Part shown: one piece after another, positions 1-64,000 of the stretch | How positions within the stretch are numbered: position 1 is the first letter of the stretch | Layout: each line of letters starts with the position of its first letter | Assembly (NCBI GenBank): GCA_021325635.1 | Contig: JAJPGV010000030.1 | Location: 1 to 64,000, forward strand | Origin: Chloroflexota bacterium | GTDB lineage: Bacteria; Chloroflexota; JAJPGV01 | Direction of reading: 5' to 3' | Length of the DNA stretch: 64,000 nt | Position numbers and translations under genes: made by a program | The notes under the pieces: generated by a model | What the model saw: the letters and a program-made list of their open reading frames with translations, nothing else | What the model was told of the DNA's origin: nothing | Databases searched by the model: none

Positions 1-74
1 CTGCATGCGCGCTATCTCGCGCTCGCGTCTACGTGAACCGCCGGGTGCGGACCCGCATGCCCGGTGGTGTGGGA

Positions 75-98
75 GGTGGGGTAGGCAACTACCCCACC
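75..98. repeat. Perfect 9-bp inverted repeat
   Basis: GGTGGGGTA and TACCCCACC flank a 6-nt loop (GGCAAC). It lies about 30 bp upstream of the promoter-like sequence before the first gene. It has no T-run, so it could be an operator or the terminator stem of a gene outside the window. Confidence 0.5.
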
Positions 99-130
99 CA
101 CCCTATTATGACGGGCTGCCAGGCGCCCGG

Positions 131-159
131 TTGACGCACCGTCCTCGGCTGGGTATGCT
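131..159 (+). promoter_or_regulatory. Sigma70-type promoter of the ABC transporter genes
   Basis: TTGACG at 131-136 and TATGCT at 154-159 are separated by exactly 17 bp. Transcription would start near 166, just ahead of the AGGAGG at 175-180. This is the clearest housekeeping-type promoter in the window. Confidence 0.6.
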
Positions 160-188
160 GAGCGGCAAACCTCGAGGAGGGAATGAAA

Positions 189-1388
189 GTGCGCAACGTC
201 AAGCTGGGGTCGCTGTTGGGATCCCTGGGCATGATTATCGCCTTGGCCGCGTGTGGCGGCTCTACGGCCCCGGCGAGCGGGAGCCCGCCGGCTTCCTCCG
301 CGGCCGGCGGCTCTGGCGCCTCCAGCCCGTCCGGTGCATCGGCCAGCGCCAGCACGGCCGGCGGCCTGTCCCCCGAGCTGGCCAAGATCGTCGACGCGGC
401 CAAGAAGGAGCCGGTGATCAAGGGTGTCTGGTCGGAGAGCAGCTTCGGCGGCAGCGCCGGCTTCCAGGAGCTCGTGGGGGCCGTCAACAAGAAGTACGGG
501 CTGAACCTCAAGGCACAGTTCACCCCTGGCGAGGACATGCAGGCCTTGATGGCCAGAGTGGCGCAGGAAGTAGCCGCAGGCCAGCCTTCGACCACCGACG
601 TGCTGTTGTCGAACTCCCAGGGTGTCCACGATGCCAGCCCGTCCAAGGCATTCAAGCCGGTTGATTGGCAGAAGCTGGAAGATAAGCCTGTGCCGGGCGA
701 GCAGGGCTTCGACCCGGTGTCGCCCGACAACTACGCCCTGGCCATCTCATCCGCCGTAACGGGAGTGACCTACAACTCCAAGCTCATCCCGGCCGACAGC
801 GTGCCGCACAAGCTCAACGATCTGCTGGATCCCAAGTGGAAGGGCAAGATCGCCTCGACGCCCTACGCGGCTGGCTTCCGCGATTTCGCCGCTCCGGAAG
901 TTCTCGGTAAACAGGCGGTGCTGGACTACGTGTCGAAGTTCTCTCAGAACATCGGCGGCTTGATTCGCTGCGGCGACTCGAGCCGGTTGAGCAGCGGAGA
1001 GTTCCTCATGCTGGCGCTCGACTGCGGCAATGACGGGGCGTTCGTGGCCCAGCGGCAGGGCGCGCCTATCTCGCAGGTGATTCTCGACGACGGCACATCG
1101 CTGCACCTGCGCTATGCCGGCGTCCCAGCCACCTCGAACGCGCCCAACGCGGCGACCCTGATCGTGCTGTTCCTCGATACCCCCGAAGGCCAGCAGTTCC
1201 TGTACAAGTACGACGGCATGGACCTGCACACCTTCCCCAACTCGCACATGAAGTCGCTCGTCGATAAGGTGCGATCCGCGGGTGGCAAGGTGTGGACCGA
1301 CACGGTGCAGAACCTCAATGCCTTCAGTGATTACTCACAGAATCAGAAGCAGATCGTCGACATCCTGCAGAAGGGCGTTCCGAAGTAG
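189..1388 (+). CDS. ABC transporter substrate-binding lipoprotein, iron(III)-type
   Basis: A periplasmic-type solute-binding protein of the family that feeds FbpB-like importers. The N-terminus has a hydrophobic signal ending in the lipobox LAAC (Cys about residue 22 from the GTG). A low-complexity Ala/Ser/Gly/Pro linker of about 40 residues follows, then a roughly 330-residue type II binding fold. A GTG start at 189 is preferred over the ATG at 183 because AGGAGG (175-180) lies 8 nt from the GTG but only 2 nt from the ATG. The permease follows 60 nt downstream, and no ATPase gene is adjacent. The substrate could be ferric iron, but related proteins bind polyamines or other anions, so the ligand is inferred. 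Confidence 0.85.
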   Translation: MRNVKLGSLLGSLGMIIALAACGGSTAPASGSPPASSAAGGSGASSPSGASASASTAGGLSPELAKIVDAAKKEPVIKGVWSESSFGGSAGFQELVGAVNKKYGLNLKAQFTPGEDMQALMARVAQEVAAGQPSTTDVLLSNSQGVHDASPSKAFKPVDWQKLEDKPVPGEQGFDPVSPDNYALAISSAVTGVTYNSKLIPADSVPHKLNDLLDPKWKGKIASTPYAAGFRDFAAPEVLGKQAVLDYVSKFSQNIGGLIRCGDSSRLSSGEFLMLALDCGNDGAFVAQRQGAPISQVILDDGTSLHLRYAGVPATSNAPNAATLIVLFLDTPEGQQFLYKYDGMDLHTFPNSHMKSLVDKVRSAGGKVWTDTVQNLNAFSDYSQNQKQIVDILQKGVPK

Positions 1389-1448
1389 CTCATTTCCGGC
1401 GGGCTACGCAGATCCTCCTGGTCTGATGCACTTTCAGGCCCAGGTCTC

Positions 1449-3203
1449 ATGCAGGCGACGCTGAGGCCCGCCGGCGCGACACGAACGCGCCCTCGCCGCT
1501 CGGCTCGGCGCCCGAGCCTGGTCGCCGTGCTGGCGTCCGTGCCCCTGCTGCTGATCGCCATCCTGGTCGTCACCGTGCTGTGGATGTCCTTCCAGCGCGG
1601 CATTGTAGGCACCGCGGCCGCCAGCACCACGGTGGAGAACTACCGCGACATGTTCGCCGATCCGTTCGCCTACGGATCGATGCTGAACACGCTCGTCTTC
1701 GCTTTGGTCACCACCCTGGTGGCGCTGTCTATCGGTCTGCCCATCGCCTGGCTGGCGGAGCGCACGACGATCAGAGGCAAGCCGGTGGTGTACGCCATCA
1801 TGACCCTTGGTCTGCTGGTACCGGGCATCTATCAAGCCATGGGCTGGACGTTCATCGGCCATCCGCGTATCGGCTTCCTGAACCAATGGCTCATGGGCGC
1901 GTTCCATCTGTCGTTTGCGCCCATCAACGTGCTTGCCCCGCCGGGCATGGGCTTCGTCCAAGGCCTCACGCTGACGCCCCTGGCCTTCATCCTCACCGTA
2001 CAGGTCTTCCGGGCGATGAATCCCACGTTCGAGGAAGCGGCCCGCATTCACGGCCTCAGCGTTGCGAAAACGCTGTGGCGGGTCACGCTGCCGCTGGCTC
2101 TGCCAGGCGTGCTGGCGGCGGTGATCTACATCGCCACCATCGGCATCGCCACCTTCGACGTGCCGGCCATCTTGGGGCTGGGAAACCGGGTGTACATGCT
2201 CAGCACGTTCGTCTACACCAAGAGCCATCCCACCGGCAGTGGCATCCCCGAATACGGGGTCACCGCGGCCACCGGCACCTTCATGATCGTGGTGGCGCTG
2301 CTGCTCACAGCCTGGTACAGCAGCGTGCTGCGTCAGGGCCACCGCTACCAGGTGGTCACCGGCAAGGGTTACCGTCCAACACCCATCAAGCTCGGCCGTT
2401 GGAACGTGGTGGCCTGGGCCTTCATCCTGGGCTACGCACTGCTGTCCGACGTTCTGCCCATCCTGCTGATAGCGCTGGCGGCGTTCTCTCCCTTCCTCGC
2501 TCCCCCATCCATGGAGCTGCTGCAGCACCTCTCGCTGGTCAACTTCGACCGCATCGAATGGGGGCTGGTCATTCGCGGTTTGACCAACACCCTGACGCTG
2601 CTGGCCGTCGTCCCGCTGACGGTGCTGCTGTTCGGGTTTTGCATCTCCTGGTTCGTGGTCCGCTCCCGCGGCCGCGCGCGCTACGTGTTCGATTTCGGCA
2701 GCTTCCTGCCGCATGCGCTGCCGGAGATCATCCTGGCCGTCGGCGCATCGCTGCTGGCGCTGTTCGTTCTGGGGCGGATGGTGCCGCTGTATGGCTCCGT
2801 GTGGCTCATCGCGATCGTTTACGTCGTTGCCCGCCTTGCCTTCGCCACGAGGGCCTTCAACTCAGCGCTGATGCAGATCCATCAGGAGCTCGAAGAGGTG
2901 GCCTTCGCATCCGGCCTGTCGGCCGTCCGCACTGCCTGGCGAGTGCTGCTGCCCATCCTTCGGCCCACTATGCTGTCGGTCTGGGTCTGGACGGTGCTGC
3001 TGGTCTATCGTGAGCTGACGGTGGCGGCCTTCTTGCTGAGCCCCAGCAACATCACCTTGCCCGCCGTCGTCTGGAGCTACTGGTTTGCCGGGGCACAGCC
3101 TCGCGCGGCGGCCGTAACGCTGCTGATGACCGCGGCGGTCCTGCCGCTGCTGGTCGTGTTCTGGTGGTTCGGCCGCCGCAGCGAGGTGCAGGCGGTACGG
3201 TGA
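1449..3203 (+). CDS. ABC transporter permease, fused two-module iron(III) type
   Basis: 584 aa, the usual length for FbpB-like permeases in which two copies of the BPD_transp_1 module are fused. About twelve hydrophobic segments are visible. Each half carries an EAA cytoplasmic loop that docks with the ATPase: EEAARIHGLSVAKTLWRV near residue 195 and EEVAFASGLSAVRTAWRV near residue 480. It follows the solute-binding lipoprotein on the same strand and is probably co-transcribed with it. The partner ATPase is not in the window, so it must be encoded elsewhere or shared. No clear Shine-Dalgarno is seen at the ATG. Confidence 0.88.
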   Translation: MQATLRPAGATRTRPRRSARRPSLVAVLASVPLLLIAILVVTVLWMSFQRGIVGTAAASTTVENYRDMFADPFAYGSMLNTLVFALVTTLVALSIGLPIAWLAERTTIRGKPVVYAIMTLGLLVPGIYQAMGWTFIGHPRIGFLNQWLMGAFHLSFAPINVLAPPGMGFVQGLTLTPLAFILTVQVFRAMNPTFEEAARIHGLSVAKTLWRVTLPLALPGVLAAVIYIATIGIATFDVPAILGLGNRVYMLSTFVYTKSHPTGSGIPEYGVTAATGTFMIVVALLLTAWYSSVLRQGHRYQVVTGKGYRPTPIKLGRWNVVAWAFILGYALLSDVLPILLIALAAFSPFLAPPSMELLQHLSLVNFDRIEWGLVIRGLTNTLTLLAVVPLTVLLFGFCISWFVVRSRGRARYVFDFGSFLPHALPEIILAVGASLLALFVLGRMVPLYGSVWLIAIVYVVARLAFATRAFNSALMQIHQELEEVAFASGLSAVRTAWRVLLPILRPTMLSVWVWTVLLVYRELTVAAFLLSPSNITLPAVVWSYWFAGAQPRAAAVTLLMTAAVLPLLVVFWWFGRRSEVQAVR

Positions 3204-3247
3204 TCCTCGCGCTGCCTTGTAGCATCTTTTGAGGTGGTGAGGACGAG

Positions 3248-3607
3248 ATGACGGATAACGCGGCGCTGCATGACGAACGGCCGTGGGGCAGCTACACGGT
3301 GCTTGACCAGGGCCCCGGCTACCAGGTGAAACACATCGAGGTGCTGCCGGGAAAGCGGCTCAGCTATCAGAAGCACGCTCAGCGAGCAGAGCACTGGGTC
3401 GTGGTGCGCGGCCGGGCGCTGGTTACGATCGAGGGACAGGACCGCCTGGTCGCGACGGGCGAAACGGTAGACGTAGCGATTGGCGTCGCCCATCGCATCG
3501 CCAATCCCGGTGACGACCTGCTGGTCTTCATCGAGATCCAGCGCGGCAGCTACCTGGGCGAGGACGACATCGTGCGGCTCCAAGATGACTACGGCCGGGT
3601 TGCCTGA
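3248..3607 (+). CDS. Mannose-6-phosphate isomerase type II cupin
   Basis: 119 aa forming a single beta-barrel cupin. It matches the C-terminal isomerase domain of bifunctional ManC (mannose-1-P guanylyltransferase/PMI). The N-terminal RPWGSYTVLDQGPGYQVKHI and the segment SYQKHAQRAEHWVVVRGRA are typical, the latter with metal-binding His and Glu. Later comes GVAHRIANPGDD with a further His. Such stand-alone cupins interconvert mannose-6-P and fructose-6-P or act as related sugar isomerases. The gene is 44 nt after the permease with its own GAGG-type ribosome site, so it may be read from the transporter transcript without a functional link. Confidence 0.8.
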   Translation: MTDNAALHDERPWGSYTVLDQGPGYQVKHIEVLPGKRLSYQKHAQRAEHWVVVRGRALVTIEGQDRLVATGETVDVAIGVAHRIANPGDDLLVFIEIQRGSYLGEDDIVRLQDDYGRVA

Positions 3608-3653
3608 CTGCGCTATTGTGTGAGGAAGTCAACAGCCAGAAAGGAGTACGACG

Positions 3654-4199
3654 ATGATCGACGTCCAGGAGAGGCGCGCAACCGAGGGCACCGTTCCCGT
3701 TGAGACCCCCATCCGTGTCCGCAAGATAGGGCACGTCGTCTACCGTGTGACCGATATCGACCGGAGCACGAAGTTCTGGACCGAGATCATGGGCTTCAAG
3801 GTCTCGGACGTCAATGAGAACGGCATGGTCTTCCTGCGCTGCCAGGGCGACCACCACACCGTGGCGCTGGCCAGGGCCAACGCGGACGCGACGATGCCTT
3901 CCGCCAAAGACAAGACGTCGCTGGGCATGGATCACTTCGCCATGGAGCTCGCCAGCGTGGAAGACCTGTTCAGGGCGCGAGACTTCCTGCGCTCCAAGGG
4001 CGTCAACATCGTCATGGAGGGCCGCCGCGGCCCCGGCGCCAACATGGGCGTCGAGTTCACAGACCCCGATGGCTACATGCTGGAGCTCTACGCAGACATG
4101 GAGCAGATCGGCTGGAACAACAAGAGCCGTCCCTCCACCCACTGGCGCCGCGCCAGCTCCCTGGAAGATGCCCTAGCCAACCCCTGCCCGACGGACTAG
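3654..4199 (+). CDS. VOC superfamily (glyoxalase/extradiol dioxygenase fold) protein
   Basis: 181 aa. After about 25 residues there is one vicinal-oxygen-chelate module: IGHVVYRVTDIDRSTKFWTE with the first metal His, then DHHTVALA, LGMDHFAMELASVEDLF with a second His, and FTDPDGYMLELYAD with the metal Glu. This order resembles catechol-2,3-dioxygenase or fosfomycin-resistance-like proteins. The substrate cannot be read from sequence. The C-terminal 30 residues fall outside the domain. AAGGAG precedes the ATG. The heptamer array starts right after the stop codon. Confidence 0.75.
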   Translation: MIDVQERRATEGTVPVETPIRVRKIGHVVYRVTDIDRSTKFWTEIMGFKVSDVNENGMVFLRCQGDHHTVALARANADATMPSAKDKTSLGMDHFAMELASVEDLFRARDFLRSKGVNIVMEGRRGPGANMGVEFTDPDGYMLELYADMEQIGWNNKSRPSTHWRRASSLEDALANPCPTD

Positions 4200-4370
4200 G
4201 CGCGAGGCGCGAGGCGCTAGTCGCAAGGCGCCGGTCGCAAGGCGCAAGGCGCAAGGCGCAAGGCGCTAGTCGCAAGGCGCTAGTCGCAAGGCGCCGGTCG
4301 CAAGGCGCAAGGCGCAAGGCGCTAGTCGCAAGGCGCCGGTCGCAAGGCGCCGGTCGCAAGGCGCTAGTTG
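4200..4370. repeat. Degenerate heptamer tandem array
   Basis: About 24 copies of a 7-bp unit, mainly GGCGCAA, with alternating GGCGCTA/GTCGCAA and GGCGCCG/GTCGCAA pairs. Seven is not a multiple of three, so the array is unlikely to be coding. It starts at the base after the VOC stop codon. A related array follows glyA at 23475-23544. Confidence 0.85.
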
Positions 4371-4399
4371 TAGTTCCCAGATAGGTTGTTGACAAAGAT

Positions 4400-4430
4400 G
4401 TAGCGCGGGGCCTTGCGCCCCGCCCGTACC
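4400..4430. terminator. GC hairpin, shared with 23593-23620
   Basis: The 7-bp stem GCGGGGC/GCCCCGC closes a 5-nt loop inside the conserved context GTAG-CGCGGGGCCTYGCGCCCCGCCCGT. An almost identical copy lies downstream of glyA. There is no U-tract. It sits between convergent genes, so a bidirectional terminator role is an inference. Confidence 0.5.
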
Positions 4431-4464
4431 TGTCTGCCGTTAAACCGAGGTCGAGGCGAGCCCG

Positions 4465-4506
4465 CCCTCAACCCTCGCTCCTCAACCCTCGACCCTCGAC
4501 CCTACC
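4465..4506. repeat. Second short heptamer array
   Basis: Six consecutive 7-mers (CCCTCAA, CCCTCGC, TCCTCAA, CCCTCGA, CCCTCGA, CCCTACC) run into the stop codon of mutM. The unit differs from the GGCGCNN array next door but has the same period. Confidence 0.65.
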
Positions 4507-5326
4507 CCTGGCACCCCCGGCAGAAGTTCATTGGCTCTCGGTCGGAGCCAATCTGGCTGATGCGGTGGCCGCAGCGCGGGCAATCCTGGCCGCCTTTGCC
4601 GTGCACCGCCATGAACGACCGGTCCTGCTTGGACTCCTCGTAGTTGGGGTTTGCCAGTATGGCTTCGGTCGCTCGCGAGAGCACACCGGGGATGGCCTGG
4701 AACAGCGTCTCCTCGTCCGCCGGCGAAAGGCTGGCCCGCCGGCGGAGCGGCAGGACGTGGGCCTCGAACAGGATCTCGTCTGAGTAGGCATTGCCAATCC
4801 CGGCCAGAAAAGACTGGTCCCGCAGCACGTCCTTCATGGCCGCGCGGTAACGGCGCAGCCGCTTGCGGAACCACTCCAGGCCGTGTTCCGGCAGGGAGTC
4901 CGCCTCTGGCCCAAGCTCCGGCCACGCTGGAACCTCGGCGTTCAGATCACGCACCCAGTACACCCGGCCCATGTCCCGAACGTCCAGGTAGCGCAGATCC
5001 TCGTCGCCGTCCAGCAGCAGCGAGAAGATGGTGGCAGCCTGCCGTTTGGCGCTGCTCGAAGCTATCTGGAAGCGGCCGCCGAGCATGGGATTGATGGCCA
5101 GGTAGCCGGTATCCGAGTCGCCGGCCTGCAGGTTGAAGATGAGATGCTTGCCTCGCCGCCACACCTCGGTGAAGCGCCTGCCCGCCAGCTCGGCGTTGAA
5201 CTGCGGCAGAGGGCTTCTGAGCAGGAAGCCCTTGCGCGGATTGACCTGCACGCTTTCGATGCGCCGCCCGGAGAGCCGTGGCCCGAAGCGGATGCGGACC
5301 GCTTCGAGCTCCGGCAACTCAGGCAT
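4502..5326 (-). CDS. mutM: Formamidopyrimidine-DNA glycosylase (Fpg/MutM/Nei family)
   Basis: 274 aa, the usual length. This base-excision enzyme removes oxidised purines such as 8-oxoguanine and cleaves the abasic site. The start MPELPELEAVR leaves the catalytic Pro2 and Glu3 after Met removal. WRRGKHLIF carries the conserved Lys near residue 60. The helix-two-turn-helix region reads DQSFLAGIGNAYSDEIL. The C-terminal zinc finger is C-x2-C-x16-C-x2-C (CPRCG ... FCRGC). The gene is monocistronic and convergent with the VOC gene across repeats. Nei-like specificity cannot be excluded from sequence alone. Confidence 0.93.
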   Translation of the reverse strand: MPELPELEAVRIRFGPRLSGRRIESVQVNPRKGFLLRSPLPQFNAELAGRRFTEVWRRGKHLIFNLQAGDSDTGYLAINPMLGGRFQIASSSAKRQAATIFSLLLDGDEDLRYLDVRDMGRVYWVRDLNAEVPAWPELGPEADSLPEHGLEWFRKRLRRYRAAMKDVLRDQSFLAGIGNAYSDEILFEAHVLPLRRRASLSPADEETLFQAIPGVLSRATEAILANPNYEESKQDRSFMAVHGKGGQDCPRCGHRISQIGSDREPMNFCRGCQG

Positions 5327-5403
5327 CGCCCGCCCATCCTACAACCCGGCGGCCCTCCGTTGGAACCGGATCACCCTCCCAGGTCGTCATAGTAGGTGTG
5401 AAG

Positions 5404-6054
5404 ATGGGACGCTTAGCGATGAGCGGCAGGCTTGCGTGCGCCGGAGTCCTCTTTGCTGCCGCGCTGTCTGCCTGCAGCTTTGGCAGCGCCGCGCCCGCCG
5501 GCCCCAGCCTGAGTCCGGCCTCCACCAGCTCGCCGAGCGTCCCCACGCAATCGCCGCTGCCTTCGGCCACGGTCGCCAGCGCGTCGGCGCCCGCCAGCTC
5601 GGCGCCGGCCGGCCCCCCGGTCAGGTCTACTTCCGTCACCCCGGTGCCCGCATCTTCGTCCGTACCGCCCGGGCCCCTGCCCCCATCTGCGGCGGCCAGC
5701 GCCACCGCGGCATCCCAGCCGCCCGCCCTGCCCGGCCGTTCGGGCGGCATTCGCATGACCGCTGCCGACCAGGGCAAGACGTTTCACATGGCCGTAGGCG
5801 ACGTGCTCACCGTCTCCCTGCAGGCCGAGTCGGGGTTCGCCGACTGGCAGCTGCAGGAGCCTGATCCGAAGATCCTCATGCCCATCGTGAACACCGGCGC
5901 AACGGCCGCTCGAGGCGTGACGCTGCGGTCCTTCCGCGCCATCGCTGCCGGCACGGCGACGATCGCCGCCACCGATCGCCCGGTGTGCAACCCCGGCGAA
6001 GCCTGCTCGCAGCTCATTCGCGCCTTCCAAGCCACGGTGGTGGTGGACGCCTGA
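5404..6054 (+). CDS. Lipoprotein with chagasin-like (I42) domain
   Basis: 216 aa (or 211 from the second ATG at 5419). There is a signal peptide with lipobox LSAC, then about 90 residues of Pro/Ser/Ala linker. The C-terminal domain of about 100 residues reads MAVGDVLTVSLQAESGFADW, then a central segment, then FRAIAAGTATIAA. This order of motifs matches the chagasin/I42 family of cysteine-protease inhibitors (GD..T..L..N.. .GY.W, later aG.a.I). The gene is single, with its own leader after mutM (divergent). The inhibitor function is a family inference, and residues of the canonical NPTTG loop are replaced here by AESGF. Confidence 0.65.
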   Translation: MGRLAMSGRLACAGVLFAAALSACSFGSAAPAGPSLSPASTSSPSVPTQSPLPSATVASASAPASSAPAGPPVRSTSVTPVPASSSVPPGPLPPSAAASATAASQPPALPGRSGGIRMTAADQGKTFHMAVGDVLTVSLQAESGFADWQLQEPDPKILMPIVNTGATAARGVTLRSFRAIAAGTATIAATDRPVCNPGEACSQLIRAFQATVVVDA

Positions 6055-6097
6055 GGCAAGGGCGGGTTGGGCTCAGCGAGTAGCCGCCGAGCCGTGT

Positions 6098-6290
6098 TAT
6101 AGTTCGCGGCGGTAAACGCGCCATTGAGCGCGGAACCTGCCGCAGCACGCTTTTCTGGTAGCTCAGTCGCGCGTAGTTGCGGACTGAGTCTCGGCTCCTG
6201 GAGCGCCATCCGGCTGCTCCGAGCGCTGCGGCATCTTGAGAAAGATGCGGCCCGGCGAGTAATGCCGTACGGCCGCGAAAAGGATAAGGT
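6098..6290 (+). promoter_or_regulatory. Structured leader of the DEAD-box helicase gene
   Basis: TATAGT at 6098-6103 could be a -10 element (no good -35). The following 180 nt holds CTCAGTC (6162-6168) pairing with GACTGAG (6182-6188). It also holds a perfect 7-bp hairpin with a GAGA tetraloop at 6231-6248 (GCATCTT/AAGATGC). AAGGATAAGG before the TTG provides the ribosome site. The function is unknown. A long folded leader is common for cold-shock RNA helicase genes. Confidence 0.45.
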
Positions 6291-7877
6291 TTGTCGTTTT
6301 CCTCACTACCGCTGAGCCCCGCCACGCGCGCGGCGCTCGAAGCTATGAACATCACGGCGCCCACACCCATCCAGGAGCGCTCACTGCCCCTGCTGTTCGC
6401 CGGACGCGATCTCATCGGCCAGGCCCGGACGGGATCCGGCAAGACGCTGGCTTTCGCCCTGCCCATGGTGGAGAAGGTGGATCCTGCCATTCGCGCCACC
6501 CAGGCGGTGGTGCTGGTGCCGACGCGGGAGTTGGCGCAGCAGGTGGGTGACGTCGTGGAGGCCCTGGGCCGTGGCCGCGGCGTGCGCACGGCGCTGGTCT
6601 TTGGCGGCCGGGCGATGGGTCCGCAGATTTCGGCCCTGCGGGCTGGCGCCCAGATCGTCGTTGGCGCTCCCGGGCGCGTCCTGGATCTCTTGGGGCAGGG
6701 CGCCATGAAGACCGACCGGGTGAGCTACTTCGTCCTGGACGAAGCGGACGAGATGCTGGATCGGGGTTTCGCTCCCGACGTGGAGCGCATCCTGAAGTTC
6801 ATGCCTGCCAGCCGCCAGACGGTCCTGCTGTCGGCGACTGTGCCGGAGTGGGTAAGCCAGACGGCCGACAAGTACCTGCGCGACCCGGAGATGGTCCATG
6901 TGGATACGCGGCCGGAGGACGTTCCCAAGATCGAGCATGTCATCTACGACGTGCCCGAGGGCCAGAAGCTGCCCGTGCTGCGCACGCTGCTCGATGGCCG
7001 TGAGGACGAGAGCGTGCTGGTCTTCGGCCGCACCAAGCATGGTGTCAAGAAGCTGGCCAAACAGCTCGTGGGCCTCGGCTACCCAGCCGCGGCTCTTCAG
7101 GGCAACCTGTCGCAGAATGCGCGCGACGCCGTCATGGCGGACTTCCGGGCCCGGCGGGTGCCGATCCTGCTGGCAACGAACGTCGCCGCCCGCGGCCTCG
7201 ACGTAGAGCACATCGGCCTGGTCATCAACTACGAGCTGCCGGAGACGACTGAGCTGCTCACCCACCGTGTTGGCCGTACCGGCCGCATGGGCCGCGAGGG
7301 CGACGCCGTGACGCTGCTGGCGCCGTCGGACGAAAGCAAGTGGCGCCAGCTGTCCCGCGGGCTCAAGCTGCGGATCCCGCGCAAACCCTGGACCGGTCCG
7401 CTGCCCGAGATTCCGGCCGCCATCAACGCCATTCCTCTGTATGAGCGCGCCGAGAAGCCATCGCGCAGGCCTGAGCCTCGGCCAGCGACGGCCGCGCCCC
7501 GGACGCAGGACCGTCCTGCACCGTCCCCGGCAAGTGAACCTCGGCGCCCGGCCCGTCCGATGTCGGGCGGCGATTTCCGGCGCCCCGCGCGGCCGTTGCC
7601 CGGCGGTCCGGCGCGCTATCGAGGGAACGATGCCGGCAGACCATCCACCGGCAGCTGGCTGAAGGATCGCGAGCGGCTCGCCGACGAAGAGAATGTCGAC
7701 GCGGCTCGGGCGACATCCCAGACCGGTGCCGCACCCACTGCCGATCGCTCTGCGGAACAGCGGCGCGAGGGCAACGTGAATGGCGAGCGGATGTCTGCGC
7801 CGCGGCGCTTCCGGCATCGCCGTCGAGGCGGCGCCGGCCAGGGCTCGCGCCAGTCCGCTGGCCAGGGGCGTCCATGA
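6291..7877 (+). CDS. DEAD-box ATP-dependent RNA helicase
   Basis: 528 aa, starting at TTG with AAGG upstream. All helicase motifs are visible: Q motif PTPIQ, motif I ARTGSGKT, Ia PTRELAQQ, II DEAD, III SAT, V ATNVAARGLDV and VI HRVGRTGRMG. The two RecA-like domains span residues 1-365. The last 150 residues are disordered and rich in Arg/Pro, ending in an Arg/Gly-rich tail suited to RNA binding, as in CsdA/DeaD-like proteins. It probably unwinds RNA during ribosome assembly or decay. Its stop overlaps the typA start by ATGA, so the two are translationally coupled. Confidence 0.93.
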   Translation: MSFSSLPLSPATRAALEAMNITAPTPIQERSLPLLFAGRDLIGQARTGSGKTLAFALPMVEKVDPAIRATQAVVLVPTRELAQQVGDVVEALGRGRGVRTALVFGGRAMGPQISALRAGAQIVVGAPGRVLDLLGQGAMKTDRVSYFVLDEADEMLDRGFAPDVERILKFMPASRQTVLLSATVPEWVSQTADKYLRDPEMVHVDTRPEDVPKIEHVIYDVPEGQKLPVLRTLLDGREDESVLVFGRTKHGVKKLAKQLVGLGYPAAALQGNLSQNARDAVMADFRARRVPILLATNVAARGLDVEHIGLVINYELPETTELLTHRVGRTGRMGREGDAVTLLAPSDESKWRQLSRGLKLRIPRKPWTGPLPEIPAAINAIPLYERAEKPSRRPEPRPATAAPRTQDRPAPSPASEPRRPARPMSGGDFRRPARPLPGGPARYRGNDAGRPSTGSWLKDRERLADEENVDAARATSQTGAAPTADRSAEQRREGNVNGERMSAPRRFRHRRRGGAGQGSRQSAGQGRP

Positions 7878-9733
7878 GCGTCGCCGTCGAAAACCTTCCG
7901 CGCGAGGAAGGCTCGCTCCGCAGCGACCGCATCCGCAACGTCGCCATCATTGCCCACGTGGATCACGGCAAGACCACCCTGGTTGATGGTCTGCTGCGGC
8001 AGAGTGGCGCCTTCCGTGACCACCAGGTGGTGGCTGAGCGCGTGCTCGATTCGAACGACCAGGAGCGCGAGCGGGGCATCACCATCTTCTCCAAGAACGC
8101 CTCGGTCACCTACCGCGACTACCTGATCAACATCGTGGACACGCCCGGTCACGCCGACTTTGGCGGGCAGGTGGAGCGTGTCCTTGGCTCGGTGGATGGC
8201 GCGCTGCTCATCGTCGACGCGTTCGAGGGCACCATGGCGCAGACTCGCTTCGTCTTGAAGAAGGCGCTCGAGCTGGGGCTGCAGATCGTGGTCGTGATTA
8301 ACAAGATCGACCGGCCGGGCTGTGAGCCGTATCGCGCCCTCGATCAGGTGTTCGATCTGTTCGTTGAGCTCGACGCGAGCGATGCGCAGCTGGACTTTGC
8401 GCACGTGTTCGCTTCCGCCCGCAACGGCACCTGCCGCTTGGAGATGTCGGAGCCCGATACCAATCTCGAGCCGATCTTCAAGCTGATCGTGGAGCGCATC
8501 CCGGCGCCCAGCGTAGGTGCTAGGCCGGAGCCGGTCATGCATGTCACCAGCCTCGACTATTCTGAGTACGTGGGCCGCCTGGCCGTCGGCCGGCTGCGGC
8601 AGGGGATGCTGCGGGTGGGACAGACGGTGACTCACATTGGTGAGCAGGGAGTCGCCAAGAAGGTTCGGATCACCAAGATCCTGTACCCGGAGGGCATCAA
8701 GCCCAAGGAGATCCAGGAAGCAGTCGCGGGCCAGATCATCTCCGTTGCCGGCGTGCCGGATTTCAACATCGGCGACACGTTGACGGGCGAAGAGCCCGCG
8801 CTGGCGCTGCCGCGGATCGAGGTCGACCCGGCTACCATCGCCATGCGCTTCATGGTTAGCGAATCCCCATTCTGCGGCCTGGACGGTGGACGCTTTCTCA
8901 CCTCGAATCACCTGATCGAGCGACTCGAACGGGAAGCGCTGGCGGATGTGGCGCTGCGGGTTGAGCGCGGCGGCGAGACGGGCGCGTTCCCGGTGTCAGG
9001 CCGGGGCGTGTTGCACCTCTCGGTGCTTATCGAAAAGATGCGGCGGGAGGGCTATGAGTTCCTGGTGGGTCGACCCAAGGTCATCACCCGCGAAATGGAT
9101 GGCGTGATCATGGAGCCTATCGAGACCATCACTGTAGACGTTCCAGAGCCCTACTCCGGGGTGGTGATCGAGGAGATCAACAAGCGTAAGGGCGAGATGC
9201 TGGACATGGTGCTGGACAGTGGCCACGTCCGGCTGATCTACGACATTCCTGCCCGCGGGCTGATTGGCCTCCGCACCCGGCTGCTCACGTTGAGCAAGGG
9301 CTACGCCGTGTTCCAGCAGCTGTTCAAGGGCTACGAGCGCCTCAAGGCGTCGATTCCGCAAAGACCTACCGGCGTGCTCATCTCCAAGGAGCGCGGCCAG
9401 TCAGTGGGTTACGCCCTGTGGAAGCTCGAGGACCGCGGCACCATGTTCATCGGCCCCGGCGTCGACGTCTATCCCGGCATGATTGTGGGTGAGCACTCAA
9501 AGGCCGGCGACCTGGTGATCAACGTCACCAAGGGCAAGCAGCTCACCAACATGCGCACCCACGCCTCCGACGACGCGATCCTGCTCACGCCGCCGCGGCA
9601 GCTCTCGCTGGAAGAGTGCCTGGAGTTCCTCAACGACGACGAGTGCCTCGAGGTTACCCCCAAGAACCTCCGCCTGCGCAAGATCATCCTCGACGAAAAC
9701 GACCGCCGCCGCGCGGAGTCCCGAGCCGGATAG
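7874..9733 (+). CDS. typA: Ribosome-binding GTPase TypA/BipA
   Basis: 619 aa, full length. G motifs: [22 protein letters not shown] and NKID. The N-terminus starts with [14 protein letters not shown] after 16 extra residues. Domain II, the EF-G III/V-like domains and the BipA-specific C-terminal domain ([20 protein letters not shown] and the following [12 protein letters not shown]) are all present. BipA acts as a 50S assembly factor and stress translation GTPase, which fits coupling to an RNA helicase. Confidence 0.96.
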
Positions 9734-9788
9734 TCGGCCCGCGACGTCATCCGCCGGCAGAAGCCTGCAGGCTGCTGCATACCGGGCG

Positions 9789-9864
9789 GTCATCCTGAGC
9801 ATCCAGTGCAGGATCCTCTCTGCGCCCGCCAAGGGATGCTTCGCTCGACCTTCAAGATGACACC
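9789..9864. repeat. Dispersed palindromic intergenic element, copy A
   Basis: GTCATCCTGAGC at one end and AAGATGACA at the other are imperfect inverted ends, and GGGATGCTTCGC lies between them. A related copy is at 50895-50964. Both sit between convergent genes (here typA and malQ). Confidence 0.5.
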
Positions 9865-9883
9865 GGCCTCCCGGACGTCGGGG

Positions 9884-11365
9884 CTAATGCGCCAGCTGTC
9901 CGAAGGGATACTGTTCCGGCTGCATTGGTACTTCCTCGGCTTGCCGCGGCTGGCGGCCGTACGTCGCCGTCAAGTCCAGCAGGCGCTGCCCTAGCTCGTC
10001 GCTCAGCGGCGCATCGAGCCGCCAGCCCCAGTTCCCGGAGCCATGTCCCGGGAAGTTGAAGCGCGCGTCGTTGCCCAGCGAAAGCAGGTCCTGAGCCGGA
10101 CAGATCGCCAGCACCGCTACCGATGCTTCGGCCAGGCGGATGAAGTCCCAGGCTACGTCGTGGGCGTCCGTGCCGAGGTAGCGCCGGACCGCGTGCTGCT
10201 GATTTTCGGGCAGCAGCGCGTACCAGCTGGTCGTGGTGTCGTTGTCATGCGTGCCGGTGTACACGACACAGTCAGCGGAGTAGTTGTGCGGCAGGTACGG
10301 ATTGCTGCCGTCGCCGTCGAAGCCGAACTGCAGGACCTTCATGCCCGGATAGCCGAGCGCCTGTCGAATGGCCACCACGTCGGTGGTGATGAGGCCCAGG
10401 TCCTCGACCACAATCGGCAGCTCGCCCAGCTGCCTGCCGAGCTCTCTGAACAGCGCCAGGCCGGGGCCCTTGCGCCACTCGCCCTTGACGGCTGTGGGCT
10501 CGCTTGCCGGTATCGCCCAATACGCCGCGAACCCTCGGAAATGGTCGATCCGCACGATGTCCACCAGCTCCAGCGTGCGCCTCAGCCGGTCCGCCCACCA
10601 GCGGTAACCGTCCTGGGCCATGACCTCCCAGCGGAACAGCGGATTGCCCCAGCGCTGGCCCGTCTTGGAGAACAGGTCCGGTGGCACTCCCGCCACTTCC
10701 AGCGGTCTGCCCAGCGTATCGAGCTCGAACAGCTCGGGATGGGCGCGAACGTCGATGCTGCCATCGGCTACGAAAATCGGGACGTCGCCGAGGATACGGA
10801 TCGAGCGCTCGTTGGCGTAGCCCTTCAGCGCGCTCCATTGCCGGTCGAACACGTATTGCAGGAACCGCTGATAGCCGGCCTCGTCCGGATGGCTCGAGCA
10901 GCAGACGGACACATAGCTGTCCAGCCAGTACGCCGCGCGTGCGCAGAAGTCGGTATACGAGCCATCCGGTCGGAATCGACCGAAGGCCTGGCGCAGCAGC
11001 CGCTCCTTGGCCCCGCGGACGCCTTCGTAGTCGATCCCAGGACCGCCGCCCCGCGGCAGCTCCGCCAGCTCTTCCGGATGAAGCAGCTCGTCGGCGACCA
11101 GGGAATCCAGCGAGATGAGGTCAGGGTTGCCGGCAAAGGCCGAGCTGGATGCGTAGGGGGAGTTGCCGTAGCCTGTCGGACCGAGTGGCAGCACCTGCCA
11201 GACCTGCTGCCCTGCCGCAGCCAACCAATCGGCGAAGCGATATGCGTCCGGGCCGAGGTCGCCTATGCCATGCCCGCCGGGCAGCGAAACGACGTGCAGG
11301 AGCACCCCGCTGGCCCGACCCTTCGGCCACCCGCCCACCATAGCGCATAGCGTAGCCGGTTGCAT
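9884..11365 (-). CDS. malQ: 4-alpha-glucanotransferase (amylomaltase, GH77)
   Basis: 493 aa. It transfers alpha-1,4-glucan segments between oligosaccharides in glycogen/maltodextrin metabolism. GH77 signatures: WQVLPLGPTGYGNSPYAS near residue 60, RIDHFRGFAAYW with the nucleophile Asp, IVVEDLG with the acid/base Glu, and YTGTHDNDTTTSWY with the third carboxylate. A start at the internal ATG (11341) is equally possible because the family fold begins at RASGVLLHV. It lies 21 nt after the 65-aa membrane protein and probably ends the rsfS operon. Confidence 0.93.
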   Translation of the reverse strand: MQPATLCAMVGGWPKGRASGVLLHVVSLPGGHGIGDLGPDAYRFADWLAAAGQQVWQVLPLGPTGYGNSPYASSSAFAGNPDLISLDSLVADELLHPEELAELPRGGGPGIDYEGVRGAKERLLRQAFGRFRPDGSYTDFCARAAYWLDSYVSVCCSSHPDEAGYQRFLQYVFDRQWSALKGYANERSIRILGDVPIFVADGSIDVRAHPELFELDTLGRPLEVAGVPPDLFSKTGQRWGNPLFRWEVMAQDGYRWWADRLRRTLELVDIVRIDHFRGFAAYWAIPASEPTAVKGEWRKGPGLALFRELGRQLGELPIVVEDLGLITTDVVAIRQALGYPGMKVLQFGFDGDGSNPYLPHNYSADCVVYTGTHDNDTTTSWYALLPENQQHAVRRYLGTDAHDVAWDFIRLAEASVAVLAICPAQDLLSLGNDARFNFPGHGSGNWGWRLDAPLSDELGQRLLDLTATYGRQPRQAEEVPMQPEQYPFGQLAH

Positions 11366-11386
11366 GCCAAGGCCGGAAGCCGCTGC

Positions 11387-11584
11387 TTACTGCGTCAGCA
11401 TTTCCCAGCGCGGATGTTGGCGGCGGAGCAGCACCCGCACCATGCGCCGCAGCCGCGGCACGGCGTAATGGGGCGCCGCCAGGCCGAGGAGCAGGCCCAG
11501 CACTATGCCGGCGACGCTGCTCGATACGATCCCGGCGATCAGGAAGCGTTCATGGTGACGCTCGTCGTCAGCTGTGTCGCTCAC
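11387..11584 (-). CDS. Small single-pass membrane protein (65 aa)
   Basis: Starts at a GTG whose last bases form the stop of rsfS (GTGA overlap). One hydrophobic segment is visible, FLIAGIVSSSVAGIVLGLLLG, with a charged N-terminus and an Arg-rich C-terminus (RRMVRVLLRRQHPRWE). No family is recognised. The overlap with rsfS and the 21-nt gap to malQ support a real gene. Confidence 0.6.
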   Translation of the reverse strand: MSDTADDERHHERFLIAGIVSSSVAGIVLGLLLGLAAPHYAVPRLRRMVRVLLRRQHPRWEMLTQ

Positions 11585-11964
11585 TGGACCCTCACCAGGG
11601 TTTTGGCTCCTTCCCACAGGTCTTCGAGGCGATAATAATCGCGCTCTGCTGGCTTGAAAATATGGCATACCACGTCTCCAAAGTCCACCAGGACCCAGCC
11701 GGAGCCCTGTTCGCCCTCGACGTGCACCGGCCGAACGCCCTCTTCACGCAGAGCCTCCTCGATGCCTTCGACCACGGCTTTGACCTGCCTGTCGGTCGAA
11801 GCGCTGCAGATCACGAAGTAATCGGCCATCGACGTCGAATCGCGAATGTCGAGCAGAAGGACGTCCTCCGCCTTCTTGTTGGCCGCCGCGTCGACGGCGG
11901 CGCGGGCAATGTCCGCGGCGTCCTGGATCCCTGCCTTCGGCTTGCTGGTCTGACGCGTTACCAA
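11581..11964 (-). CDS. rsfS: Ribosomal silencing factor RsfS
   Basis: 127 aa, full length. It binds ribosomal protein uL14 and blocks subunit joining in starvation. The signatures VLLLDIRDSTSMADYFVICS, VEGEQGSGWVLVDFGDVVCH and FKPAERDYYRLEDLW are diagnostic. It starts at TTG (11964) inside the end of the upstream lipoprotein gene (7-nt overlap). rsfS commonly lies next to nadD, and here nadD is about 1.2 kb upstream on the same strand. Confidence 0.95.
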   Translation of the reverse strand: MVTRQTSKPKAGIQDAADIARAAVDAAANKKAEDVLLLDIRDSTSMADYFVICSASTDRQVKAVVEGIEEALREEGVRPVHVEGEQGSGWVLVDFGDVVCHIFKPAERDYYRLEDLWEGAKTLVRVQ

Positions 11965-12275
11965 GGGCTGGGCAGATCTCCCAGGGCGCTATCCACTGCG
12001 AGTCCGCTGCTGCTGATGCCACCGGCCACCGGGAGTGGCAGCGCTGCCGGTGCCATCTGCGCTGGCAGGGCATGGTCCCCGTTAGAGTCGGCAGGGCCGC
12101 TCTGTGGCGACGGCAGGTTGACGATGTTCGGCGGCAGCTGCGGTCCTCCGCGCGGCACACCGGACGTATCGCAAGCCGCCAGGATCGCGGCTATGGATGC
12201 GACCGCGCACAGGAGACGAAGCGCCGTGTATGGCCGGCGCCGGCTGCGCCGAAGAAACGTCATCTGTCTCAACAT
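11958..12275 (-). CDS. Small putative lipoprotein (105 aa)
   Basis: From the ATG at 12275 (MLRQMTFLRRSRRRP) there is an Arg-rich N-terminus and a hydrophobic stretch ending in the lipobox LAAC. A Pro/Ser/Gly-rich, probably unfolded tail of about 65 residues follows. Seven nucleotides overlap rsfS and 8 nt separate it from the 51-aa gene upstream. No family is recognised. It could have a cell-envelope role. Confidence 0.6.
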   Translation of the reverse strand: MLRQMTFLRRSRRRPYTALRLLCAVASIAAILAACDTSGVPRGGPQLPPNIVNLPSPQSGPADSNGDHALPAQMAPAALPLPVAGGISSSGLAVDSALGDLPSPW

Positions 12276-12283
12276 TGGAAAGG

Positions 12284-12439
12284 CTAGCGCACCTGAGTGC
12301 CGAAGATCCCGATCAGGGTTGCGCCCAACAGCGCCAACATGGGGATCATAGCCAGCCATTTACCCCAGCGCTGCCACCCGGTGGGGCGCTGAGCAGTGGA
12401 GCGTGACGGCGTCCGGCCACGGTTTCGCGACTTCGGCAT
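12284..12439 (-). CDS. 51-aa single-pass membrane protein
   Basis: ATG at 12439, stop TAG at 12284-12286. The basic N-terminus MPKSRNRGRTPSRSTAQR is followed by WQRWGKWLAMIPMLALLGAT, one membrane helix, and a short tail. The MPKS start and basic-then-helix layout recall the actinobacterial division protein CrgA, which has two helices and is longer, so this is only a resemblance. It is the first gene of the run leading to rsfS and malQ. Only 44 nt separate it from the divergent lipB. Confidence 0.55.
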   Translation of the reverse strand: MPKSRNRGRTPSRSTAQRPTGWQRWGKWLAMIPMLALLGATLIGIFGTQVR

Positions 12440-12483
12440 CCGTTGTCGGGGTGGAGTATATCAGCGCCGGATGGGGGACAATG

Positions 12484-13167
12484 ATGTTCGTCATGCTGTG
12501 CTGCGAGGTCGTCCGGCTGGGGTTGATTGGCTACAACGACGCGTGGAGGTTGCAGCAGGACCTGGCCCATCAGCGCGCTCGTATGACAATCCCCGACCAG
12601 CTGCTGCTGCTCGAGCACCCGCACGTCTTCACGCTGGGCCGCCGCGGTCGAACCGAGAACGTCCTGTCCAGCGACGAGGAGATCGCCGCCGCCGGAGCCG
12701 AGCTGATCCACAGCGATCGCGGAGGAGACGTCACCTACCACGGCCCCGGCCAGTTGGTGGCCTATCCCATCGTGTACCTGGATCCTCGAGCGCGCGACGT
12801 GCCCGCCTACGTGCGGCGGCTCGAAGAGGCGGTCATCCGCACCCTGGCGGATTTCGGCATTGCGGCCGCTCGCGAGTCCGAGTTTCCGGGTGTGTGGGTG
12901 GGGGAGGAGAAGATCTGCGCCGTTGGGGTGAAGATCGGCGAGTGGGTAACGATGCACGGCCTGGCGTTGAACGTGGACACCGACATGAGCTTCTTCGGCC
13001 ACATCGTGCCCTGTGGCATCGTGGGCAAGGGCGTAACCTCCATGGCCCGCCTGCTGGGCCGTGCGCCGGCGATGCAAGAGGTGATGGACTGCTTCGAGCT
13101 GCGCTTCGGCCAGGTGTTCGAGCGGGAGATGCTGCCTATGCCGCTGCCGGTGGGCGGTCGGGATTGA
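12484..13167 (+). CDS. lipB: Octanoyl-[acyl-carrier-protein]:protein octanoyltransferase LipB
   Basis: Transfers octanoyl groups from ACP to lipoyl domains, the first step of lipoate synthesis. RGGDVTYHGPGQLVAYP, GVWVGEEKICAVGVKI and HIVPCGIVGKGVTS (active-site Cys) are diagnostic. The ATG at 12484 is chosen because GGGGGA ends 5 nt upstream; 12481 and 12493 are alternatives. The 3' end overlaps the convergent nadD by 32 nt. LipA is not in the window. Confidence 0.93.
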   Translation: MFVMLCCEVVRLGLIGYNDAWRLQQDLAHQRARMTIPDQLLLLEHPHVFTLGRRGRTENVLSSDEEIAAAGAELIHSDRGGDVTYHGPGQLVAYPIVYLDPRARDVPAYVRRLEEAVIRTLADFGIAAARESEFPGVWVGEEKICAVGVKIGEWVTMHGLALNVDTDMSFFGHIVPCGIVGKGVTSMARLLGRAPAMQEVMDCFELRFGQVFEREMLPMPLPVGGRD

Positions 13168-13762
13168 GATACAGCCCATGCTCGTAGATGTAGGCGAGCA
13201 CGCCGCTGGGTACCAGGTAACGGATCGATAGGCCGCTGGCCACCCGCGCACGCAGCTCGGTGGACCAGATGGCCAGCTCGGGGATGCGCACCGAGTGCAC
13301 TCGCCGCTCGACTCCCGGCAGCTGGCGTTCCAGCAGTCTCAGACTGAAGGAGTGATACCCCGGCCTGTTCACCGCGATGAGCTGGCACATACGCAGCAGC
13401 TTCTCTGGTTCATGCCAGGTCGGCAGATCGGCCAGCGCATCCTCTCCCAGGATGAAGAAGAGCTCGGCGTCCGGTCCCAGCTGCCGCTGCAGCAGCGCGA
13501 TGGTGTCGACCGTGTACGAGTATCCGGGGCGATCCACGTCAACGGTCGAGATCTCGAAGTACGGATTGTCGGCGATGGCCACGTTGAGCATGGCCAGCCG
13601 GTGCTCGGGCGCCGATACGGAGTAGCCGGGCTTGTGCGGCGGCCGGGCTGACGGCACGAAGATGACGCGCTCCAGGCTCAGGGCGTGGCGCGCCTCCTCA
13701 CCTGCCACCAGATGGCCGTAATGGACGGGATCGAACGTCCCGCCGAGGATGCCGACCCTCAC
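13136..13762 (-). CDS. nadD: Nicotinate-nucleotide adenylyltransferase NadD
   Basis: 208 aa. It adenylates nicotinate mononucleotide in NAD synthesis. The nucleotidyltransferase signature GGTFDPVHYGHL is at residues 7-18. FILGEDALADLPTWHEPEKL and the C-terminal IWSTELRARV (the ISSTxxR-type motif, here WSTELR) are present. The start is GTG in a GTGA overlap with the MscS gene, so the two are co-transcribed. The last 10 codons are antisense to lipB. Confidence 0.95.
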   Translation of the reverse strand: MRVGILGGTFDPVHYGHLVAGEEARHALSLERVIFVPSARPPHKPGYSVSAPEHRLAMLNVAIADNPYFEISTVDVDRPGYSYTVDTIALLQRQLGPDAELFFILGEDALADLPTWHEPEKLLRMCQLIAVNRPGYHSFSLRLLERQLPGVERRVHSVRIPELAIWSTELRARVASGLSIRYLVPSGVLAYIYEHGLYLNPDRPPAAA

Positions 13763-14331
13763 GCCTGGGGGCTGGCCGGTGCTTGGCTTTCCGGTGACCG
13801 CACCTCGAGCCGCCGGTTGATGACGATCTCCGTGAAGAGCACGGCGTTGGGGACGACGATCATCTGGCCGCTGTCGGTTCGCAGCAGGGTGGTCCGCACC
13901 CGAATGTCCTCAACCGAGCCGCTGAAGTCCTTGACGGAGATCAGGTCGCCGATCAGGAACGGCTGTTCCCACAGCAGGTACAGGCCCGCCACCAGGTTCT
14001 TCAGCACGTCCTGGATAGCGAAGGTGATGGCCAGGCTCAACGCTCCCAGGAAGGCCAGCAGCCCGGTCAGCTGCACGCCGAAGATCTGGGCGATCCAGAT
14101 GATGCCGATGACCAGCGCCGCCAGGTAGCTCAGCCTGCCCAGCAGGATGGCCAGGTTGGCGTTGCGCTGCGTCAGCTTGCTCGCTCGCCAGCCCGCCTGG
14201 GCTCGCCGGCCGGCGATCATCATGGCCAGGGCGATGATGACCGCCTCCAGCAGCGCCACCGAAAAGTGGGGGACGTTGGCAACGACGGTCGTGTCGTAGA
14301 ACTTGAGGAAACTGTCGCGAAGCTCGCTCAT
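13759..14331 (-). CDS. Small MscS-like mechanosensitive channel
   Basis: 190 aa, short for MscS (E. coli 286 aa). Three hydrophobic segments are visible. The third contains a pore-helix-like stretch, GLLAFLGALSLAITFAIQDVLKNLVAGLY cut here into its first 20 residues and the FAIQDVLKN loop. The beta domain follows (PFLIGDLISVKDFSGSVEDI, RTDSGQMIVVPNAV). The large C-terminal cytoplasmic alpha/beta domain is missing, ending in an Ala/Pro/Ser tail. It probably relieves osmotic pressure. It is coupled to nadD by a GTGA overlap. Confidence 0.85.
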   Translation of the reverse strand: MSELRDSFLKFYDTTVVANVPHFSVALLEAVIIALAMMIAGRRAQAGWRASKLTQRNANLAILLGRLSYLAALVIGIIWIAQIFGVQLTGLLAFLGALSLAITFAIQDVLKNLVAGLYLLWEQPFLIGDLISVKDFSGSVEDIRVRTTLLRTDSGQMIVVPNAVLFTEIVINRRLEVRSPESQAPASPQA

Positions 14332-14358
14332 GCGCCGGCTTCATCTTAACCGCCGTGT

Positions 14359-16602
14359 TCACCGCGAGAGACGCACGGAAGCGAGCGTGACGGGCTGGCC
14401 GTCGACGCTGACAGCCAGCTGAAACGCTCCCTCGGCCGCCGGGATGTGCAGCCGGAACTGGTCGCGGTAGCGCTCGCCAGGCTGCCATTGCGTGGCTGGC
14501 TGCTGTGGCACCAGCCCACGGGTGATGAGGACGTTGCGCGTCTGCCCCTGGGTCAGCTGAATGGATACGGTGGGCTCGCGGGCGAGTGGCGAGCCGGCCT
14601 CCCAGAACAGCGTTAGATGCGCCAGGTCCCCGGCCCGGAAGCTGTCGCGTTCGGTGTCCTGGCCAACCAGCGTCAGGCTGTAGCCCAGCAGCTTCAGCGA
14701 TCCCAGCTGGCCTGCCAGGGGATGGGGAATGCGCAGCTCGGCAACACTTGGCGGCTGCTGGGCCGCCGCCACGCTGACCGCGCCCAGCACCAGGCGATCG
14801 CCCGAACCTCCGGCAGTTACTGGCAGCCGGAGGCCGCTGTCCGGCGCGTACATGCCCACCTCAACCTCGTACGACCCCGGCGGGGTCCCCGGCAGCACCA
14901 GCAGACCGTAGTTGTCTTCGATGCGATCTCCCGGCTTCCATTCACCGGTGGGACGAGCGCCGCCCGCCGGATCGCTGTCGCGCTGGGCCCAGATGTTGCC
15001 GTCACCATCGATCAGGTGGGTGAACACTTTGTCATTCGCCGGCGCTGACGCGATCGCCTGCCAATCCAGGCCCAGCTGCAAGACCTCGCCCGACGCCACG
15101 GGCTGTGGGGTCAAGGTGTAGCCGCTGAGGTGCGCGAAGCCGCCAATGGTGGCGTCTTGGGCGCGGACCAGCGGCGCCTGCGCCGTGGGTACGGCGAAGG
15201 CCACCAGCCGCACGTTGCCAAACCACTGGTTCTGGATCTCGTAGTCCTTGCCGGCCAGCCACTGCTCTACGAAGCCGTTCGGGTCGCTGCCGTTCGTCCC
15301 GTACAGGACCAGCCACAACCGCTGATACTGGCTGTTCAGCTGCCCCAGCGTGGCTGCCGTCTTGTCCGGAATGAGCGGCCGGTCGGCCGGCAGGTCAACC
15401 ACAGGGAGGTTGCCGTGATAGTAGTAGGGGAAGATCTGCTCCTGGCCCGGCGCGTTGAGGATGATGGCGTCGCCGGGCCGCTGAGACGTCGTGATGAACT
15501 CGGCGATGCCGCGGTAGTCGTCCCGGGCGAAAGCCGGATTGCCGTAGTAGCCGTACAGCGAGTACCCGGCGGCCAGCAGCACCACCGCCAGCCCGGCTAT
15601 CCTGCCCAATGCCGGCAGCTTGGCCAAGCCTACGCCCAGCAGCAGGGCGAAGCCAGGCAGGGCTACCAGGGCGAATTTGGGGTTGTACACCGGGCTGCGA
15701 TAGCCGGCGGCGAACATCGCCAGCAGCGGCACGGCCACGTACAGCGCCGCCAGCGCCGCGCTCGATCCGTCACGGCTCCGCGCCGCGGCGAGCGCGCCCC
15801 ACGCTGCCAGGCCGGCAGCCACGACCGTCAGGCCGATGGCGACCGGCTCCGCGTTCGCCGACAAGCCCAGCACGTAGCGGAAGGCGGCGTCCGCGAACAG
15901 CTGCGGCCCGGCGTGGAAGGCGTTGGTCGACGGCCAGTGCAGCAGGCTGTCGCCCGCCAGGCGCAGCCACGGTATGAAGGCCAGGACCGCGCAGGCGACC
16001 GATCCGGCAAATGGCCCGATGGCTCGGCGGCGATTCAGCAGCACGTGCAGCCCGTGGAAGGCCAGCACCAGCGCGCCGATGTACTGGCTGTACAGGCAGG
16101 CCGCCATTGCCGCGGCGTAAGCCAGCCACAGCCAGCCCGAACCCTCTGGCGCAGCTGCGCCGGATTTGCTGGAGCGGCTGTGTGTCAGCCGCTCCAGCAG
16201 GTACGTCGCCAGCAGGCCGAACAGCGTCACCTGCACGTACATGCGCGTTTCCTGCGAGTAGTACACGAGCAGTGGCGACACCGCCCCGCAGGCCGAGGCG
16301 AAGAGTCCCGCGCGCCCGCCCCACAGCCTTCGTCCCAGGCTGAACAGCAGGGCCACGACCAGCGTGCCGGCTGCGACCGACAGGGACCGAACCGCGTATT
16401 CGCTCTGACCGGCAAACGAGGTCCAGAAGTGCAGCAGGTAGTAGTACAGCGGCGGATGGATGTCCGCCGCTGCCCCGGTCGTGATCGCCCGCAGCGATTG
16501 CTTGGCCAGGTAGACGCTGGAGCCCTCGTCGTACCACAGGCTCTGGAGCTCCAGCCGCCCCACCCGCAGTCCGAAAGCGGTCAGCAGGACGGGCACGGCC
16601 AT
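14359..16602 (-). CDS. GT39/ArnT-like membrane glycosyltransferase with C-terminal beta domain
   Basis: 747 aa. The N-terminal 400 residues hold about ten membrane helices. The catalytic loop follows helix 1 (LQSLWYDEGSSVYLAKQSL, with the acidic pair) and DIHPPLYYYLLHFW is the second PMT motif. This is the layout of polyprenyl-phosphate sugar transferases (PMT/ArnT superfamily, GT-C fold). The C-terminal 300 residues are two Ig/jelly-roll-like repeats (LSGYTLTPQPVASGEVLQLG and LGYSLTLVGQDTERDSFRAG) probably exposed outside. The sugar and acceptor are unknown. The first helix begins right at the chosen ATG, so the true start may be slightly upstream at a rare codon. Confidence 0.8.
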   Translation of the reverse strand: MAVPVLLTAFGLRVGRLELQSLWYDEGSSVYLAKQSLRAITTGAAADIHPPLYYYLLHFWTSFAGQSEYAVRSLSVAAGTLVVALLFSLGRRLWGGRAGLFASACGAVSPLLVYYSQETRMYVQVTLFGLLATYLLERLTHSRSSKSGAAAPEGSGWLWLAYAAAMAACLYSQYIGALVLAFHGLHVLLNRRRAIGPFAGSVACAVLAFIPWLRLAGDSLLHWPSTNAFHAGPQLFADAAFRYVLGLSANAEPVAIGLTVVAAGLAAWGALAAARSRDGSSAALAALYVAVPLLAMFAAGYRSPVYNPKFALVALPGFALLLGVGLAKLPALGRIAGLAVVLLAAGYSLYGYYGNPAFARDDYRGIAEFITTSQRPGDAIILNAPGQEQIFPYYYHGNLPVVDLPADRPLIPDKTAATLGQLNSQYQRLWLVLYGTNGSDPNGFVEQWLAGKDYEIQNQWFGNVRLVAFAVPTAQAPLVRAQDATIGGFAHLSGYTLTPQPVASGEVLQLGLDWQAIASAPANDKVFTHLIDGDGNIWAQRDSDPAGGARPTGEWKPGDRIEDNYGLLVLPGTPPGSYEVEVGMYAPDSGLRLPVTAGGSGDRLVLGAVSVAAAQQPPSVAELRIPHPLAGQLGSLKLLGYSLTLVGQDTERDSFRAGDLAHLTLFWEAGSPLAREPTVSIQLTQGQTRNVLITRGLVPQQPATQWQPGERYRDQFRLHIPAAEGAFQLAVSVDGQPVTLASVRLSR

Positions 16603-16705
16603 CAGAAGGACCGCCTTCGGATGCGGCGCGGGAGCGCTTTTCCCGCGCGCCGGGGATCTGGTTAGGCCTGACCCCTGGCGCCTGATTCCTGGCCCCTGCC
16701 TCTTC

Positions 16706-18454
16706 CTATCGCCGATTGCGGATGTCGTCGAGGATCCTGTTCACGAACTCAGCGGGAGCCATTGGCGGGAGCTGCTCGCCCGATCGCAGCCGCACGCTTA
16801 CGGTCCCGGCTTCTTCGTCGCGCCCGCCGGCCACCACCATGTAGGGCACCTTCTCCGTTTGCGCCTCGGCGATTTTGCGCTGCATCTTCTCGTTGCGCTG
16901 GTCCAGTTCGGAGCGGACCTGCAGGTCCAGCAGCCGCTCGTGCAGCCCGCGCAGGTAATCGACGTTGCGGTCGGTGATGGGGATCAGCCTGGCCTGCACC
17001 GGGGACAGCCACACCGGGAAGGCGCCGGCGTACTTCTCGATGAGGAAGGCAATCATGCGCACCAGCGTGCCGATGACGCCGCGGTGGATCATCACCGGCC
17101 GGTGCTCCTTGGAGTCCTCGCCCACGTATTCGAGCTGGAACTGGTTGGGTAGGTGGAAGTCCAGCTGGATGGTGGAGATGGTCTCGCTGTGGCCCAGCGG
17201 ATCGCGCAGCTGGATGTCGATCTTGGGCCCGTAGAAGGCTGCCTCTCCGGGCGCCTCCACGTACTCGAGGTGCAGGCGGGCCATGGCTTCCTTGAGGTAG
17301 CGCTCGCCCATTTCCCACATCGGCGGGTTGTCGACGTACTTCTCGCGGTCGCTGGGGTCCCACAGCGACAGCCGATACCAGTGCTCGGTGATGCCCAGCA
17401 CGTCGTAGACGCTCTCAATGAGCTGCACCACGCCCACGATCTCGTCCAGGATCTGCTCCGGCGTGCAGAAGATGTGGGCATCGTTGAGATCCATGCGCCG
17501 CACGCGGCTCAAGCCGCTCAGCTCGCCCGACTTCTCGTAGCGCCACATCGTCCCGAACTCGGCGATGCGCAGCGGCAGGTCGCGGTAGCTGCGCTGGGTG
17601 AACTTGTAGATCTGGATGTGGTGCGGGCAGTTCATCGGCCGCAGCACCAGCTCCTCGTCGCCGGCCTTCATAACCGGGAACATGGCGTCCTTGTAGTGCG
17701 CCCAGTGCCCAGAGGTCTTGTACAGGTCCACCTTGGCCACGTCCGGCGTGCTCACGTGCTGGTAGCCCTGGCGCAGCTCCAGGTCGGTGACGTAGCGTTC
17801 GAGCTCGCGCCGGATGGTGGCGCCTTTCGGCAGCCACAGCGGCATGCCCGGGCCCACTTCGTCGGCGAACATGAACAGCTGCAGGTCCTTGCCGATGCGG
17901 CGATGGTCGCGCCGCCTCGCCTCCTCCAGCCGTTCCAGGTAGTCGTCCAGCTCCTGCTGGTTGTTCCACACCGTGCCGTAAATGCGCGTCAGCTGCTCGC
18001 GCTTCTCGTCGCCACGCCAGTAGGCGCCACCGCTGCTCAGCAGCTTGAAGGCTCCGATGTCCGCGGTATTACTCACGTGTGGGCCGGCGCACAGGTCGGT
18101 GAAATCCCCGTGGCGGTAGATGCTCACCGTTTCGTCCGGCAGCTGGCTGATCCATTCCACCTTGAAGGGCTGATCGTGCTCGCGAAACCACTCCAGCGCC
18201 CGCCCCTTGGGCCAATCCTCGTGCACGAACTGCGACTGGGAGGCTACGCTCTTGCGCATCTCTGCTTCTAGGGCCGCCAGGTCGTCCTGGCTGATCGGGC
18301 GCGGCAGCTCGATGTCGTAGTAGAAGCCATCCTCGGTGTCAGGGCCGAAAGCGAACTTGGCACCCGGGAAGAGGTGCTGCACCGCCTGCGCCATCACGTG
18401 CGCGGTGCTGTGCCGCATCGGCGCCAGCGGATGGTTGGTGTGGGAGCCGCTCAT
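16706..18454 (-). CDS. thrS: Threonyl-tRNA synthetase lacking the TGS domain
   Basis: 582 aa from the ATG at 18454. The class II catalytic core is complete: motif 1 around ATIRRELERYVTDLE, the zinc and threonine ligands in LVLRPMNCPHHIQIYK, motif 2 FGTMWRYEKSGEL, motif 3 HRGVIGTLVRMIAF, then the anticodon-binding domain. The editing domain is present (HSTAHVMAQAV, DFTDLCAGPHV with metal His/Cys). The family usually begins with a TGS domain of about 60 residues, which is absent. The upstream bases include a stop-prone intergenic stretch rather than a missed domain. No T-box motif is seen. Confidence 0.93.
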   Translation of the reverse strand: MSGSHTNHPLAPMRHSTAHVMAQAVQHLFPGAKFAFGPDTEDGFYYDIELPRPISQDDLAALEAEMRKSVASQSQFVHEDWPKGRALEWFREHDQPFKVEWISQLPDETVSIYRHGDFTDLCAGPHVSNTADIGAFKLLSSGGAYWRGDEKREQLTRIYGTVWNNQQELDDYLERLEEARRRDHRRIGKDLQLFMFADEVGPGMPLWLPKGATIRRELERYVTDLELRQGYQHVSTPDVAKVDLYKTSGHWAHYKDAMFPVMKAGDEELVLRPMNCPHHIQIYKFTQRSYRDLPLRIAEFGTMWRYEKSGELSGLSRVRRMDLNDAHIFCTPEQILDEIVGVVQLIESVYDVLGITEHWYRLSLWDPSDREKYVDNPPMWEMGERYLKEAMARLHLEYVEAPGEAAFYGPKIDIQLRDPLGHSETISTIQLDFHLPNQFQLEYVGEDSKEHRPVMIHRGVIGTLVRMIAFLIEKYAGAFPVWLSPVQARLIPITDRNVDYLRGLHERLLDLQVRSELDQRNEKMQRKIAEAQTEKVPYMVVAGGRDEEAGTVSVRLRSGEQLPPMAPAEFVNRILDDIRNRR

Positions 18455-18550
18455 CAGTAGCCGAAGTATATTGGGGCCCGGTTTTGAGCCTGCTGCGCTA
18501 TACTGACGCCGCTTCCAGCGACTGGGTATCCAGCCTCTGGTCGCCTGCAC

Positions 18551-18624
18551 GGGCGGTTAGCTCAGCTGGTTAGAGCGCAGCGTTGACATCGCTGAGGTCG
18601 AGGGTTCGAGCCCCCCATCGCCCA
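18551..18624 (+). tRNA. tRNA-Val (anticodon GAC)
   Basis: The 7-bp acceptor GGGCGGT/ATCGCCC, the D arm GCTC...GAGC, the anticodon stem CAGCG/CGCTG with loop TTGACAT, and the T loop TTCGAGC are all present, with one A-C mismatch in the T stem. The discriminator is A and no CCA is encoded. TATACT at 18499-18504 may be its -10 element. The 3' part overlaps the end of the GT9 gene on the other strand. Confidence 0.92.
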
Positions 18625-19679
18625 CTCCCGAACAACAGGTCGCGAGCGGCTTCGAGCACTTGCGCCGGCTCCACGCTGGCCAGGCATTCGCCGCGGCACT
18701 CCTGCCTCGCCCACAGCGACCGCGTGCCCACAAAGCCGTAGTTCGCCGGGCATGGCACCGCTCCCCACACCACTCTCACCCGCTGCCCGATGGGATGGAA
18801 GTTCATGATGTTGGTCGGCCCATACACGCCCACTGCCGGCACGCCCAGGGCGGCGGCCAGGTGCAGCGGTCCGGAATCGTTGCCGATGAACAGATCCAGC
18901 CGGCTCAGCAGGCCGATGGCCTGGCTCAGGCTGAGCTGTCCGCAGGTGTCGATGTGCCCGTTGGGCACGCCCGCCTGCACGATGGCCTGCGACAGCGCCC
19001 GATCCTGCTCCCCGCCAAAGAACACCAGCCGCAGGGGGACTTCCTCGCCCAGCTCGCGCGCCACGCGGGCGAAGCGCTCCGGCGCCCAGCGTTTCATGCC
19101 CTGCAGCCCTGCGCCTCCGGCGTGGATGCCGAGCAGCAGCTCGCCCTCGTGGCCCTGCTCGGCCAGGTAGCGCTCGGCGAAGGCCTCCTGCCGGCCGCTG
19201 ATCTTGAGCACCAGCCGGCGATCGTCGACCGGCAGCCCCAGGGGGCGCAGGACGTCGACATAATGATCCCGAGCGTGCTGCAGGCGCCAGCGGCGGTTGC
19301 GGTGCGGCAGCAGCCAGAATAGCCACGGACAGGGCAGGGTCAGCCGCCGCGGAATCCCGGCGACGGGGCCGTAGTAGTCGTGGAAAGGCGCCATGTGCAC
19401 GGCCAGGTCGTAGCGCTCGGCTCGCCGCTCCAGGTAGAACCGGATGGCCTTTCGCAGTCCAGCCCACGATTCCCTGGTCGGGTGCACGATGAGCTCGTCC
19501 ACGTCCGGGTTGTTCTCCAGGACGGCCCGGTTGGTGGGGAAGACCAGCGCCGAGATCAGCGCGTCTGGATAGGCCTGGCGCAGCGCCCGAATGGCCGGTG
19601 TGGCGAACAGCGTGTCGCCGATGGGGGCCAGCAGGATGAGCAGGATCCTGCGATAAGGCTCGCCCGGAATGGCCTCCAC
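18570..19679 (-). CDS. Glycosyltransferase family 9 (heptosyltransferase-like)
   Basis: 369 aa, GT-B fold. The N-terminus ILLILLAPIGDTLFATPAIR is the usual GT9 opening. GIHAGGAGLQGMKRWAPERF, FFGGEQD and FIGNDSGPLHLAAALGVPAVG are the nucleotide-sugar-binding signatures. It transfers heptose-like or other sugars from a nucleotide donor in cell-surface polysaccharide synthesis; the exact substrate is unknown. The last 17 residues (RWGARTLDLSDVNAAL and stop) are read from the antisense strand of tRNA-Val, so the native domain ends about at FGSG. Confidence 0.88.
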   Translation of the reverse strand: MEAIPGEPYRRILLILLAPIGDTLFATPAIRALRQAYPDALISALVFPTNRAVLENNPDVDELIVHPTRESWAGLRKAIRFYLERRAERYDLAVHMAPFHDYYGPVAGIPRRLTLPCPWLFWLLPHRNRRWRLQHARDHYVDVLRPLGLPVDDRRLVLKISGRQEAFAERYLAEQGHEGELLLGIHAGGAGLQGMKRWAPERFARVARELGEEVPLRLVFFGGEQDRALSQAIVQAGVPNGHIDTCGQLSLSQAIGLLSRLDLFIGNDSGPLHLAAALGVPAVGVYGPTNIMNFHPIGQRVRVVWGAVPCPANYGFVGTRSLWARQECRGECLASVEPAQVLEAARDLLFGSGRWGARTLDLSDVNAAL

Positions 19680-19732
19680 CTAGCGGGATCGATCCAATCG
19701 GGACGGCTCAGCGGCTGCACCGGGCGACGGAC

Positions 19733-21097
19733 TCACGCGCTGGCTCGGTCCCGCGTCTGGTGATATTCGGCCAGCGCCCGGCTGAGCATGTAGCTGAACG
19801 GCACGGCGATGATGACGCCCATAGCCATGAGCACGTTGGTGATGCCGAAGGCATCTGCCAGCCCGCCGAAGAACAGCAGCGGCACGATGGTCAGCGCGCT
19901 GCTCACCATCAGCTGGATGGACAGCACCCGCCCGCGTACCTCGTCACCGGCCAGCTCCTGGACCAGCGTCTGCGCCGGCACCAACACGTAGGCGAAGGCC
20001 AGGCCCAGCAGCAGGAACAGGAACAGATCGAGCCCGATCAGCCAGCTCGCGGCGGGCAGCTTGGTGCCTACCGACTCCGACAGTCGAAAGCCGATACGCG
20101 ATAGCGGCGGGGAGATGCCCACGCCGAACATGATCACGCCAATGGCCGTGACCGAGATCCTGGTCAGCAGCTGCTTGGGCAGCAGGGTCGTCATCTTGCC
20201 GGCGGTGACCATCCCCAGGATCAGTCCCAGGCCCATAGGCAGGAATACATAGGCTGTGTCCTCGGCGTTGAGGTCCAGCACGCGGTTGGTGAAGCCCGGC
20301 GCCATCTCGCCGATGATCAGCAGCAGCGTCGAGATGAGCGTCAGCTGCACGATGGCGGCCGAGAGCTCGCTGTTGGCCAGGATGTACATCAGACCCTCAC
20401 GCAGGTCGTTCCACAGTTGGGTGCGGCTCTCCACGCGCCATTCGTCTTGCCCCACGGGAGCCGTCACGTCGTGCAGCAGGCCCATGCGCCGCGGCAGCAC
20501 CGCGCACAGCCCGGCCGCCGCCAGGTACATGGCCACGGTGACGAAGAAGGCAGCGTCCAGCCCACCCAGCTTGATGGCTGCCGGCGCGATCATGATGAAG
20601 CCGATGACGATGGCGCTGTAGAAGGTGACGTTGAACAGCGACATGGCGTTCAGCAGCTGGTCGCGTTTGACCAGCATGGGGATGCTCGATCCCTCGGCCG
20701 GGCTGAAGAGCTGGTTGATCGCCGACGAGACGAACAGAATGGCGTAGATCGCCGGCAGCGACCGGTCCAGGAACACGAAGCCAAGCGTGGCCCCGGCGCG
20801 CAGGATGTTAGTGTAGACCAGGATGGCCTTTTTGTCCATCCGATCGGCCAGGACACCGGCGATCGGGCTGAACAGCACAGCCGGCAGGGTGAAGGACACG
20901 ATAGTCACGGCGACCTGGGTGGTGGAGTGGGTCAGCTCTTCCACCATGACCAGGACGGCGAAGTTGATGATGTTCTGCGCGATCTGCGACAGCAGCTGAG
21001 CCGACCACAGGAAGGTGAAGTTCCGGTTCCTCAGGACGACGCGAAAGCCAGCCGGTGCTGCCGCCACCGCCGAGACCGGACTGGCTGGGTTACGCAT
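19733..21097 (-). CDS. MFS transporter (DHA3-like efflux family)
   Basis: 454 aa with twelve predicted membrane helices. The cytoplasmic loop between helices 2 and 3 has the MFS motif A-like GVLADRMDKKAILVYTNILR. The N-terminal RNRNFTFLWSAQLLSQIAQNI is typical of the macrolide/enterobactin exporter branch (MFS_3). Substrate unknown. It is separated from the GT9 gene by 53 nt and is on the same strand. Confidence 0.85.
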   Translation of the reverse strand: MRNPASPVSAVAAAPAGFRVVLRNRNFTFLWSAQLLSQIAQNIINFAVLVMVEELTHSTTQVAVTIVSFTLPAVLFSPIAGVLADRMDKKAILVYTNILRAGATLGFVFLDRSLPAIYAILFVSSAINQLFSPAEGSSIPMLVKRDQLLNAMSLFNVTFYSAIVIGFIMIAPAAIKLGGLDAAFFVTVAMYLAAAGLCAVLPRRMGLLHDVTAPVGQDEWRVESRTQLWNDLREGLMYILANSELSAAIVQLTLISTLLLIIGEMAPGFTNRVLDLNAEDTAYVFLPMGLGLILGMVTAGKMTTLLPKQLLTRISVTAIGVIMFGVGISPPLSRIGFRLSESVGTKLPAASWLIGLDLFLFLLLGLAFAYVLVPAQTLVQELAGDEVRGRVLSIQLMVSSALTIVPLLFFGGLADAFGITNVLMAMGVIIAVPFSYMLSRALAEYHQTRDRASA

Positions 21098-21241
21098 GCC
21101 TATAGGGTACTTCGGCGTGCCGGGTGCCGGGCTTCACAGGGCCGGGGGTCGGGGTAGAGGCCGGCGCTCGCGCTGTCCAGCGCGCCGGGGAGTTGGGGGC
21201 CAGGACCCACAGCGGACAGGGAATGTGGCGGGTGAGTGGTC

Positions 21242-21718
21242 CTAGTGCCCGATGTCCTTGATCGTGAACTGCAGGCTGCCGGCCGGCGCATTCACCGTTA
21301 CCTTGTCGCCCACCTTCTTGCCGATCAGCGCCTTGCCCAGCGGCGACTCGTTCGAGATCCGCCGTTCGCTGGCCCGTGCTTCGGCCGAGCCTACCAGGCG
21401 GTACTGCTCCTCGACGCCGTCCTGCCCGACGATAGTCACCCGCAAGCCGAGCGCGACCGAGCTGTGCGGTCCGTCCGGCGTGTCAGCGATGATTTGCGCG
21501 CTGCGCAGGATCTGCTGCAGGTCCAGGATGCGCCCTTCCAGCATGCCCTGCTGGTGTTTGGCGTCTTCATAGGCGGCGCTCTCGCTGATATCGCCGGCTT
21601 CGATAGCCTCGCGCAGCTGCTCGGCCAGCGCCGGGCGCTTGACGTTGATCAGCGATTCCAGCTCGGCTTGGAGCTGCGCTTTGCCTTCGGGGGTTAGAAA
21701 TTGTGGTTTCGCGGCCAT
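21242..21718 (-). CDS. greA: Transcription elongation factor GreA
   Basis: 158 aa from the ATG at 21718 (MAAKPQFLTPEGKAQLQAEL); the in-frame extension to 21763 is not part of the family. The coiled-coil N-terminal domain carries SESAAYEDAKHQQG, with the acidic tip residues that reach the RNA polymerase catalytic site. The C-terminal FKBP-like domain has ISNESPLGKALIGKKVGDKV. It rescues backtracked polymerase. It is divergent from glyA. Confidence 0.96.
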   Translation of the reverse strand: MAAKPQFLTPEGKAQLQAELESLINVKRPALAEQLREAIEAGDISESAAYEDAKHQQGMLEGRILDLQQILRSAQIIADTPDGPHSSVALGLRVTIVGQDGVEEQYRLVGSAEARASERRISNESPLGKALIGKKVGDKVTVNAPAGSLQFTIKDIGH

Positions 21719-21939
21719 TGGGAGCAATGATAGACGAGCAGAGGCGCTATTTCTCGACGGCAACTTCCGCCGGCGCAGGCGTGTCGATCGTTGCTGATAT
21801 CGCGCCGGGCGCTGCCGTGGGACGAACGACCGCGACGCTACACTCGATCCCGGCGGCCGGGTCTCGGCAAAGCCTCGCTGGAGAGCTGAGCAGAGGTCCC
21901 TAGCGTACTTCTACCGGGAATAGCGGGAGGGACCACGAC

Positions 21940-23475
21940 ATGACGACTGGCAGCTTGCTCAAGCGCTACCTCGACCGGCTGAATGGATCCGAGCTCGACG
22001 AGGGCGCGGCCGCCTTCTACGCCTCAATCGATCGGGTCGGCTCGGTGTCGCCCAGCGTCGCCGGCGCGATCGTCCAGGAGCTGTTCGACCAGAGGCGCAA
22101 CCTCAAGCTCATCGCCAGCGAGAACTACAGCTCCCTGGCCGTCCAGCTGGCCCAGGGCAATTTGCTGACCGACAAGTACGCCGAGGGCTTCCCTCATCAC
22201 CGCTTCTACGCCGGCTGCGACAACGTCGACACGATCGAGTCCGAGGCCGCCGACCTGGCCAAGCAGCTCTTCGGGGCCGAGCATGCCTACGTGCAGCCCC
22301 ACTCGGGCGCCGACGCCAATATGGTGGCCTACATTTCCATCCTGCTGGCTCGGGTGCAGTCGCCTGCCCTGGAGCGATTGGGCCAATCGGACCCGACCAA
22401 GCTCTCCCGTGAGGATTGGAACGCCGTCCGGCAGGAAGTGCACGGCCAGCGCCTGCTCGGTCTCGACTACTACTCCGGCGGCCACCTTACCCACGGCTAT
22501 CGCCACAACTTCTCGGGCCACGTGTTCGACGTGTACCACTATCAGGTGGACCCCGAGACCAAGCTGCTCAACCTGGATCGGCTGCGCGAGCAGATCCAGG
22601 AGGTCAAGCCGCTGGTGCTGCTGGCCGGCTACAGCGCCTATCCCAGGCTGATCGACTTCGCCCGCATGCGCGAGCTGGCAGATGAGGTTGGCGCCGTCTT
22701 CATGGTGGACATGGCGCACTTCGCCGGCCTGGTGGCGGGCAAGGTCTTCACCGGCAACTACGATCCGGTGGCGCACGCCCACATCGTGACGACCACGACG
22801 CACAAGACGCTGCGCGGCCCGCGCGGCGGCATGATCCTGTGCAAAGGCGAGCTTGCCGAGTGGGTGGATAAGGGCTGCCCGTCCTTCCTCGGCGGACCGC
22901 TGCCGCACGCCATGGCGGCCAAGGCCGTGGCCTTCCGCGAGGCCCTGGAGCCGAGCTTCGCCGGCTACGCCCGGCGCATCGTCGAGAACTCCCGCGCCCT
23001 GGCCGAAGCCTGCCTGGGCGAGTCCATCGAGGTGCTGACCGGCGGCACCGACAACCACATCGTGCTGCTGGACGTGGCGGCCTCATTTGGCCTCACCGGA
23101 CGCCAGGCGGAGTCCGCGCTGCGCGAGTGCGGCTTCACCCTCAACCGCAACTCCCTGCCCTTCGACAAGAACGGCCCCTGGTACACCAGCGGCCTGCGCA
23201 TCGGCACGCCTGCCGTCACCACCCTGGGCATGGGCCGCGACGAGATGCGCGAGATCGCCCAGGTCATCAAGCTCGTCCTGTCCAACACCCGGCCGACGAT
23301 GGCGACCGACGACAGTGGCGCCTCCAAGCCCAGCCTGGCCCGCTACACGGTCGAGCCCGGCATCGCCGAGCAGGCCCGCTCCCGCGTGTCCGATCTGCTT
23401 GGCCGGCACCCCCTCTACCCCGAGTTGGACGAAGACATCCTGGCCCCCGCCACCCCGGTCGCCGCGAGTCGCTAG
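21940..23475 (+). CDS. glyA: Serine hydroxymethyltransferase, long form
   Basis: 511 aa against about 415 for the common form. It interconverts serine and glycine with tetrahydrofolate, using PLP. LIASENYSS, YAEGFPHHRFYAGCDNVD, QPHSGADANMVAY and the Schiff-base Lys in TTTTHKTLRGPRGG are all present. Extra length comes from about 35 N-terminal residues and an insertion at about residues 140-170 (VQSPALERLGQSDPTKLSRE) also known in chlamydial and some other long SHMTs. GGGAGGGACC precedes the ATG. No riboswitch motif was recognised in the 220 bp upstream. Confidence 0.95.
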   Translation: MTTGSLLKRYLDRLNGSELDEGAAAFYASIDRVGSVSPSVAGAIVQELFDQRRNLKLIASENYSSLAVQLAQGNLLTDKYAEGFPHHRFYAGCDNVDTIESEAADLAKQLFGAEHAYVQPHSGADANMVAYISILLARVQSPALERLGQSDPTKLSREDWNAVRQEVHGQRLLGLDYYSGGHLTHGYRHNFSGHVFDVYHYQVDPETKLLNLDRLREQIQEVKPLVLLAGYSAYPRLIDFARMRELADEVGAVFMVDMAHFAGLVAGKVFTGNYDPVAHAHIVTTTTHKTLRGPRGGMILCKGELAEWVDKGCPSFLGGPLPHAMAAKAVAFREALEPSFAGYARRIVENSRALAEACLGESIEVLTGGTDNHIVLLDVAASFGLTGRQAESALRECGFTLNRNSLPFDKNGPWYTSGLRIGTPAVTTLGMGRDEMREIAQVIKLVLSNTRPTMATDDSGASKPSLARYTVEPGIAEQARSRVSDLLGRHPLYPELDEDILAPATPVAASR

Positions 23476-23544
23476 GCGCGAGGCGCCAGGCGCTGGTCGC
23501 TGGTCGCTAGGCGTGAGTCGCTGGGCGCTAAGCGCTGGTCGCCG
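23475..23544. repeat. Degenerate heptamer array after glyA
   Basis: Ten 7-bp units such as GGCGCGA, GGCGCCA, GGCGCTG, GTCGCTG and GTCGCTA start at the last base of the glyA stop codon. This is the same unit family and the same position relative to a stop as at 4200-4370. Confidence 0.75.
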
Positions 23545-23592
23545 GTGAAGAGGCGCCGGTCGCTGGTGAAGACGCTGGCTGGCTTCGAACGT

Positions 23593-23620
23593 GTAGCGCG
23601 GGGCCTCGCGCCCCGCCCGT
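23593..23620. terminator. GC hairpin, copy of 4400-4430
   Basis: GTAG-CGCGGGGCCTCGCGCCCCGCCCGT, with stem GCGGGGC/GCCCCGC. It differs from the copy at 4400 at a single position within the shared 28 bases. It lies about 115 bp after the glyA stop. There is no U-tract; a terminator role is inferred. Confidence 0.5.
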
Positions 23621-23837
23621 TCCCGTTCGCCTTCGATCCTGGTCGATAGCGAACACCGCCTGGCTGTTGCACCTAGGCAAGGCCGATACCGACGGTGCAT
23701 TGAAGGCTGAAGCGCGTAGCCCCGGAGCCCTGGCGCGCCCGCCCCACGTCCGCCTTTCCGCTCCCCTGCCACGGGCGCCTACCGCCCCCGTGAATGCCGC
23801 CTCCGCCGTGAACCAGGCTGATATAGTTAAGCTTTCC

Positions 23838-23911
23838 GGGCCCGTGGTGTAGCGGCCTAACATGCCAGCCTGTCACGCTGGAGACCGGGGGTTCGAATCC
23901 CCTCGGGCCCG
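23838..23911 (+). tRNA. tRNA-Asp (anticodon GTC)
   Basis: The acceptor GGGCCCG/CGGGCCC is complete, with the D arm GTGT...ACAT, the anticodon arm CCAGC-CTGTCAC-GCTGG, and the T arm GGGGG-TTCGAAT-CCCCT. The discriminator is G and no CCA is encoded. TATAGT at 23822-23827 is a possible -10. The unusual cassette starts just downstream. Confidence 0.95.
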
Positions 23912-24378
23912 CATGGTTCACCTCCGGCAGCGCCGGTGAAGAAGGGACGCATTTCGTGGCGAGGGCGAACCCCAACGACACGGTCACCCTCGACGTAAGC
24001 ATCCTCGTAAATCGTCTTTGCCAGGCGAAGTGTTCGTGTAGCAGTGGGCGGCCTTGGTGGTAAACCCGCCCGCGCCGTTCCAATCGAGTGGCGATTCAGG
24101 CTAAGGCGCCGTCTCGCGAGCGGTTAAGTCGCGACCGCACTCTCAAAGGGGTCCCTAAGCCTACGAGCTTCGGTCATCCAGCGGTTCTGGCAGGGAAGCC
24201 CAATCAAAATGGGCCCTGGGTGCGAGGTCGATTTCTTCCAAGCTAGACCAAAATGTTCCGCGTGCACGTCAGTTCGGCTGAACGCGATGCCTGGTTGGTG
24301 TAGAGTAGCGGCAATGGAGTAGCGCTGCCCAGCCGGTTAGCGCTGTCCGCTTGCGAACGACGACTCCGGAGGCATGTC
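23912..24378. other. 467-bp region without a recognisable gene
   Basis: I see no conserved open frame. The GC content appears slightly lower than in the neighbouring genes. TAGAGT at 24301-24306, with CTGAAC 17 bp upstream, is a weak promoter candidate for the following two genes. No second copy of the tRNA-Asp 3' end was found at the far end of the cassette. Confidence 0.4.
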
Positions 24379-24834
24379 GTGGCGAAACCAGTCTTTGCGA
24401 TCGAGGTACGAACACGGCTTGGCGGCGCTCCGCCCCAGTCGTCCGCGCTCGATTCTGTGTACCTTCGTCTCACGGAAGAGCAGCTCACACTAGCAGATCT
24501 GATACGCCGCACCGTCGAGGAACAGGTGCGCGAGCTGTTGGCGCAGAAGCTCGACGTCTTGGCCATCGAGCGTGCGCTCGACCGCTGCTACCTCACGGAC
24601 GATGAGGTCAGCGCCCAGGCCGAGCGCGACGGGGCAGTGCGGCTTCCGAAACGGCGGCTGGGTCAGATCGACGCCGAGGTCGAGGTCGGCCGTGCGCTCG
24701 CCGCCTTCGAAAGCCGCTCTTATGTGGTGTTTGTCGATGGTCGGCAGGTCGAGAACCTCGAGGCGAAGATCAACATGCGGCTCGATACGCGCGTGACCTT
24801 CCTAAGACTTATGCCGCTGGCAGGTGGAGCATGA
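24379..24834 (+). CDS. Putative ubiquitin-like beta-grasp (MoaD/ThiS-type) protein ending in Gly-Gly-Ala
   Basis: 151 aa from a GTG with GGAGG 6 nt upstream. Strand 1 is FAIEVRTRLGG, strand 2 is DSVYLRL, and the helix TLADLIRRTVEEQVREL (residues 37-53) matches the TVAELL-type helix of MoaD/ThiS. Residues 55-112 are an insertion. The last 38 residues (YVVFVDGRQVENLE ... TRVTFLRLMPLAGGA) look like the MoaD end 'V.VNGR.V.....L.dgDeV.f.PPVAGG'. In that family the terminal Gly-Gly is adenylated or thiocarboxylated; here one extra Ala follows, which would need trimming. The stop overlaps the next gene by ATGA. The fold is inferred, and no E1-like or protease partner gene is nearby. Confidence 0.55.
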   Translation: MAKPVFAIEVRTRLGGAPPQSSALDSVYLRLTEEQLTLADLIRRTVEEQVRELLAQKLDVLAIERALDRCYLTDDEVSAQAERDGAVRLPKRRLGQIDAEVEVGRALAAFESRSYVVFVDGRQVENLEAKINMRLDTRVTFLRLMPLAGGA

Positions 24835-27731
24835 CGGCTCGCTTGTTGGAGGAGCACGCGGCCTTCGAGGAATACCTGCGGCGCTGGTTGGAGGGGGCTT
24901 CGAGCCGCTCGCCGGAGCTTGGCCAGCGTCCGTCTCCCCATTACAGTCCCCAGGTCGCGTCCGACGATCCCGAGTCGCAGCTGCTGCAATCGGGAATAGC
25001 GCAGATCACGTCCGACTGGGGTGAGGCTATTCCCCGCCTGGCCGCCGATCTATTCTTTGCGCCGGCCCGCTGGGCCAACGCCTACTCCTGGGCCGCAGAC
25101 CATTCGCTCTTCGGCCTGATCGAAACACTCGTACGCCGACTTCCGCCGGAGGATGTCGACAGCCGTCTGCAGCAGTGCCTCGAGCGCCTCTTGAGTCGCC
25201 CGTTCGACGATGCTCGCACGCCAGTCAAGATTCCGCCGGACCACGGACCTTTGGACCTGCCGAGCTGTGTCAAGCTGCTCAAGAACCTACCGCTGACATC
25301 GCGGCGCCTTGAGCTGATGGAGAAGCTTGTTCGCGGCGATTTTGACGGGGACCCATTCGACTCACCGGTTCCCGATCATCCAGGTACCTATGAGGCCGAC
25401 CAGCTTACCCAGCACCCTCACGCTGCCGTCCCTTTGTGGCAGACGCTGTATGACGCAGGTCGGTTTGACTACCCACTCTTTCGCGCGGCTGTCCTGCATC
25501 GGCCAAGCTTGGCCGCGCCGGCAAGTGAACGCGTCAACGTTTACGGGTCGGCTACGCTCGTCCACCAGGCAGCCAGTCCACAACTGGGCGAGCTGCTGAT
25601 TGAATGGAGTCAACGCCTGGCTCGGGAACTCGAGAGCGAGTCGCTCACACCCTCCACCGCACGCGTGCTGGCTGGCATTCAGGGCCTCCGCGGCTGGGAG
25701 CACCTTGTGGCCGCAGCGAGGCAGCATGCCGGCCTGGGTCTGGGCCGGCTTGAGTATTGGGGTGCCTGGGACCGTCCTGCGATCGAATCGGCGACGATCC
25801 GACTTGCTAGCGCTGAGGACGTTGAGCCCGTCGACGCCCGTGATCGCGTCCGAGCCATCACGGAGTTGCGCCGCCTGCCCGCGGCTTCCCTCGTTCACCT
25901 CTTGCCCATCGCGCGACATGGCCGGCGTCTACTGTGCGAGGCGCTCGGCTGGAACCAGGCGCTGCCGCTGATCCAGCTGATCGTGGACCTAGCGCGGATC
26001 GAGTCTGCGCGTTGGCGGCTCGACGGCGACATTCGCAACTGTGCCGACCCAACTGAGGGCATCCTTGACGTCCCGGCAGCCCGCGCGGCGCTGGCCGCAG
26101 CCGGCGAGGAAACGTCACGCACCATTTTGGAGGGTTTTGTCCAATCCAAAGTCCAGGCGGCAAGGGCGGTCACTCTGATCGAGGCGCTGGCTGGCTGGAA
26201 TCGGGACCAGGTGCTGCGCGGATTCGAGCGACACCAGCAGATCGCGATCAAGGCCTTCGGATTGTTGCCGTTGGATGCTGTGAACGCCGACACAGAGGTG
26301 CTCCAGCGCTACCTTCGCCTCCGACAGAGCCAGAAGGATGCCCGCCAGTTCGGACCCGAACGTCAAGCCAACCACGAAGCGGCCGTGCAGGTCGGACTCG
26401 CCAACCTCGCCCACGTTGCCGGAATGGCTGACGTCACACGCTTCGAATGGGCGATGGAAGCGCGTCTGGCGACGGACCTGGCGGCCGTCGGACGCACCTG
26501 GGCGAGCGGGGCGTACGAGCTCGAGCTTCAGCTCGAACCGCTCGCTCTTGAGCCCAGCCTTGTTGTTCGTCGCAACGGGGCGACCGTGAAGACCGCACCA
26601 GCGGCGATCCGAAGCGGATCGTCCTATAGCGAGGCGCGCGATGCCGTGACTCAGCTGTGCAGCCATGTCGGCCGGCTTCGACACACCCTCGAGTCGATCT
26701 CCGCAACCGGTGAGTCGCTGGGAATTGAAGATCTGGTCAATCTGCTGCATCTGCCGGTGGCGCGGGCATTGCTGGATCGGCTGGTCGTTGTGGACGGCTC
26801 GGGCGCCCAGGGTTTCCTCCGCACTGAGCCGCTTGGCATCCAGACACTCGAAGACCGCCTGGCGCCACTGACTGAACCACTGCGTTTAGCGCATGCGTAT
26901 GACCTGTTTCAGGCGGGGACCCTTGCCGCGTGGCAGCGTCATATTGTCCATCAACGGCTGCGCCAGCCCTTCAAGCAGGTCTTTCGAGAGCTCTATCTAT
27001 TGACTCCGGCCGAGCTCACCACGGGGACGTACACGAATCGATTCGCCGGCCATCCACTGAAGTCGAAGATCGCAAGTCGTCTGCTGCAGAGCCGCAACTG
27101 GAGGATGGCCTCAGGGGAGACGACGATTGCCTTCAAGCCATTGCCGACCTTTGGCCTGTGTGCTGTCTTTCAGTTTCCCGATTCCGGTCACTTTCTGAGT
27201 GAGCTACCGGTGATCACCACCGACCAGATCCGCTTCATACGTCTTCCACGCAGCACGCCAGGGTTTGAACAGCTATGGAGCGCGCCCGGCGTTCCACTTA
27301 TCAAGACTCCACCTCTTGCGTTCTCAGAGGTCATGCGCGATGCCGACCTAGTTGTCAGCGTAGCGAACAGCGCTGGGGAGGCGCTGCTCTCGTCCGAGAT
27401 GTACCAACATCGAGCCGAGGTGCTGCGAACCTTGGTCGACGACCTGGGCTTGCCGGGGGTCCGTACGGAGGGCCACTTCGCGTACGTGATGGGCAAACTA
27501 GCTACCTACCGGGTCCACCTTGGCAGCGCGGCCATTCACATTGAGCCAGGCCAGTACCTGTGCGTGGTGCCAGCTAAGTGGGGCAAAACGCATTCTGCGC
27601 TGTTCCTCCCATTCGCCGATCAAGGCGACAACAAAATCAGTGAGGTGATCTCCAAGGTCCTCTTGCTGGCAAACGACGACAGCATCCGTGACCAAACGAT
27701 CTTGAGCCAGATCCGCGCGGGTGGTGCATGA
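24831..27731 (+). CDS. Large DUF4132-domain protein
   Basis: 966 aa of unknown function. The C-terminal third matches DUF4132, the family of E. coli MolR and YehI. Visible motifs are RQPFKQVFRELYLLTPAEL (about residue 710), TNRFAGHPLKSK, PPLAFSEVMRDADLVVSVAN (about 830) and KLATYRVHLGSAAIHIEPGQ followed by YLCVVP (about 890-913). The N-terminal 600 residues are mostly helical, with no family I can name, and no WGR domain is seen. It has no signal or membrane segment, so it is cytoplasmic. The ATGA overlap with the beta-grasp gene means tight co-expression. The molecular role is unknown. Confidence 0.8.
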   Translation: MTARLLEEHAAFEEYLRRWLEGASSRSPELGQRPSPHYSPQVASDDPESQLLQSGIAQITSDWGEAIPRLAADLFFAPARWANAYSWAADHSLFGLIETLVRRLPPEDVDSRLQQCLERLLSRPFDDARTPVKIPPDHGPLDLPSCVKLLKNLPLTSRRLELMEKLVRGDFDGDPFDSPVPDHPGTYEADQLTQHPHAAVPLWQTLYDAGRFDYPLFRAAVLHRPSLAAPASERVNVYGSATLVHQAASPQLGELLIEWSQRLARELESESLTPSTARVLAGIQGLRGWEHLVAAARQHAGLGLGRLEYWGAWDRPAIESATIRLASAEDVEPVDARDRVRAITELRRLPAASLVHLLPIARHGRRLLCEALGWNQALPLIQLIVDLARIESARWRLDGDIRNCADPTEGILDVPAARAALAAAGEETSRTILEGFVQSKVQAARAVTLIEALAGWNRDQVLRGFERHQQIAIKAFGLLPLDAVNADTEVLQRYLRLRQSQKDARQFGPERQANHEAAVQVGLANLAHVAGMADVTRFEWAMEARLATDLAAVGRTWASGAYELELQLEPLALEPSLVVRRNGATVKTAPAAIRSGSSYSEARDAVTQLCSHVGRLRHTLESISATGESLGIEDLVNLLHLPVARALLDRLVVVDGSGAQGFLRTEPLGIQTLEDRLAPLTEPLRLAHAYDLFQAGTLAAWQRHIVHQRLRQPFKQVFRELYLLTPAELTTGTYTNRFAGHPLKSKIASRLLQSRNWRMASGETTIAFKPLPTFGLCAVFQFPDSGHFLSELPVITTDQIRFIRLPRSTPGFEQLWSAPGVPLIKTPPLAFSEVMRDADLVVSVANSAGEALLSSEMYQHRAEVLRTLVDDLGLPGVRTEGHFAYVMGKLATYRVHLGSAAIHIEPGQYLCVVPAKWGKTHSALFLPFADQGDNKISEVISKVLLLANDDSIRDQTILSQIRAGGA

Positions 27732-27916
27732 ATCTCGCACCCCACTGCTTCCTCGACCGACGACTTCACTAGCCAGGCCGAGCCACTGGCGGGTTCAGCG
27801 TCCTCTGACCTTTACAGACGGATTGCTCAAGGAGGTCGACTCCGCCCGAATCTTCACGGCCCAGAGTTTGCTGCCGCCAAGCGGCCGGATTCCAACCCGA
27901 AGGCCTGGCCGGCCTT

Positions 27917-28420
27917 CTAATCCGAAGCCGGCTGGGCTTCCTGGGCGTGCTTCACGGTGAGGAGGAACACGGCGAGCACGAGCACGTGCACCGCCGTGCA
28001 CCACTCGCAGACGCGATGCAGCTGCACGAGCTCGACGTACACCAGGTACAGGACGTAGCCCAGCCCGGCAGCTCCCACCAACAGCTGGGCTAGGGCGGGA
28101 CCAGATGCGACGCGCCAGGCGGGGTTGGCTGTCCTGAGAATGGCCAGACCACCGGCCAGCGCGAACCAGGCGCTTCCCAGGGCGCTGATCGGCAGCGAGG
28201 TTGCCCCCAGCTCGGAGTAGGCGCTGTGGGTGACGGATCCGCAGTCGATAATCCCGCCGACCGAGCAGACGAGCGCCACCTGGTCGTAGTGCGCGCTGGT
28301 CAGGTACAGCGAGATTGCCAGCCCAACGACTGAGGCCGTGATGATTGCCGGCAGCTCCCAGCGAACAACCGAGGGTTGGGCATGGACTGCCGCGGCCTGG
28401 GCTTCGCTGCGCAGCGCCAC
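27917..28420 (-). CDS. Vitamin K epoxide reductase (VKOR) family protein
   Basis: 167 aa with four or five membrane helices. It reoxidises disulfide-forming thioredoxin-like proteins using quinone. The loop cysteines lie in LVCSVGGIIDCGSVTHSAYS and the active-site pair is CEWC near residue 140. It starts at GTG, 17 nt after the DUF929 protein gene, the likely redox partner. It is convergent with the DUF4132 gene across 185 bp in which I see nothing. Confidence 0.9.
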   Translation of the reverse strand: MALRSEAQAAAVHAQPSVVRWELPAIITASVVGLAISLYLTSAHYDQVALVCSVGGIIDCGSVTHSAYSELGATSLPISALGSAWFALAGGLAILRTANPAWRVASGPALAQLLVGAAGLGYVLYLVYVELVQLHRVCEWCTAVHVLVLAVFLLTVKHAQEAQPASD

Positions 28421-28437
28421 GGGGGACCTGCTCCTGC

Positions 28438-29361
28438 TCAGCCGCCCAGCTGCGCCTTGGCCTGCACCGCGCCGGGGGCTGCGCAGACCTCGCTCGGCTG
28501 GCCGCCGGTGGCCTGGCAGATGGCCGCGGTGATGTAGTTGGCATTGCCCAGGATTGCGCGTGCCACCGGGCTGCTCGGGTTGGACAGCGCGGCCGCGATG
28601 TCCGTCCAGCTCTTTCCAGCCAGGACGTCATTCGGATAGCCGCTCCCGACGCCGGTGTAGCGGTTGCCGACGTCGGTGAACGGGATTGAGCCCGACGGGT
28701 TCAGCTGGTTGAAGAGCTGCTGCTGCGCTGGGGTCATGGCCTGGAGCGGCGCACGGCTGCGCGTTTCGGTCTCGACCGGCACGAAGTCCACGTACTGGCT
28801 GCTGTACGAGCTCTTGGCGAAGGTGAAGGTCGGCGTGTTGGGATAGACGTCAGCGTCGGTCGAGGTCGTCAGCTGCAGCCCATTGAACGTGCCGAAGCGG
28901 CTCAGCGCGGCGATCAGGCTCCAGCGCTCCGAGGCGCAATACGGGCAGTATTCGGCACCGACGTAGAGCACCTCCGGATGGCCATTCGGCCCCGTTAAGG
29001 GTGACAGCTGGACGGGCTTCAGCGGATTTGTCAGCCCACCGCTGCCCACAGCGTCAAATGTGGATGCGGGAATGCTGGTCACAGCGGCAACGACCTGCGC
29101 GGTTTCCGCCTGCGACGCCGAAGGCGCCGCGCTCTGCTGGCGGCCGGCTATCAGTAAGCCGACGACAACCAGCACGAGGAGGCCGACAATGGCCGGGATC
29201 AGCCACGGACCCCGCCACCATGGCTGGCGTGACCGCGCCCCACGGCCGCGGTCACGAGCTCGGCGCGCGGTGCGATCGGGGTGTGCCTGCGCGTTGGCGG
29301 CTTGCGGGGCATTAGTGGCAGCGGCCTGGCCGGAGCGGCGACGGCCCGGAGTTGCAGACAT
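28438..29361 (-). CDS. DUF929 thioredoxin-like membrane-anchored protein
   Basis: 307 aa from the ATG at 29361, chosen because AAAGGA lies 7 nt upstream. The N-terminus is basic and cytosolic, followed by one helix ([21 protein letters not shown], first 20 residues [20 protein letters not shown]) and an external domain. [20 protein letters not shown] holds a CPYC thiol pair, as in DUF929. It should exchange disulfides outside the membrane with the VKOR encoded 17 nt downstream. The exact substrates are unknown. Confidence 0.82.
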
Positions 29362-29575
29362 GAAGGTTTCCTTTAATCTAGCGTTCGCCTGTCGCATTCG
29401 CTGAGCGAGGCTTCAGCTGGCAATTCGAGGCCGTGGAAATGAGCTGGCGAGTCCTGGTCCGGCTTTAGCCGCGGAGCGTGTCGAATTTGGCAGGGCTCGT
29501 TCGACGTGAATATGACGGAGGTCCGAGATCAATCGACAGCCGACGTCCAATACGCCACTTAACAGGAGACAGGTC

Positions 29576-29932
29576 ATGCGTTTCATGGGGTTGCTCAAAG
29601 GCAACCAGCACACGGAGAACTTCACGCCCAACCCGGAGGACTTTGCCCGCATGGGTGAGTACGTGGCCCAGGCCATGAAGGCCGGTTGGCTGGTCGCGAC
29701 CGACGGGCTGCAGTCGAGCTCCAAGGCTTCCACCATCCGTGTGGCCGACGGCAAGGGCACCATCACGGATGGCCCCTTCACCGAGACTAAGGAGCTGATT
29801 GCCAGCTACGCCATCCTGCAGGTTGGCTCGAAGCAGGAAGCGATCGAGCGCACCACCGAATTCCTGAACCTGATCGGTGGCGGCGAGATCGATCTGTATC
29901 AGATGTACGATCCGTCGGATTTCGAGTCCTGA
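29576..29932 (+). CDS. YCII-related DGPF-type protein
   Basis: 118 aa with the ferredoxin-like YCII fold. MRFMGLLKGNQ... starts strand 1, GWLVATDGLQ is in the middle, and GTITDGPFTETKELIASYAI holds the DGPF-type motif. Proteins of this family are often encoded beside ECF sigma factors; none is seen here. An AGGAGACAG sequence lies just before the ATG. Function unknown. Confidence 0.85.
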   Translation: MRFMGLLKGNQHTENFTPNPEDFARMGEYVAQAMKAGWLVATDGLQSSSKASTIRVADGKGTITDGPFTETKELIASYAILQVGSKQEAIERTTEFLNLIGGGEIDLYQMYDPSDFES

Positions 29933-29992
29933 CGAGTCGTGCTCGCGCCTCACTCACGGCTCGATGATTGATTGTCGGAGACGGCTGCGGAT

Positions 29993-30394
29993 ATGGCGAC
30001 TCTCGAGGACGTCGCGCGCTTGGCGAAGGATCTGCCCGAAGCGGCCGAAGCTGAACGTCGGGGCAGCCTGACGTGGGCTATCGCTGGGAAGGTGTTCGCC
30101 TGGGAACGGCCCTTCAGCAAGGCGGACGTCAAGCGCTTCGGCGCGACGGCGCCGCCGGAGGGGCCCATCCTGGCGGTTCGCGTCGCGGACCTGGCGGAGA
30201 AGGAGGCCGTCCTCGCCACCTCGTCGAACGCCTTCTTCACCATTCCGCACTTCGACGGATTCTCGGCCGTGCTCATCCAGCTGAAGACCGTCACGCAGGA
30301 GGCGCTGCGGGATGCGCTCGTCGATGCCTGGTTCGCCTGCGCGCCCCCGAAGCTCGCGGACGCTTACCTGGGAACGCTGCGCACCCGTCAATGA
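29993..30394 (+). CDS. MmcQ/YjbR family protein
   Basis: 133 aa from the ATG at 29993; a TTG at 29972 would add 7 residues. YjbR fold with PEAAEAERRGSLTWAIAGKV, GKVFAWERP and SNAFFTIPHFDGFSAVLIQL, ending in a helix with AWFACAPPKLADAYL. The family is described as DNA-binding-like, but its biological role is poorly known. It is read with the YCII gene on the same strand, 60 nt apart. Confidence 0.82.
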   Translation: MATLEDVARLAKDLPEAAEAERRGSLTWAIAGKVFAWERPFSKADVKRFGATAPPEGPILAVRVADLAEKEAVLATSSNAFFTIPHFDGFSAVLIQLKTVTQEALRDALVDAWFACAPPKLADAYLGTLRTRQ

Positions 30395-30459
30395 TCCCGG
30401 GCGTAGGCCGAGGGTGAGCTAACCGCGGTCATCGCCACCGCGGCGAACGGCCGTTAATC

Positions 30460-31104
30460 TCAGCGCGGCTGCGACGCGGCGGGCAGCGCCATTTGCCCGC
30501 GAGACAAACGGACCGCCTCCCAGCAGTAGAGCGCTGCCAGGCTGCGATGGGGACGCAGCGATTCGCCCTGCTTACGCAGCTCGCGCGGCGCCATGGGCTC
30601 CGGCAGCGAATGAATCATGCTCCAACCCGTGCGCACGGCGTAATCGTCGATCGGCCACACGTCCGGGCGCCGGAGCTCGAACAGCAGGAACATCTCGGCT
30701 GTCCAGCGACCGATTCCCCGGATCGTGCTCAGGCGGGCGATGACGTCCTCGTCGTCGAGCTGGTCCAGCGCCGTCAGCGGAACGCTGCCGTTGGCCGTGT
30801 GGCTGGCCAAATCGAGCATGGCGGCTGCCTTCGAGCCGGATAGCCCGGCGGCCCGCAGCGCTTCCGGCTGCGCTTCGAGGATCGCCGCCGCCGTCAGCTG
30901 GCCCCCGACGGCGTCCACCAGCCGCGCATAGATCGCGGCCGCGGCCCGCCCTGCGAGCTGCTGATACACGATCGCCCGAGCGAGGCTGGTGAAATAGTCT
31001 CCCTGCCGCGGACGCGGGTCCAATGTGCCGGCGCGTTCGATGAAAGCGCCGAGCGCGGGGTCGGCGGCGCTGAGCTCGGCTATCGCTCGCTTCGCATCGG
31101 TCAT
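30460..31104 (-). CDS. DNA-3-methyladenine glycosylase-like (HhH-GPD)
   Basis: 214 aa from the ATG at 31104. The helix-hairpin-helix LSTIRGIGRWTAEMFLLF is followed by VWPIDDYAVRTGW, with the catalytic Asp of the HhH-GPD glycosylases. YFTSLARAIVYQQLAGRAAA is the AlkA/MPG-II start. It removes alkylated purines from DNA. There is no [4Fe-4S] cluster motif. It is convergent with the YjbR gene, leaving 65 bp, and 239 bp upstream of it show no gene. Confidence 0.85.
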   Translation of the reverse strand: MTDAKRAIAELSAADPALGAFIERAGTLDPRPRQGDYFTSLARAIVYQQLAGRAAAAIYARLVDAVGGQLTAAAILEAQPEALRAAGLSGSKAAAMLDLASHTANGSVPLTALDQLDDEDVIARLSTIRGIGRWTAEMFLLFELRRPDVWPIDDYAVRTGWSMIHSLPEPMAPRELRKQGESLRPHRSLAALYCWEAVRLSRGQMALPAASQPR

Positions 31105-31343
31105 TGGCAAGGATCATTATCTCGATGTGCGGGCCGCATGGGAGCTGAGGGCATGTGGTCGGAGCCCGGCCGAGCCTTACGCCCCCGGACGTTCGCCTCG
31201 AGCTCGGGCCGCGGGTAGACAGGCAACGAGCAGGCGCAAGGCTCGCCCTGCACTGCAAGTCGCATGGAGCAAGTGTTGCACTACCAGGCTGGCGCTGAGG
31301 ACGTCGCAGGTCCGGACCGTATCGGACGACTATGCCGCGCTCT

Positions 31344-32606
31344 CTACGGTCCCTGATAGCGGAATTCGGGCGATTGCGTGAGCTTGACGTAGGAGCCGAA
31401 GCGCTCTTCCACGTCCGTCACCGCATCCAGCGGATGGACCGGCTCTTCGTCGGGGCCGAAGACGTGCCGCAGCTCATAGGTGGTCGAGCGCTCGGCCGGG
31501 ACACGCCCGGCATCACGGATGAGCCGGCGGAACTCCACCGGGCGCACCAGCTGCCCAAATGATGCACCGGCCGCCGTGGAGATGCTCTCGTTGATCAGCG
31601 TGCCCCCCAGGTCATCGGCACCCGCGTCCAGGCATAGCTGCGAGAGCTTTGGCCCCTCCTTTACCCACGAGACCTGCACGTGCTTGACGAACGGGTGCAG
31701 TACCACGCGCGCCACGGCGTGCATGGCGACGACCTCCCGCCCGCTCGGTCCCGAGCGCAGACCCGGAATCATCGCCTGGTGGTACATGGGCGCTTCCCAG
31801 TAGACGAAGCCGAGGGGCACGAACTCGGTGAAGCCGCCGGTCTCGCGCTGGATGTCGCGGATGAGCAGCAGGTGGCGGGCATCGTCCAACGGCGATTCCA
31901 CGTGGCCGAACATGATTGTGGCCGTGGTGGGAATGCCTGCCGCGTGGGCGGTGCCGATCACGTCCAGCCACTGCTCCACGGTGATGCGCCCGCGGGCTAT
32001 TCGGTCGCGCACCTCCTGCACGAGGATCTCTGCCGACGTCCCGGGCAGGCTGCCCACGCCGGCCTCCTTCAACGCGGCCAGGTATTCGGCGATGCTCACC
32101 CGGGCGCGCGTGGCGCCGTACAGCACCTCCTCGGGTGAGAAGCCGTGGATGTGCATCTCCGGCAGGGCCTGCTTGATAGCCCTGCACAGCTTCACGTACA
32201 GCCAGCCGTCCATCTTCGGGGGCAAGCCGGCCTGGACGCACAGCTCGGTGGCCCCGAGCTCCCAGGCTTCCCGCGCTCGCCGGACGATCTCGCTTCCCGG
32301 CAGGAAATAGCCGGCTTCCTGGCGGTGGTCGCGGCTGAAGGCGCAGAAGCCGCAGCGCTTGATGCACACGTTAGTGAAGTTGACGTTGCGGTTCACCACG
32401 TACGTCACCACGTCGCCCACAGCCCGGCGCCGCAGCTCGTCCGCCACCAGGCACACCGCCGTGAAATCCCGGCCTGTGGCGGTTAGCAGGTCGGCTGTTT
32501 CCTGCCGATCGAGCAGGCGCTCATCGAGCGCGCGATCCAAAATGGCTCGGATCCCGTCCGAGGTCCCATTCGGAATGGGGCTGCTTGTGCGTTCGTCTAC
32601 GGTCAA
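31344..32606 (-). CDS. cofH: FO synthase subunit 2, CofH
   Basis: 420 aa, radical SAM. It joins the tyrosine-derived radical to 5-amino-6-ribitylaminouracil, making the F420 deazaflavin. The cluster motif CIKRCGFCAF lies at about residue 82 after NRNVNFTNV. HIHGFSPEEVLYGATR and GGTLINESISTAAGA are CofH-type sequences. It is followed upstream by cofG 24 nt away in the same orientation, so both halves of FO synthase are co-expressed. Confidence 0.95.
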   Translation of the reverse strand: MTVDERTSSPIPNGTSDGIRAILDRALDERLLDRQETADLLTATGRDFTAVCLVADELRRRAVGDVVTYVVNRNVNFTNVCIKRCGFCAFSRDHRQEAGYFLPGSEIVRRAREAWELGATELCVQAGLPPKMDGWLYVKLCRAIKQALPEMHIHGFSPEEVLYGATRARVSIAEYLAALKEAGVGSLPGTSAEILVQEVRDRIARGRITVEQWLDVIGTAHAAGIPTTATIMFGHVESPLDDARHLLLIRDIQRETGGFTEFVPLGFVYWEAPMYHQAMIPGLRSGPSGREVVAMHAVARVVLHPFVKHVQVSWVKEGPKLSQLCLDAGADDLGGTLINESISTAAGASFGQLVRPVEFRRLIRDAGRVPAERSTTYELRHVFGPDEEPVHPLDAVTDVEERFGSYVKLTQSPEFRYQGP

Positions 32607-32630
32607 GAACTGCTCCTCATCGTGGACCGA

Positions 32631-33827
32631 TTATTGGCAGGTGAGCTCTGGCCGCACCAGGCCCCGCTCATCCACCTGCCGGCGCACCAGCGGCCGCAGG
32701 CTGTCGGCCAGGTAATCGTCGCGCCAGACGTACTCGGGATAGATCGCCAGCCGCTCCCGCAGCTCGAAGCCGGCGGCCGCGGTGGCAGCCGCCAGAGCAG
32801 CGATCTGCGGCCAGGGCCGCTCGGGGTTGATGTGGTCCAGGGTCACCGGCGACACTCCGCCCCAGTCGTTGATGCCGGCGCGCAGGTAATCGCCTGCGTC
32901 GCCCTGCGCCAGGTTGGGCGGGGCCTGGATGTTGGCCTTTGCTCCCAGGATGAGCCGCGCCGTGGCGATGGTCCGTACCATCTCCTCGGCCGAGGGCTCG
33001 GGCCAGTCGCGCATGAGGATGTCCGGCTTGCGGCGGAAGTTCTGGACGATGACCTCCTGGACGTGCCCATAGCGGTCCTGCACGTCGGCGATCGCCAGCA
33101 GCGTGTCGATGCGCTCGCGGCCTGTCTCTCCGATGCCAATCAGCAGGCCGGTGGTGAACGCTATGCGGCGCTCGCCCGCCGCGGCGATGGTCCGCAGCCG
33201 CGCCCGCGGCGCTTTGTCCGGGCAGCGATGGTGTGCCCCGCCAGGCCGCAGCAGCCGGAGGCTGGTGCTTTCCAGCATGATTCCCGCGCTCACCGCCGCC
33301 GTCTTGAAGCGATCGAGCGCGCTTCCTGCCATCACTCCGGGGTTCACGTGGGGCAGCAGGCCCGTCTCGGCCAGCACGAGCCGGCACATGGCCTCGAGGT
33401 AGGACAGCGTGGTCGCATGGCCCAGCGCTGCCAGGCGCTCGCGCACCGCTGGATAGCGCGCCTCGGGCTGGTCGCCGAGGCTGAAGAGCGCCTCTTTGCA
33501 GCCGGCAGCCGCTCCCGCGCGGGCTACTGCCAGCACCTCTTCCGGCGCCATGATGCGGGCCGAGGGATCGTCCGGCTCGCGGGCGAAGGTGCAGTACGCG
33601 CAGCGATCGCGGCACAGGTTGATAAGCGGAATGAACACCTTCCGGGAGTAGGTGACCACGCGTCCCTTGCCGGCGTCACGCATGGCGCCGGCGGCCTCGA
33701 CAAGCCGCGCGGTCGGCTGGTCCAGCAGCGCGTAGGCGCTCTCCGCCGTACGGACCGCGGGATCGCACGTGGAAGCGCTGCCGGCCATGCAGTGATCGTA
33801 CGTCCCGGTCCGCAGTGTCGAGCTCAC
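32631..33827 (-). CDS. cofG: FO synthase subunit 1, CofG
   Basis: 398 aa from the GTG at 33827, chosen because it overlaps the stop of the DedA-like gene by GTGA; other starts are 33851 and 33789. Radical SAM cluster motif CRDRCAYCTF is near residue 65. LLPHVNPGVM and the NDWGGVSPVTLDHI segment near the C-terminus are CofG-type. Together with CofH it makes FO, the precursor of F420. Separate CofG and CofH proteins fit bacteria such as Chloroflexota, whereas actinobacteria usually carry a fused FbiC. Confidence 0.93.
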   Translation of the reverse strand: MSSTLRTGTYDHCMAGSASTCDPAVRTAESAYALLDQPTARLVEAAGAMRDAGKGRVVTYSRKVFIPLINLCRDRCAYCTFAREPDDPSARIMAPEEVLAVARAGAAAGCKEALFSLGDQPEARYPAVRERLAALGHATTLSYLEAMCRLVLAETGLLPHVNPGVMAGSALDRFKTAAVSAGIMLESTSLRLLRPGGAHHRCPDKAPRARLRTIAAAGERRIAFTTGLLIGIGETGRERIDTLLAIADVQDRYGHVQEVIVQNFRRKPDILMRDWPEPSAEEMVRTIATARLILGAKANIQAPPNLAQGDAGDYLRAGINDWGGVSPVTLDHINPERPWPQIAALAAATAAAGFELRERLAIYPEYVWRDDYLADSLRPLVRRQVDERGLVRPELTCQ

Positions 33828-34519
33828 CGGCGCGCCAGTCGGCTTCTCCATATCTGGAACGCGACGATCAGGACCACGAGCACGACGGTGCTGATGCCGG
33901 CGTAGTGCGTGATCAGCTCGGCCACGTGTACGGCGCTTTGGCCGATGACGAAGCCCAGAAGGATGAGCGGAATGATGCCCAGCGCCGTGCCAAGCAGGTC
34001 GAGGACGACGAACTGGACGAGACTCATACCGCTTTCCCCGGCAGCCAGATAAATCAGGACGTTCGGGATGGGCAGGTAATACGCCAGCGCTACGGCCCAT
34101 GGCCCCCAGCGCCGAAATGATGCCTCGGCGCGCAACGCGGCGGCGTGGTACCGTTCGCCGCCCTTGATCCTGGTGAGCACTTGCTTGCCATAGCGCCGGC
34201 CTACCCACCAGCTGAACGGATCGAACAGGTCGTTGCCTGGCAACGGAGCCGCAATGGCTAGCCATAGGGCCACCCGCCCAACCCTGGCAAAGGCGCCTGC
34301 CGCGACAAGCGATTCCGTAGTGCCTAGGAAGGCTGCCACCAGGATTGGGTGGCTGGCCAACAGGGCGGGTTCGAGTGGGATCAGCGCTAGCGGGTACACA
34401 AGTGACAGCAGAAAACCGCCGATGCAAATCACGTCTACCAAACGAGGCGAACCTGCCCGCGGGCGCTCTGTGGTCGAGCAAGGCGTCCCGCTGTCAGGTT
34501 GACCGGAAAGGCTGAGCAT
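33824..34519 (-). CDS. DedA-like membrane protein
   Basis: 231 aa (GTG at 34531 also possible) with five or six hydrophobic segments. LPGNDLFDPFSWWVGRRYGK and FRRWGPWAVALAYYLPIPNV carry the two DedA/SNARE-associated half-motifs. The conserved Arg that usually follows the second F-x-R-F-x-P-x-x-R motif is not clear here. Such proteins handle lipid scrambling or proton-motive homeostasis. Its stop overlaps the cofG start by GTGA. Confidence 0.75.
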   Translation of the reverse strand: MLSLSGQPDSGTPCSTTERPRAGSPRLVDVICIGGFLLSLVYPLALIPLEPALLASHPILVAAFLGTTESLVAAGAFARVGRVALWLAIAAPLPGNDLFDPFSWWVGRRYGKQVLTRIKGGERYHAAALRAEASFRRWGPWAVALAYYLPIPNVLIYLAAGESGMSLVQFVVLDLLGTALGIIPLILLGFVIGQSAVHVAELITHYAGISTVVLVVLIVAFQIWRSRLARR

Positions 34520-34615
34520 GCGTAGCCGCACTATAGACGGGGTGTCATCAGGTTTCGGGCCAGCCGGCGCGAATCGTCGGCTTGACCGTCAGGTGGCGGC
34601 GTCGCGCTGGGCAGC

Positions 34616-36217
34616 TCAGCCTTTCAGGATCTGCTGGATGACGTCGTAGCTGAGATTAGGACTGGTGAGGCTGCCGAAGAGGTTGCGATCCTTGGGATCG
34701 AGGTCCGGGTACCACAGATTTTCAGGGTGGGCATACGTGCCCGCTACGCTGTCGCCCTCCCAGTCTCCGCCGCTTGGGTTGTTGCGGTCGCCGTAGATGA
34801 AATAGCTGTAGGTCTTGGCTTTCTCGTCCGGCCAGACTTTCAAGCCGACGAAGTCCGGGGCCACGTGATAGTCGGCAGCCCACAGGGTCATCTTCACGTG
34901 CGTCTTATTGGGGTCGATGGGATCGGGCATGTAGACGGCCTGAAAGCGATAGGCCGCCAGGCTCGTGACCTGGCCGGAGCCGTTGAAGGCGTTCAGGATG
35001 GCGCCCTTGCGCTGGGTCCCGATCCAGTACAGCACTTTGGCGTGGAACTCGCTTGGCTTGAGGCCGCCGTCCTTGCTGCCGAGCAGCCAGGCAGCAGGAT
35101 CGGCGAAATAATAATCGGCCAGCAGCCCTTTCTGATCGGCCACGCTGAAGGTCATGCCGTTCACCGTTCGAGGCTGCGCCGGCTCCGGCTCAACCAGGGA
35201 AGCGACCGCCCAACCGTTGCACTTGCCGGCCCAGTCCAGCTTGGGATCGCTGAAGACGAAGTGGTCCAGCTCCCACTGGCGGGTGCCCGGGTTTGGCTGG
35301 CCCAGGCTCTGCACGTAGGCGTCGTACTTTGCCAGCGGCCCGCCGGGGTCGTACAGGTGTGGCCCGTCCTGGCTGGTGAGCGAGGGCCACCACCAGCCCG
35401 ACCAGGGCGTGCGCTCGGCGCTTCCGAGGGCGATGCGGCCGGGCTCGGGCTGCGCCGCCAAGGCGGGCACAAGGCCGCTGTCCTTGGCCAGGTCGCCGGC
35501 ATTCACCAGCGTCACGGTGTTGGCCTTGGCCCACGGTTGGTCCGTCTTCCACAGCTGCATGGCTGTGCGCTGCAGGCGCAAGGTGTAGCTGGCTCCTTCG
35601 TCGGTGATGGCTGAAGTGGGCAGGCCAAAGGTCGCCAGTGGGTCGGCCACGCCGGCAAAGGCGCTCTTGAAGGCGGGGTTGGGAAAGTCCAGCAGCTGAA
35701 GGCGGTCACGAACGACTTGATCCCAGCTCTTGCCTGCATCGCTGAAGGTCGATGCCTGGGGCGGAATCTGACGGTTGGCCTGCAGGGCCGTGTCTTGGCC
35801 GGCAAGATGCAGCTCGTCCATGACGTTCAGCAGCGCTGCCTGCCCTTGGTCCGGCCGCCACTGCAGGATGGCCTTTTGGAAAGCCTGCTCGATGAACGCG
35901 CCGGACTGGTAGCGCGTGGATACCGGGTACCCCAGCGCGCCCACGCCACCCAGCCGCCGGAGCTCCGACCACATGGGGATGCCTGCGCCGTCGGTGACCG
36001 CGTAGCCCCGGGTCTTATCCTGCGCGGCGCCGTTCGTTTGGGTGTAGAAGTGGCCGTCCGGCAGGTCGTAGTCGGCGGGATATTGGGTGGAAGCCGCGCT
36101 GGCATCCGCCGGCGCTTCTGCTCTAAGCGCTGGGCTGGGTGGAATGACCAAAAGCGCCAGCCCGAGAGCGGCCGAGACCCAGACTCGCGCTTTCAACAGC
36201 CTGATGCGCAGGGGCAC
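34616..36217 (-). CDS. Secreted protein with transglutaminase-elicitor-like domain
   Basis: 533 aa from a GTG at 36217 (TTG at 36256 would add 13). A signal peptide ends near ALRAEA. Residues 45-250 hold two repeats of the Chloroflexota type (LGGVGALGYPVSTRYQ, EQAFQKAILQWRPDQGQ, then QRTAMQLWKTDQPW). The C-terminal 270 residues begin with a Trp-rich stretch and KCNGWAVASLVEPEPAQPRT, a Cys-centred motif resembling PF16683 (Phytophthora GP42-type transglutaminase) as I remember it. His-containing HVKMTLWAADYHV and a GDRNNPSGGDWEG segment follow. The family match is a resemblance, and activity and substrate are unknown. Confidence 0.55.
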   Translation of the reverse strand: MPLRIRLLKARVWVSAALGLALLVIPPSPALRAEAPADASAASTQYPADYDLPDGHFYTQTNGAAQDKTRGYAVTDGAGIPMWSELRRLGGVGALGYPVSTRYQSGAFIEQAFQKAILQWRPDQGQAALLNVMDELHLAGQDTALQANRQIPPQASTFSDAGKSWDQVVRDRLQLLDFPNPAFKSAFAGVADPLATFGLPTSAITDEGASYTLRLQRTAMQLWKTDQPWAKANTVTLVNAGDLAKDSGLVPALAAQPEPGRIALGSAERTPWSGWWWPSLTSQDGPHLYDPGGPLAKYDAYVQSLGQPNPGTRQWELDHFVFSDPKLDWAGKCNGWAVASLVEPEPAQPRTVNGMTFSVADQKGLLADYYFADPAAWLLGSKDGGLKPSEFHAKVLYWIGTQRKGAILNAFNGSGQVTSLAAYRFQAVYMPDPIDPNKTHVKMTLWAADYHVAPDFVGLKVWPDEKAKTYSYFIYGDRNNPSGGDWEGDSVAGTYAHPENLWYPDLDPKDRNLFGSLTSPNLSYDVIQQILKG

Positions 36218-36280
36218 GCCTGATTGTACGTGTGCCCCAGGTCCGTCGGACCACAACCTGTTCGGCCGGCCCGGAAGCGC

Positions 36281-36958
36281 TCATGAGGTCGGATCCAGCC
36301 GCAGCCGGTAGCCGACTCCCGGCTCGGTGCCAATGAGATGAGCTCCAAGCTTCTTGCGCAGTGAGGTAACGAGCGGACGCAGATATCCCGACTCGTAGCG
36401 GTAGGCTGGGCCCCAGACCCCTTCCAGGATCTGCTCGTGGGTGAGCACTCGGCCGGCGTTAATGGCCAGCAGCTTCAACAGCTCGTACTCATTCGGGGTG
36501 AGGTGCACCTCCTCTTCGCCCACCTTGACCATGCGATTGGCAATGTCAATCGTCACGTTGCCGAACTGCCGGACCGATTCCGCGGCCGATTGCGTCACGT
36601 GGCGCAGAGCCACGCGGATGCGCGCTCCCAGCTCGTCGATGCCAAATGGCTTGGTCAGGTAGTCGTCGGCGCCGGCGTCCAGCGCACGAACCTTCTCGCC
36701 CTCCTCGCCCATGACCGAAAGGACGATGATCGGCACGGCCGACCAGCTGCGGATCTGCCGGATTGCCGTCAAGCCACTCATCTTGGGCATGGCCAGGTCC
36801 ATGAGCACCACGTCGGGCCGCCAGCTCTGGACCTTGGCAACGCCCTCCTCGCCTTCCGCTGCGACCTCGACCTGAAAGCCCAGCGCCTGCAGCCCGCGGC
36901 TGACGGAGTTGCGAATATTTGCCTCGTCGTCGACCACGAGCACGCGCGAGCCGCTCAC
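36281..36958 (-). CDS. kdpE: Response regulator KdpE
   Basis: 225 aa, OmpR-type. The receiver domain has the acidic pair D10-D11 and the phosphorylated Asp at residue 54 in VLMDLAMPKM, with KPFGIDELGARIRVAL closing it. The winged-helix domain (residues 130-223) contains HLTPNEYELLKLLAINAGRV and YLRPLVTSLRKKLG, the KdpE-type recognition helix. It should activate the kdp promoter through the direct repeat at 44779-44795. It is the last kdp gene, 30 nt after the kinase. Confidence 0.94.
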   Translation of the reverse strand: MSGSRVLVVDDEANIRNSVSRGLQALGFQVEVAAEGEEGVAKVQSWRPDVVLMDLAMPKMSGLTAIRQIRSWSAVPIIVLSVMGEEGEKVRALDAGADDYLTKPFGIDELGARIRVALRHVTQSAAESVRQFGNVTIDIANRMVKVGEEEVHLTPNEYELLKLLAINAGRVLTHEQILEGVWGPAYRYESGYLRPLVTSLRKKLGAHLIGTEPGVGYRLRLDPTS

Positions 36959-36988
36959 TTGCTCAAGCGCCGACGCCAGCGGCCAAGC

Positions 36989-38617
36989 TCACCGGCGTCC
37001 GTCCACGTTGCTGACCGAGTCCGGCTGCTCGGCCAGCGGTGGCGGCAGCACGTCGCGGCGTGAGCTGTCCACCGGAGGAGACGGCAGCGTGAAGGTGAAG
37101 GCCACCCCTCGTCGACCGACGTTCTCCGCCCAGATCCTTCCGCCGTGCGTCTCGATGATGCCGCGAACGATAGCCAGCCCAAGCCCCGTGCCGCCGGTCG
37201 CCGTGCTTATCCGATAGAACTTGTCGAACAGCTTGTCCAGCTCGGCCGCCGGGATGTGGCTGCCCTCATTGAACACCGTCACCCGCAGCTGCTCGCGCGC
37301 GATCTCGGCCGAAATGGAGATGCCGGCCCCCGGCGGCGAATACCGCACCGCGTTGTCCAGCAGATTGGTGAGCACCTGGCTGATCAGGACGAAATCGAGC
37401 GGCGTCGGCGGCAAAGACTCGGGCACATTCACCTCGACGCGCCGCCCGCCGAGCATTGGCTCCATGCGATCGAGGACGTCCGAGACGACGTCGGCCATGG
37501 AGGTCAGCTCCAGGCGCGGCTGCAGGGCGCCTGATTCCAGCCGGGACATGTCGAGCAGGTTGGCGACCAGCCTGGTGAGGCGGTCCGTTTCGCGGTCGAT
37601 CGACTGGGCCAGCTCGCGTATGGCCGTGGCATCGTGCACGGTGCCGTCCTGCAGCAGGCTGGTGGCCGAGGCTTTGATGGCGCCGAGCGGGGTCTTCAGC
37701 TCATGTGAGACCGAGGACACCAGGGCCGACTTCAGCCGGTCGCTCTCCTCGATTGCCCGGGCGCGCGCCTGCTGCTCGGCGAAGCGGTCGCGCTGCACGG
37801 CGATGGCCAGCTGGTTCGCAAAGGCGAGCAGGAGCTGCCGTTCCTCCTGGGTGGGAGGCTCGTCGGTAACGCGTGTTCCAACCACCAGCACTCCTTCCAC
37901 GCGTGATTCGATGCGCAGGGGCACGTACACCTGTCGCAGCACGCCGCCCTCGGGCGACGCGACCTTGCCGGACGAGATGTCGAGCTCGCGCACTACCCGG
38001 ACCTTGTTCTCCGGCTGCTCCCATACGCCCAGCGCCTGCCCCTCTTCCGCCACTCGCTGCAGCCAGTGGGTCTCGTCGGGCAAGCTGGGGGCGTTGAAGC
38101 CCGAATACACGACCTGCTCGAAGGCCACCTCGCCGCGCACCAGGACACGGCTCCAGGCCAGCTCCAGCGTCTCGTTCAGGCGGTCGAGGGCGAGCTTGTA
38201 GACGCCGCCCACGTCCGGCATGGACAGCGCCGCCTGACTGATGTCGTACAGCAGCTGGGTGTGCCGCTCGCGTGTCTGCGCTTCCGTGGCCCGCCGTCGC
38301 ACCAGCGCCAGCAGCTGGCCGATGATGAGCCCGGTGAACATCAGGGTGGCCAGGGCCACGTACTCGCTGGGGTCGTTGACCGTGAACACGTGCACCGGCG
38401 GCACGAAGAACCAGTCGAAGGCCAGGAATGCCAGGATGGACGCCAGGACCGCCGGATAACGCCCGCGTCGGGCAGCCAGGAGCGCGATGCCGATGATGTA
38501 CAGGTTGGAGATGTTGGAGACGTGGCCGACCGACTCCGCCCCGCCGATCACCAGCGAAACGCCGGCGACGACGGCCAGCGCCCAGAGGGTGTCGGCCAGG
38601 CGCCGCGGCAGCTTCAC
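36989..38617 (-). CDS. kdpD: KdpD C-terminal half: membrane histidine kinase
   Basis: 542 aa. Four hydrophobic helices (DUF4118 KdpD transmembrane region) cover the first 110 residues. A GAF-like domain follows, then HisKA with VSSVSHELKTPLGAIKAS (His near residue 303) and a HATPase with NLLDNAVRYSPPG and GTGLGLAIVRG. In E. coli this is fused to the N-terminal sensor in one 894-aa protein. Here it is a separate gene whose GTG start overlaps the end of the sensor gene by 4 nt. It phosphorylates KdpE. Confidence 0.9.
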   Translation of the reverse strand: MKLPRRLADTLWALAVVAGVSLVIGGAESVGHVSNISNLYIIGIALLAARRGRYPAVLASILAFLAFDWFFVPPVHVFTVNDPSEYVALATLMFTGLIIGQLLALVRRRATEAQTRERHTQLLYDISQAALSMPDVGGVYKLALDRLNETLELAWSRVLVRGEVAFEQVVYSGFNAPSLPDETHWLQRVAEEGQALGVWEQPENKVRVVRELDISSGKVASPEGGVLRQVYVPLRIESRVEGVLVVGTRVTDEPPTQEERQLLLAFANQLAIAVQRDRFAEQQARARAIEESDRLKSALVSSVSHELKTPLGAIKASATSLLQDGTVHDATAIRELAQSIDRETDRLTRLVANLLDMSRLESGALQPRLELTSMADVVSDVLDRMEPMLGGRRVEVNVPESLPPTPLDFVLISQVLTNLLDNAVRYSPPGAGISISAEIAREQLRVTVFNEGSHIPAAELDKLFDKFYRISTATGGTGLGLAIVRGIIETHGGRIWAENVGRRGVAFTFTLPSPPVDSSRRDVLPPPLAEQPDSVSNVDGRR

Positions 38618-39795
38618 GCGTGGTCTGCCCGCTGCACGATGTGAACGTCCACGTCCTCGGTGCGCCGCAGCACTTCCCGGATGATCGATCCTTCCAGCAG
38701 CTCGCGCAGCCGGCCGCGGGTCGATTCACCCATCACGATCTGCGTGGCGCTGATCTCTTTGGCGTAGCTCACCAGCGCCTCGGCGACCTTGACGCCCTGC
38801 TTGGTGACGACTTCGGCGCCCAGCTCCGCCGCCAGGTGCAGCGCCTTCTGCGCCTCCTGGTAGCCGCGCGACCGCTCCTGGCTCAGGCTCCTGCCCGGTT
38901 GGGCCACGTAGAGCGTCACCAACCGGGCCTGCAGCCGCTCGGCGAGATGGAACCCGCGCCGCACCAGCTGCTCCGCCTGTTCTGTGGGCGGCACGCACAC
39001 CAGCACTGTCTCCTTGCAGTGCCAGGGCTCGTCGATGCCCTTCATGCGCATGTACTGCCGCAGCTTGTCGTCGGTGTGCTCCGCCATCCGCCGCAGCGTG
39101 AGCTCGCGCAGAGCCGCCAGGTTGCCCTTGCGGAAGAAATTGTTGAGCGCATCCGTGACGCGCTGCTGTGGGTAGATGTTGCCGTGCAGCATCCGCTTCT
39201 GCAGCGCTTCGGGCGACTGATCGATCATCTCCAGCTCGTCGGCCTGATCGATGACCCAATCGGGCACTGTCTCGCGCACAGGGATGCCGGTAATGCGCTC
39301 CACCGTGTCGTGCAGGCTCTCGATGTGCTGCACGTTCACCGTCGAGATGACGCTGATACCGGCATCTCGGAGGTCGAGCACGTCCTGATAGCGCTTCTCG
39401 TTCCGCGATCCGGGCACGTTGGTGTGCGCCAGCTCGTCGACCAGCGCGACCTGCGGGCGCCGAGCGATGATGGCGTCGACGTCCATCTCCTCAACCACGA
39501 CGCCACGATAGTCGATCTTCTTGCGAGCGACGACTTCGAGGTCCCCAACGGCGGCCATCGTCAGCGGCCGCTCGTAGGTCTCCACCCAGCCAATGACGAC
39601 GTCCGTGCCGCGACTTCGCCTGCGGCGGCCCTCGTTGAGCATGGCGTAGGTCTTCCCGACGCCCGGAGCGTAGCCCAGGTAAACGCGCAGCCAGGCGTTG
39701 ACCTGTCCGGCGCGCTCGGCCATCTGCACGCGCTCCAGCATCTCGTCGCCGGTTGGCCGGTGCGGTTCGGGCTCTTTACTCACACTGGTCCCCAT
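38614..39795 (-). CDS. kdpD: KdpD N-terminal half: KdpD sensor plus UspA domain
   Basis: 393 aa. The KdpD domain (residues 15-220) has GYAPGVGKTYAMLNEG, a Walker A site, and VALVDELAHTNVPGS, a Walker B. The universal stress protein domain (about 245-385) is the part known to bind nucleotides including c-di-AMP in other bacteria. There are no membrane helices, so it is cytosolic and must associate with the kinase half encoded next. It is the first gene after the palindrome that follows kdpC. Confidence 0.9.
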   Translation of the reverse strand: MGTSVSKEPEPHRPTGDEMLERVQMAERAGQVNAWLRVYLGYAPGVGKTYAMLNEGRRRRSRGTDVVIGWVETYERPLTMAAVGDLEVVARKKIDYRGVVVEEMDVDAIIARRPQVALVDELAHTNVPGSRNEKRYQDVLDLRDAGISVISTVNVQHIESLHDTVERITGIPVRETVPDWVIDQADELEMIDQSPEALQKRMLHGNIYPQQRVTDALNNFFRKGNLAALRELTLRRMAEHTDDKLRQYMRMKGIDEPWHCKETVLVCVPPTEQAEQLVRRGFHLAERLQARLVTLYVAQPGRSLSQERSRGYQEAQKALHLAAELGAEVVTKQGVKVAEALVSYAKEISATQIVMGESTRGRLRELLEGSIIREVLRRTEDVDVHIVQRADHA

Positions 39796-39817
39796 GGGAG
39801 CTGACGCTGAAGATGGC

Positions 39818-39847
39818 TACGCAGCCAGGCACGTGCCTGGCTGCGTA
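39818..39847. repeat. Perfect 30-bp palindrome between kdpC and kdpD
   Basis: TACGCAGCCAGGCAC is followed directly by GTGCCTGGCTGCGTA, so 15 + 15 bp pair without a loop. The RNA would form a long hairpin between kdpFABC and kdpDE, without a T-run. It could dampen read-through, stabilise the upstream mRNA, or bind a dimeric protein. Confidence 0.75.
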
Positions 39848-39892
39848 CGGAATGGGCTGGAAAGGGTGGACCGCCCGGCGGTCTGGCGACGG

Positions 39893-40465
39893 TCATTTTT
39901 GCATTGGCTTGGCGGCATCGAGGTCGAGGTTGAGGCGCAGCACGTTGATGCGCGGCTCGCCGAAGATGCCCAGGTCGCGGCCGATGACGTGCTGGTTGAC
40001 GAAGCCGGTGAGCTGCTGCTCGGTCATGCCCCGCGCCTTGGCCACCCGCGGCACCTGGGCCAGGGCGTTCTCCGGCGAGATGTCCGGGTCGAGGCCCGAG
40101 CCGGAGTTGGTCACCATGTCGGCCGGCACCTCACCGAGTGCAGGGTCATCCTGCTTGGCCGCGTCGGCGTTGGCCTTCACCTGGTCGATCAGCTTCTGGT
40201 TGGTGGGCGCCAGGTTGGAGCCGCCGGAGGAAGTGGCGTCGTAGCCGTCCGCTCCGGCCGCCGAGGGCCGGGGATGGAAGTACTGGTCCTTGTCGAACGC
40301 CTGGGCAATCAGTGCTGAGCCGATGGCGTTGCCGTCCTTGTCGTAGATGATGCTGCCCTGCGCCTTGTCGTGGAACAGCAGCTGGCCCGCGCCCACCACC
40401 AGGGCTGGGTACACGCCGCCGCACAGCAGGAAGAGCAGGATGGAGATGCGGATCCAAGCAGGCAT
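39893..40465 (-). CDS. kdpC: Potassium-transporting ATPase KdpC subunit
   Basis: 190 aa with one N-terminal membrane helix (ISILLFLLCGGVYPALVVGA) and a periplasmic domain that stabilises the KdpFABC complex. QAFDKDQYFHPRPSAAGAD and LGIFGEPRINVLRLNLDLD are KdpC signatures. It lies 9 nt downstream of kdpB. Confidence 0.95.
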   Translation of the reverse strand: MPAWIRISILLFLLCGGVYPALVVGAGQLLFHDKAQGSIIYDKDGNAIGSALIAQAFDKDQYFHPRPSAAGADGYDATSSGGSNLAPTNQKLIDQVKANADAAKQDDPALGEVPADMVTNSGSGLDPDISPENALAQVPRVAKARGMTEQQLTGFVNQHVIGRDLGIFGEPRINVLRLNLDLDAAKPMQK

Positions 40466-40474
40466 GAGGTTCTC

Positions 40475-42499
40475 CTAGCCAACGAATAGCGCGACGACGA
40501 GGTCGATGAGCTTGATGCCGATGAAGGGCGCGATGATCCCGCCCAGGCCGTAGATGGAGACGTTGCGCAGCAGCAGCCGGTCGGCGCTGGTGGGCTTGTA
40601 GTTGACGCCCTTCATGGCCAGCGGGATCAACAGCGGGATGATGACGGCGTTGAAGATCAGCGCCGACAGGATGGCGCTCTGAGGGGTGCTCAGCTGCATG
40701 ACGTTGAGGGCCGACAGCTGGGCGAAGACCGCCACGAAGATGGCCGGGATGATGGCGAAGTACTTGGCCACGTCGTTGGCGATGGAGAAGGTGGTGATGG
40801 CACCGCGGGTGATGAGCAGCTGCTTGCCGATCATCACCACCTCCAAGAGCTTGGTCGGGTCGGAGTCCAGGTCCACCATGTTGGCCGCCTCCTTGGCCGC
40901 GCTGGTGCCGGAGTTCATGGCCAGGGCCACGTCGGCCTGGGCGAGCGCCGGCGCGTCATTGGTTCCGTCGCCGGTCATGGCGACGAGCTTTCCTTCCGCC
41001 TGCTCGCTCTTGATGAGCGCGATCTTGTCCTCGGGCTTGGCCTGGGCCAGGAAGTCGTCCACGCCGGCCTCCTTGGCGATGGTGGCTGCCGTCAGCGGAT
41101 TGTCGCCCGTGACCATGACCGTCTTGATGCCCATGGCCCGCAGGTCGGCGAAGCGCTCGCTGATGCCCGGCTTGACCGTGTCCTTGAGGTAGATGAGGCC
41201 GTAGACCTCCCTGTTGACCGCGACGGCCAGCGGCGTGCCGCCCTCGCCGCCGATGCGGTCGGCCTCCTTGGTGAGGTCCAGCGGGACGGTGTCCACCAGC
41301 GCGGCAATGGCGTCCACCGCGCCCTTCATGATCTTGTGGCCGTTCTGGGCGATGCCGCTCATGCGCGTCTCGGCGGTGAAGGGGATGAGCTCGGCATTCT
41401 CCGGCAGAGTGCCGGCCTTGACCCCGAGCTTCTCCGCTAGGGCCATGATGGACTTGCCCTCGGGCGTTGTGTCGGCCACCGACGAGGCCATGGCCGCCTC
41501 GGCCAGCTCCTTCTCGTTGTGGCCGTTGACCGGGATGAACTCGAAGGCCAGGCGGTTGCCGAAGGTGATGGTGCCGGTCTTGTCCAGCAGCAGGGTGTCG
41601 ATGTCGCCCGCGGCCTCGACGGCCTTGCCCGACATGGCCAGCACGTTGAAGCGGGTGACGCGGTCCATGCCGGCGATGCCGATGGCCGACAGCAGCGCTC
41701 CGATGGTGGTCGGTATGAGGCATACCAGCAGGGCGACGAGCGTGGCCACGTCGATGGGCGCTCCCAGGAAGCTGCCGAACGGCTCCAGGGTCACGCACAC
41801 GATGAGGAAGATGATGGTGAAGATGGCCAGCAGCGCGGTGAGCGCGATCTCGTTGGGCGTCTTCTGCCGCTTGGCACCCTCGACCAGGGCGATCATGCGG
41901 TCCAGGAAGGTCTCGCCCGGGTTGGCGCTGATGCGGATCTTCAGCGTGTCGCTGATGATCTGCGTGCCGCCGGTGACCGAGCTGCGGATGTCGGTGCCCG
42001 GCTCTTTCAGCACCGGTGCGGATTCCCCGGTGATGGCCGACTCGTTGACGTAGGCTACGCCCTCGATGACGTCGCCATCGCCGGGGATGACGTCGTTCGC
42101 CTCGACGACGACGATGTCGCCCTTGCGCAGGTCAGATGAGGACACCGTCTGAACCGATCCGTCGGATAGCAGCCGCTTGGCCGGTGTCTCCTTCTTGGTG
42201 CGGCGCAGGGTGGCCGCCTGCGCCCGCCCGCGCGCTTCCGCAACGGCCTCGGCGTAGTTGGCGAACAGGACCGTGAGCACCAGGATGATGGTGACCACCA
42301 AGTTGTAGCCGCGGCTGGCCGCGGCGGTGCCGAAGATGGTGGGCGAGAAGGTCAGCAGCAGCGTCATGAGCGCGCCGATCTCGACCACGAACATGACCGG
42401 GTTCTTGACCATCCAGCGCGGGTTCATCTTGATGACCGCCTGCCAGATGGCCGGCACAAGGATTTCGGGAGTGAACGTCTTGCTTTTGGGTTTTGGCAT
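40475..42499 (-). CDS. kdpB: Potassium-transporting P-type ATPase KdpB
   Basis: 674 aa, the usual length. [19 protein letters not shown] holds the phosphorylated Asp near residue 305. [31 protein letters not shown] and [20 protein letters not shown] are the P-type ATPase actuator and hinge motifs. The hydrophobic segments match KdpB (seven helices). It hydrolyses ATP to drive potassium uptake through KdpA. AGGAG lies just before the ATG, and kdpA ends 12 nt upstream. Confidence 0.97.
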
Positions 42500-42511
42500 A
42501 TCAAGCTCCTC

Positions 42512-44323
42512 TTAGCTGCCGGCAGCCTGGAAGGTCTGGCCGGCCACCATGGCCAGGTGATCGGCGATGGGGCCCAGCGCCATCACCGGGAAGAAGGTCA
42601 GCGCGCCGATGATCAGCACCGTGCCGACGAGCACGCCGGCGAAGACGCGGTTGTCGGTGCGCATGGTGCCGATGGTCATGGGCACCGTCTTCTTGGCGGC
42701 CATCGACCCGGCCAGGGCCAGCATCAGCACGATCGAGATGTACCGACCCAGGATGACGGTGATGCCGCCGCTGACGTTGTACCAGTTGGTGTTGCTGCTG
42801 AGCCCGGCGAAGGCCGAGCCGTTGTTGGCGGCCATCGAGGTGTAGGCGTACATCACCTCGCTGAAGCCATGCGGCCCAGGGTTCGAGATGGCGCCGAGGT
42901 CCAGCTGCAGGGCGAAGGTCAGGGCCATGAAGCCGAAGATGAGCAGCGGATGCATGAGGAAGGCCAGCGACGCCAGCTTGACCTCGTGCACCTCGATCTT
43001 CTTGCCCAGTAGCTCGGGCGTGCGGCCGACCATCAGGCCGGTCATGAACACCCCCAGCACGACGAAGATGAACAGGTTGATGAAGCCCACCCCTTTACCG
43101 CCAAAGACCATGTTCAGGAACATGTTGGAGAACGGAGTGACGCTGCCGCCGGGCGTCATGCTGTCATGCATCGAATCGACGCTGCCGGTGGTGAAGGCGG
43201 TCGTGGCGTTGGCGAACAGCGCCGTCTGCGCCTGGCCGAACCGAACCTCCTTGCCTTCCATGTTGCCCTGCGCGGCGCTGACACCAATGCTGCTGAGCAG
43301 CGGGTTGCCGCTCTTCTCATTGACGTAATCGATCGCCAGGAAGGCGGTGTAGAACGCGGCCAGCACGCCGAAGAAGGTCCAGGCCTGCTTCTTCTTGTCC
43401 AGCATGATGCCCAGCATGTAGATGATGGACGCCGGGATGGCCCCCATGAGCAGGATCTCAATCACGTTCGTGACCGGGCTGGGGTTCTCGAAGGGGTGAG
43501 CCGAGTTGGCGTTGAAGAACCCGCCGCCGTTGGTGCCCAGGTGCTTGATGCTGCTGAGCGGCGCCACGGGACCGCGAGTGATCGACTGCTGACCCTGCGA
43601 CGTCAGTGATGGCGTGGCTTCCGGCGTAGGGCTGGCGTTGGCTTCCGGACTGGCCACCGCCGTCGGCGAAGCGGGTGTGAGCGGCCCGTTGAGGGTCGTC
43701 GCCGCCTGAGCGCCATCGAACGTGGCCGGAATGCCGAAGCCCACCAGGGCGATGCCTACTACCAGCGAGATGGGCAGCATGACGCGGGTGATGCCTCTCG
43801 TCAGGTCGACGTAGAAGTTGCCGAGGCTCACGCTGCCGCCCAGCCCCCGGATGAAGGCCACGCCGCAAGCCAGGCCGGTGGCCGCCGAGGTGAACATCGG
43901 GAAGATGAGGCCGAACATCTGGCTCATGTACGAGAAGGTGCTCTCGCCGCCATAGTTCTGCCAGTCGGTGTTGGTGATGAAGCTGCTGGCCTGCATGAAG
44001 GCCAGAAAGGGATTCATCATCCCCTGGCCGTCGGGGTTCAAGGCCGCGAACAGTGGCTCGTGCTGAACCATGAACGTGGCGAAGATCAGGACCCACATGG
44101 CCAGGTTGGTCAGCAGCATGGCTTTGATGTAGCCCGGCCAGCGCATGCCTTCGTCTCGGTTGACGCGACACACGCGGTAAATCAGATTGTCGATTGGATT
44201 GAAGAGGCCGTCGGCGAACGTCGGCTTGAACATGAACACCGCGGCCATGTAGCGTCCCAGCGGGATCATGATCAGAAAGCCCAGCGCGAGCACGATGGCC
44301 ATCTGCAGGATGTCGATTACCAC
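42512..44323 (-). CDS. kdpA: Potassium-binding and translocating subunit KdpA
   Basis: 603 aa (E. coli 557). Ten hydrophobic segments, with the four selectivity-filter loops: TNTDWQNYGGEST, LGTNGGGFFNANSAHPFENP, the third around FTTGSVDSMHDSMTPGG, and YTSMAANNGSAFAGL. A Pro/Ser/Thr/Ala-rich insertion near residues 215-245 (LTPASPTAVASPEANASPTP and on to PSLTSQGQQS) explains the extra length and lies in an external loop. The channel-like subunit carries potassium into the cell together with KdpB. Confidence 0.96.
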   Translation of the reverse strand: MVIDILQMAIVLALGFLIMIPLGRYMAAVFMFKPTFADGLFNPIDNLIYRVCRVNRDEGMRWPGYIKAMLLTNLAMWVLIFATFMVQHEPLFAALNPDGQGMMNPFLAFMQASSFITNTDWQNYGGESTFSYMSQMFGLIFPMFTSAATGLACGVAFIRGLGGSVSLGNFYVDLTRGITRVMLPISLVVGIALVGFGIPATFDGAQAATTLNGPLTPASPTAVASPEANASPTPEATPSLTSQGQQSITRGPVAPLSSIKHLGTNGGGFFNANSAHPFENPSPVTNVIEILLMGAIPASIIYMLGIMLDKKKQAWTFFGVLAAFYTAFLAIDYVNEKSGNPLLSSIGVSAAQGNMEGKEVRFGQAQTALFANATTAFTTGSVDSMHDSMTPGGSVTPFSNMFLNMVFGGKGVGFINLFIFVVLGVFMTGLMVGRTPELLGKKIEVHEVKLASLAFLMHPLLIFGFMALTFALQLDLGAISNPGPHGFSEVMYAYTSMAANNGSAFAGLSSNTNWYNVSGGITVILGRYISIVLMLALAGSMAAKKTVPMTIGTMRTDNRVFAGVLVGTVLIIGALTFFPVMALGPIADHLAMVAGQTFQAAGS

Positions 44324-44404
44324 TTAGAAACCCTCCAATGAATGTGAGGCGCTGCCCTGCGAGCCAGACGGCGCCGATCTCCGCCGTGCGCTGGCTCGCG
44401 CCGC

Positions 44405-44494
44405 TCAGAAGCGCTCCGGCCGCAGCAGCGCGTAGACCAGGTACCCGAGCGTGAAGAAGATGGCGATGAGGAGGAAGACGATGCCGCCGCTCAA
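44405..44494 (-). CDS. kdpF: KdpF, small membrane subunit
   Basis: 29 aa. TTG start preceded by AAAGGAGAG, stop TGA at 44405-44407. The sequence is one membrane helix, MSGGIVFLLIAIFFTLGYLV, followed by YALLRPERF, matching KdpF in length and in the terminal L.RPERF. It stabilises the KdpABC complex. It begins the kdpFABC order and ends 81 nt before kdpA. It is too short for routine gene calls. Confidence 0.85.
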   Translation of the reverse strand: MSGGIVFLLIAIFFTLGYLVYALLRPERF

Positions 44495-44495
44495 G

Positions 44496-44606
44496 TTAGG
44501 ACTCTCCTTTCAGGGCGCTACCTGGCGTCCGATTGCTGGCTTGCCGCCAGACGGCCAGATCGAGGACGGCGCTGTTGACGCTGATGGTTACCCAGGAACG
44601 GTTCAT
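44496..44606 (-). CDS. Possible leader peptide of the kdp operon (36 aa)
   Basis: ATG at 44606 with AGGGAAG 4 nt upstream. The stop TAA is one base before the kdpF TTG. It reads MNRSWVTISVNSAVLDLAVW, then a hydrophilic end. It spans the kdpF ribosome site, so its translation could control kdpF access. No similarity is recognised and chance is possible. Confidence 0.3.
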   Translation of the reverse strand: MNRSWVTISVNSAVLDLAVWRQASNRTPGSALKGES

Positions 44607-44617
44607 CGTGCTTCCCT

Positions 44618-44692
44618 GGCATTCGCCTCGGATGAGTGCCCGCGCCTGCCTTCTCGTATGGCGAACGAAAGCCTCGCTTCGCGGGAGATGCC
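44618..44692 (-). promoter_or_regulatory. Structured kdp leader RNA candidate
   Basis: In the minus-strand RNA, GGCAT (44692-44688) pairs with ATGCC (44622-44618) and CCCGCG (44685-44680) pairs with CGCGGG (44644-44639). A third small hairpin lies between them. It ends 12 nt before the leader-peptide ATG. It does not show the GGGGAACC core of the ydaO c-di-AMP riboswitch, so I do not name a class. Confidence 0.4.
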
Positions 44693-44778
44693 ATCGCCGC
44701 CCATGCCCGTCACAGCCATACAAGTTCAAGGTATGGGGTAAGCGTTAGGAAACTGTTGGGATTGCGCGCTCCCGGTAT

Positions 44779-44795
44779 TAAAAATTCGCTAAAAA
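44779..44795 (-). promoter_or_regulatory. Candidate KdpE operator
   Basis: TTTTTA-N5-TTTTTA reading on the minus strand (44795-44790 and 44784-44779), an AT-rich direct repeat in a GC-rich genome, 285 bp before kdpF. The E. coli kdp operator as I remember it has the same two T-rich half-sites with the same 5-bp spacing. Confidence 0.5.
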
Positions 44796-44806
44796 TCCGG
44801 CCGCTC

Positions 44807-44824
44807 GCCACCTGCCCAGGTGGC
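44807..44824. terminator. Hairpin after the GH5-like gene
   Basis: GCCACCT and AGGTGGC form a 7-bp stem with a 4-nt loop. A T-rich stretch follows 10 nt later on the minus strand and belongs to the operator. A weak terminator between the GH5-like gene and the kdp promoter. Confidence 0.4.
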
Positions 44825-44868
44825 TGCGCCCAACAGGACCCCCGGGACTGCTTAAGCGCGGCGAGAGC

Positions 44869-45900
44869 TCATCGCTCTCGGAGCAGCTGCCATGGCCAGG
44901 GGCGGCTGCTGCGTTCGACGAACGCTGCCAGGCGGTCGTAGTCGGTATGCCACAGCGCGTCGAAGCCCAATGTTGTGTCGCCGTTGCCGTTGTCCTCGAG
45001 GCCTTTGGCGATGAAGCCGTCCAGCAGGAAGGCGCTTACGCCGCGCGATCGCCAGTACTCCAGCTCAGTACCGTAGCGATCGGCGCGATCGTCCCAGGCG
45101 CTGATGCCCGTTTCTTCCACAATAGCCTTCCTGCCGTGGGCAATCGCCCACGCCACGTCCACCACCGAGCCGCGGTAGCCGTTGCCGGGATGAATGGTTA
45201 CCACCTGCACCGACGGAAGCTGCGAATAGAGCTCTGCGGGTGTGAAGCCGGCCTGGCTGGCCTGGATCACCCCTGAGCTGACCGGCCGCCCTGGGTCCAG
45301 CTGCTCGATCTCCGCCGACACGTCCTGCATCATGCGCAGAAACGCCTGTCGGTCTGGGTCCTGGAGCTCGTTGCCGGGCTCCCAGGCGTACACGTTGGGA
45401 TGTCCCCGGTTCCGGCTCACCACTGTCCGCACGAAATCGAGGTATGCGCCACGGTAGGCCCGCGCCATGAAGTCGTGGTTCAGGTGGCGGATGCCTTCCC
45501 ACACGTCACTGTAGTACGGGTCGAGCTCGGGTGGGTTCTGGCGCGAAGCGTAGTAGTTCACGAAGCTCACGATCGCCGAGACGTGATAGGCCTCCGCCCG
45601 GGTGAGGAACCGATCCAGCCGGTCGGCGGCCTCTTGGGCCGATATCCCATCGAAGGCCGGGAACACTCGCACGACGCGCACGCCCATGCGCTGCAGCGCG
45701 GCCAGCTCCAGGTCTACGTCCTCGTCGCGCGCCCGTGGGAACAGATCGCCATAGCCATAGTGCGTGATGCCCGTCACGTTCACGCCCATATCCACGGGAT
45801 GCAGGGCATTCCAGGAGACCGACCCCATCGCAGGCTGCCAGCCGGTGACGTTGGCCAGCCCGAGCATGCTGGCGCCGATGAGGCCGAAGCCGAGCAGCAC
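44869..45900 (-). CDS. Glycoside hydrolase family 5-like protein
   Basis: 343 aa starting at GTG; the open frame continues upstream without a standard start, so the N-terminal membrane anchor (LLGFGLIGASMLGLANVTGW) may be longer. TIM-barrel features: VNVTGITHYGYGDLF, FVNYYASRQNPPELD, NVYAWEPGNELQDPD with the acid/base Glu, and AIVEETGISAWDD with the nucleophile Glu. Acts on beta-glycans outside the membrane; the precise substrate is unknown. Confidence 0.7.
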   Translation of the reverse strand: MLLGFGLIGASMLGLANVTGWQPAMGSVSWNALHPVDMGVNVTGITHYGYGDLFPRARDEDVDLELAALQRMGVRVVRVFPAFDGISAQEAADRLDRFLTRAEAYHVSAIVSFVNYYASRQNPPELDPYYSDVWEGIRHLNHDFMARAYRGAYLDFVRTVVSRNRGHPNVYAWEPGNELQDPDRQAFLRMMQDVSAEIEQLDPGRPVSSGVIQASQAGFTPAELYSQLPSVQVVTIHPGNGYRGSVVDVAWAIAHGRKAIVEETGISAWDDRADRYGTELEYWRSRGVSAFLLDGFIAKGLEDNGNGDTTLGFDALWHTDYDRLAAFVERSSRPWPWQLLRER

Positions 45901-46015
45901 GGATCCGCTGAAGGCCAGCAGGCCGCGCCAAGCTCGCCGGTCGAGCTGCTTTTCGCCGCCTGCCAGCCAATCTGCCTGCCGGAGCGCCTGCGCGCCGGCT
46001 CGCCGGGGACTCAGC

Positions 46016-46663
46016 CTATGGCGCCACGATGGTGTAGCTGAACGTCTGGCTCATGGCGCCCTGGCCCGGTACCGCCCAATGCGCTGTGATGGAAGCCGAT
46101 CCCAGCCGGTTGGCGGAGAACGTCGCGGTGGGATTGGAGCTGGAGGGCGGGCTGAATCCCGGCGCGCTCCAGAACATGAACCCCGACCCGCTGAAGCTGC
46201 ACGATACCGTCGATCCCTGTGTCAGGCTGCCGCTGTCCGGCGTGCATGTGACCGTCGACGACGTCGTCGGCGCCACGATCAGGTAGGTGAAGCTCTGGCT
46301 TACTGCGCCCACGCCGGGAGCCGACCAGAAGGCCGTGATCGTTCCGTTGCCCGCCCGCGCGGCGGTGAAGCTGGCTGTGGTGCTGTTGCTGGATTGCGGA
46401 GAGAAGCCTGGTGCGCTCCAGAACAGGAACCTCGCATCCGCTGTTCCGGAGAAGCTGCAGGCCACTGTGGATCCCAGGTTGATGCTTCCGCCCGAGGGCG
46501 TGCACGTGGCGCTGGGCACCGGCACGCTGGTGGTGGTGGCCGCCGGGCTGGCGCCGCTGTCCGAATAGGCCACGCCCATACCCCAGGGCCCGGCAACGAA
46601 TATCGCTCCTGCCAGGGCGAGAGCTCCTCCAAACCCCAGGCCGCGCAGCCGAAGTCCTTTCAT
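46016..46663 (-). CDS. Secreted protein with two Ig-like tandem repeats
   Basis: 215 aa from the ATG at 46663 with GGAGG 7-8 nt upstream. A signal peptide (LGFGGALALAGAIFVAGPWG) is followed by two repeats of about 80 residues. Each reads CTP..GS...GSTV.CSFSG, then FWSAPGFSP, then ASIT or GTIT, then a final TYLIVAP or SYTIVAP. The pair of Cys in each repeat may form a disulfide. A surface-binding role is likely but not shown. No family is recognised. Confidence 0.6.
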   Translation of the reverse strand: MKGLRLRGLGFGGALALAGAIFVAGPWGMGVAYSDSGASPAATTTSVPVPSATCTPSGGSINLGSTVACSFSGTADARFLFWSAPGFSPQSSNSTTASFTAARAGNGTITAFWSAPGVGAVSQSFTYLIVAPTTSSTVTCTPDSGSLTQGSTVSCSFSGSGFMFWSAPGFSPPSSSNPTATFSANRLGSASITAHWAVPGQGAMSQTFSYTIVAP

Positions 46664-46975
46664 GAGCCTGCCTCCACTGGTGTCACATCTATCTGCATTG
46701 GCTTTCACCACGAATCACCTACTCACGCTGTCGAGAGGCAGCGCTGTTGCCTGCTGGCTGGCTAGGTCGCAGAGATTGCAGACAACTCCGACGGTACGCC
46801 CGCCGCTCGGTACGTGACAAGGCAACGTTCGGCATACTTCCCGCGTGCTTTCGGCAGTGCGGATGACGAACGTCCTCCCCCGTCCGTGTGGTCTGCCCAT
46901 GAGGGGCTCGGCCACCACCTGCCGGCAGGAGCCCACTCCTGTCAGACAAACGAACCGCGGCGCTGGGCGGCCAGC
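46664..46975. other. 312-bp region without a convincing gene
   Basis: A 73-codon minus-strand frame with several Cys exists but has no proper ribosome site and no recognised fold. I see no RNA gene or repeat. Holds the leader of the repeat-protein gene and the end of the isochorismatase gene. Confidence 0.35.
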
Positions 46976-47599
46976 CTACGCCTGAGCGCGCTCCATCTCG
47001 GCTAGGGCCTCGGCGGCGGTCAGGACGCGGGCGAAGGCTTTGCGCCAGGTGCTGAAGAACACCTTCTGCACCTCTTCCTCGCTGATGGCGCCCCAACCCT
47101 GATCGGCAATCGGCCGCGGGGCGCAGCAATCGCTCAGCGCCGCCACCCGAAAGCCGAGGTTGGAGGCTTCCCGGATGATGGTGTCGCAGCCAAATTGCAG
47201 CGTTGTGCCCGCTACCAGCAGCGTGTCGCGGTTGCGCTCCCGTACGTAATCGACGACCGGCGTGCCGCTGATGCAGCCGGACATCCAGCGCTTGACGAAG
47301 ACGAAGTCGTTGGGGTGGTCGCCGAAGGCGTCGGCTTTGCGGCATAGCGAGACGTCAATCTCGGCTTCGTCGGCCAGCTCCTGCCGCAGCACGGCTTTCT
47401 CGCGGGCGTTCTCGGAGCCGATGAGGGCGAACACCGTGGGAACGTCGTGCTCGCGACAGAAGGCGAGCAGCGGCTGCAGCGGGCCGATGGCGTCGCGGGC
47501 CGGGGGCGCGTAGAAGGGCGAGCTGGGCTCGACCATGCGCTCCTCCATGTCATTGACAATCAGCGCGCAGCGGTTGGGAATCAGTGGAAAGTCAGGCAT
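46976..47599 (-). CDS. Isochorismatase-like cysteine hydrolase
   Basis: 207 aa. The catalytic triad is visible: Asp in CALIVNDMEERM, Lys in FVFVKRWMSGCISGT, and Cys in GTTLQFGCDTIIREA. The family covers isochorismatase, nicotinamidase and related amidases. The conserved cis-peptide context fits, but the substrate cannot be named. It lies 40 nt before the PIG-V-like gene start on the same strand, so it may share its transcript. Confidence 0.85.
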   Translation of the reverse strand: MPDFPLIPNRCALIVNDMEERMVEPSSPFYAPPARDAIGPLQPLLAFCREHDVPTVFALIGSENAREKAVLRQELADEAEIDVSLCRKADAFGDHPNDFVFVKRWMSGCISGTPVVDYVRERNRDTLLVAGTTLQFGCDTIIREASNLGFRVAALSDCCAPRPIADQGWGAISEEEVQKVFFSTWRKAFARVLTAAEALAEMERAQA

Positions 47600-47638
47600 C
47601 GTGGGCCATCGTAGCCCACCCGCTCGAGGGCTGGGGCT

Positions 47639-48952
47639 CTACGCCACCCAGTAGCCCAGGGCGTGCATGGTCACGAACAGGCCCTGGACCATCACGAACG
47701 TGTACGTCAGCGGGACGAGCGCCCAGCGTGTCCGTGGCTGGGAGAGCAGTATGGCCGCCGCGATGAACACCGGGAAGGCCAGCAGCAGGTAGCGCGAGTA
47801 CGACATGAACGTTCCGCTGATGACGTTGAGGACGCCGACCATCAGGCCGTACACCGCCAGCGCGGGATGCACCCGTTGAAACAGCGGCACCAGCAGCCCC
47901 AGGAACAGCAGGAAGAACAGCCGGTCGATCGCCGAGTTGGTGAAGCCGTGGACGTCGAGGGGCCATTCCCCCAGCACCCTGGCCAGCTGCAGCGGATGCA
48001 GCACGTAGGACAGGGAGTGGGCCGAGACGTAGCTCTGCATGGCCTGGAACATCTCGAACGGATTACCGGTAGCCAGCTTCATGAAGGCCAGGTACGAGGC
48101 CGCGCCCAGGGCCGGACTGGCGACCGCCAGCAGACGAGGATCGGACAGGGCCTCGTCCCAGCTGGGCAGCGCCGCGCTCCGCCGGTGTACAGGGCGGGCC
48201 AGGCGCAAGCCCAAGGGCGTGCGCTCGACCAGGTAGTACACCGCCAGCGGCAGGACGATCAGCACGCCCTCCGGCCGCGCCAGCGGCAGCAACGCCGCGG
48301 GAATCGCCGCCCAGCCAAGCCGGCCGCGAAACAGCAGCAGGAAGAACGAGGACACCAGCAGCAGGTACAGCGACTCGGTGTAGATCAGCGACAGGAAGAA
48401 GGCGGTGGGGAAGGCCAGGTACAGCAGCAGGCTGTTCCTGGCAACGTCGCGGCCGTGGAGCTCCCGGATCAGCTCGAAGAGCAGGTACAGCCCAATCAGC
48501 GAAGCCAGATTGGCCACGATGAAGCCGGCCAGGAGCTGGTCGTGCACGGCGCCCGTGGCCAGACGGATGAGCAGCGGGAAGAGTGGGAAGAAGGCGTTGG
48601 ACATCTGCCCCGGCTGGTAGCCGTAGCTGCTCAGGTAGAGGTAGTGCTGCGCATCCCAGGTGCTGAAGGCTGAGGCCAGCGACACGTGCTGGAAATCGGG
48701 GTCTACGAAGTTCGCCTCGAACGCCTCGGTCGAGAAGGGCAGCAGCTCGTACGCAAGGAACACGATCAGCAGCACCGTCATCTTGCCGGCGAGGATGGCC
48801 AGCAGCAGGCGAGTGACGGGGAATGGTCGATCCTCGGTGCCGGGTGCCGGCCTGCCATTCGTGGGCGCGCTCTCGTCGTCCACGTGCCATTCCACGCCCG
48901 AGACGGTCTCTCCGGGGGGTGAGATCATGCGTCGCTGGCTGGGGGATGACAT
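47639..48952 (-). CDS. PIG-V-like mannosyltransferase (GT-C membrane protein)
   Basis: 437 aa. A 60-residue N-terminus is followed by about ten membrane helices. WDAQHYLYLSSYGYQPGQMS and FFPLFPLLIRLATG are the PIG-V (mannosyltransferase 2) motifs, with catalytic acidic residues following helix 1. It uses a polyprenyl-phosphate sugar to modify a lipid or glycan outside the membrane. Role inferred from the family. Confidence 0.75.
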   Translation of the reverse strand: MSSPSQRRMISPPGETVSGVEWHVDDESAPTNGRPAPGTEDRPFPVTRLLLAILAGKMTVLLIVFLAYELLPFSTEAFEANFVDPDFQHVSLASAFSTWDAQHYLYLSSYGYQPGQMSNAFFPLFPLLIRLATGAVHDQLLAGFIVANLASLIGLYLLFELIRELHGRDVARNSLLLYLAFPTAFFLSLIYTESLYLLLVSSFFLLLFRGRLGWAAIPAALLPLARPEGVLIVLPLAVYYLVERTPLGLRLARPVHRRSAALPSWDEALSDPRLLAVASPALGAASYLAFMKLATGNPFEMFQAMQSYVSAHSLSYVLHPLQLARVLGEWPLDVHGFTNSAIDRLFFLLFLGLLVPLFQRVHPALAVYGLMVGVLNVISGTFMSYSRYLLLAFPVFIAAAILLSQPRTRWALVPLTYTFVMVQGLFVTMHALGYWVA

Positions 48953-48983
48953 GCAGACAACGTCTCCGGACCCAATGGAGCGC

Positions 48984-50285
48984 TCAGGCCAGGGGAGGCA
49001 CGAGCTGGCCGTGCTCGGCCAGGAGGTCGTCCACCATGGCCACCATCTGGTCGAGACTGAGCTCCGAGGAAGCGTGCGGATCGAGGAACACCGCCTGGTA
49101 CACGCAGTCTCGCTTGCCGCTCAGCGCGGCCTCCACTGCCAGCTCCTGCACGTTCACGTTGGTGCGCATGAGCGCTGCCAGCTGCGGCGGCAGCGTGCCG
49201 ATGGCGGTAGGGGTTAGGCCAAGGCCGTCCACGGCGCAGGGCAGCTCGACGGCGCAGCCCGGCGGCAGGTTGTCGATAAGGCCGTGATTGGCCACATTGC
49301 CGTAGACCACGCGCGGCGTGTTGGTCTCCATCGAATGGACGATGAGCGGGCCGAATTCGCCGCTGAGGGCGTCGGCCACATCCACCCGGCCCCCGCTGGC
49401 CATCTCCCGATGAAAGGAGTCCCACCAAGCGTTGTACGACTCACAGCGCCTGATGTATTCATCCAGCGGGATGCCGTAGCGCTCGATGAGCTCCGGAAAG
49501 TCCCGCTTGATGAAGTAGGGCAGGTATTCGGAGAAGTGCTCGCTGGACTCCGACACGAAGTAGCCGAAGCGGCGCAGGCCCTCGAAGCGAACGGGGTCCT
49601 TGGCCCGGATGTCGGGGTTCTCCATAGCTTCACGCAGGCGCGGGTACATGTCCTGGCCGTTGTGGCGCAGTTCCAGGAAGAAGGCGAAATGATTGATGCC
49701 CGCCGCGCGGTAGCGCAGCTCCTCCCAGGGAACGCCCAGATAGCCGCCAAGCTGCCAGGCCGTGTTGGGGATGCTGTGGCACAGCCCAACCGACTTGACG
49801 CCGGACAGTCGTGACGCGCCCCAAACCAGCATGGCCATGGGGTTGGTGTAATTCAGCAGCCAACCGCTAGGGGCCAGCTCCTCCATGTCCCTGAGGATGC
49901 CGGCGAGCACCGGCATGGTGCGCAGGCAGCGCATGATGCCGCCAATGCCGATGGTGTCGGCGATGGTCTGCTGCAGGCCGTATTTCTTGGGCACGTTGAA
50001 GTCGGTCAGCGTGGCCTCGAAGCCGCCAACCTGGACCGTGTTGACGACGTAATCGGCGCCACGAATCGCTTCGGCTCGATCGAGCGTGGCCTTTACCTGC
50101 GTATCGCTGCCGGTCTTCTCGCGGGCTACCTGCCTGACGATGTGCTCGGCGACCTTCAGGCGCTCGGCGTCGATGTCCATGAGCGCGATCTCGGTGTCGC
50201 GCAGCTCGGGGAACAGCAGGATGTCCGTCACGAGGTTCTGCGTGAACACCACGCTGCCGGCGCCAATCAGCGCAACCTTGGCCAT
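48984..50285 (-). CDS. GH4 alpha-glucosidase/alpha-galactosidase
   Basis: 433 aa of the NAD+- and Mn2+-dependent GH4 family. N-terminal Rossmann fold KVALIGAGSVVFTQNLVTDI; metal-binding Cys-His in VGLCHSIPNTAW and RAAGINHFAFFLEL; NYTNPMAMLVWG is typical of the alpha-galactosidase (MelA-like) branch. It hydrolyses alpha-glycosides, cytosolic. It is divergent from the DJ-1 gene. Confidence 0.9.
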   Translation of the reverse strand: MAKVALIGAGSVVFTQNLVTDILLFPELRDTEIALMDIDAERLKVAEHIVRQVAREKTGSDTQVKATLDRAEAIRGADYVVNTVQVGGFEATLTDFNVPKKYGLQQTIADTIGIGGIMRCLRTMPVLAGILRDMEELAPSGWLLNYTNPMAMLVWGASRLSGVKSVGLCHSIPNTAWQLGGYLGVPWEELRYRAAGINHFAFFLELRHNGQDMYPRLREAMENPDIRAKDPVRFEGLRRFGYFVSESSEHFSEYLPYFIKRDFPELIERYGIPLDEYIRRCESYNAWWDSFHREMASGGRVDVADALSGEFGPLIVHSMETNTPRVVYGNVANHGLIDNLPPGCAVELPCAVDGLGLTPTAIGTLPPQLAALMRTNVNVQELAVEAALSGKRDCVYQAVFLDPHASSELSLDQMVAMVDDLLAEHGQLVPPLA

Positions 50286-50341
50286 CTGGGCAGGATCTTA
50301 GCGGCTCGTGCCCGCTAAGATCCGCTCATAGGAGGCAAGAC

Positions 50342-50884
50342 ATGGAGTTAGCTGGCAAGCGCATAGCTGTTCTCGCCGAGAACATGTACCAGGAGATGGA
50401 GCTGTGGTATCCCGTCTATCGCTTCCGTGAAGCTGGGGCAACAGTCACGATCGTGGGCACCGGCAGCGCCAAGACCTACACCAGTAAGGTCGGCTATCCG
50501 GTCAAGGTCGACGCCGACGTAGCGGACGTTCGCGCCGCCGACTTCGAGGCGGTGATCATTCCCGGCGGCTACGCCCCCGATTACATGCGCCGATCCAAAG
50601 AGATGGTCGAGCTCGTGCGTCAGGCTGCCGCGCAAGGCAAAGTGGTCGCGGCCATCTGCCATGCCGGCTGGATGCTCTGCTCCGCGGACGTGATCCGCGG
50701 CAAGCGCGCGACCTCCTACTTCAGCATCAAGGACGACATGGTCCATGCCGGCGCCGAATGGGTCGACCAGGAGGTGGTTCGGGATGGCAACATCATCACC
50801 TCCCGTGAGCCGGCTGATCTGCCGGCGTTCTGCCGCGAGATCATTGCCACCTTGGTGCGGGAGCCGGCGCTGGCGGCACGCTAG
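50342..50884 (+). CDS. DJ-1/PfpI family protein
   Basis: 180 aa. The nucleophile Cys is at about residue 106 in VVAAICHAGWML, with Glu14 in LAENMYQEMELWYP close by, as in DJ-1/PfpI proteases and glyoxalases. IPGGYAPDYMRR is the oxyanion loop. Functions in the family include protein deglycation and heat-shock protease activity; which applies is not known. GGAGG precedes the ATG. Confidence 0.88.
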   Translation: MELAGKRIAVLAENMYQEMELWYPVYRFREAGATVTIVGTGSAKTYTSKVGYPVKVDADVADVRAADFEAVIIPGGYAPDYMRRSKEMVELVRQAAAQGKVVAAICHAGWMLCSADVIRGKRATSYFSIKDDMVHAGAEWVDQEVVRDGNIITSREPADLPAFCREIIATLVREPALAAR

Positions 50885-50894
50885 CTCCCGAAGA

Positions 50895-50964
50895 GTTCAC
50901 CCTCAGCGACGAGCGAAGGTCCGTAGGCTTGGAGGGATGCTTCGCGCCAGCTCAGCATGACAGC
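50895..50964. repeat. Dispersed palindromic intergenic element, copy B
   Basis: TTCACCCTCAGC at one end, GGGATGCTTCGCGCCAGCTC and AGCATGACAGC at the other. The inner block and the ends match copy A at 9789-9864. It lies between DJ-1 and queF, again convergent. Confidence 0.5.
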
Positions 50965-50987
50965 TGGGTGTGGCCGGCTGCCGGCCT

Positions 50988-51368
50988 TCAGCCGGCCTTG
51001 ACGTGCGTCGCCGTCACGGTGCTGGTGATGCCCCCTCTCACGTTGAACTCGCCGGTGACCGTCATCGACCGCGGATCGAGCGCCGCCACCAGGTCGTTGA
51101 GGATCAGGTTAGTGACGTCCTCGAAGAAATGGCCCTCGTCGCGGAACGACCAGATGTAGGTCTTGAGTGATTTGAGCTCCACGCAGCGCTGATCGGGAAC
51201 GTAGCGGATGCGGATGGTGCCGAAGTCGGGCTGGCCGGTGATGGGACACACGGCGGTGTATTCAGGACACAGGTGTTCGATTTCGTAGTCCCGTCCAGGG
51301 TGCGGGTTGGGGAAGGTGTCCAGCTGCTTACCGGGGGTGAGCGGCAAAATCGATCTCCTCTCGTACAT
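50988..51368 (-). CDS. queF: NADPH-dependent preQ0 reductase QueF
   Basis: 126 aa, the small (type I) form. It reduces preQ0 to preQ1 in queuosine synthesis. [18 protein letters not shown] holds the catalytic Cys, and [20 protein letters not shown] is the QueF motif. The 5' end overlaps queG by 41 nt, so both are in one transcript. Confidence 0.95.
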
Positions 51369-52434
51369 ACGGGTCTGTTTCGGTGCGGATGGCCTCCGCC
51401 AGTGCGGCCTCAGCCGCGCTGCCGCCGAGGCGGCCGAGCGCCCAGGCCGCGTGGCCGCGGACCAGTGGCTCCGGGTCCGAGCGCATGGCCGCGGCCAGGG
51501 GCGCCACAGCCGCCGGATCGCTCGAATTGCCCAGCGCGACGGCGACGTTGCGCAGCAGGCCGGCTCGCTTGGCCCGCTTGATGGCGCTGCCGCGGAAATG
51601 CTGGCGGAATGCCTCTTCGTCCAGCTCCAGCAGGGCTGCCAGCTCGGCTACGGCCGGTAGCTGGCCTTTGAAGGCGAATTCCTGGTGCTCCACGGGCCGC
51701 GCCTGCTGATTGACCGGACAGACGTCCTGGCACAGGTCGCAGCCGAAGATGTAGCCCCCGAGCAGCGGTCGCAGGTGGCGCGGGATGGGCCCGCGCAGCT
51801 CGATCGTCAGGAAGGAGATGCAGCGGTCGTTGTCCACCACGTAGGGGGCCACGATGGCGCCGGTGGGGCAGACATCGATGCAGGCGTGGCAGTGGCCGCA
51901 GTTCTGTCGCGTGGGCCGGTCGGGTTCGAGCTCCAGGGTGGTCACGAGCTCGGCCAGGAACAGCCAGCTGCCGAGCCGGCTGTTCAGCAGGTTCGTGTTC
52001 TTGCCGTACCAGCCCAGGCCCGCGCGTACCGCCGCGGCCCTGTCCACCAGGCGGCCGGTATCGACGAAGGTTCGGGCCTCGATCTCGCCGAATTCGGCTG
52101 CCAGCGAGTGCCGCAGCACCTCCAGGCGCCGGCGCAGCACGTCGTGGTAGTCCTCTCCCCAGGCATAGCGGGCGACGGTGCCCTGGGGCCCTTCTCCCGC
52201 GCCGTATGACATCGCCAGGCTGATGATGGACCGAGCTTCGGGCAGCAGCGCGCGGGGGTCAGTGGACACGGCCGCGCGCTCGGTCGTGAACCAGGGCAGC
52301 CCACTGAACAGCCCTTGATTGATACGATCGGTCAGCGCTTGACGTTCGGGCTCGAATGGCTGGACTGCGGCAATGCCTGCCAGGTCGAAGCCGGCGGCCA
52401 GGGCCAGCTTCTTCACTCGGGCGGCAGCGCTCAT
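51328..52434 (-). CDS. queG: Epoxyqueuosine reductase QueG
   Basis: 368 aa. It performs the last step of queuosine synthesis with cobalamin and two [4Fe-4S] clusters. [19 protein letters not shown] and [14 protein letters not shown] are the two cluster motifs. The last 90 residues form a HEAT-like repeat ([31 protein letters not shown]). Overlaps queF. Confidence 0.95.
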
Positions 52435-52567
52435 ACCTGCGAGTGTAGTGACGGTTCATGCCGGAAATGACGGCAGCCGAAAAGGGCGAGAGTCGCGGGC
52501 CTGAAACTCCGCGCCGACAAATCAGGCAGGATAGGTAACGCATTTCGTGTGAAGGATTGATCTGAGC

Positions 52568-53980
52568 ATGCGAACAGAGTGGGTCTGGCGGTCATTGCAT
52601 CCCGTTGCCATTGGTCTGGCGCTGCTGGCTGCCGCCTGCTCGAGCGCGGCGCCGGCGGTGTCTCCTCCCGTCGACCGGTCACAGCCGGCGGCGGCAGCCT
52701 CCGGCAAGCCCCCGTCCTCTCCACCTTCCGCTGCCGCCAGTGTGGCTTCCGTGCCCGCTGCCAGCCCCTCATCCGCACCGGCAGTGTCAACCTCACCATC
52801 ACCGGCAACTCGCCCGCCGGCCAGCGCCGCGGCACCCGCGGCCACGGCCACCCCTGGCTTCAACGGACAGTCGAATCAGGTTCCCGATGGCTTCCCCACT
52901 CCGACCACTGCCGGCGAACGGCTGGTGGCGGGTGGCCCACCGCGCGATCCGGGAACGCTGGCCTGGGCGCGTCCTGGCCCGTACATTGGCCCGGCCTGGT
53001 CCGATTTTCGGGTCGGTAATTTCGATCCCAGCCAGCGCCTGGTCACGACCTACTACTTCTACTGGCACGACATGACCGATCCGGCTCGTCGGGCGCGCTA
53101 CCTCAGCGGCGACTTCAAGCGGCCGCCGGACATGGACCATTACAGCTTCCTGCTGCCCGAAACCCACGAACGCGAGTTCAGCGACATGCTGGACGCCGGG
53201 CTCGACTTCGTGCTGCCGGTGTACTGGGGCGAGCCGGGTCATCCCGGCCGGACGACGTCCGAGACGTACCCGCATTACTGGAGCACGGAGGGCATTCCGC
53301 CGATGGTGCAGGCGCTGGACCGGCTGGACGCGAGCGGCAAGCACCTTCCCATCGGCATGTTCTACGACACCACCATCCTGGCCAACGCGGACCTCACGAC
53401 GCCCAACGGCAAGGAGTACTTCTACGTCAACGTCCGCGACTTCTTCTCGCGCATTCCTCCCAAGTACTGGGCGGCGATCGGCGGCAAGCCCATCGTGTGG
53501 CTGTACGACACGTTGTGGGTGTCGCGCTTCGACCAATCGAGCCTCGACTACGTCTCAGACCGGTTCGCCCAGGACTTCGGCGGGCTGCGGCCTTACATCG
53601 TGCGCGAGGTGCAATGGGATACGACCAAGGGCGTCGACCCTCCGCAGCAGCTGCACTCGGACGGCATGTATGGCTGGGGAGCGGCTGCCAACGGTTTCAA
53701 TCCCGATCCCAAGCTCACCGTGGCTGAGGTGGGCCCCGGCTTCACCAACACGCCCTACTGCAAGGGCGGCCCGGCGCAGAATTGTTTCAACATCGACCGC
53801 CAGAACGGGGCGTTCTTCCAGAGGAACCTCCAGGCCGCGGTGGCCAGCTCTAAGCGCATCCTGGCGCTGGAGACCTGGAACGAGTTCAGCGAGGGGACGC
53901 AGATCCAGGAGACCGTGCAGGACGGCCGAAGGTACATCCAGCTGGCGCGGCAGTACGCCGACCGGTTCAAGGGACGCTGA
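52568..53980 (+). CDS. Secreted GH99-like/DUF5010 lipoprotein
   Basis: 470 aa. The signal ends in the lipobox LAAAC, followed by about 75 residues of Pro/Ser/Ala linker. The domain starts at TPTTAGERLVAGG. TTYYFYWHDMTDP, DFVLPVYWGEPGH, PIVWLYDTLWVSR and ILALETWNEFSEGTQI resemble DUF5010/GH99/GH71 barrels with an acidic pair near the last motif. Carbohydrate hydrolysis is likely but the specificity is unknown. Confidence 0.65.
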   Translation: MRTEWVWRSLHPVAIGLALLAAACSSAAPAVSPPVDRSQPAAAASGKPPSSPPSAAASVASVPAASPSSAPAVSTSPSPATRPPASAAAPAATATPGFNGQSNQVPDGFPTPTTAGERLVAGGPPRDPGTLAWARPGPYIGPAWSDFRVGNFDPSQRLVTTYYFYWHDMTDPARRARYLSGDFKRPPDMDHYSFLLPETHEREFSDMLDAGLDFVLPVYWGEPGHPGRTTSETYPHYWSTEGIPPMVQALDRLDASGKHLPIGMFYDTTILANADLTTPNGKEYFYVNVRDFFSRIPPKYWAAIGGKPIVWLYDTLWVSRFDQSSLDYVSDRFAQDFGGLRPYIVREVQWDTTKGVDPPQQLHSDGMYGWGAAANGFNPDPKLTVAEVGPGFTNTPYCKGGPAQNCFNIDRQNGAFFQRNLQAAVASSKRILALETWNEFSEGTQIQETVQDGRRYIQLARQYADRFKGR

Positions 53981-53992
53981 TCGACGCCCGAC

Positions 53993-56080
53993 CTAAGCGG
54001 GCAGGCACTTCCCGCTGATGGAGGCCGACAGCCATCCCAGCGGGTCGCGCGGCTCGAGGCGGGCGACCCCGGCGATCGTCCCGTTCCACACCGCCAGGGC
54101 GCCAGGATTTGCCGGCGGGATCTCAGTGCCGTCCGCGGTCCGAACAGCGATGCCCAGCGCGGCGATCGAGCGCAGGTTCTCGACGTCGATAGTCAGCTGG
54201 TAGAGGTGGCCCGGCTGCCATAACGTGGTCGGATACCACAGCGGCTCGGGCGCGGCGTCTTCTCGCAGCCCGGACAGCGCGCCGTCCGGGCGCCGTGTCG
54301 TGGCCAGCGCAAAATGCAGGGCCTCGCTCAGGGGCGCCGCCGTCTGCCAGTAGGTGTGCAGAGTGGCCGAGCCACCGAGCAGGCCGACTTCGGGCCACTC
54401 CGTCAGCCCACAACCGACGAGCGTGAGCGACGGGCCGAAGCGCAGCGGGCCGGTTTCCCGCCCGAATGGCACGCGGTCGATGCGAACAAAGTCGTAGAAG
54501 CTCGCCGGCAGCACGGCGGGATCGTGTTTCAGGACGGCCCCCAAGGTGTGATCCGCCGGCTCGTCGCTCAGCAGGCCCTCGCGCGTCCCATCGTCTCGAA
54601 TGAGCAGCAGGCCATCATCCGCGGCGGCGAGATCGGCTCGTGGATGCGAGAGCTGGCTGATGGCAGCGTCGCGCATCTCCGCTGCTGACAGCGGGTGGTC
54701 GTTCCCGGCCACGTCCAGCGCGGTCCAGCCGGCACGTTCGCTGGAGGGAAACCAGTACGCGTCGTGGCGGGCGCTGAGCTGTGGGTACAGGCTGGACGTG
54801 GCGCTGATGGAAGCGCTCGGAGGGATGCGCCCCAGCGACTGCTGGATTCTGGCCCCACGGTCGTTGGTATTGGCCAGCGCCGCCGCGAAGCTGGCCGGCG
54901 GAATGCCGATCCAGACCTGCGCCGCCAGCGGGCATACGAGCACGACGAGGGCGAAGGCCACGCCTAGCCCTGGCTTCGCCTTCGCGGCGTTGAATCGCTC
55001 CCGCACGTTCCGCGCTCCGTGCATTCCGGCCCACAGCAGCAGCGGCACGAGCAGGGCGGAGTAGTGCCCGCCAGCGGAGCGCATCCAATCGAAGCCGGAC
55101 AGGGCGTTCACGGCGATGAGCGGAATGGCGGTGGCCAGCTGCATCGGCGCCGCCAGGATCAGCAGGCTGCCCGTGAGGGCTTGGGCGGCGAGGTATTGGG
55201 CAGCGCCTTCGAGCTGGCTCAGCAGCAGAGCGGCGTCGCCATGCCGGGCGACCGCCAGCAGGCCAGCCTTGATCCAGGCGTAGCGCGCCGCGAAGACGTT
55301 GCCGCTGCCGTTGAAAAATGGCTCGATGACGCCGATGCTCAGCAGCGTCCAGAGCCCGGCAGCCGCGGCCATGATGAGCGCCGTCCTGCGCAGCTTACCG
55401 CCGGTGGCCCACCGGGACGAGGACGCGCGGCGAGTCATGAAGTCTCGGACAAGGACCACGGCCCCAATCCAGGCCACGGTCAAGGCTGCATCCTCTCTGG
55501 CCAGCGCGGCCAGGGCGAAGCTGGCCAGCGCCAGGCGGTAGCGCCGGCTTTCGAGCAGCCACAGCGCGACCATCAGCAGCGCCGCGCCGATGGCGACCAT
55601 GTGGAAGTCGGACAGCGCGGCGGCTTCGAGGCCCGGCGCCAGGAGGTAGGCCAGGCCGAAGGCCGCTGCAAGCAGCTCGCTGGCGGTAAGGCGCAGCGCC
55701 AGAGCGGTCGCGGCGAGCGCGCCGGCCGCGAGGCCGGCCGCCTGGATCCACAGCAGGAGGCGAGGATCGGGGTCCAGGCGGAATACAGGCGCCAGCAGCA
55801 GCAGCGCCGGCTCGACGTGAAACGCCAGCAGCCAGTGTGGATGGCGAATAGCGCTGGGATCCACACCCTCCAGCAGCGTGCTGATGCCCTGAACTGTCGT
55901 GAAGCGGAACGGCTCACCGTGGGCGTCGTACCAGATGGCCTGTGACACGTATCCGAGGTCGAAGGCGTTGGTCTGCAGCTGCTCGTGACGGTTGACGGCC
56001 AGCTTGCCCACGGCCAGCGTCCAGCCCGCGGCGGCGATCAAGACGATGGCAAACGCGAGGCGCGTTCGCGCCGACGTCAT
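53993..56080 (-). CDS. DUF2079 membrane protein
   Basis: 695 aa with about ten membrane helices in the first 400 residues and a periplasmic C-terminus. NAFDLGYVSQAIWYDAHGEP and LSDFHMVAIGAALLMVALWL fit DUF2079, a GT-C-like family of unknown sugar specificity. It is separated by 12 nt from the convergent DUF5010 gene. Confidence 0.8.
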   Translation of the reverse strand: MTSARTRLAFAIVLIAAAGWTLAVGKLAVNRHEQLQTNAFDLGYVSQAIWYDAHGEPFRFTTVQGISTLLEGVDPSAIRHPHWLLAFHVEPALLLLAPVFRLDPDPRLLLWIQAAGLAAGALAATALALRLTASELLAAAFGLAYLLAPGLEAAALSDFHMVAIGAALLMVALWLLESRRYRLALASFALAALAREDAALTVAWIGAVVLVRDFMTRRASSSRWATGGKLRRTALIMAAAAGLWTLLSIGVIEPFFNGSGNVFAARYAWIKAGLLAVARHGDAALLLSQLEGAAQYLAAQALTGSLLILAAPMQLATAIPLIAVNALSGFDWMRSAGGHYSALLVPLLLWAGMHGARNVRERFNAAKAKPGLGVAFALVVLVCPLAAQVWIGIPPASFAAALANTNDRGARIQQSLGRIPPSASISATSSLYPQLSARHDAYWFPSSERAGWTALDVAGNDHPLSAAEMRDAAISQLSHPRADLAAADDGLLLIRDDGTREGLLSDEPADHTLGAVLKHDPAVLPASFYDFVRIDRVPFGRETGPLRFGPSLTLVGCGLTEWPEVGLLGGSATLHTYWQTAAPLSEALHFALATTRRPDGALSGLREDAAPEPLWYPTTLWQPGHLYQLTIDVENLRSIAALGIAVRTADGTEIPPANPGALAVWNGTIAGVARLEPRDPLGWLSASISGKCLPA

Positions 56081-56120
56081 GTCATACGAATCCGGAGCGG
56101 CGCACAGGCCTCGATCGGCC

Positions 56121-56149
56121 GCGGGACGCCGTTTGAGCCGGCGTCCCGC
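56121..56149. terminator. Perfect 11-bp stem hairpin
   Basis: GCGGGACGCCG and CGGCGTCCCGC enclose a 7-nt loop in the gap between the radical SAM gene and the DUF2079 gene, both on the minus strand. There is no T-run. A transcription stop or mRNA-stabilising structure is inferred. Confidence 0.45.
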
Positions 56150-56164
56150 AGGGCGCCTGCGCTG

Positions 56165-57232
56165 CTACAGACTCCAGTCCAGGCCGCAGCGGCGGCAGGC
56201 CTCCGGCGGATCGGCGGATTGGTGCTTACGGCGGAACTCGCGATAGCGCTCACCGTTCCACACTGTGGCGAAACCGCCATCCTTGACGTTCCCCAGGACG
56301 ATGTCGTCGTAAGGCACGTCGGTGAATGGCGCTATGCAGCAGGGCAGCGCGTTGCCATTCGCGGTGACGTAGCCGAGGCGCCAGGGCCGGCGGCAGCCCT
56401 GCCACGGGTTCTCGACTGCCTGGGGACCTTCCACGTACTCGGTTGGGGCCAGCGCGCCGGCGCCGGCGAAGCCCAGGCCCAGCTCGGCCGCCCGGTGTCC
56501 GGCCTGGGTGACGATGTCCGTGACCTCGGAGCGCAGCTCAGTTTCGGCGTTGTAGATCGATTGGTCCTCCACCGCCAGCCCCTGGCCGAAGAAGACCATC
56601 CTGGTGAGGTACACCTCGTCGGCGCCCAGCCGGGCGGCCGTCTCCACCAGCCCCGGCAGCTCACGAATGTTTTCTCGCACTCCCGTGAACCACAGCGAGA
56701 TTCGCGGATGCGTCACGCCCAGCCGCCGGCGTGTTTGAACCATCTCGCCGACGTTCTTCAGGACCTTGGGCAGCACGTTCACGCCGCGGATGCGAGCGTA
56801 GGTCTCGGGCGTCGAGGCGTCGCAGGACACCCGCAGGTCGTCCAGTCCGCTTTCCACGAGCTCCTGCTGCCGTTTGGGGTACAGCAGGATGGCGTTCGTG
56901 TTGAACACGACGTGGACGCCGCGGTCCTTGAGAAAGCGGATCATCCTGGCCAGGTCACGATTGAGCAGCGGCTCACCAATGCCCTGCAGCACGACCCGCT
57001 TGAGGTGAGGGAACTGGTCCACCAGCTCGAGGAACTCCTGGTAGGTCAGGTAATGTTCCTGCTCCTGCGGGTCGAAGGTCAGCGGGCAGGTGACGCACAG
57101 CGAGTTGCAGCGGTTGGTGACCTCGATGTACAGCTCTCGCGGATTGTCCAGCTCTTGATCCGCGGCCGGGATCCGGACGTCGACCGACGCCGGGATGGAT
57201 GGCAGCGCGGCCCGAGCGCCCGCGTCAGCCAT
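56165..57232 (-). CDS. Radical SAM protein with C-terminal Cys cluster
   Basis: 355 aa from the ATG at 57232. The SAM cluster motif CNSLCVTC is at residues 42-49 after RELYIEVTNR. GIGEPLLNRDL and VSCDASTPETYARIRG are typical radical SAM loops. The C-terminus has further Cys (GCRRPW, ALPCCIAPF, CRRCGLDW) suggesting a SPASM-like auxiliary cluster. Substrate unknown; a peptide or cofactor modifier is possible. Confidence 0.8.
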   Translation of the reverse strand: MADAGARAALPSIPASVDVRIPAADQELDNPRELYIEVTNRCNSLCVTCPLTFDPQEQEHYLTYQEFLELVDQFPHLKRVVLQGIGEPLLNRDLARMIRFLKDRGVHVVFNTNAILLYPKRQQELVESGLDDLRVSCDASTPETYARIRGVNVLPKVLKNVGEMVQTRRRLGVTHPRISLWFTGVRENIRELPGLVETAARLGADEVYLTRMVFFGQGLAVEDQSIYNAETELRSEVTDIVTQAGHRAAELGLGFAGAGALAPTEYVEGPQAVENPWQGCRRPWRLGYVTANGNALPCCIAPFTDVPYDDIVLGNVKDGGFATVWNGERYREFRRKHQSADPPEACRRCGLDWSL

Positions 57233-57308
57233 GCCGGGGACCCTCAGACCGCGGCAGGGTAGGTGGCGCCGGGGCTGGCCGAGTGCCTCGTCTAGCAACC
57301 ACCGTTGC

Positions 57309-58061
57309 CTACCCTAACATACGCGGCCTGGCCTGGGCCGAGGCCTCGTTCGAGCCGTCCAGGCAGCCGTTCAGCGCGCTCAGGAGCTTGGCAAAGCGCG
57401 GTTCGGCCGCGGTGGACAGCTCCGATCGCAGCTGTCGCAGCTCGTCGATGGTGTCGACGTCGTACCACGCTGGCCCGTGGCCAACCCTCAGGCCCATCCT
57501 GGTGGCTCGCGCCGCCGTCTCCAGGCAGATTGTCCTGCCATCGTAGTCCTGGCCTTCGAAGAGATCGCGAGCGGCTTCTTCCGCCAGCCCCCTTCCTCCA
57601 ACGAGGTAATAGCCTCCGTCGTGGCAGGGGCCGAGGATGATTCCTGGCCGGTCGCCAGCCAACTGGGCCAGCAGCCGAAATGACTCATGCATGTGGCGAA
57701 GGGGAAGGTTCGGCGAATCGGATTCCCCCACCACGACCGAGTCCGCGCCCTCCGCGAATGCCTGCGCGAAGGCTTCGCTGATGCCGGCCATGAGACCCGA
57801 GCGGCGCTGCGCCCACACGCGAACGGCAGGCGGCGCCAGCTTCCTGAGCTCCGCCTGGTGGCGGTGGTCGGGGCTCATGACCGCTACGTCCGCCTGGCCC
57901 AGCTCTTCGGCGGCCAGCAGGGCATTATCGAAGGTCTGCTGCAGGAACGCGTGGTGAATGGCTGCCGCGGCCTCGTTGCCTACGTGCACGGCCAGGCGTG
58001 TCTTGGCCTCGCCTGGAATGGGCGCCTTGGCCATGATGACGATGGTCTTGCGCCCGCTCAC
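57309..58061 (-). CDS. DUF2064/TIGR04282 nucleotidyltransferase-like glycosyltransferase
   Basis: 250 aa. GT-A fold: VIMAKAPIPGEAKTRLA is the family start, VVVGESDSPNLPLRHM holds the acidic metal residues, and GPCHDGGYYLVGG the glycine-rich loop. Members occur beside ArsS-like radical SAM enzymes and polyprenyl sugar genes. It starts at GTG in a GTGA overlap with the GT2 gene, suggesting joint envelope-sugar work. Confidence 0.8.
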   Translation of the reverse strand: MSGRKTIVIMAKAPIPGEAKTRLAVHVGNEAAAAIHHAFLQQTFDNALLAAEELGQADVAVMSPDHRHQAELRKLAPPAVRVWAQRRSGLMAGISEAFAQAFAEGADSVVVGESDSPNLPLRHMHESFRLLAQLAGDRPGIILGPCHDGGYYLVGGRGLAEEAARDLFEGQDYDGRTICLETAARATRMGLRVGHGPAWYDVDTIDELRQLRSELSTAAEPRFAKLLSALNGCLDGSNEASAQARPRMLG

Positions 58062-58798
58062 AGCAGCGGAGCCCCGGCCGTTCGTCCCAGACCATGGCGG
58101 GCCAACGTTGCGAGAATGGAGCGCGCGGCCTTCAACGACGTGCTCAGGTTGCCGCTGACCTTGGATACGCCGCCCGTTCGCCTGCGATAGTCAATCGGAA
58201 CTTCGAGGATGCGGTAGCCACGGCGCGCGGCCTTGACCAGCATCTCGATGGTCCAGCCGTAGGTGGCCTCGGTCATGCCCAGCGCCAGGAGCCGCTCGCG
58301 CCGAATGACTTTGAAGCTGGGCAGATCGCTGATGCGCTGGCCCCAACGGGCGCTGATCAGCATTGCCGCCAGCTTGTTGCCGAGCACTGCGTGGGCGGGC
58401 AGGGCTCCCACCTCCATCCGCGCTCGGGCCCCGATCGCCAGATCGGCGCGCCCGTCCAGCACCGGCTCCAGCAGCAGCGGCAGCTGCCGAGGATCGTCGG
58501 CGCCGTCGCCGTCGATGAACACCAGGATCTCGGCTGTGCTCGCGCCGACGCCGCTGGCGCAAGCCCGGCCGTACCCCCGCCGGGTTTCCCGCACGACACG
58601 TGCGCCGGCGCTCTCCGCCGCCTGCACGGTGCCGTCCGTGCTGCCGCCGTCCACGACGACGACGTCATCTACCAGGTCGTGGGGAAGCCCGCTGATGACG
58701 CCGGCGATTGCCGCCTGTTCATTGAGCACCGGGATGACGGCACAGACGGTCGCGCGCGCCGGACCACTGTCTTCTTGCAACGCTGTCCATCTTGCCAT
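58058..58798 (-). CDS. GT2 family glycosyltransferase (DPM/DPG-synthase-like)
   Basis: 246 aa from the ATG at 58798. CAVIPVLNEQAAIAGVI, VVVDGGSTDGT and ILVFIDGDGADDPRQLP (DxD) are GT2 signatures. The sequence around MEVGALPAHAVLGNKLAAML and RRTGGVSKVSGN is like dolichol/polyprenyl-phosphate glucose or mannose synthases. It probably charges a polyprenyl phosphate for the GT-C enzymes nearby. Confidence 0.85.
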   Translation of the reverse strand: MARWTALQEDSGPARATVCAVIPVLNEQAAIAGVISGLPHDLVDDVVVVDGGSTDGTVQAAESAGARVVRETRRGYGRACASGVGASTAEILVFIDGDGADDPRQLPLLLEPVLDGRADLAIGARARMEVGALPAHAVLGNKLAAMLISARWGQRISDLPSFKVIRRERLLALGMTEATYGWTIEMLVKAARRGYRILEVPIDYRRRTGGVSKVSGNLSTSLKAARSILATLARHGLGRTAGAPLL

Positions 58799-58831
58799 GG
58801 CCGGCGTCGCAAAAGCGTTATGCTCTGACCC

Positions 58832-58918
58832 GGAGAGGTGTCCGAGTGGTTGATGGTGCCGCTCTCGAAAAGCGGTGGGTGATGAGCCCCGGGAGTTCGA
58901 ATCTCCCCCTCTCCGCCA
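58832..58918 (+). tRNA. tRNA-Ser (anticodon CGA)
   Basis: The acceptor GGAGAGG/CCTCTCC is complete. The anticodon arm is CCGCT-CTCGAAA-AGCGG. The long variable arm and the T arm GGGAG-TTCGAAT-CTCCC mark tRNA-Ser. The discriminator G is followed by an encoded CCA, unlike the other tRNAs here. Confidence 0.93.
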
Positions 58919-58984
58919 CCCGGTAACGACGGCCGCGCAGCATGACGGGGCTTTGCCTCTGAGGTTTGGCCTCGGATCCGGTGT

Positions 58985-59068
58985 GGAGAGGTCGCCTAGT
59001 TGGCCTAGGGCGCGGCACTGGAAATGCCGTAGGTGCAAGCCTCGTGGGTTCGAATCCCACCCTCTCCG
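58985..59068 (+). tRNA. tRNA-Ser (anticodon GGA)
   Basis: Acceptor GGAGAGG/CCTCTCC; anticodon arm CGGCA-CTGGAAA-TGCCG; a long variable arm; T arm GTGGG-TTCGAAT-CCCAC. No CCA encoded. Lies 66 nt after the first tRNA-Ser on the same strand and probably in the same transcript. Confidence 0.93.
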
Positions 59069-59172
59069 CTTATTGAGGACAGGACCAGCCTCACCCTTGT
59101 CCAAGGACGCCAACTTCTAGCCACTAGGTACCAGGAGCGGCACTTGTCGCTGCGCTGGCCGTTACACAGGAC

Positions 59173-60744
59173 GTGCTGAGCGCGGTAGGTGCGATGACCG
59201 TGCGGAAGCGGTGGCAAATGGCCTTGCTTGCGTCCCAGATCCGCCCTCCGATTTTCGCATCGGGCGGCGGAGATAACGTCTCATCCGCGTATGGCAGCCC
59301 AGGTGCGCCGGCCGACAGCCGGCCGGGGTCCTGGCGCCTGACGGCAGCCCATGCCGTCTTCGTGGTGGCGGTGGCTCTTGGCTGTGGCGCAGCGTTTCTG
59401 CTCTGGCCGCTGCCCCCGCTCGATTCCTCGCGCGTGGGCATCCTCGGTCTGCTGTCGCTGGCGGCGCTCACAGCGGAAGTGTTCACCGTGGATTTCCCGG
59501 ACCGGCGCCGGGTTTCCGTCAGCTACATGTTCGCCCTGCTGGCCTCGAGCATTGTTGATCCCAGCGCGGGCATGATCGTCGCCGGCAGTGCCGGCCTCAT
59601 CGCCGGGCTGGCGCGGCCCGCTGGCTGCTGGTGGCGGGGACTCTTCCATGGGCCTCGCCTCGCGCTCGCCGCCGCGGCCGGGAGCTATGTCACCGCCGCA
59701 GCCCTGGGGGGGCTCCGAAGCGACCTTTCGGTGCCGGCTTTGGCCGGGCTGCTGTCTTACGCGGCGATCTTCACCTTGGTGGCTTGGAGCGCGGGCTGGC
59801 TGGAGGAGCTGCTGTCGCGGCGGCCCGGTCGCTTCATCGCCGTGGACCCTGTGACCAATGCCTTGATCGTGCCCCTGCCCTTGGTGCTTCAGCAGATCTA
59901 TCAGCGAACCGGAGCCTCGGGGCTGCAGTTTTCGGTGCTCGCCCTGGCGCTCTTGTTGATCGTGGTTCGAGCGTATGTGAACCTGGCGACGCTGCACGCC
60001 ACGCTGAAGGCGGCCTACGCTCGCCTCGCCGAACAGGAGCAGAAGCTTGCTCGGGCGCTGGAGAGCAACCGCGAGATGTCCCAGATCGTGAGCCACGACC
60101 TGCGCGGTCCCTTGACCAGCGTCATGGGCTACACCGAGCTTCTGCGCAGCAGCCTTGCCCGGCCGGCCATGCAGCCGGAACGGCAGATCGGCTACGTCGA
60201 ATCGATCGAGCGCAACAGCCGGCGCATCCTGAACCTGGCGGATAACCTGCTCAACCTGCATCGCCTGGAAGAGGGCGCGGACCTCGAGCTTGCCTGCGTG
60301 AATCCGGCGGACGTCGTGCGCAAAGTCGTGGATGAGATGTCCGTCCGAGCGGCGCAAAAGCGGATCGCGCTGCAGGCGCGGCTGGATGGCCTGCCGATGA
60401 ACACGTCCGAGTGGATGCTTCGCGAGATCGTCGACAACCTGCTGTCGAACGCCATCAAGTACACGCCCGAGGGCGGCCACGTCGACGTTCGGGTGGCAAG
60501 GCATGAAGCCGAGCTCCTCATCGAGGTAGGCGACGACGGCATTGGGATGTCACCCGAAGACCAGGCAAAGCTGTTCACCAAGTTCTTTCGAAGCGGGGCG
60601 GCCGAGGTGCGCAAGGCCCATGGCAGCGGGCTTGGTTTGGCGCTGACGCGCAAGCTGGTGGAACGGCTGGGTGGCGAGATCGAGGTCAGGAGCGAGCTCG
60701 GCGCCGGGTCTCGCTTCAGAGTTCGTTTGCGGGTGCAGCAATGA
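59173..60744 (+). CDS. Membrane sensor histidine kinase
   Basis: 523 aa from a GTG (ATG at 59194 possible). The first 270 residues hold about seven membrane helices of the MASE-like type, then a coiled-coil linker. HisKA motif QIVSHDLRGPLTSVMGYTEL (His near residue 306); HATPase NLLSNAIKYTPEGG and GSGLGLALTRKLVERLGGEI. No receiver partner is adjacent. It overlaps the Pro-rich protein gene by ATGA. Confidence 0.88.
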   Translation: MLSAVGAMTVRKRWQMALLASQIRPPIFASGGGDNVSSAYGSPGAPADSRPGSWRLTAAHAVFVVAVALGCGAAFLLWPLPPLDSSRVGILGLLSLAALTAEVFTVDFPDRRRVSVSYMFALLASSIVDPSAGMIVAGSAGLIAGLARPAGCWWRGLFHGPRLALAAAAGSYVTAAALGGLRSDLSVPALAGLLSYAAIFTLVAWSAGWLEELLSRRPGRFIAVDPVTNALIVPLPLVLQQIYQRTGASGLQFSVLALALLLIVVRAYVNLATLHATLKAAYARLAEQEQKLARALESNREMSQIVSHDLRGPLTSVMGYTELLRSSLARPAMQPERQIGYVESIERNSRRILNLADNLLNLHRLEEGADLELACVNPADVVRKVVDEMSVRAAQKRIALQARLDGLPMNTSEWMLREIVDNLLSNAIKYTPEGGHVDVRVARHEAELLIEVGDDGIGMSPEDQAKLFTKFFRSGAAEVRKAHGSGLGLALTRKLVERLGGEIEVRSELGAGSRFRVRLRVQQ

Positions 60745-61682
60745 GGCCGAGCCGCGAGGCGGTCCTGGCGCGGACGCGCTATGCCGGCTTCAGCTACGTC
60801 GCCGGCGCTTCGGTGGCGGCCGCGATGGCTGTCGTCAGCCTGTTGAGCCCCGCGGCACCGCGCTCGGGCCCGGCCTTGAGGATCGATCCTGAGGCGATCG
60901 TGAGCGCCCGGTTGGCATCATCGAGTGTTCGAATCAGCGATGCCGGTCAGGAGCCGGCGTCGGAGCCGCCGAGCCCTCCGCTGGTCAGTGTGGTGGTCGA
61001 TTCGCCCGAGCCTCCTGTCAATGCCGCGGCCTCGCTTGCTCGGACTCCACCGCCGCCGGCGCCGTCACCGCCGCCACAAGCGCCGGCGCCCACGGCTGAT
61101 GCCGCGCCGGTGTCGCATCCCGATGTGTCGCCCCCGCCTGGGCCGCAGCCTCCTCCGAGCATCCCTCGCATCGCATCCGGGCCGCGCTCCGCGCCGGCGA
61201 AGCCACCCACGCTGCCGCCCACGCCCGGCCCGGTGGCGGTGCCCGGGCCCGGGCAGCCGCCGAGCTCGCTACCGATTACGCTGCCGCCCGTGCCGGGTCC
61301 GGTCCTGCCACCGGTTCCGGCGCTGCCCGCGCCGCTGCCTGTCGTTCCGCCGACGCTGTTTGCCGCGCCGCCGGAGCTGGATCTGCAACCGGCGTCTGTG
61401 GCTGCCCTGCTGCAGCAGACCTCGCCCTCCGCGGCAGCGGCCTATCAGTCCGCCATGAACACGGCAAATCAGGCCCTGGCAGCCGCCAAGCAATCTTCGC
61501 CGCCAGCTGCTCCCCGCGCTTCAACCGCGCCCCTGCCCGCCGCTTCCCAGGCCGCTCTGGCGCTGCCTGCGCCGCCGGCTGCCGCGCCCATCCCGCCGGC
61601 GCCAGTCCCTCCCCCGGTAAAATTCGAAGCACCAGCGCAAAGGAGTGCAGTCATTGGCGGAAGAGTGGGTGACGGTCGCTAA
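60741..61682 (+). CDS. Proline-rich membrane-anchored protein
   Basis: 313 aa. One N-terminal helix (TRYAGFSYVAGASVAAAMAV) follows a short basic start. The rest is Pro/Ala/Ser-rich low complexity, with runs of PPP and repeated PVPGP-like units. No domain is recognised. The ATGA overlap with the kinase gene suggests a partner or target of that kinase. The 3' end overlaps the Rieske gene by 29 nt. Confidence 0.6.
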   Translation: MRPSREAVLARTRYAGFSYVAGASVAAAMAVVSLLSPAAPRSGPALRIDPEAIVSARLASSSVRISDAGQEPASEPPSPPLVSVVVDSPEPPVNAAASLARTPPPPAPSPPPQAPAPTADAAPVSHPDVSPPPGPQPPPSIPRIASGPRSAPAKPPTLPPTPGPVAVPGPGQPPSSLPITLPPVPGPVLPPVPALPAPLPVVPPTLFAAPPELDLQPASVAALLQQTSPSAAAAYQSAMNTANQALAAAKQSSPPAAPRASTAPLPAASQAALALPAPPAAAPIPPAPVPPPVKFEAPAQRSAVIGGRVGDGR

Positions 61683-61965
61683 GTCCGGGGACGTGGCTGA
61701 GGGCCAGATGATCGAGGTATCCCTGGACGGTAAGGCCATTGCCATAGCCAACGTGGAAGGCAGCTACTACGCCATCGCTGGAGAGTGCCCTCACCAGGGA
61801 GGGCCGATTGCCGAAGGCGACCTGGAGGGAACGGTGGTGACCTGTCCGTGGCACACCTTCCGCTTCGATTTCAAGACTGGCCGGACGCTGGATCCGCCCA
61901 TTGGCAATTGCGCCAAGTACGAGATCCGTGTGTCAGGCGACGACCTGCAAGTCCTCAACCGCTGA
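61654..61965 (+). CDS. Rieske [2Fe-2S] ferredoxin
   Basis: 103 aa from a TTG with AGGAG 8 nt upstream; GTG at 61645 is possible. The cluster ligands are C45-x-H47 (ECPHQGG) and C64-x2-H67 (TCPWHTF). This is the small NirD/BphF-like Rieske type, an electron carrier. Partner oxygenase or reductase genes are not adjacent. Confidence 0.9.
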   Translation: MAEEWVTVAKSGDVAEGQMIEVSLDGKAIAIANVEGSYYAIAGECPHQGGPIAEGDLEGTVVTCPWHTFRFDFKTGRTLDPPIGNCAKYEIRVSGDDLQVLNR

Positions 61966-61978
61966 GCGGAGTCACCTG

Positions 61979-62221
61979 TTGGCGCCCCCGTTCGCCACGA
62001 ACCGCGAGCGCTGCACGCTGTGTGTCTTCGGCGAGATGTGGACGGTCGAATTTCACCGCCTCGGGGCTGACTGCCGTCATCCGAACGCGGCCACCTGGCC
62101 CCACATGGAGCGCTGGAGCGACGGCACCATGTCCATCCGTCCCGATGGGCCGCCGTGTCCGCACTTCGAGCCTCGAACAGACAGTCTGATGTCCGAGCTC
62201 GATGCCGTCAATGGCGGCTAG
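61979..62221 (+). CDS. Cys-rich 80-aa protein
   Basis: TTG start with GGAG 8 nt upstream, 13 nt after the Rieske stop. ERCTLCVFGEM, GADCRHPNAATW and PPCPHFEPR place four Cys and several His in a zinc- or iron-binding-like order. No family is recognised. It overlaps the DUF1684 start by 11 nt, so it fits an operon Rieske-Cys-rich-DUF1684. Confidence 0.55.
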   Translation: MAPPFATNRERCTLCVFGEMWTVEFHRLGADCRHPNAATWPHMERWSDGTMSIRPDGPPCPHFEPRTDSLMSELDAVNGG

Positions 62222-62891
62222 CAGCGAGTACCTGCAGCTGCTCGACTGGCGGCGGCGCATGGCCGGCCTCTTCGCGGAGGCGCGCAGCAAGAGCGGCACC
62301 GAAGCTGCCCTGATGGCGTTTCGGGCCCAAAAAGACGAGCTGTTCCGCAGCCATCCCCAGAGTCCCATTCCCGCGGACCACCGTCCCGGGTTCAAGGGTT
62401 TGCGCTATTGGCCCTACGCCGCCGCCGCGCGAGTCAGTGCGACCTTCCAGCCCGGCACCGAGGATCCGGACGGCCTCGGGCCTGACGCCCCGCCAAGCAC
62501 TTCGACCCCTACCCCTGCTGGCGCGGGGGTGGCATCGGGCGCGGACGCCGAGCTGATTCGCTTCGGCAGCTTGCGCTTCGATTACGGCGGCTCCAGCTGC
62601 ACGCTGGGAGCGTTCTGGCTAGCCGGCTATGGCGGTGGCCTGTTCGTTCCCTTCCGCGACGCGACCAGCGGGCATGAGACCTATGGCGGCGGCCGCTATC
62701 TCATCGATTCCATCAAGGGCGCAGACCTGGGATCCGACTGGACGGCCGGTACGGTGATGCTCGACTTCAACTACGCCTACCATCCGTCCTGTGCCTACGA
62801 TCCGCGCTGGAGCTGTCCGCTCGCCCCTGGGGCAAACTGGCTGGCGGTGCCCGTTCTGGCCGGTGAGCGACTGCAGGGGCAGTTTCCTTAG
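62211..62891 (+). CDS. DUF1684 family protein
   Basis: 226 aa. The start LQLLDWRRRMAGLFAEARSK and FRAQKDELFRSHPQSPI are DUF1684 motifs. The later FGGLFVPFRDATSGHETYGG-type segment reads GGGLFVPFRDATSGHETYGG, with YLIDS following. The last stretch YAYHPSCAYDPRWSCPLAPG is typical. Function unknown. It overlaps the nth stop by 4 nt on the other strand. Confidence 0.85.
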   Translation: MAASSEYLQLLDWRRRMAGLFAEARSKSGTEAALMAFRAQKDELFRSHPQSPIPADHRPGFKGLRYWPYAAAARVSATFQPGTEDPDGLGPDAPPSTSTPTPAGAGVASGADAELIRFGSLRFDYGGSSCTLGAFWLAGYGGGLFVPFRDATSGHETYGGGRYLIDSIKGADLGSDWTAGTVMLDFNYAYHPSCAYDPRWSCPLAPGANWLAVPVLAGERLQGQFP

Positions 62892-63600
62892 ACCTTGAAG
62901 GCGGACGGGCACAGGTCGTTGATCGAGCAGCGGGCGCACTGTGGACGCTGGGCGTAGCAGCAGCGGCGTCCATGCCAGATCAGCAGATGTGAGAACAGCG
63001 TCCAATCGTCGCGGGGCACGATGGCCATGAGGTCGCGCTCGATCTTCACCGGGTCCTTTTCCTGGGTGAGTCCCAGCCGGCCGGCGAGCCTGATGACGTG
63101 CGTGTCGACGACGACCCTTCGTTGAGTCCGAAGGCCGTTCCCAGCACGACGTTCGCGGTCTTGCGCGCAACGCCCGGCAGCTTGAGGAGCTCCGGCATGG
63201 TGCGGGGAACTTCCGAATTGAAGTCCTGCTCGATCATCCTGGCCGCGCCCTGAATGGACTTGGTCTTGTTGCGGTAGAAGCCGGTTGGCTTGACGATCTC
63301 TTCCACTTCTTGGGGAGGAGCCACGGCCAGGTCGTGCGGGGTGGGGTAGCGTTCGAACAGCGCCGGGGTCGTCAGGTTCACGCGCTTGTCGGTGGACTGC
63401 GCCGACAGGATCGTGGCCACGAGCAGCTGGAATGCGCTCTGGTGGTCCAGCTCACACTTCACGTCCGGGTAGGTCTGGTGCAGGCGGCGGATAATCTCGG
63501 CAACTCTGGCCCGCCGTGCTTTCATCGACTCCTGGGGCATGGAACGTGTCCGGCGAACCGGCTGGTCAGCCGAACGGGCGGCTGCAGAAGCGCGCGGCAT
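62888..63600 (-). pseudogene. nth: Endonuclease III (nth) broken by a one-base frameshift
   Basis: The first part reads as normal Nth (ELDHQSAFQLLVATILSAQS, TGFYRNKTKSIQGAARMI, LPGVARKTANVVLGTAFGLN). At the CCC run 63115-63117 the frame is lost. The continuation VVDTHVIRLAGRLGLTQ (catalytic Asp) and the cluster CCYAQRPQCARCSINDLC occur in the next frame, ending at TAA 62890-62888. One extra C in the run would restore it. It is either a genuine pseudogene or an assembly error. Confidence 0.8.
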
Positions 63601-63715
63601 CGTGGCAAATGTTAGACGGCGCCCAACTACTGGGGAATGTAGAGCGGCAGGGCCGTTTGCGGGCCACGCTTCTAAAATCAACAGCGTGGCAGCTCCCGAG
63701 TGGCAACGCTAGGCG

Positions 63716-64000
63716 TTGAAGCCACAGGGGCACGTCCTGGCCTCCGCCGGCCTCGGAGCTCTGTTCTGGGCCCGGTCGCGCGACCCGCGCACGATGCTGT
63801 TATCCCTCGGTTTTGGCGTGCTGGTCGACCTCGATCATCTTCTGGATTACTGGTACTCCGAGAAACGAATCTGCTTCGACGCCCGCGAATTCATGGCCAC
63901 GCGCTACTGGCGCAAGAGCGGGAGGATCTTCATCCTGTTCCATGGGTTCGAGTACCTGCCGCTGCTGTTCCTGCTGTGGCAGGGACTGAAGGGCAGGCGC
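63716..64000 (+). CDS. YdjM/metal-dependent-hydrolase-like membrane protein, truncated by window end
   Basis: 95 codons from a TTG (stop codon TAG just before it in frame). It begins KPQGHVLASAGLGALFWARS; GVLVDLDHLLDYWYSEKR holds the conserved Asp-rich DLDH pair of the YdjM family. A hydrophobic stretch FHGFEYLPLLFLLWQ follows. Continues beyond the window. Confidence 0.6.
   Translation, partial: MKPQGHVLASAGLGALFWARSRDPRTMLLSLGFGVLVDLDHLLDYWYSEKRICFDAREFMATRYWRKSGRIFILFHGFEYLPLLFLLWQGLKGRR

Follow-up and report, generated by a model that had tools for sequence, protein, structure and literature searches.

The question raised by this locus is whether a small protein with the tail of a ubiquitin-like modifier and the large protein encoded immediately after it form one system and, if they do, how the tail of the first acts on the second. 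The locus lies in a window of 64,000 nucleotides from a Chloroflexota bacterium, the window being the whole stretch of DNA that was analysed (positions 1 to 64,000 of contig JAJPGV010000030.1, assembly GCA_021325635.1). Its first-pass annotation had described a 151-aa protein ending in PLAGGA, very like a MoaD/ThiS end, whose gene overlaps by ATGA that of a 966-aa DUF4132 protein, and had suggested a conjugation, sulfur-carrier or conflict-type system; all three are still candidates. Both overlapping ORFs have been verified within the window, with the layout described (Table 1); the small protein has the C-terminal end ...VDGRQVENLEAKINMRLDTRVTFLRLMPLAGGA, and a GGAGG ribosome site lies immediately 5' of its GTG start. 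The two-gene observation is real, and it is larger than that annotation saw. PADLOC gives no matches at the locus. Downstream of the pair and back to back with it, on the minus strand (27917-29397), lie genes for what we take to be a VKOR-like membrane protein and a DUF929-like thiol protein, an arrangement that is possibly redox-related and possibly a coincidence.

Table 1. Features of the two-gene locus, in positions of the window
Feature	Position	Strand	Description
Ubiquitin-like (predicted beta-grasp) protein	24379-24834	+	151 aa, GTG start, end PLAGGA
Gly149-Gly150 tail codons	24823-24828	+	Exact end point of 107 of 118 complete homologous ORFs
ATGA gene overlap	24831-24834	+	Source of the extra C-terminal Ala
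DUF4132-DUF7737 partner	24831-27731	+	966 aa
DUF5724 C-terminal end	26244-26456	+	Partner residues 472-542, Pfam E 2.4e-17
DUF4132 domain	26577-27101	+	Partner residues 583-757, Pfam E 3.5e-30
DUF7737 domain	27405-27713	+	Partner residues 859-961, Pfam E 1.2e-31
Cys911 codon	27561-27563	+	Sole conserved partner cysteine, motif YLC(I/V)VP

The small protein is predicted to be a beta-grasp of the MoaD/SAMP/Urm1/ubiquitin kind. Its AlphaFold model, built on an alignment of 40 homologues, has a mean pLDDT of 82.7 and shows the order b-b-a-(helical insert)-a-b-b-b, which corresponds to a beta-grasp carrying a helical insertion behind its first helix. The nearest solved fold found by Foldseek in the PDB is mycobacterial MoaD (6jbz_B, probability 0.99, E 0.016), followed by human MoaD (probability 0.97), the SAMP-type HVO_2177 of Haloferax, Urm1 and ubiquitin, with E-values that are modest for all these matches (about 0.016-0.1). 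The MoaD/ThiS likeness that had been read from the tail is thus borne out by the predicted structure. Sequence searches place the protein in no known family: it has no Pfam match at E 1 and no NCBIfam or PADLOC match, a profile search of the PDB with the family found no credible match, and the ThiS/MoaD Pfam model (PF02597) does not match the family, the four matches of this model in the window's genome being other genes.

In the alignment of 40 homologues the first Gly of the tail never varies and the second is kept in at least 90% of the sequences, and nearly all the complete homologues end exactly at Gly-Gly (Table 1). The window member carries one extra Ala, and wherever a homologue has one or two residues past Gly-Gly, its stop codon and the start of the following gene overlap, as ATGA or GTGA, so that the additional residues are a consequence of gene packing. 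It had been argued that the extra Ala implies processing of the protein. This Ala is a by-product of the ATGA overlap, restricted to a few lineages and atypical of the family; what stands of the argument is that the residue would still need to be trimmed or tolerated. A truncated ubiquitin-like ORF that ends in PLVGD (L047:4048-4383, G229 contig C83), with no DUF4132 detected nearby, is probably a relic.

The partner harbors DUF4132 (PF13569, 105.7 bits) and, at its C-terminus, DUF7737 (PF24879, 109.2 bits), both scored against a Pfam cut-off of 27. Its core (residues 440-966) is predicted confidently (pLDDT 92.8, pTM 0.88) and contains the invariant polar residues Q712, R719, Y722, E728, R737, R836, D839 and Y893; the partner has many invariant Q, K, R, E, Y and D residues, as an enzyme does. 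Its only conserved cysteine is Cys911, located in DUF7737 with conserved His residues nearby and present in 104 of 108 aligned partners. Foldseek comparison of the core with the PDB and with viral models gave no significant match, and PDB profile searches with the DUF4132 core and with DUF7737 found no credible sequence relative. An E2-like fold for DUF7737 was considered on account of weak RWD (Knl1) matches and of the helix/strand order around Cys911, which in the predicted structure is compatible with E2 and is a lead only; profile comparison with four E2 enzymes did not support it, since hhalign gives a probability under 1% between DUF7737 and the E2 (UBC) enzymes. DUF7737 was not found in 14 control genomes. 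Escherichia coli YehI, encoded in a MoxR-VWA neighbourhood, has DUF4132 in common with the partner, but it lacks DUF7737 and has no adjacent ubiquitin-like gene. Therefore, DUF7737 marks the class of DUF4132 proteins that is coupled to a ubiquitin-like protein.

The coupling itself is neither a chance arrangement nor a peculiarity of the window. Among 400 Chloroflexota genomes, DUF4132 is found in 17 and the ubiquitin-like gene in 16 (after two spurious matches were dropped), 15 of them having both (Fisher p about 3e-24), and the coupled-class profile gives the two genomes that have DUF4132 alone weak scores, like those of E. coli YehI. In named genomes, the ubiquitin-like gene adjoins 75 of the best 80 DUF4132 relatives, nearly always just upstream; of the remaining five, three are found at the end of a contig. 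Conversely, homologues of the small protein directly adjoin a DUF4132 gene in nearly all the loci examined. The linkage to DUF4132 holds across at least nine phyla: Chloroflexota, Pseudomonadota, Actinomycetota, Planctomycetota, Armatimonadota, Cyanobacteria, Verrucomicrobiota, Deinococcota and Bacteroidota. The small protein belongs specifically with the DUF4132-DUF7737 protein, as its dedicated partner. When the window protein alone served as the query, close-sequence scans gave no matches in genome contigs or viral contigs, and no DUF4132 relatives turned up in viral contigs, so that a phage-borne origin of the pair finds no support. In several genomes of Ktedonobacteraceae (L032, L033, L037-L041 and related loci) the pair is present in two to four diverged copies, which suggests specialised paralogues, and one Chloroflexota locus (L169:6644-12806) has three consecutive same-strand DUF4132 ORFs with weak coupled-class scores and no ubiquitin-like gene.

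One of these pairs has already been met in the laboratory. DRA0165 and DRA0166 of Deinococcus radiodurans are the same two-gene unit as the pair of the window: DRA0165, at 134 aa, fits the family profile and has the exact end LTALAGG, and DRA0166 has the architecture DUF5724-DUF4132-DUF7737 with the Cys kept. According to one study, they form a DdrO-regulated operon that is induced by mitomycin C and has no assigned function (PMC8533742). Another reports that deletion of DRA0165 (SEP068184) results in higher antioxidant activity, that the protein pulls down and binds thioredoxin, which is encoded next door, and that it is structurally like MoaD and SAMP1, and terms it a Deinococcus-specific oxidative-stress small protein (PMC9650054). 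A DdrO/RDRM operator, GGTTATGCTATTTACATAAC, is found at about -83 upstream of DRA0165 (L172:4164-4290); it agrees with PMC8533742 and conflicts with PMC9650054, where a motif of this kind is said to be lacking. As the Deinococcus pair is induced by DNA damage, a role in the stress response is the best guess for the pair.

What ties the tail to the partner is the way in which both change in evolution. The four partners without Cys911 among the first 108 aligned are exactly the four whose ubiquitin-like protein has lost Gly-Gly, and the loci added later contributed three more pairs without either. Over all informative pairs (n = 117), 110 have both Cys911 and Gly-Gly, seven have neither and none is discordant, a count that sets aside one in-frame fusion. 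The altered tails read LAGA (L114, L117, L131), FLSG (L223) and GRLW or GRMW (L053, L241), with an unrelated tail in L170, and in place of Cys911 these pairs have F, T, A, N or some other residue. In a tree built from the partner core after removal of the cysteine region, tail and Cys911 each change five times and on the same branches, the independent pairs being concordant in 5/5 cases on all branches and in 4/4 on the well-supported ones. With only about five independent losses, a paired sign test, the conservative choice, reaches its minimum at p = 0.125; five length-weighted tail losses would hit exactly those branches with a probability of about 1.5e-9, a rough estimate that leaves tree uncertainty out of account. 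In the rows without the cysteine, only 0-2 of the remaining 35-46 conserved columns are altered, and therefore the co-loss is not general decay.

The fusion set aside, found in Dictyobacter kobayashii (L029/L066), keeps the Cys and has lost Gly-Gly, its tail reading GDK. A single base separates its junction DNA from that of the two-gene arrangement; the fusion may therefore stem from a recent mutation or a sequencing error, which weakens it as evidence against a free tail. Among solitary proteins, the DUF4132 protein of L225, without a ubiquitin-like neighbour, has also lost the Cys, and the DUF4132-DUF7737 proteins of L111, L118, L171 and L174, with no adjacent ubiquitin-like gene, have kept it. 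In the Bacteroides finegoldii plasmid locus L053 (7068-9249), which belongs to the class without Gly-Gly and Cys and has the tail SGRLW, the ubiquitin-like gene is immediately preceded by a gene for a rhomboid protease; the tail of the Verrucomicrobiota member L241, AGRMW, is related to it.

The pattern of co-loss shows a functional tie between the Gly-Gly tail and Cys911, and it speaks for either a reaction or a contact of the tail with the DUF7737 cysteine. The proposed model, to which a probability of roughly 45% is given, is that of a minimal two-gene ubiquitin-like system in which the Gly would be carried as a thioester on Cys911. Activation of the C-terminal Gly would fall either to the single MoeB/ThiF-type E1 of the cell or to DUF4132 itself, through its conserved polar core; the activated protein would then be held on Cys911, and, by analogy with E1, E2 and HECT enzymes, this link would most likely be of the thioester type. 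From Cys911 it could be transferred to a target, be it a protein, an RNA or a small molecule, or be retained as a regulatory switch. Since lineages that lack both tail and cysteine have kept the two genes together and the rest of the conserved core unchanged, the pair must have a further role independent of this step. Several observations count against the model: the operon has no E1 or E2, the core resembles no known fold, DUF7737 is not like E2 enzymes in profile, the independent losses are few, the D. kobayashii fusion has the Cys but not Gly-Gly, and some solitary partners have kept the Cys.

A different reading, somewhat unlikely, is that no bond is formed. The ubiquitin-like protein would be a non-covalent structural or regulatory subunit whose tail threads into a narrow DUF7737 pocket lined by Cys911, comparable to the tail of MoaD in MoaE, with tail and pocket co-evolving. 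Packing of the tail against Cys911 could account equally for the co-loss, and the existence of a natural fusion and the lack of a linked activating enzyme are both in keeping with it. So are the double-loss lineages, which retain an intact pair. However, packing would tolerate Ser or Ala in place of Cys in some pairs with Gly-Gly, and none is seen; moreover, ubiquitin-type chemistry has a free Gly-Gly and a Cys as its classic reactants, and here the two are co-conserved in nine phyla and disappear together.

A third possibility is that the small protein is a sulfur carrier. A MoeB/ThiF-type E1 would make a thiocarboxylate at its tail, and the DUF4132-DUF7737 protein would use the sulfur at Cys911, through an acyl-persulfide or sulfur transfer, for some modification, as in MoaD-MoaE and ThiS-ThiG. 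MoaD, HVO_2177 and Urm1 are the nearest folds, one ThiF-type E1 is encoded elsewhere in the window's genome, and the binding of thioredoxin by DRA0165 (PMC9650054) would fit as well. What makes this improbable is that the family escapes the ThiS/MoaD Pfam model, whose matches in the genome lie in other genes, and that MoaE, rhodanese, cysteine desulfurase and E1 do not recur near the loci. Recurrent neighbours of the E1 or JAB kind, which the first-pass annotation had thought worth searching for, did not appear: about 110 loci hold no recurrent neighbour family of the E1/E2/JAB kind, no Pfam family occurs in more than four of 95 flanking proteins, and ThiF, JAB and E2 are absent from the 25 commonest Pfam families of these proteins. 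Defence genes are not consistent neighbours of the pair in this survey of flanking genes.

That DUF7737 is a cysteine peptidase, trimming GGA to GG or removing the ubiquitin-like protein from conjugates made by others, is very doubtful: the His residues near the Cys and the members with one or two residues past Gly-Gly would suit it, but in most members the tail already ends, mature, at Gly-Gly and the Cys is retained all the same, the pair has no linked conjugating enzyme and no peptidase fold is recognised. A bolder and rather unlikely reading is that DUF4132-DUF7737 proteins are a new enzyme class, alone activating and/or transferring a dedicated ubiquitin-like protein via Cys911. Found across many bacteria and, in Deinococcus, induced by DNA damage, such a protein would be an all-in-one ubiquitin-type ligase with no relation to the known folds of E1, E2 and E3.

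Known systems of the ubiquitin type rely on E1 enzymes, which E2 and JAB may or may not accompany. The family of the window has the predicted fold and the C-terminal Gly-Gly in common with MoaD, ThiS, SAMP and Urm1, but it differs from MoaD/ThiS in having no Pfam ThiS/MoaD match and a helical insert of about 25-40 residues, and its partner is a DUF4132-DUF7737 protein instead of the MoaE, ThiG or E1 of those proteins. The operons with E1, E2 and JAB described by Iyer et al. in 2006 (PMC1779556) also encode a small Gly-Gly beta-grasp protein in a compact arrangement, whereas loci of the window type have no E1, E2 or JAB and a single large partner of unrecognised fold. Cysteine chemistry at the C-terminal Gly, which we infer here, would be a feature in common with those operons and with CBASS Cap2/Cap3 conjugation (PMC10097602).

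The first-pass annotation knew of no description of the pairing. DRA0165 had already been studied and its likeness to MoaD noted (PMC9650054); it was not presented as one member of a widespread two-gene system, and neither the wider family and the pairing nor the Gly-Gly/Cys link appear in the available parts of the published accounts of DRA0165 and DRA0166 (PMC8533742, PMC9650054). A literature search, with most subscription journals and all preprints outside its scope, found nothing on DUF7737, nor on DUF4132 together with a ubiquitin-like protein.

The pair is a genuine two-gene ubiquitin-like module, conserved widely and for the most part undescribed, which spans many unrelated bacteria, including the radiation-resistant Deinococcus. 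New here is the single conserved cysteine of DUF7737, which disappears only when the Gly-Gly end does and suggests a pared-down, previously undescribed ubiquitin-type reaction. Two DUFs, DUF4132 and DUF7737, thereby gain a concrete and testable hypothesis with named residues. An unexplained DNA-damage-induced operon of the laboratory organism D. radiodurans, for which a deletion mutant of the small gene is already published (PMC9650054), is linked to a general bacterial system.
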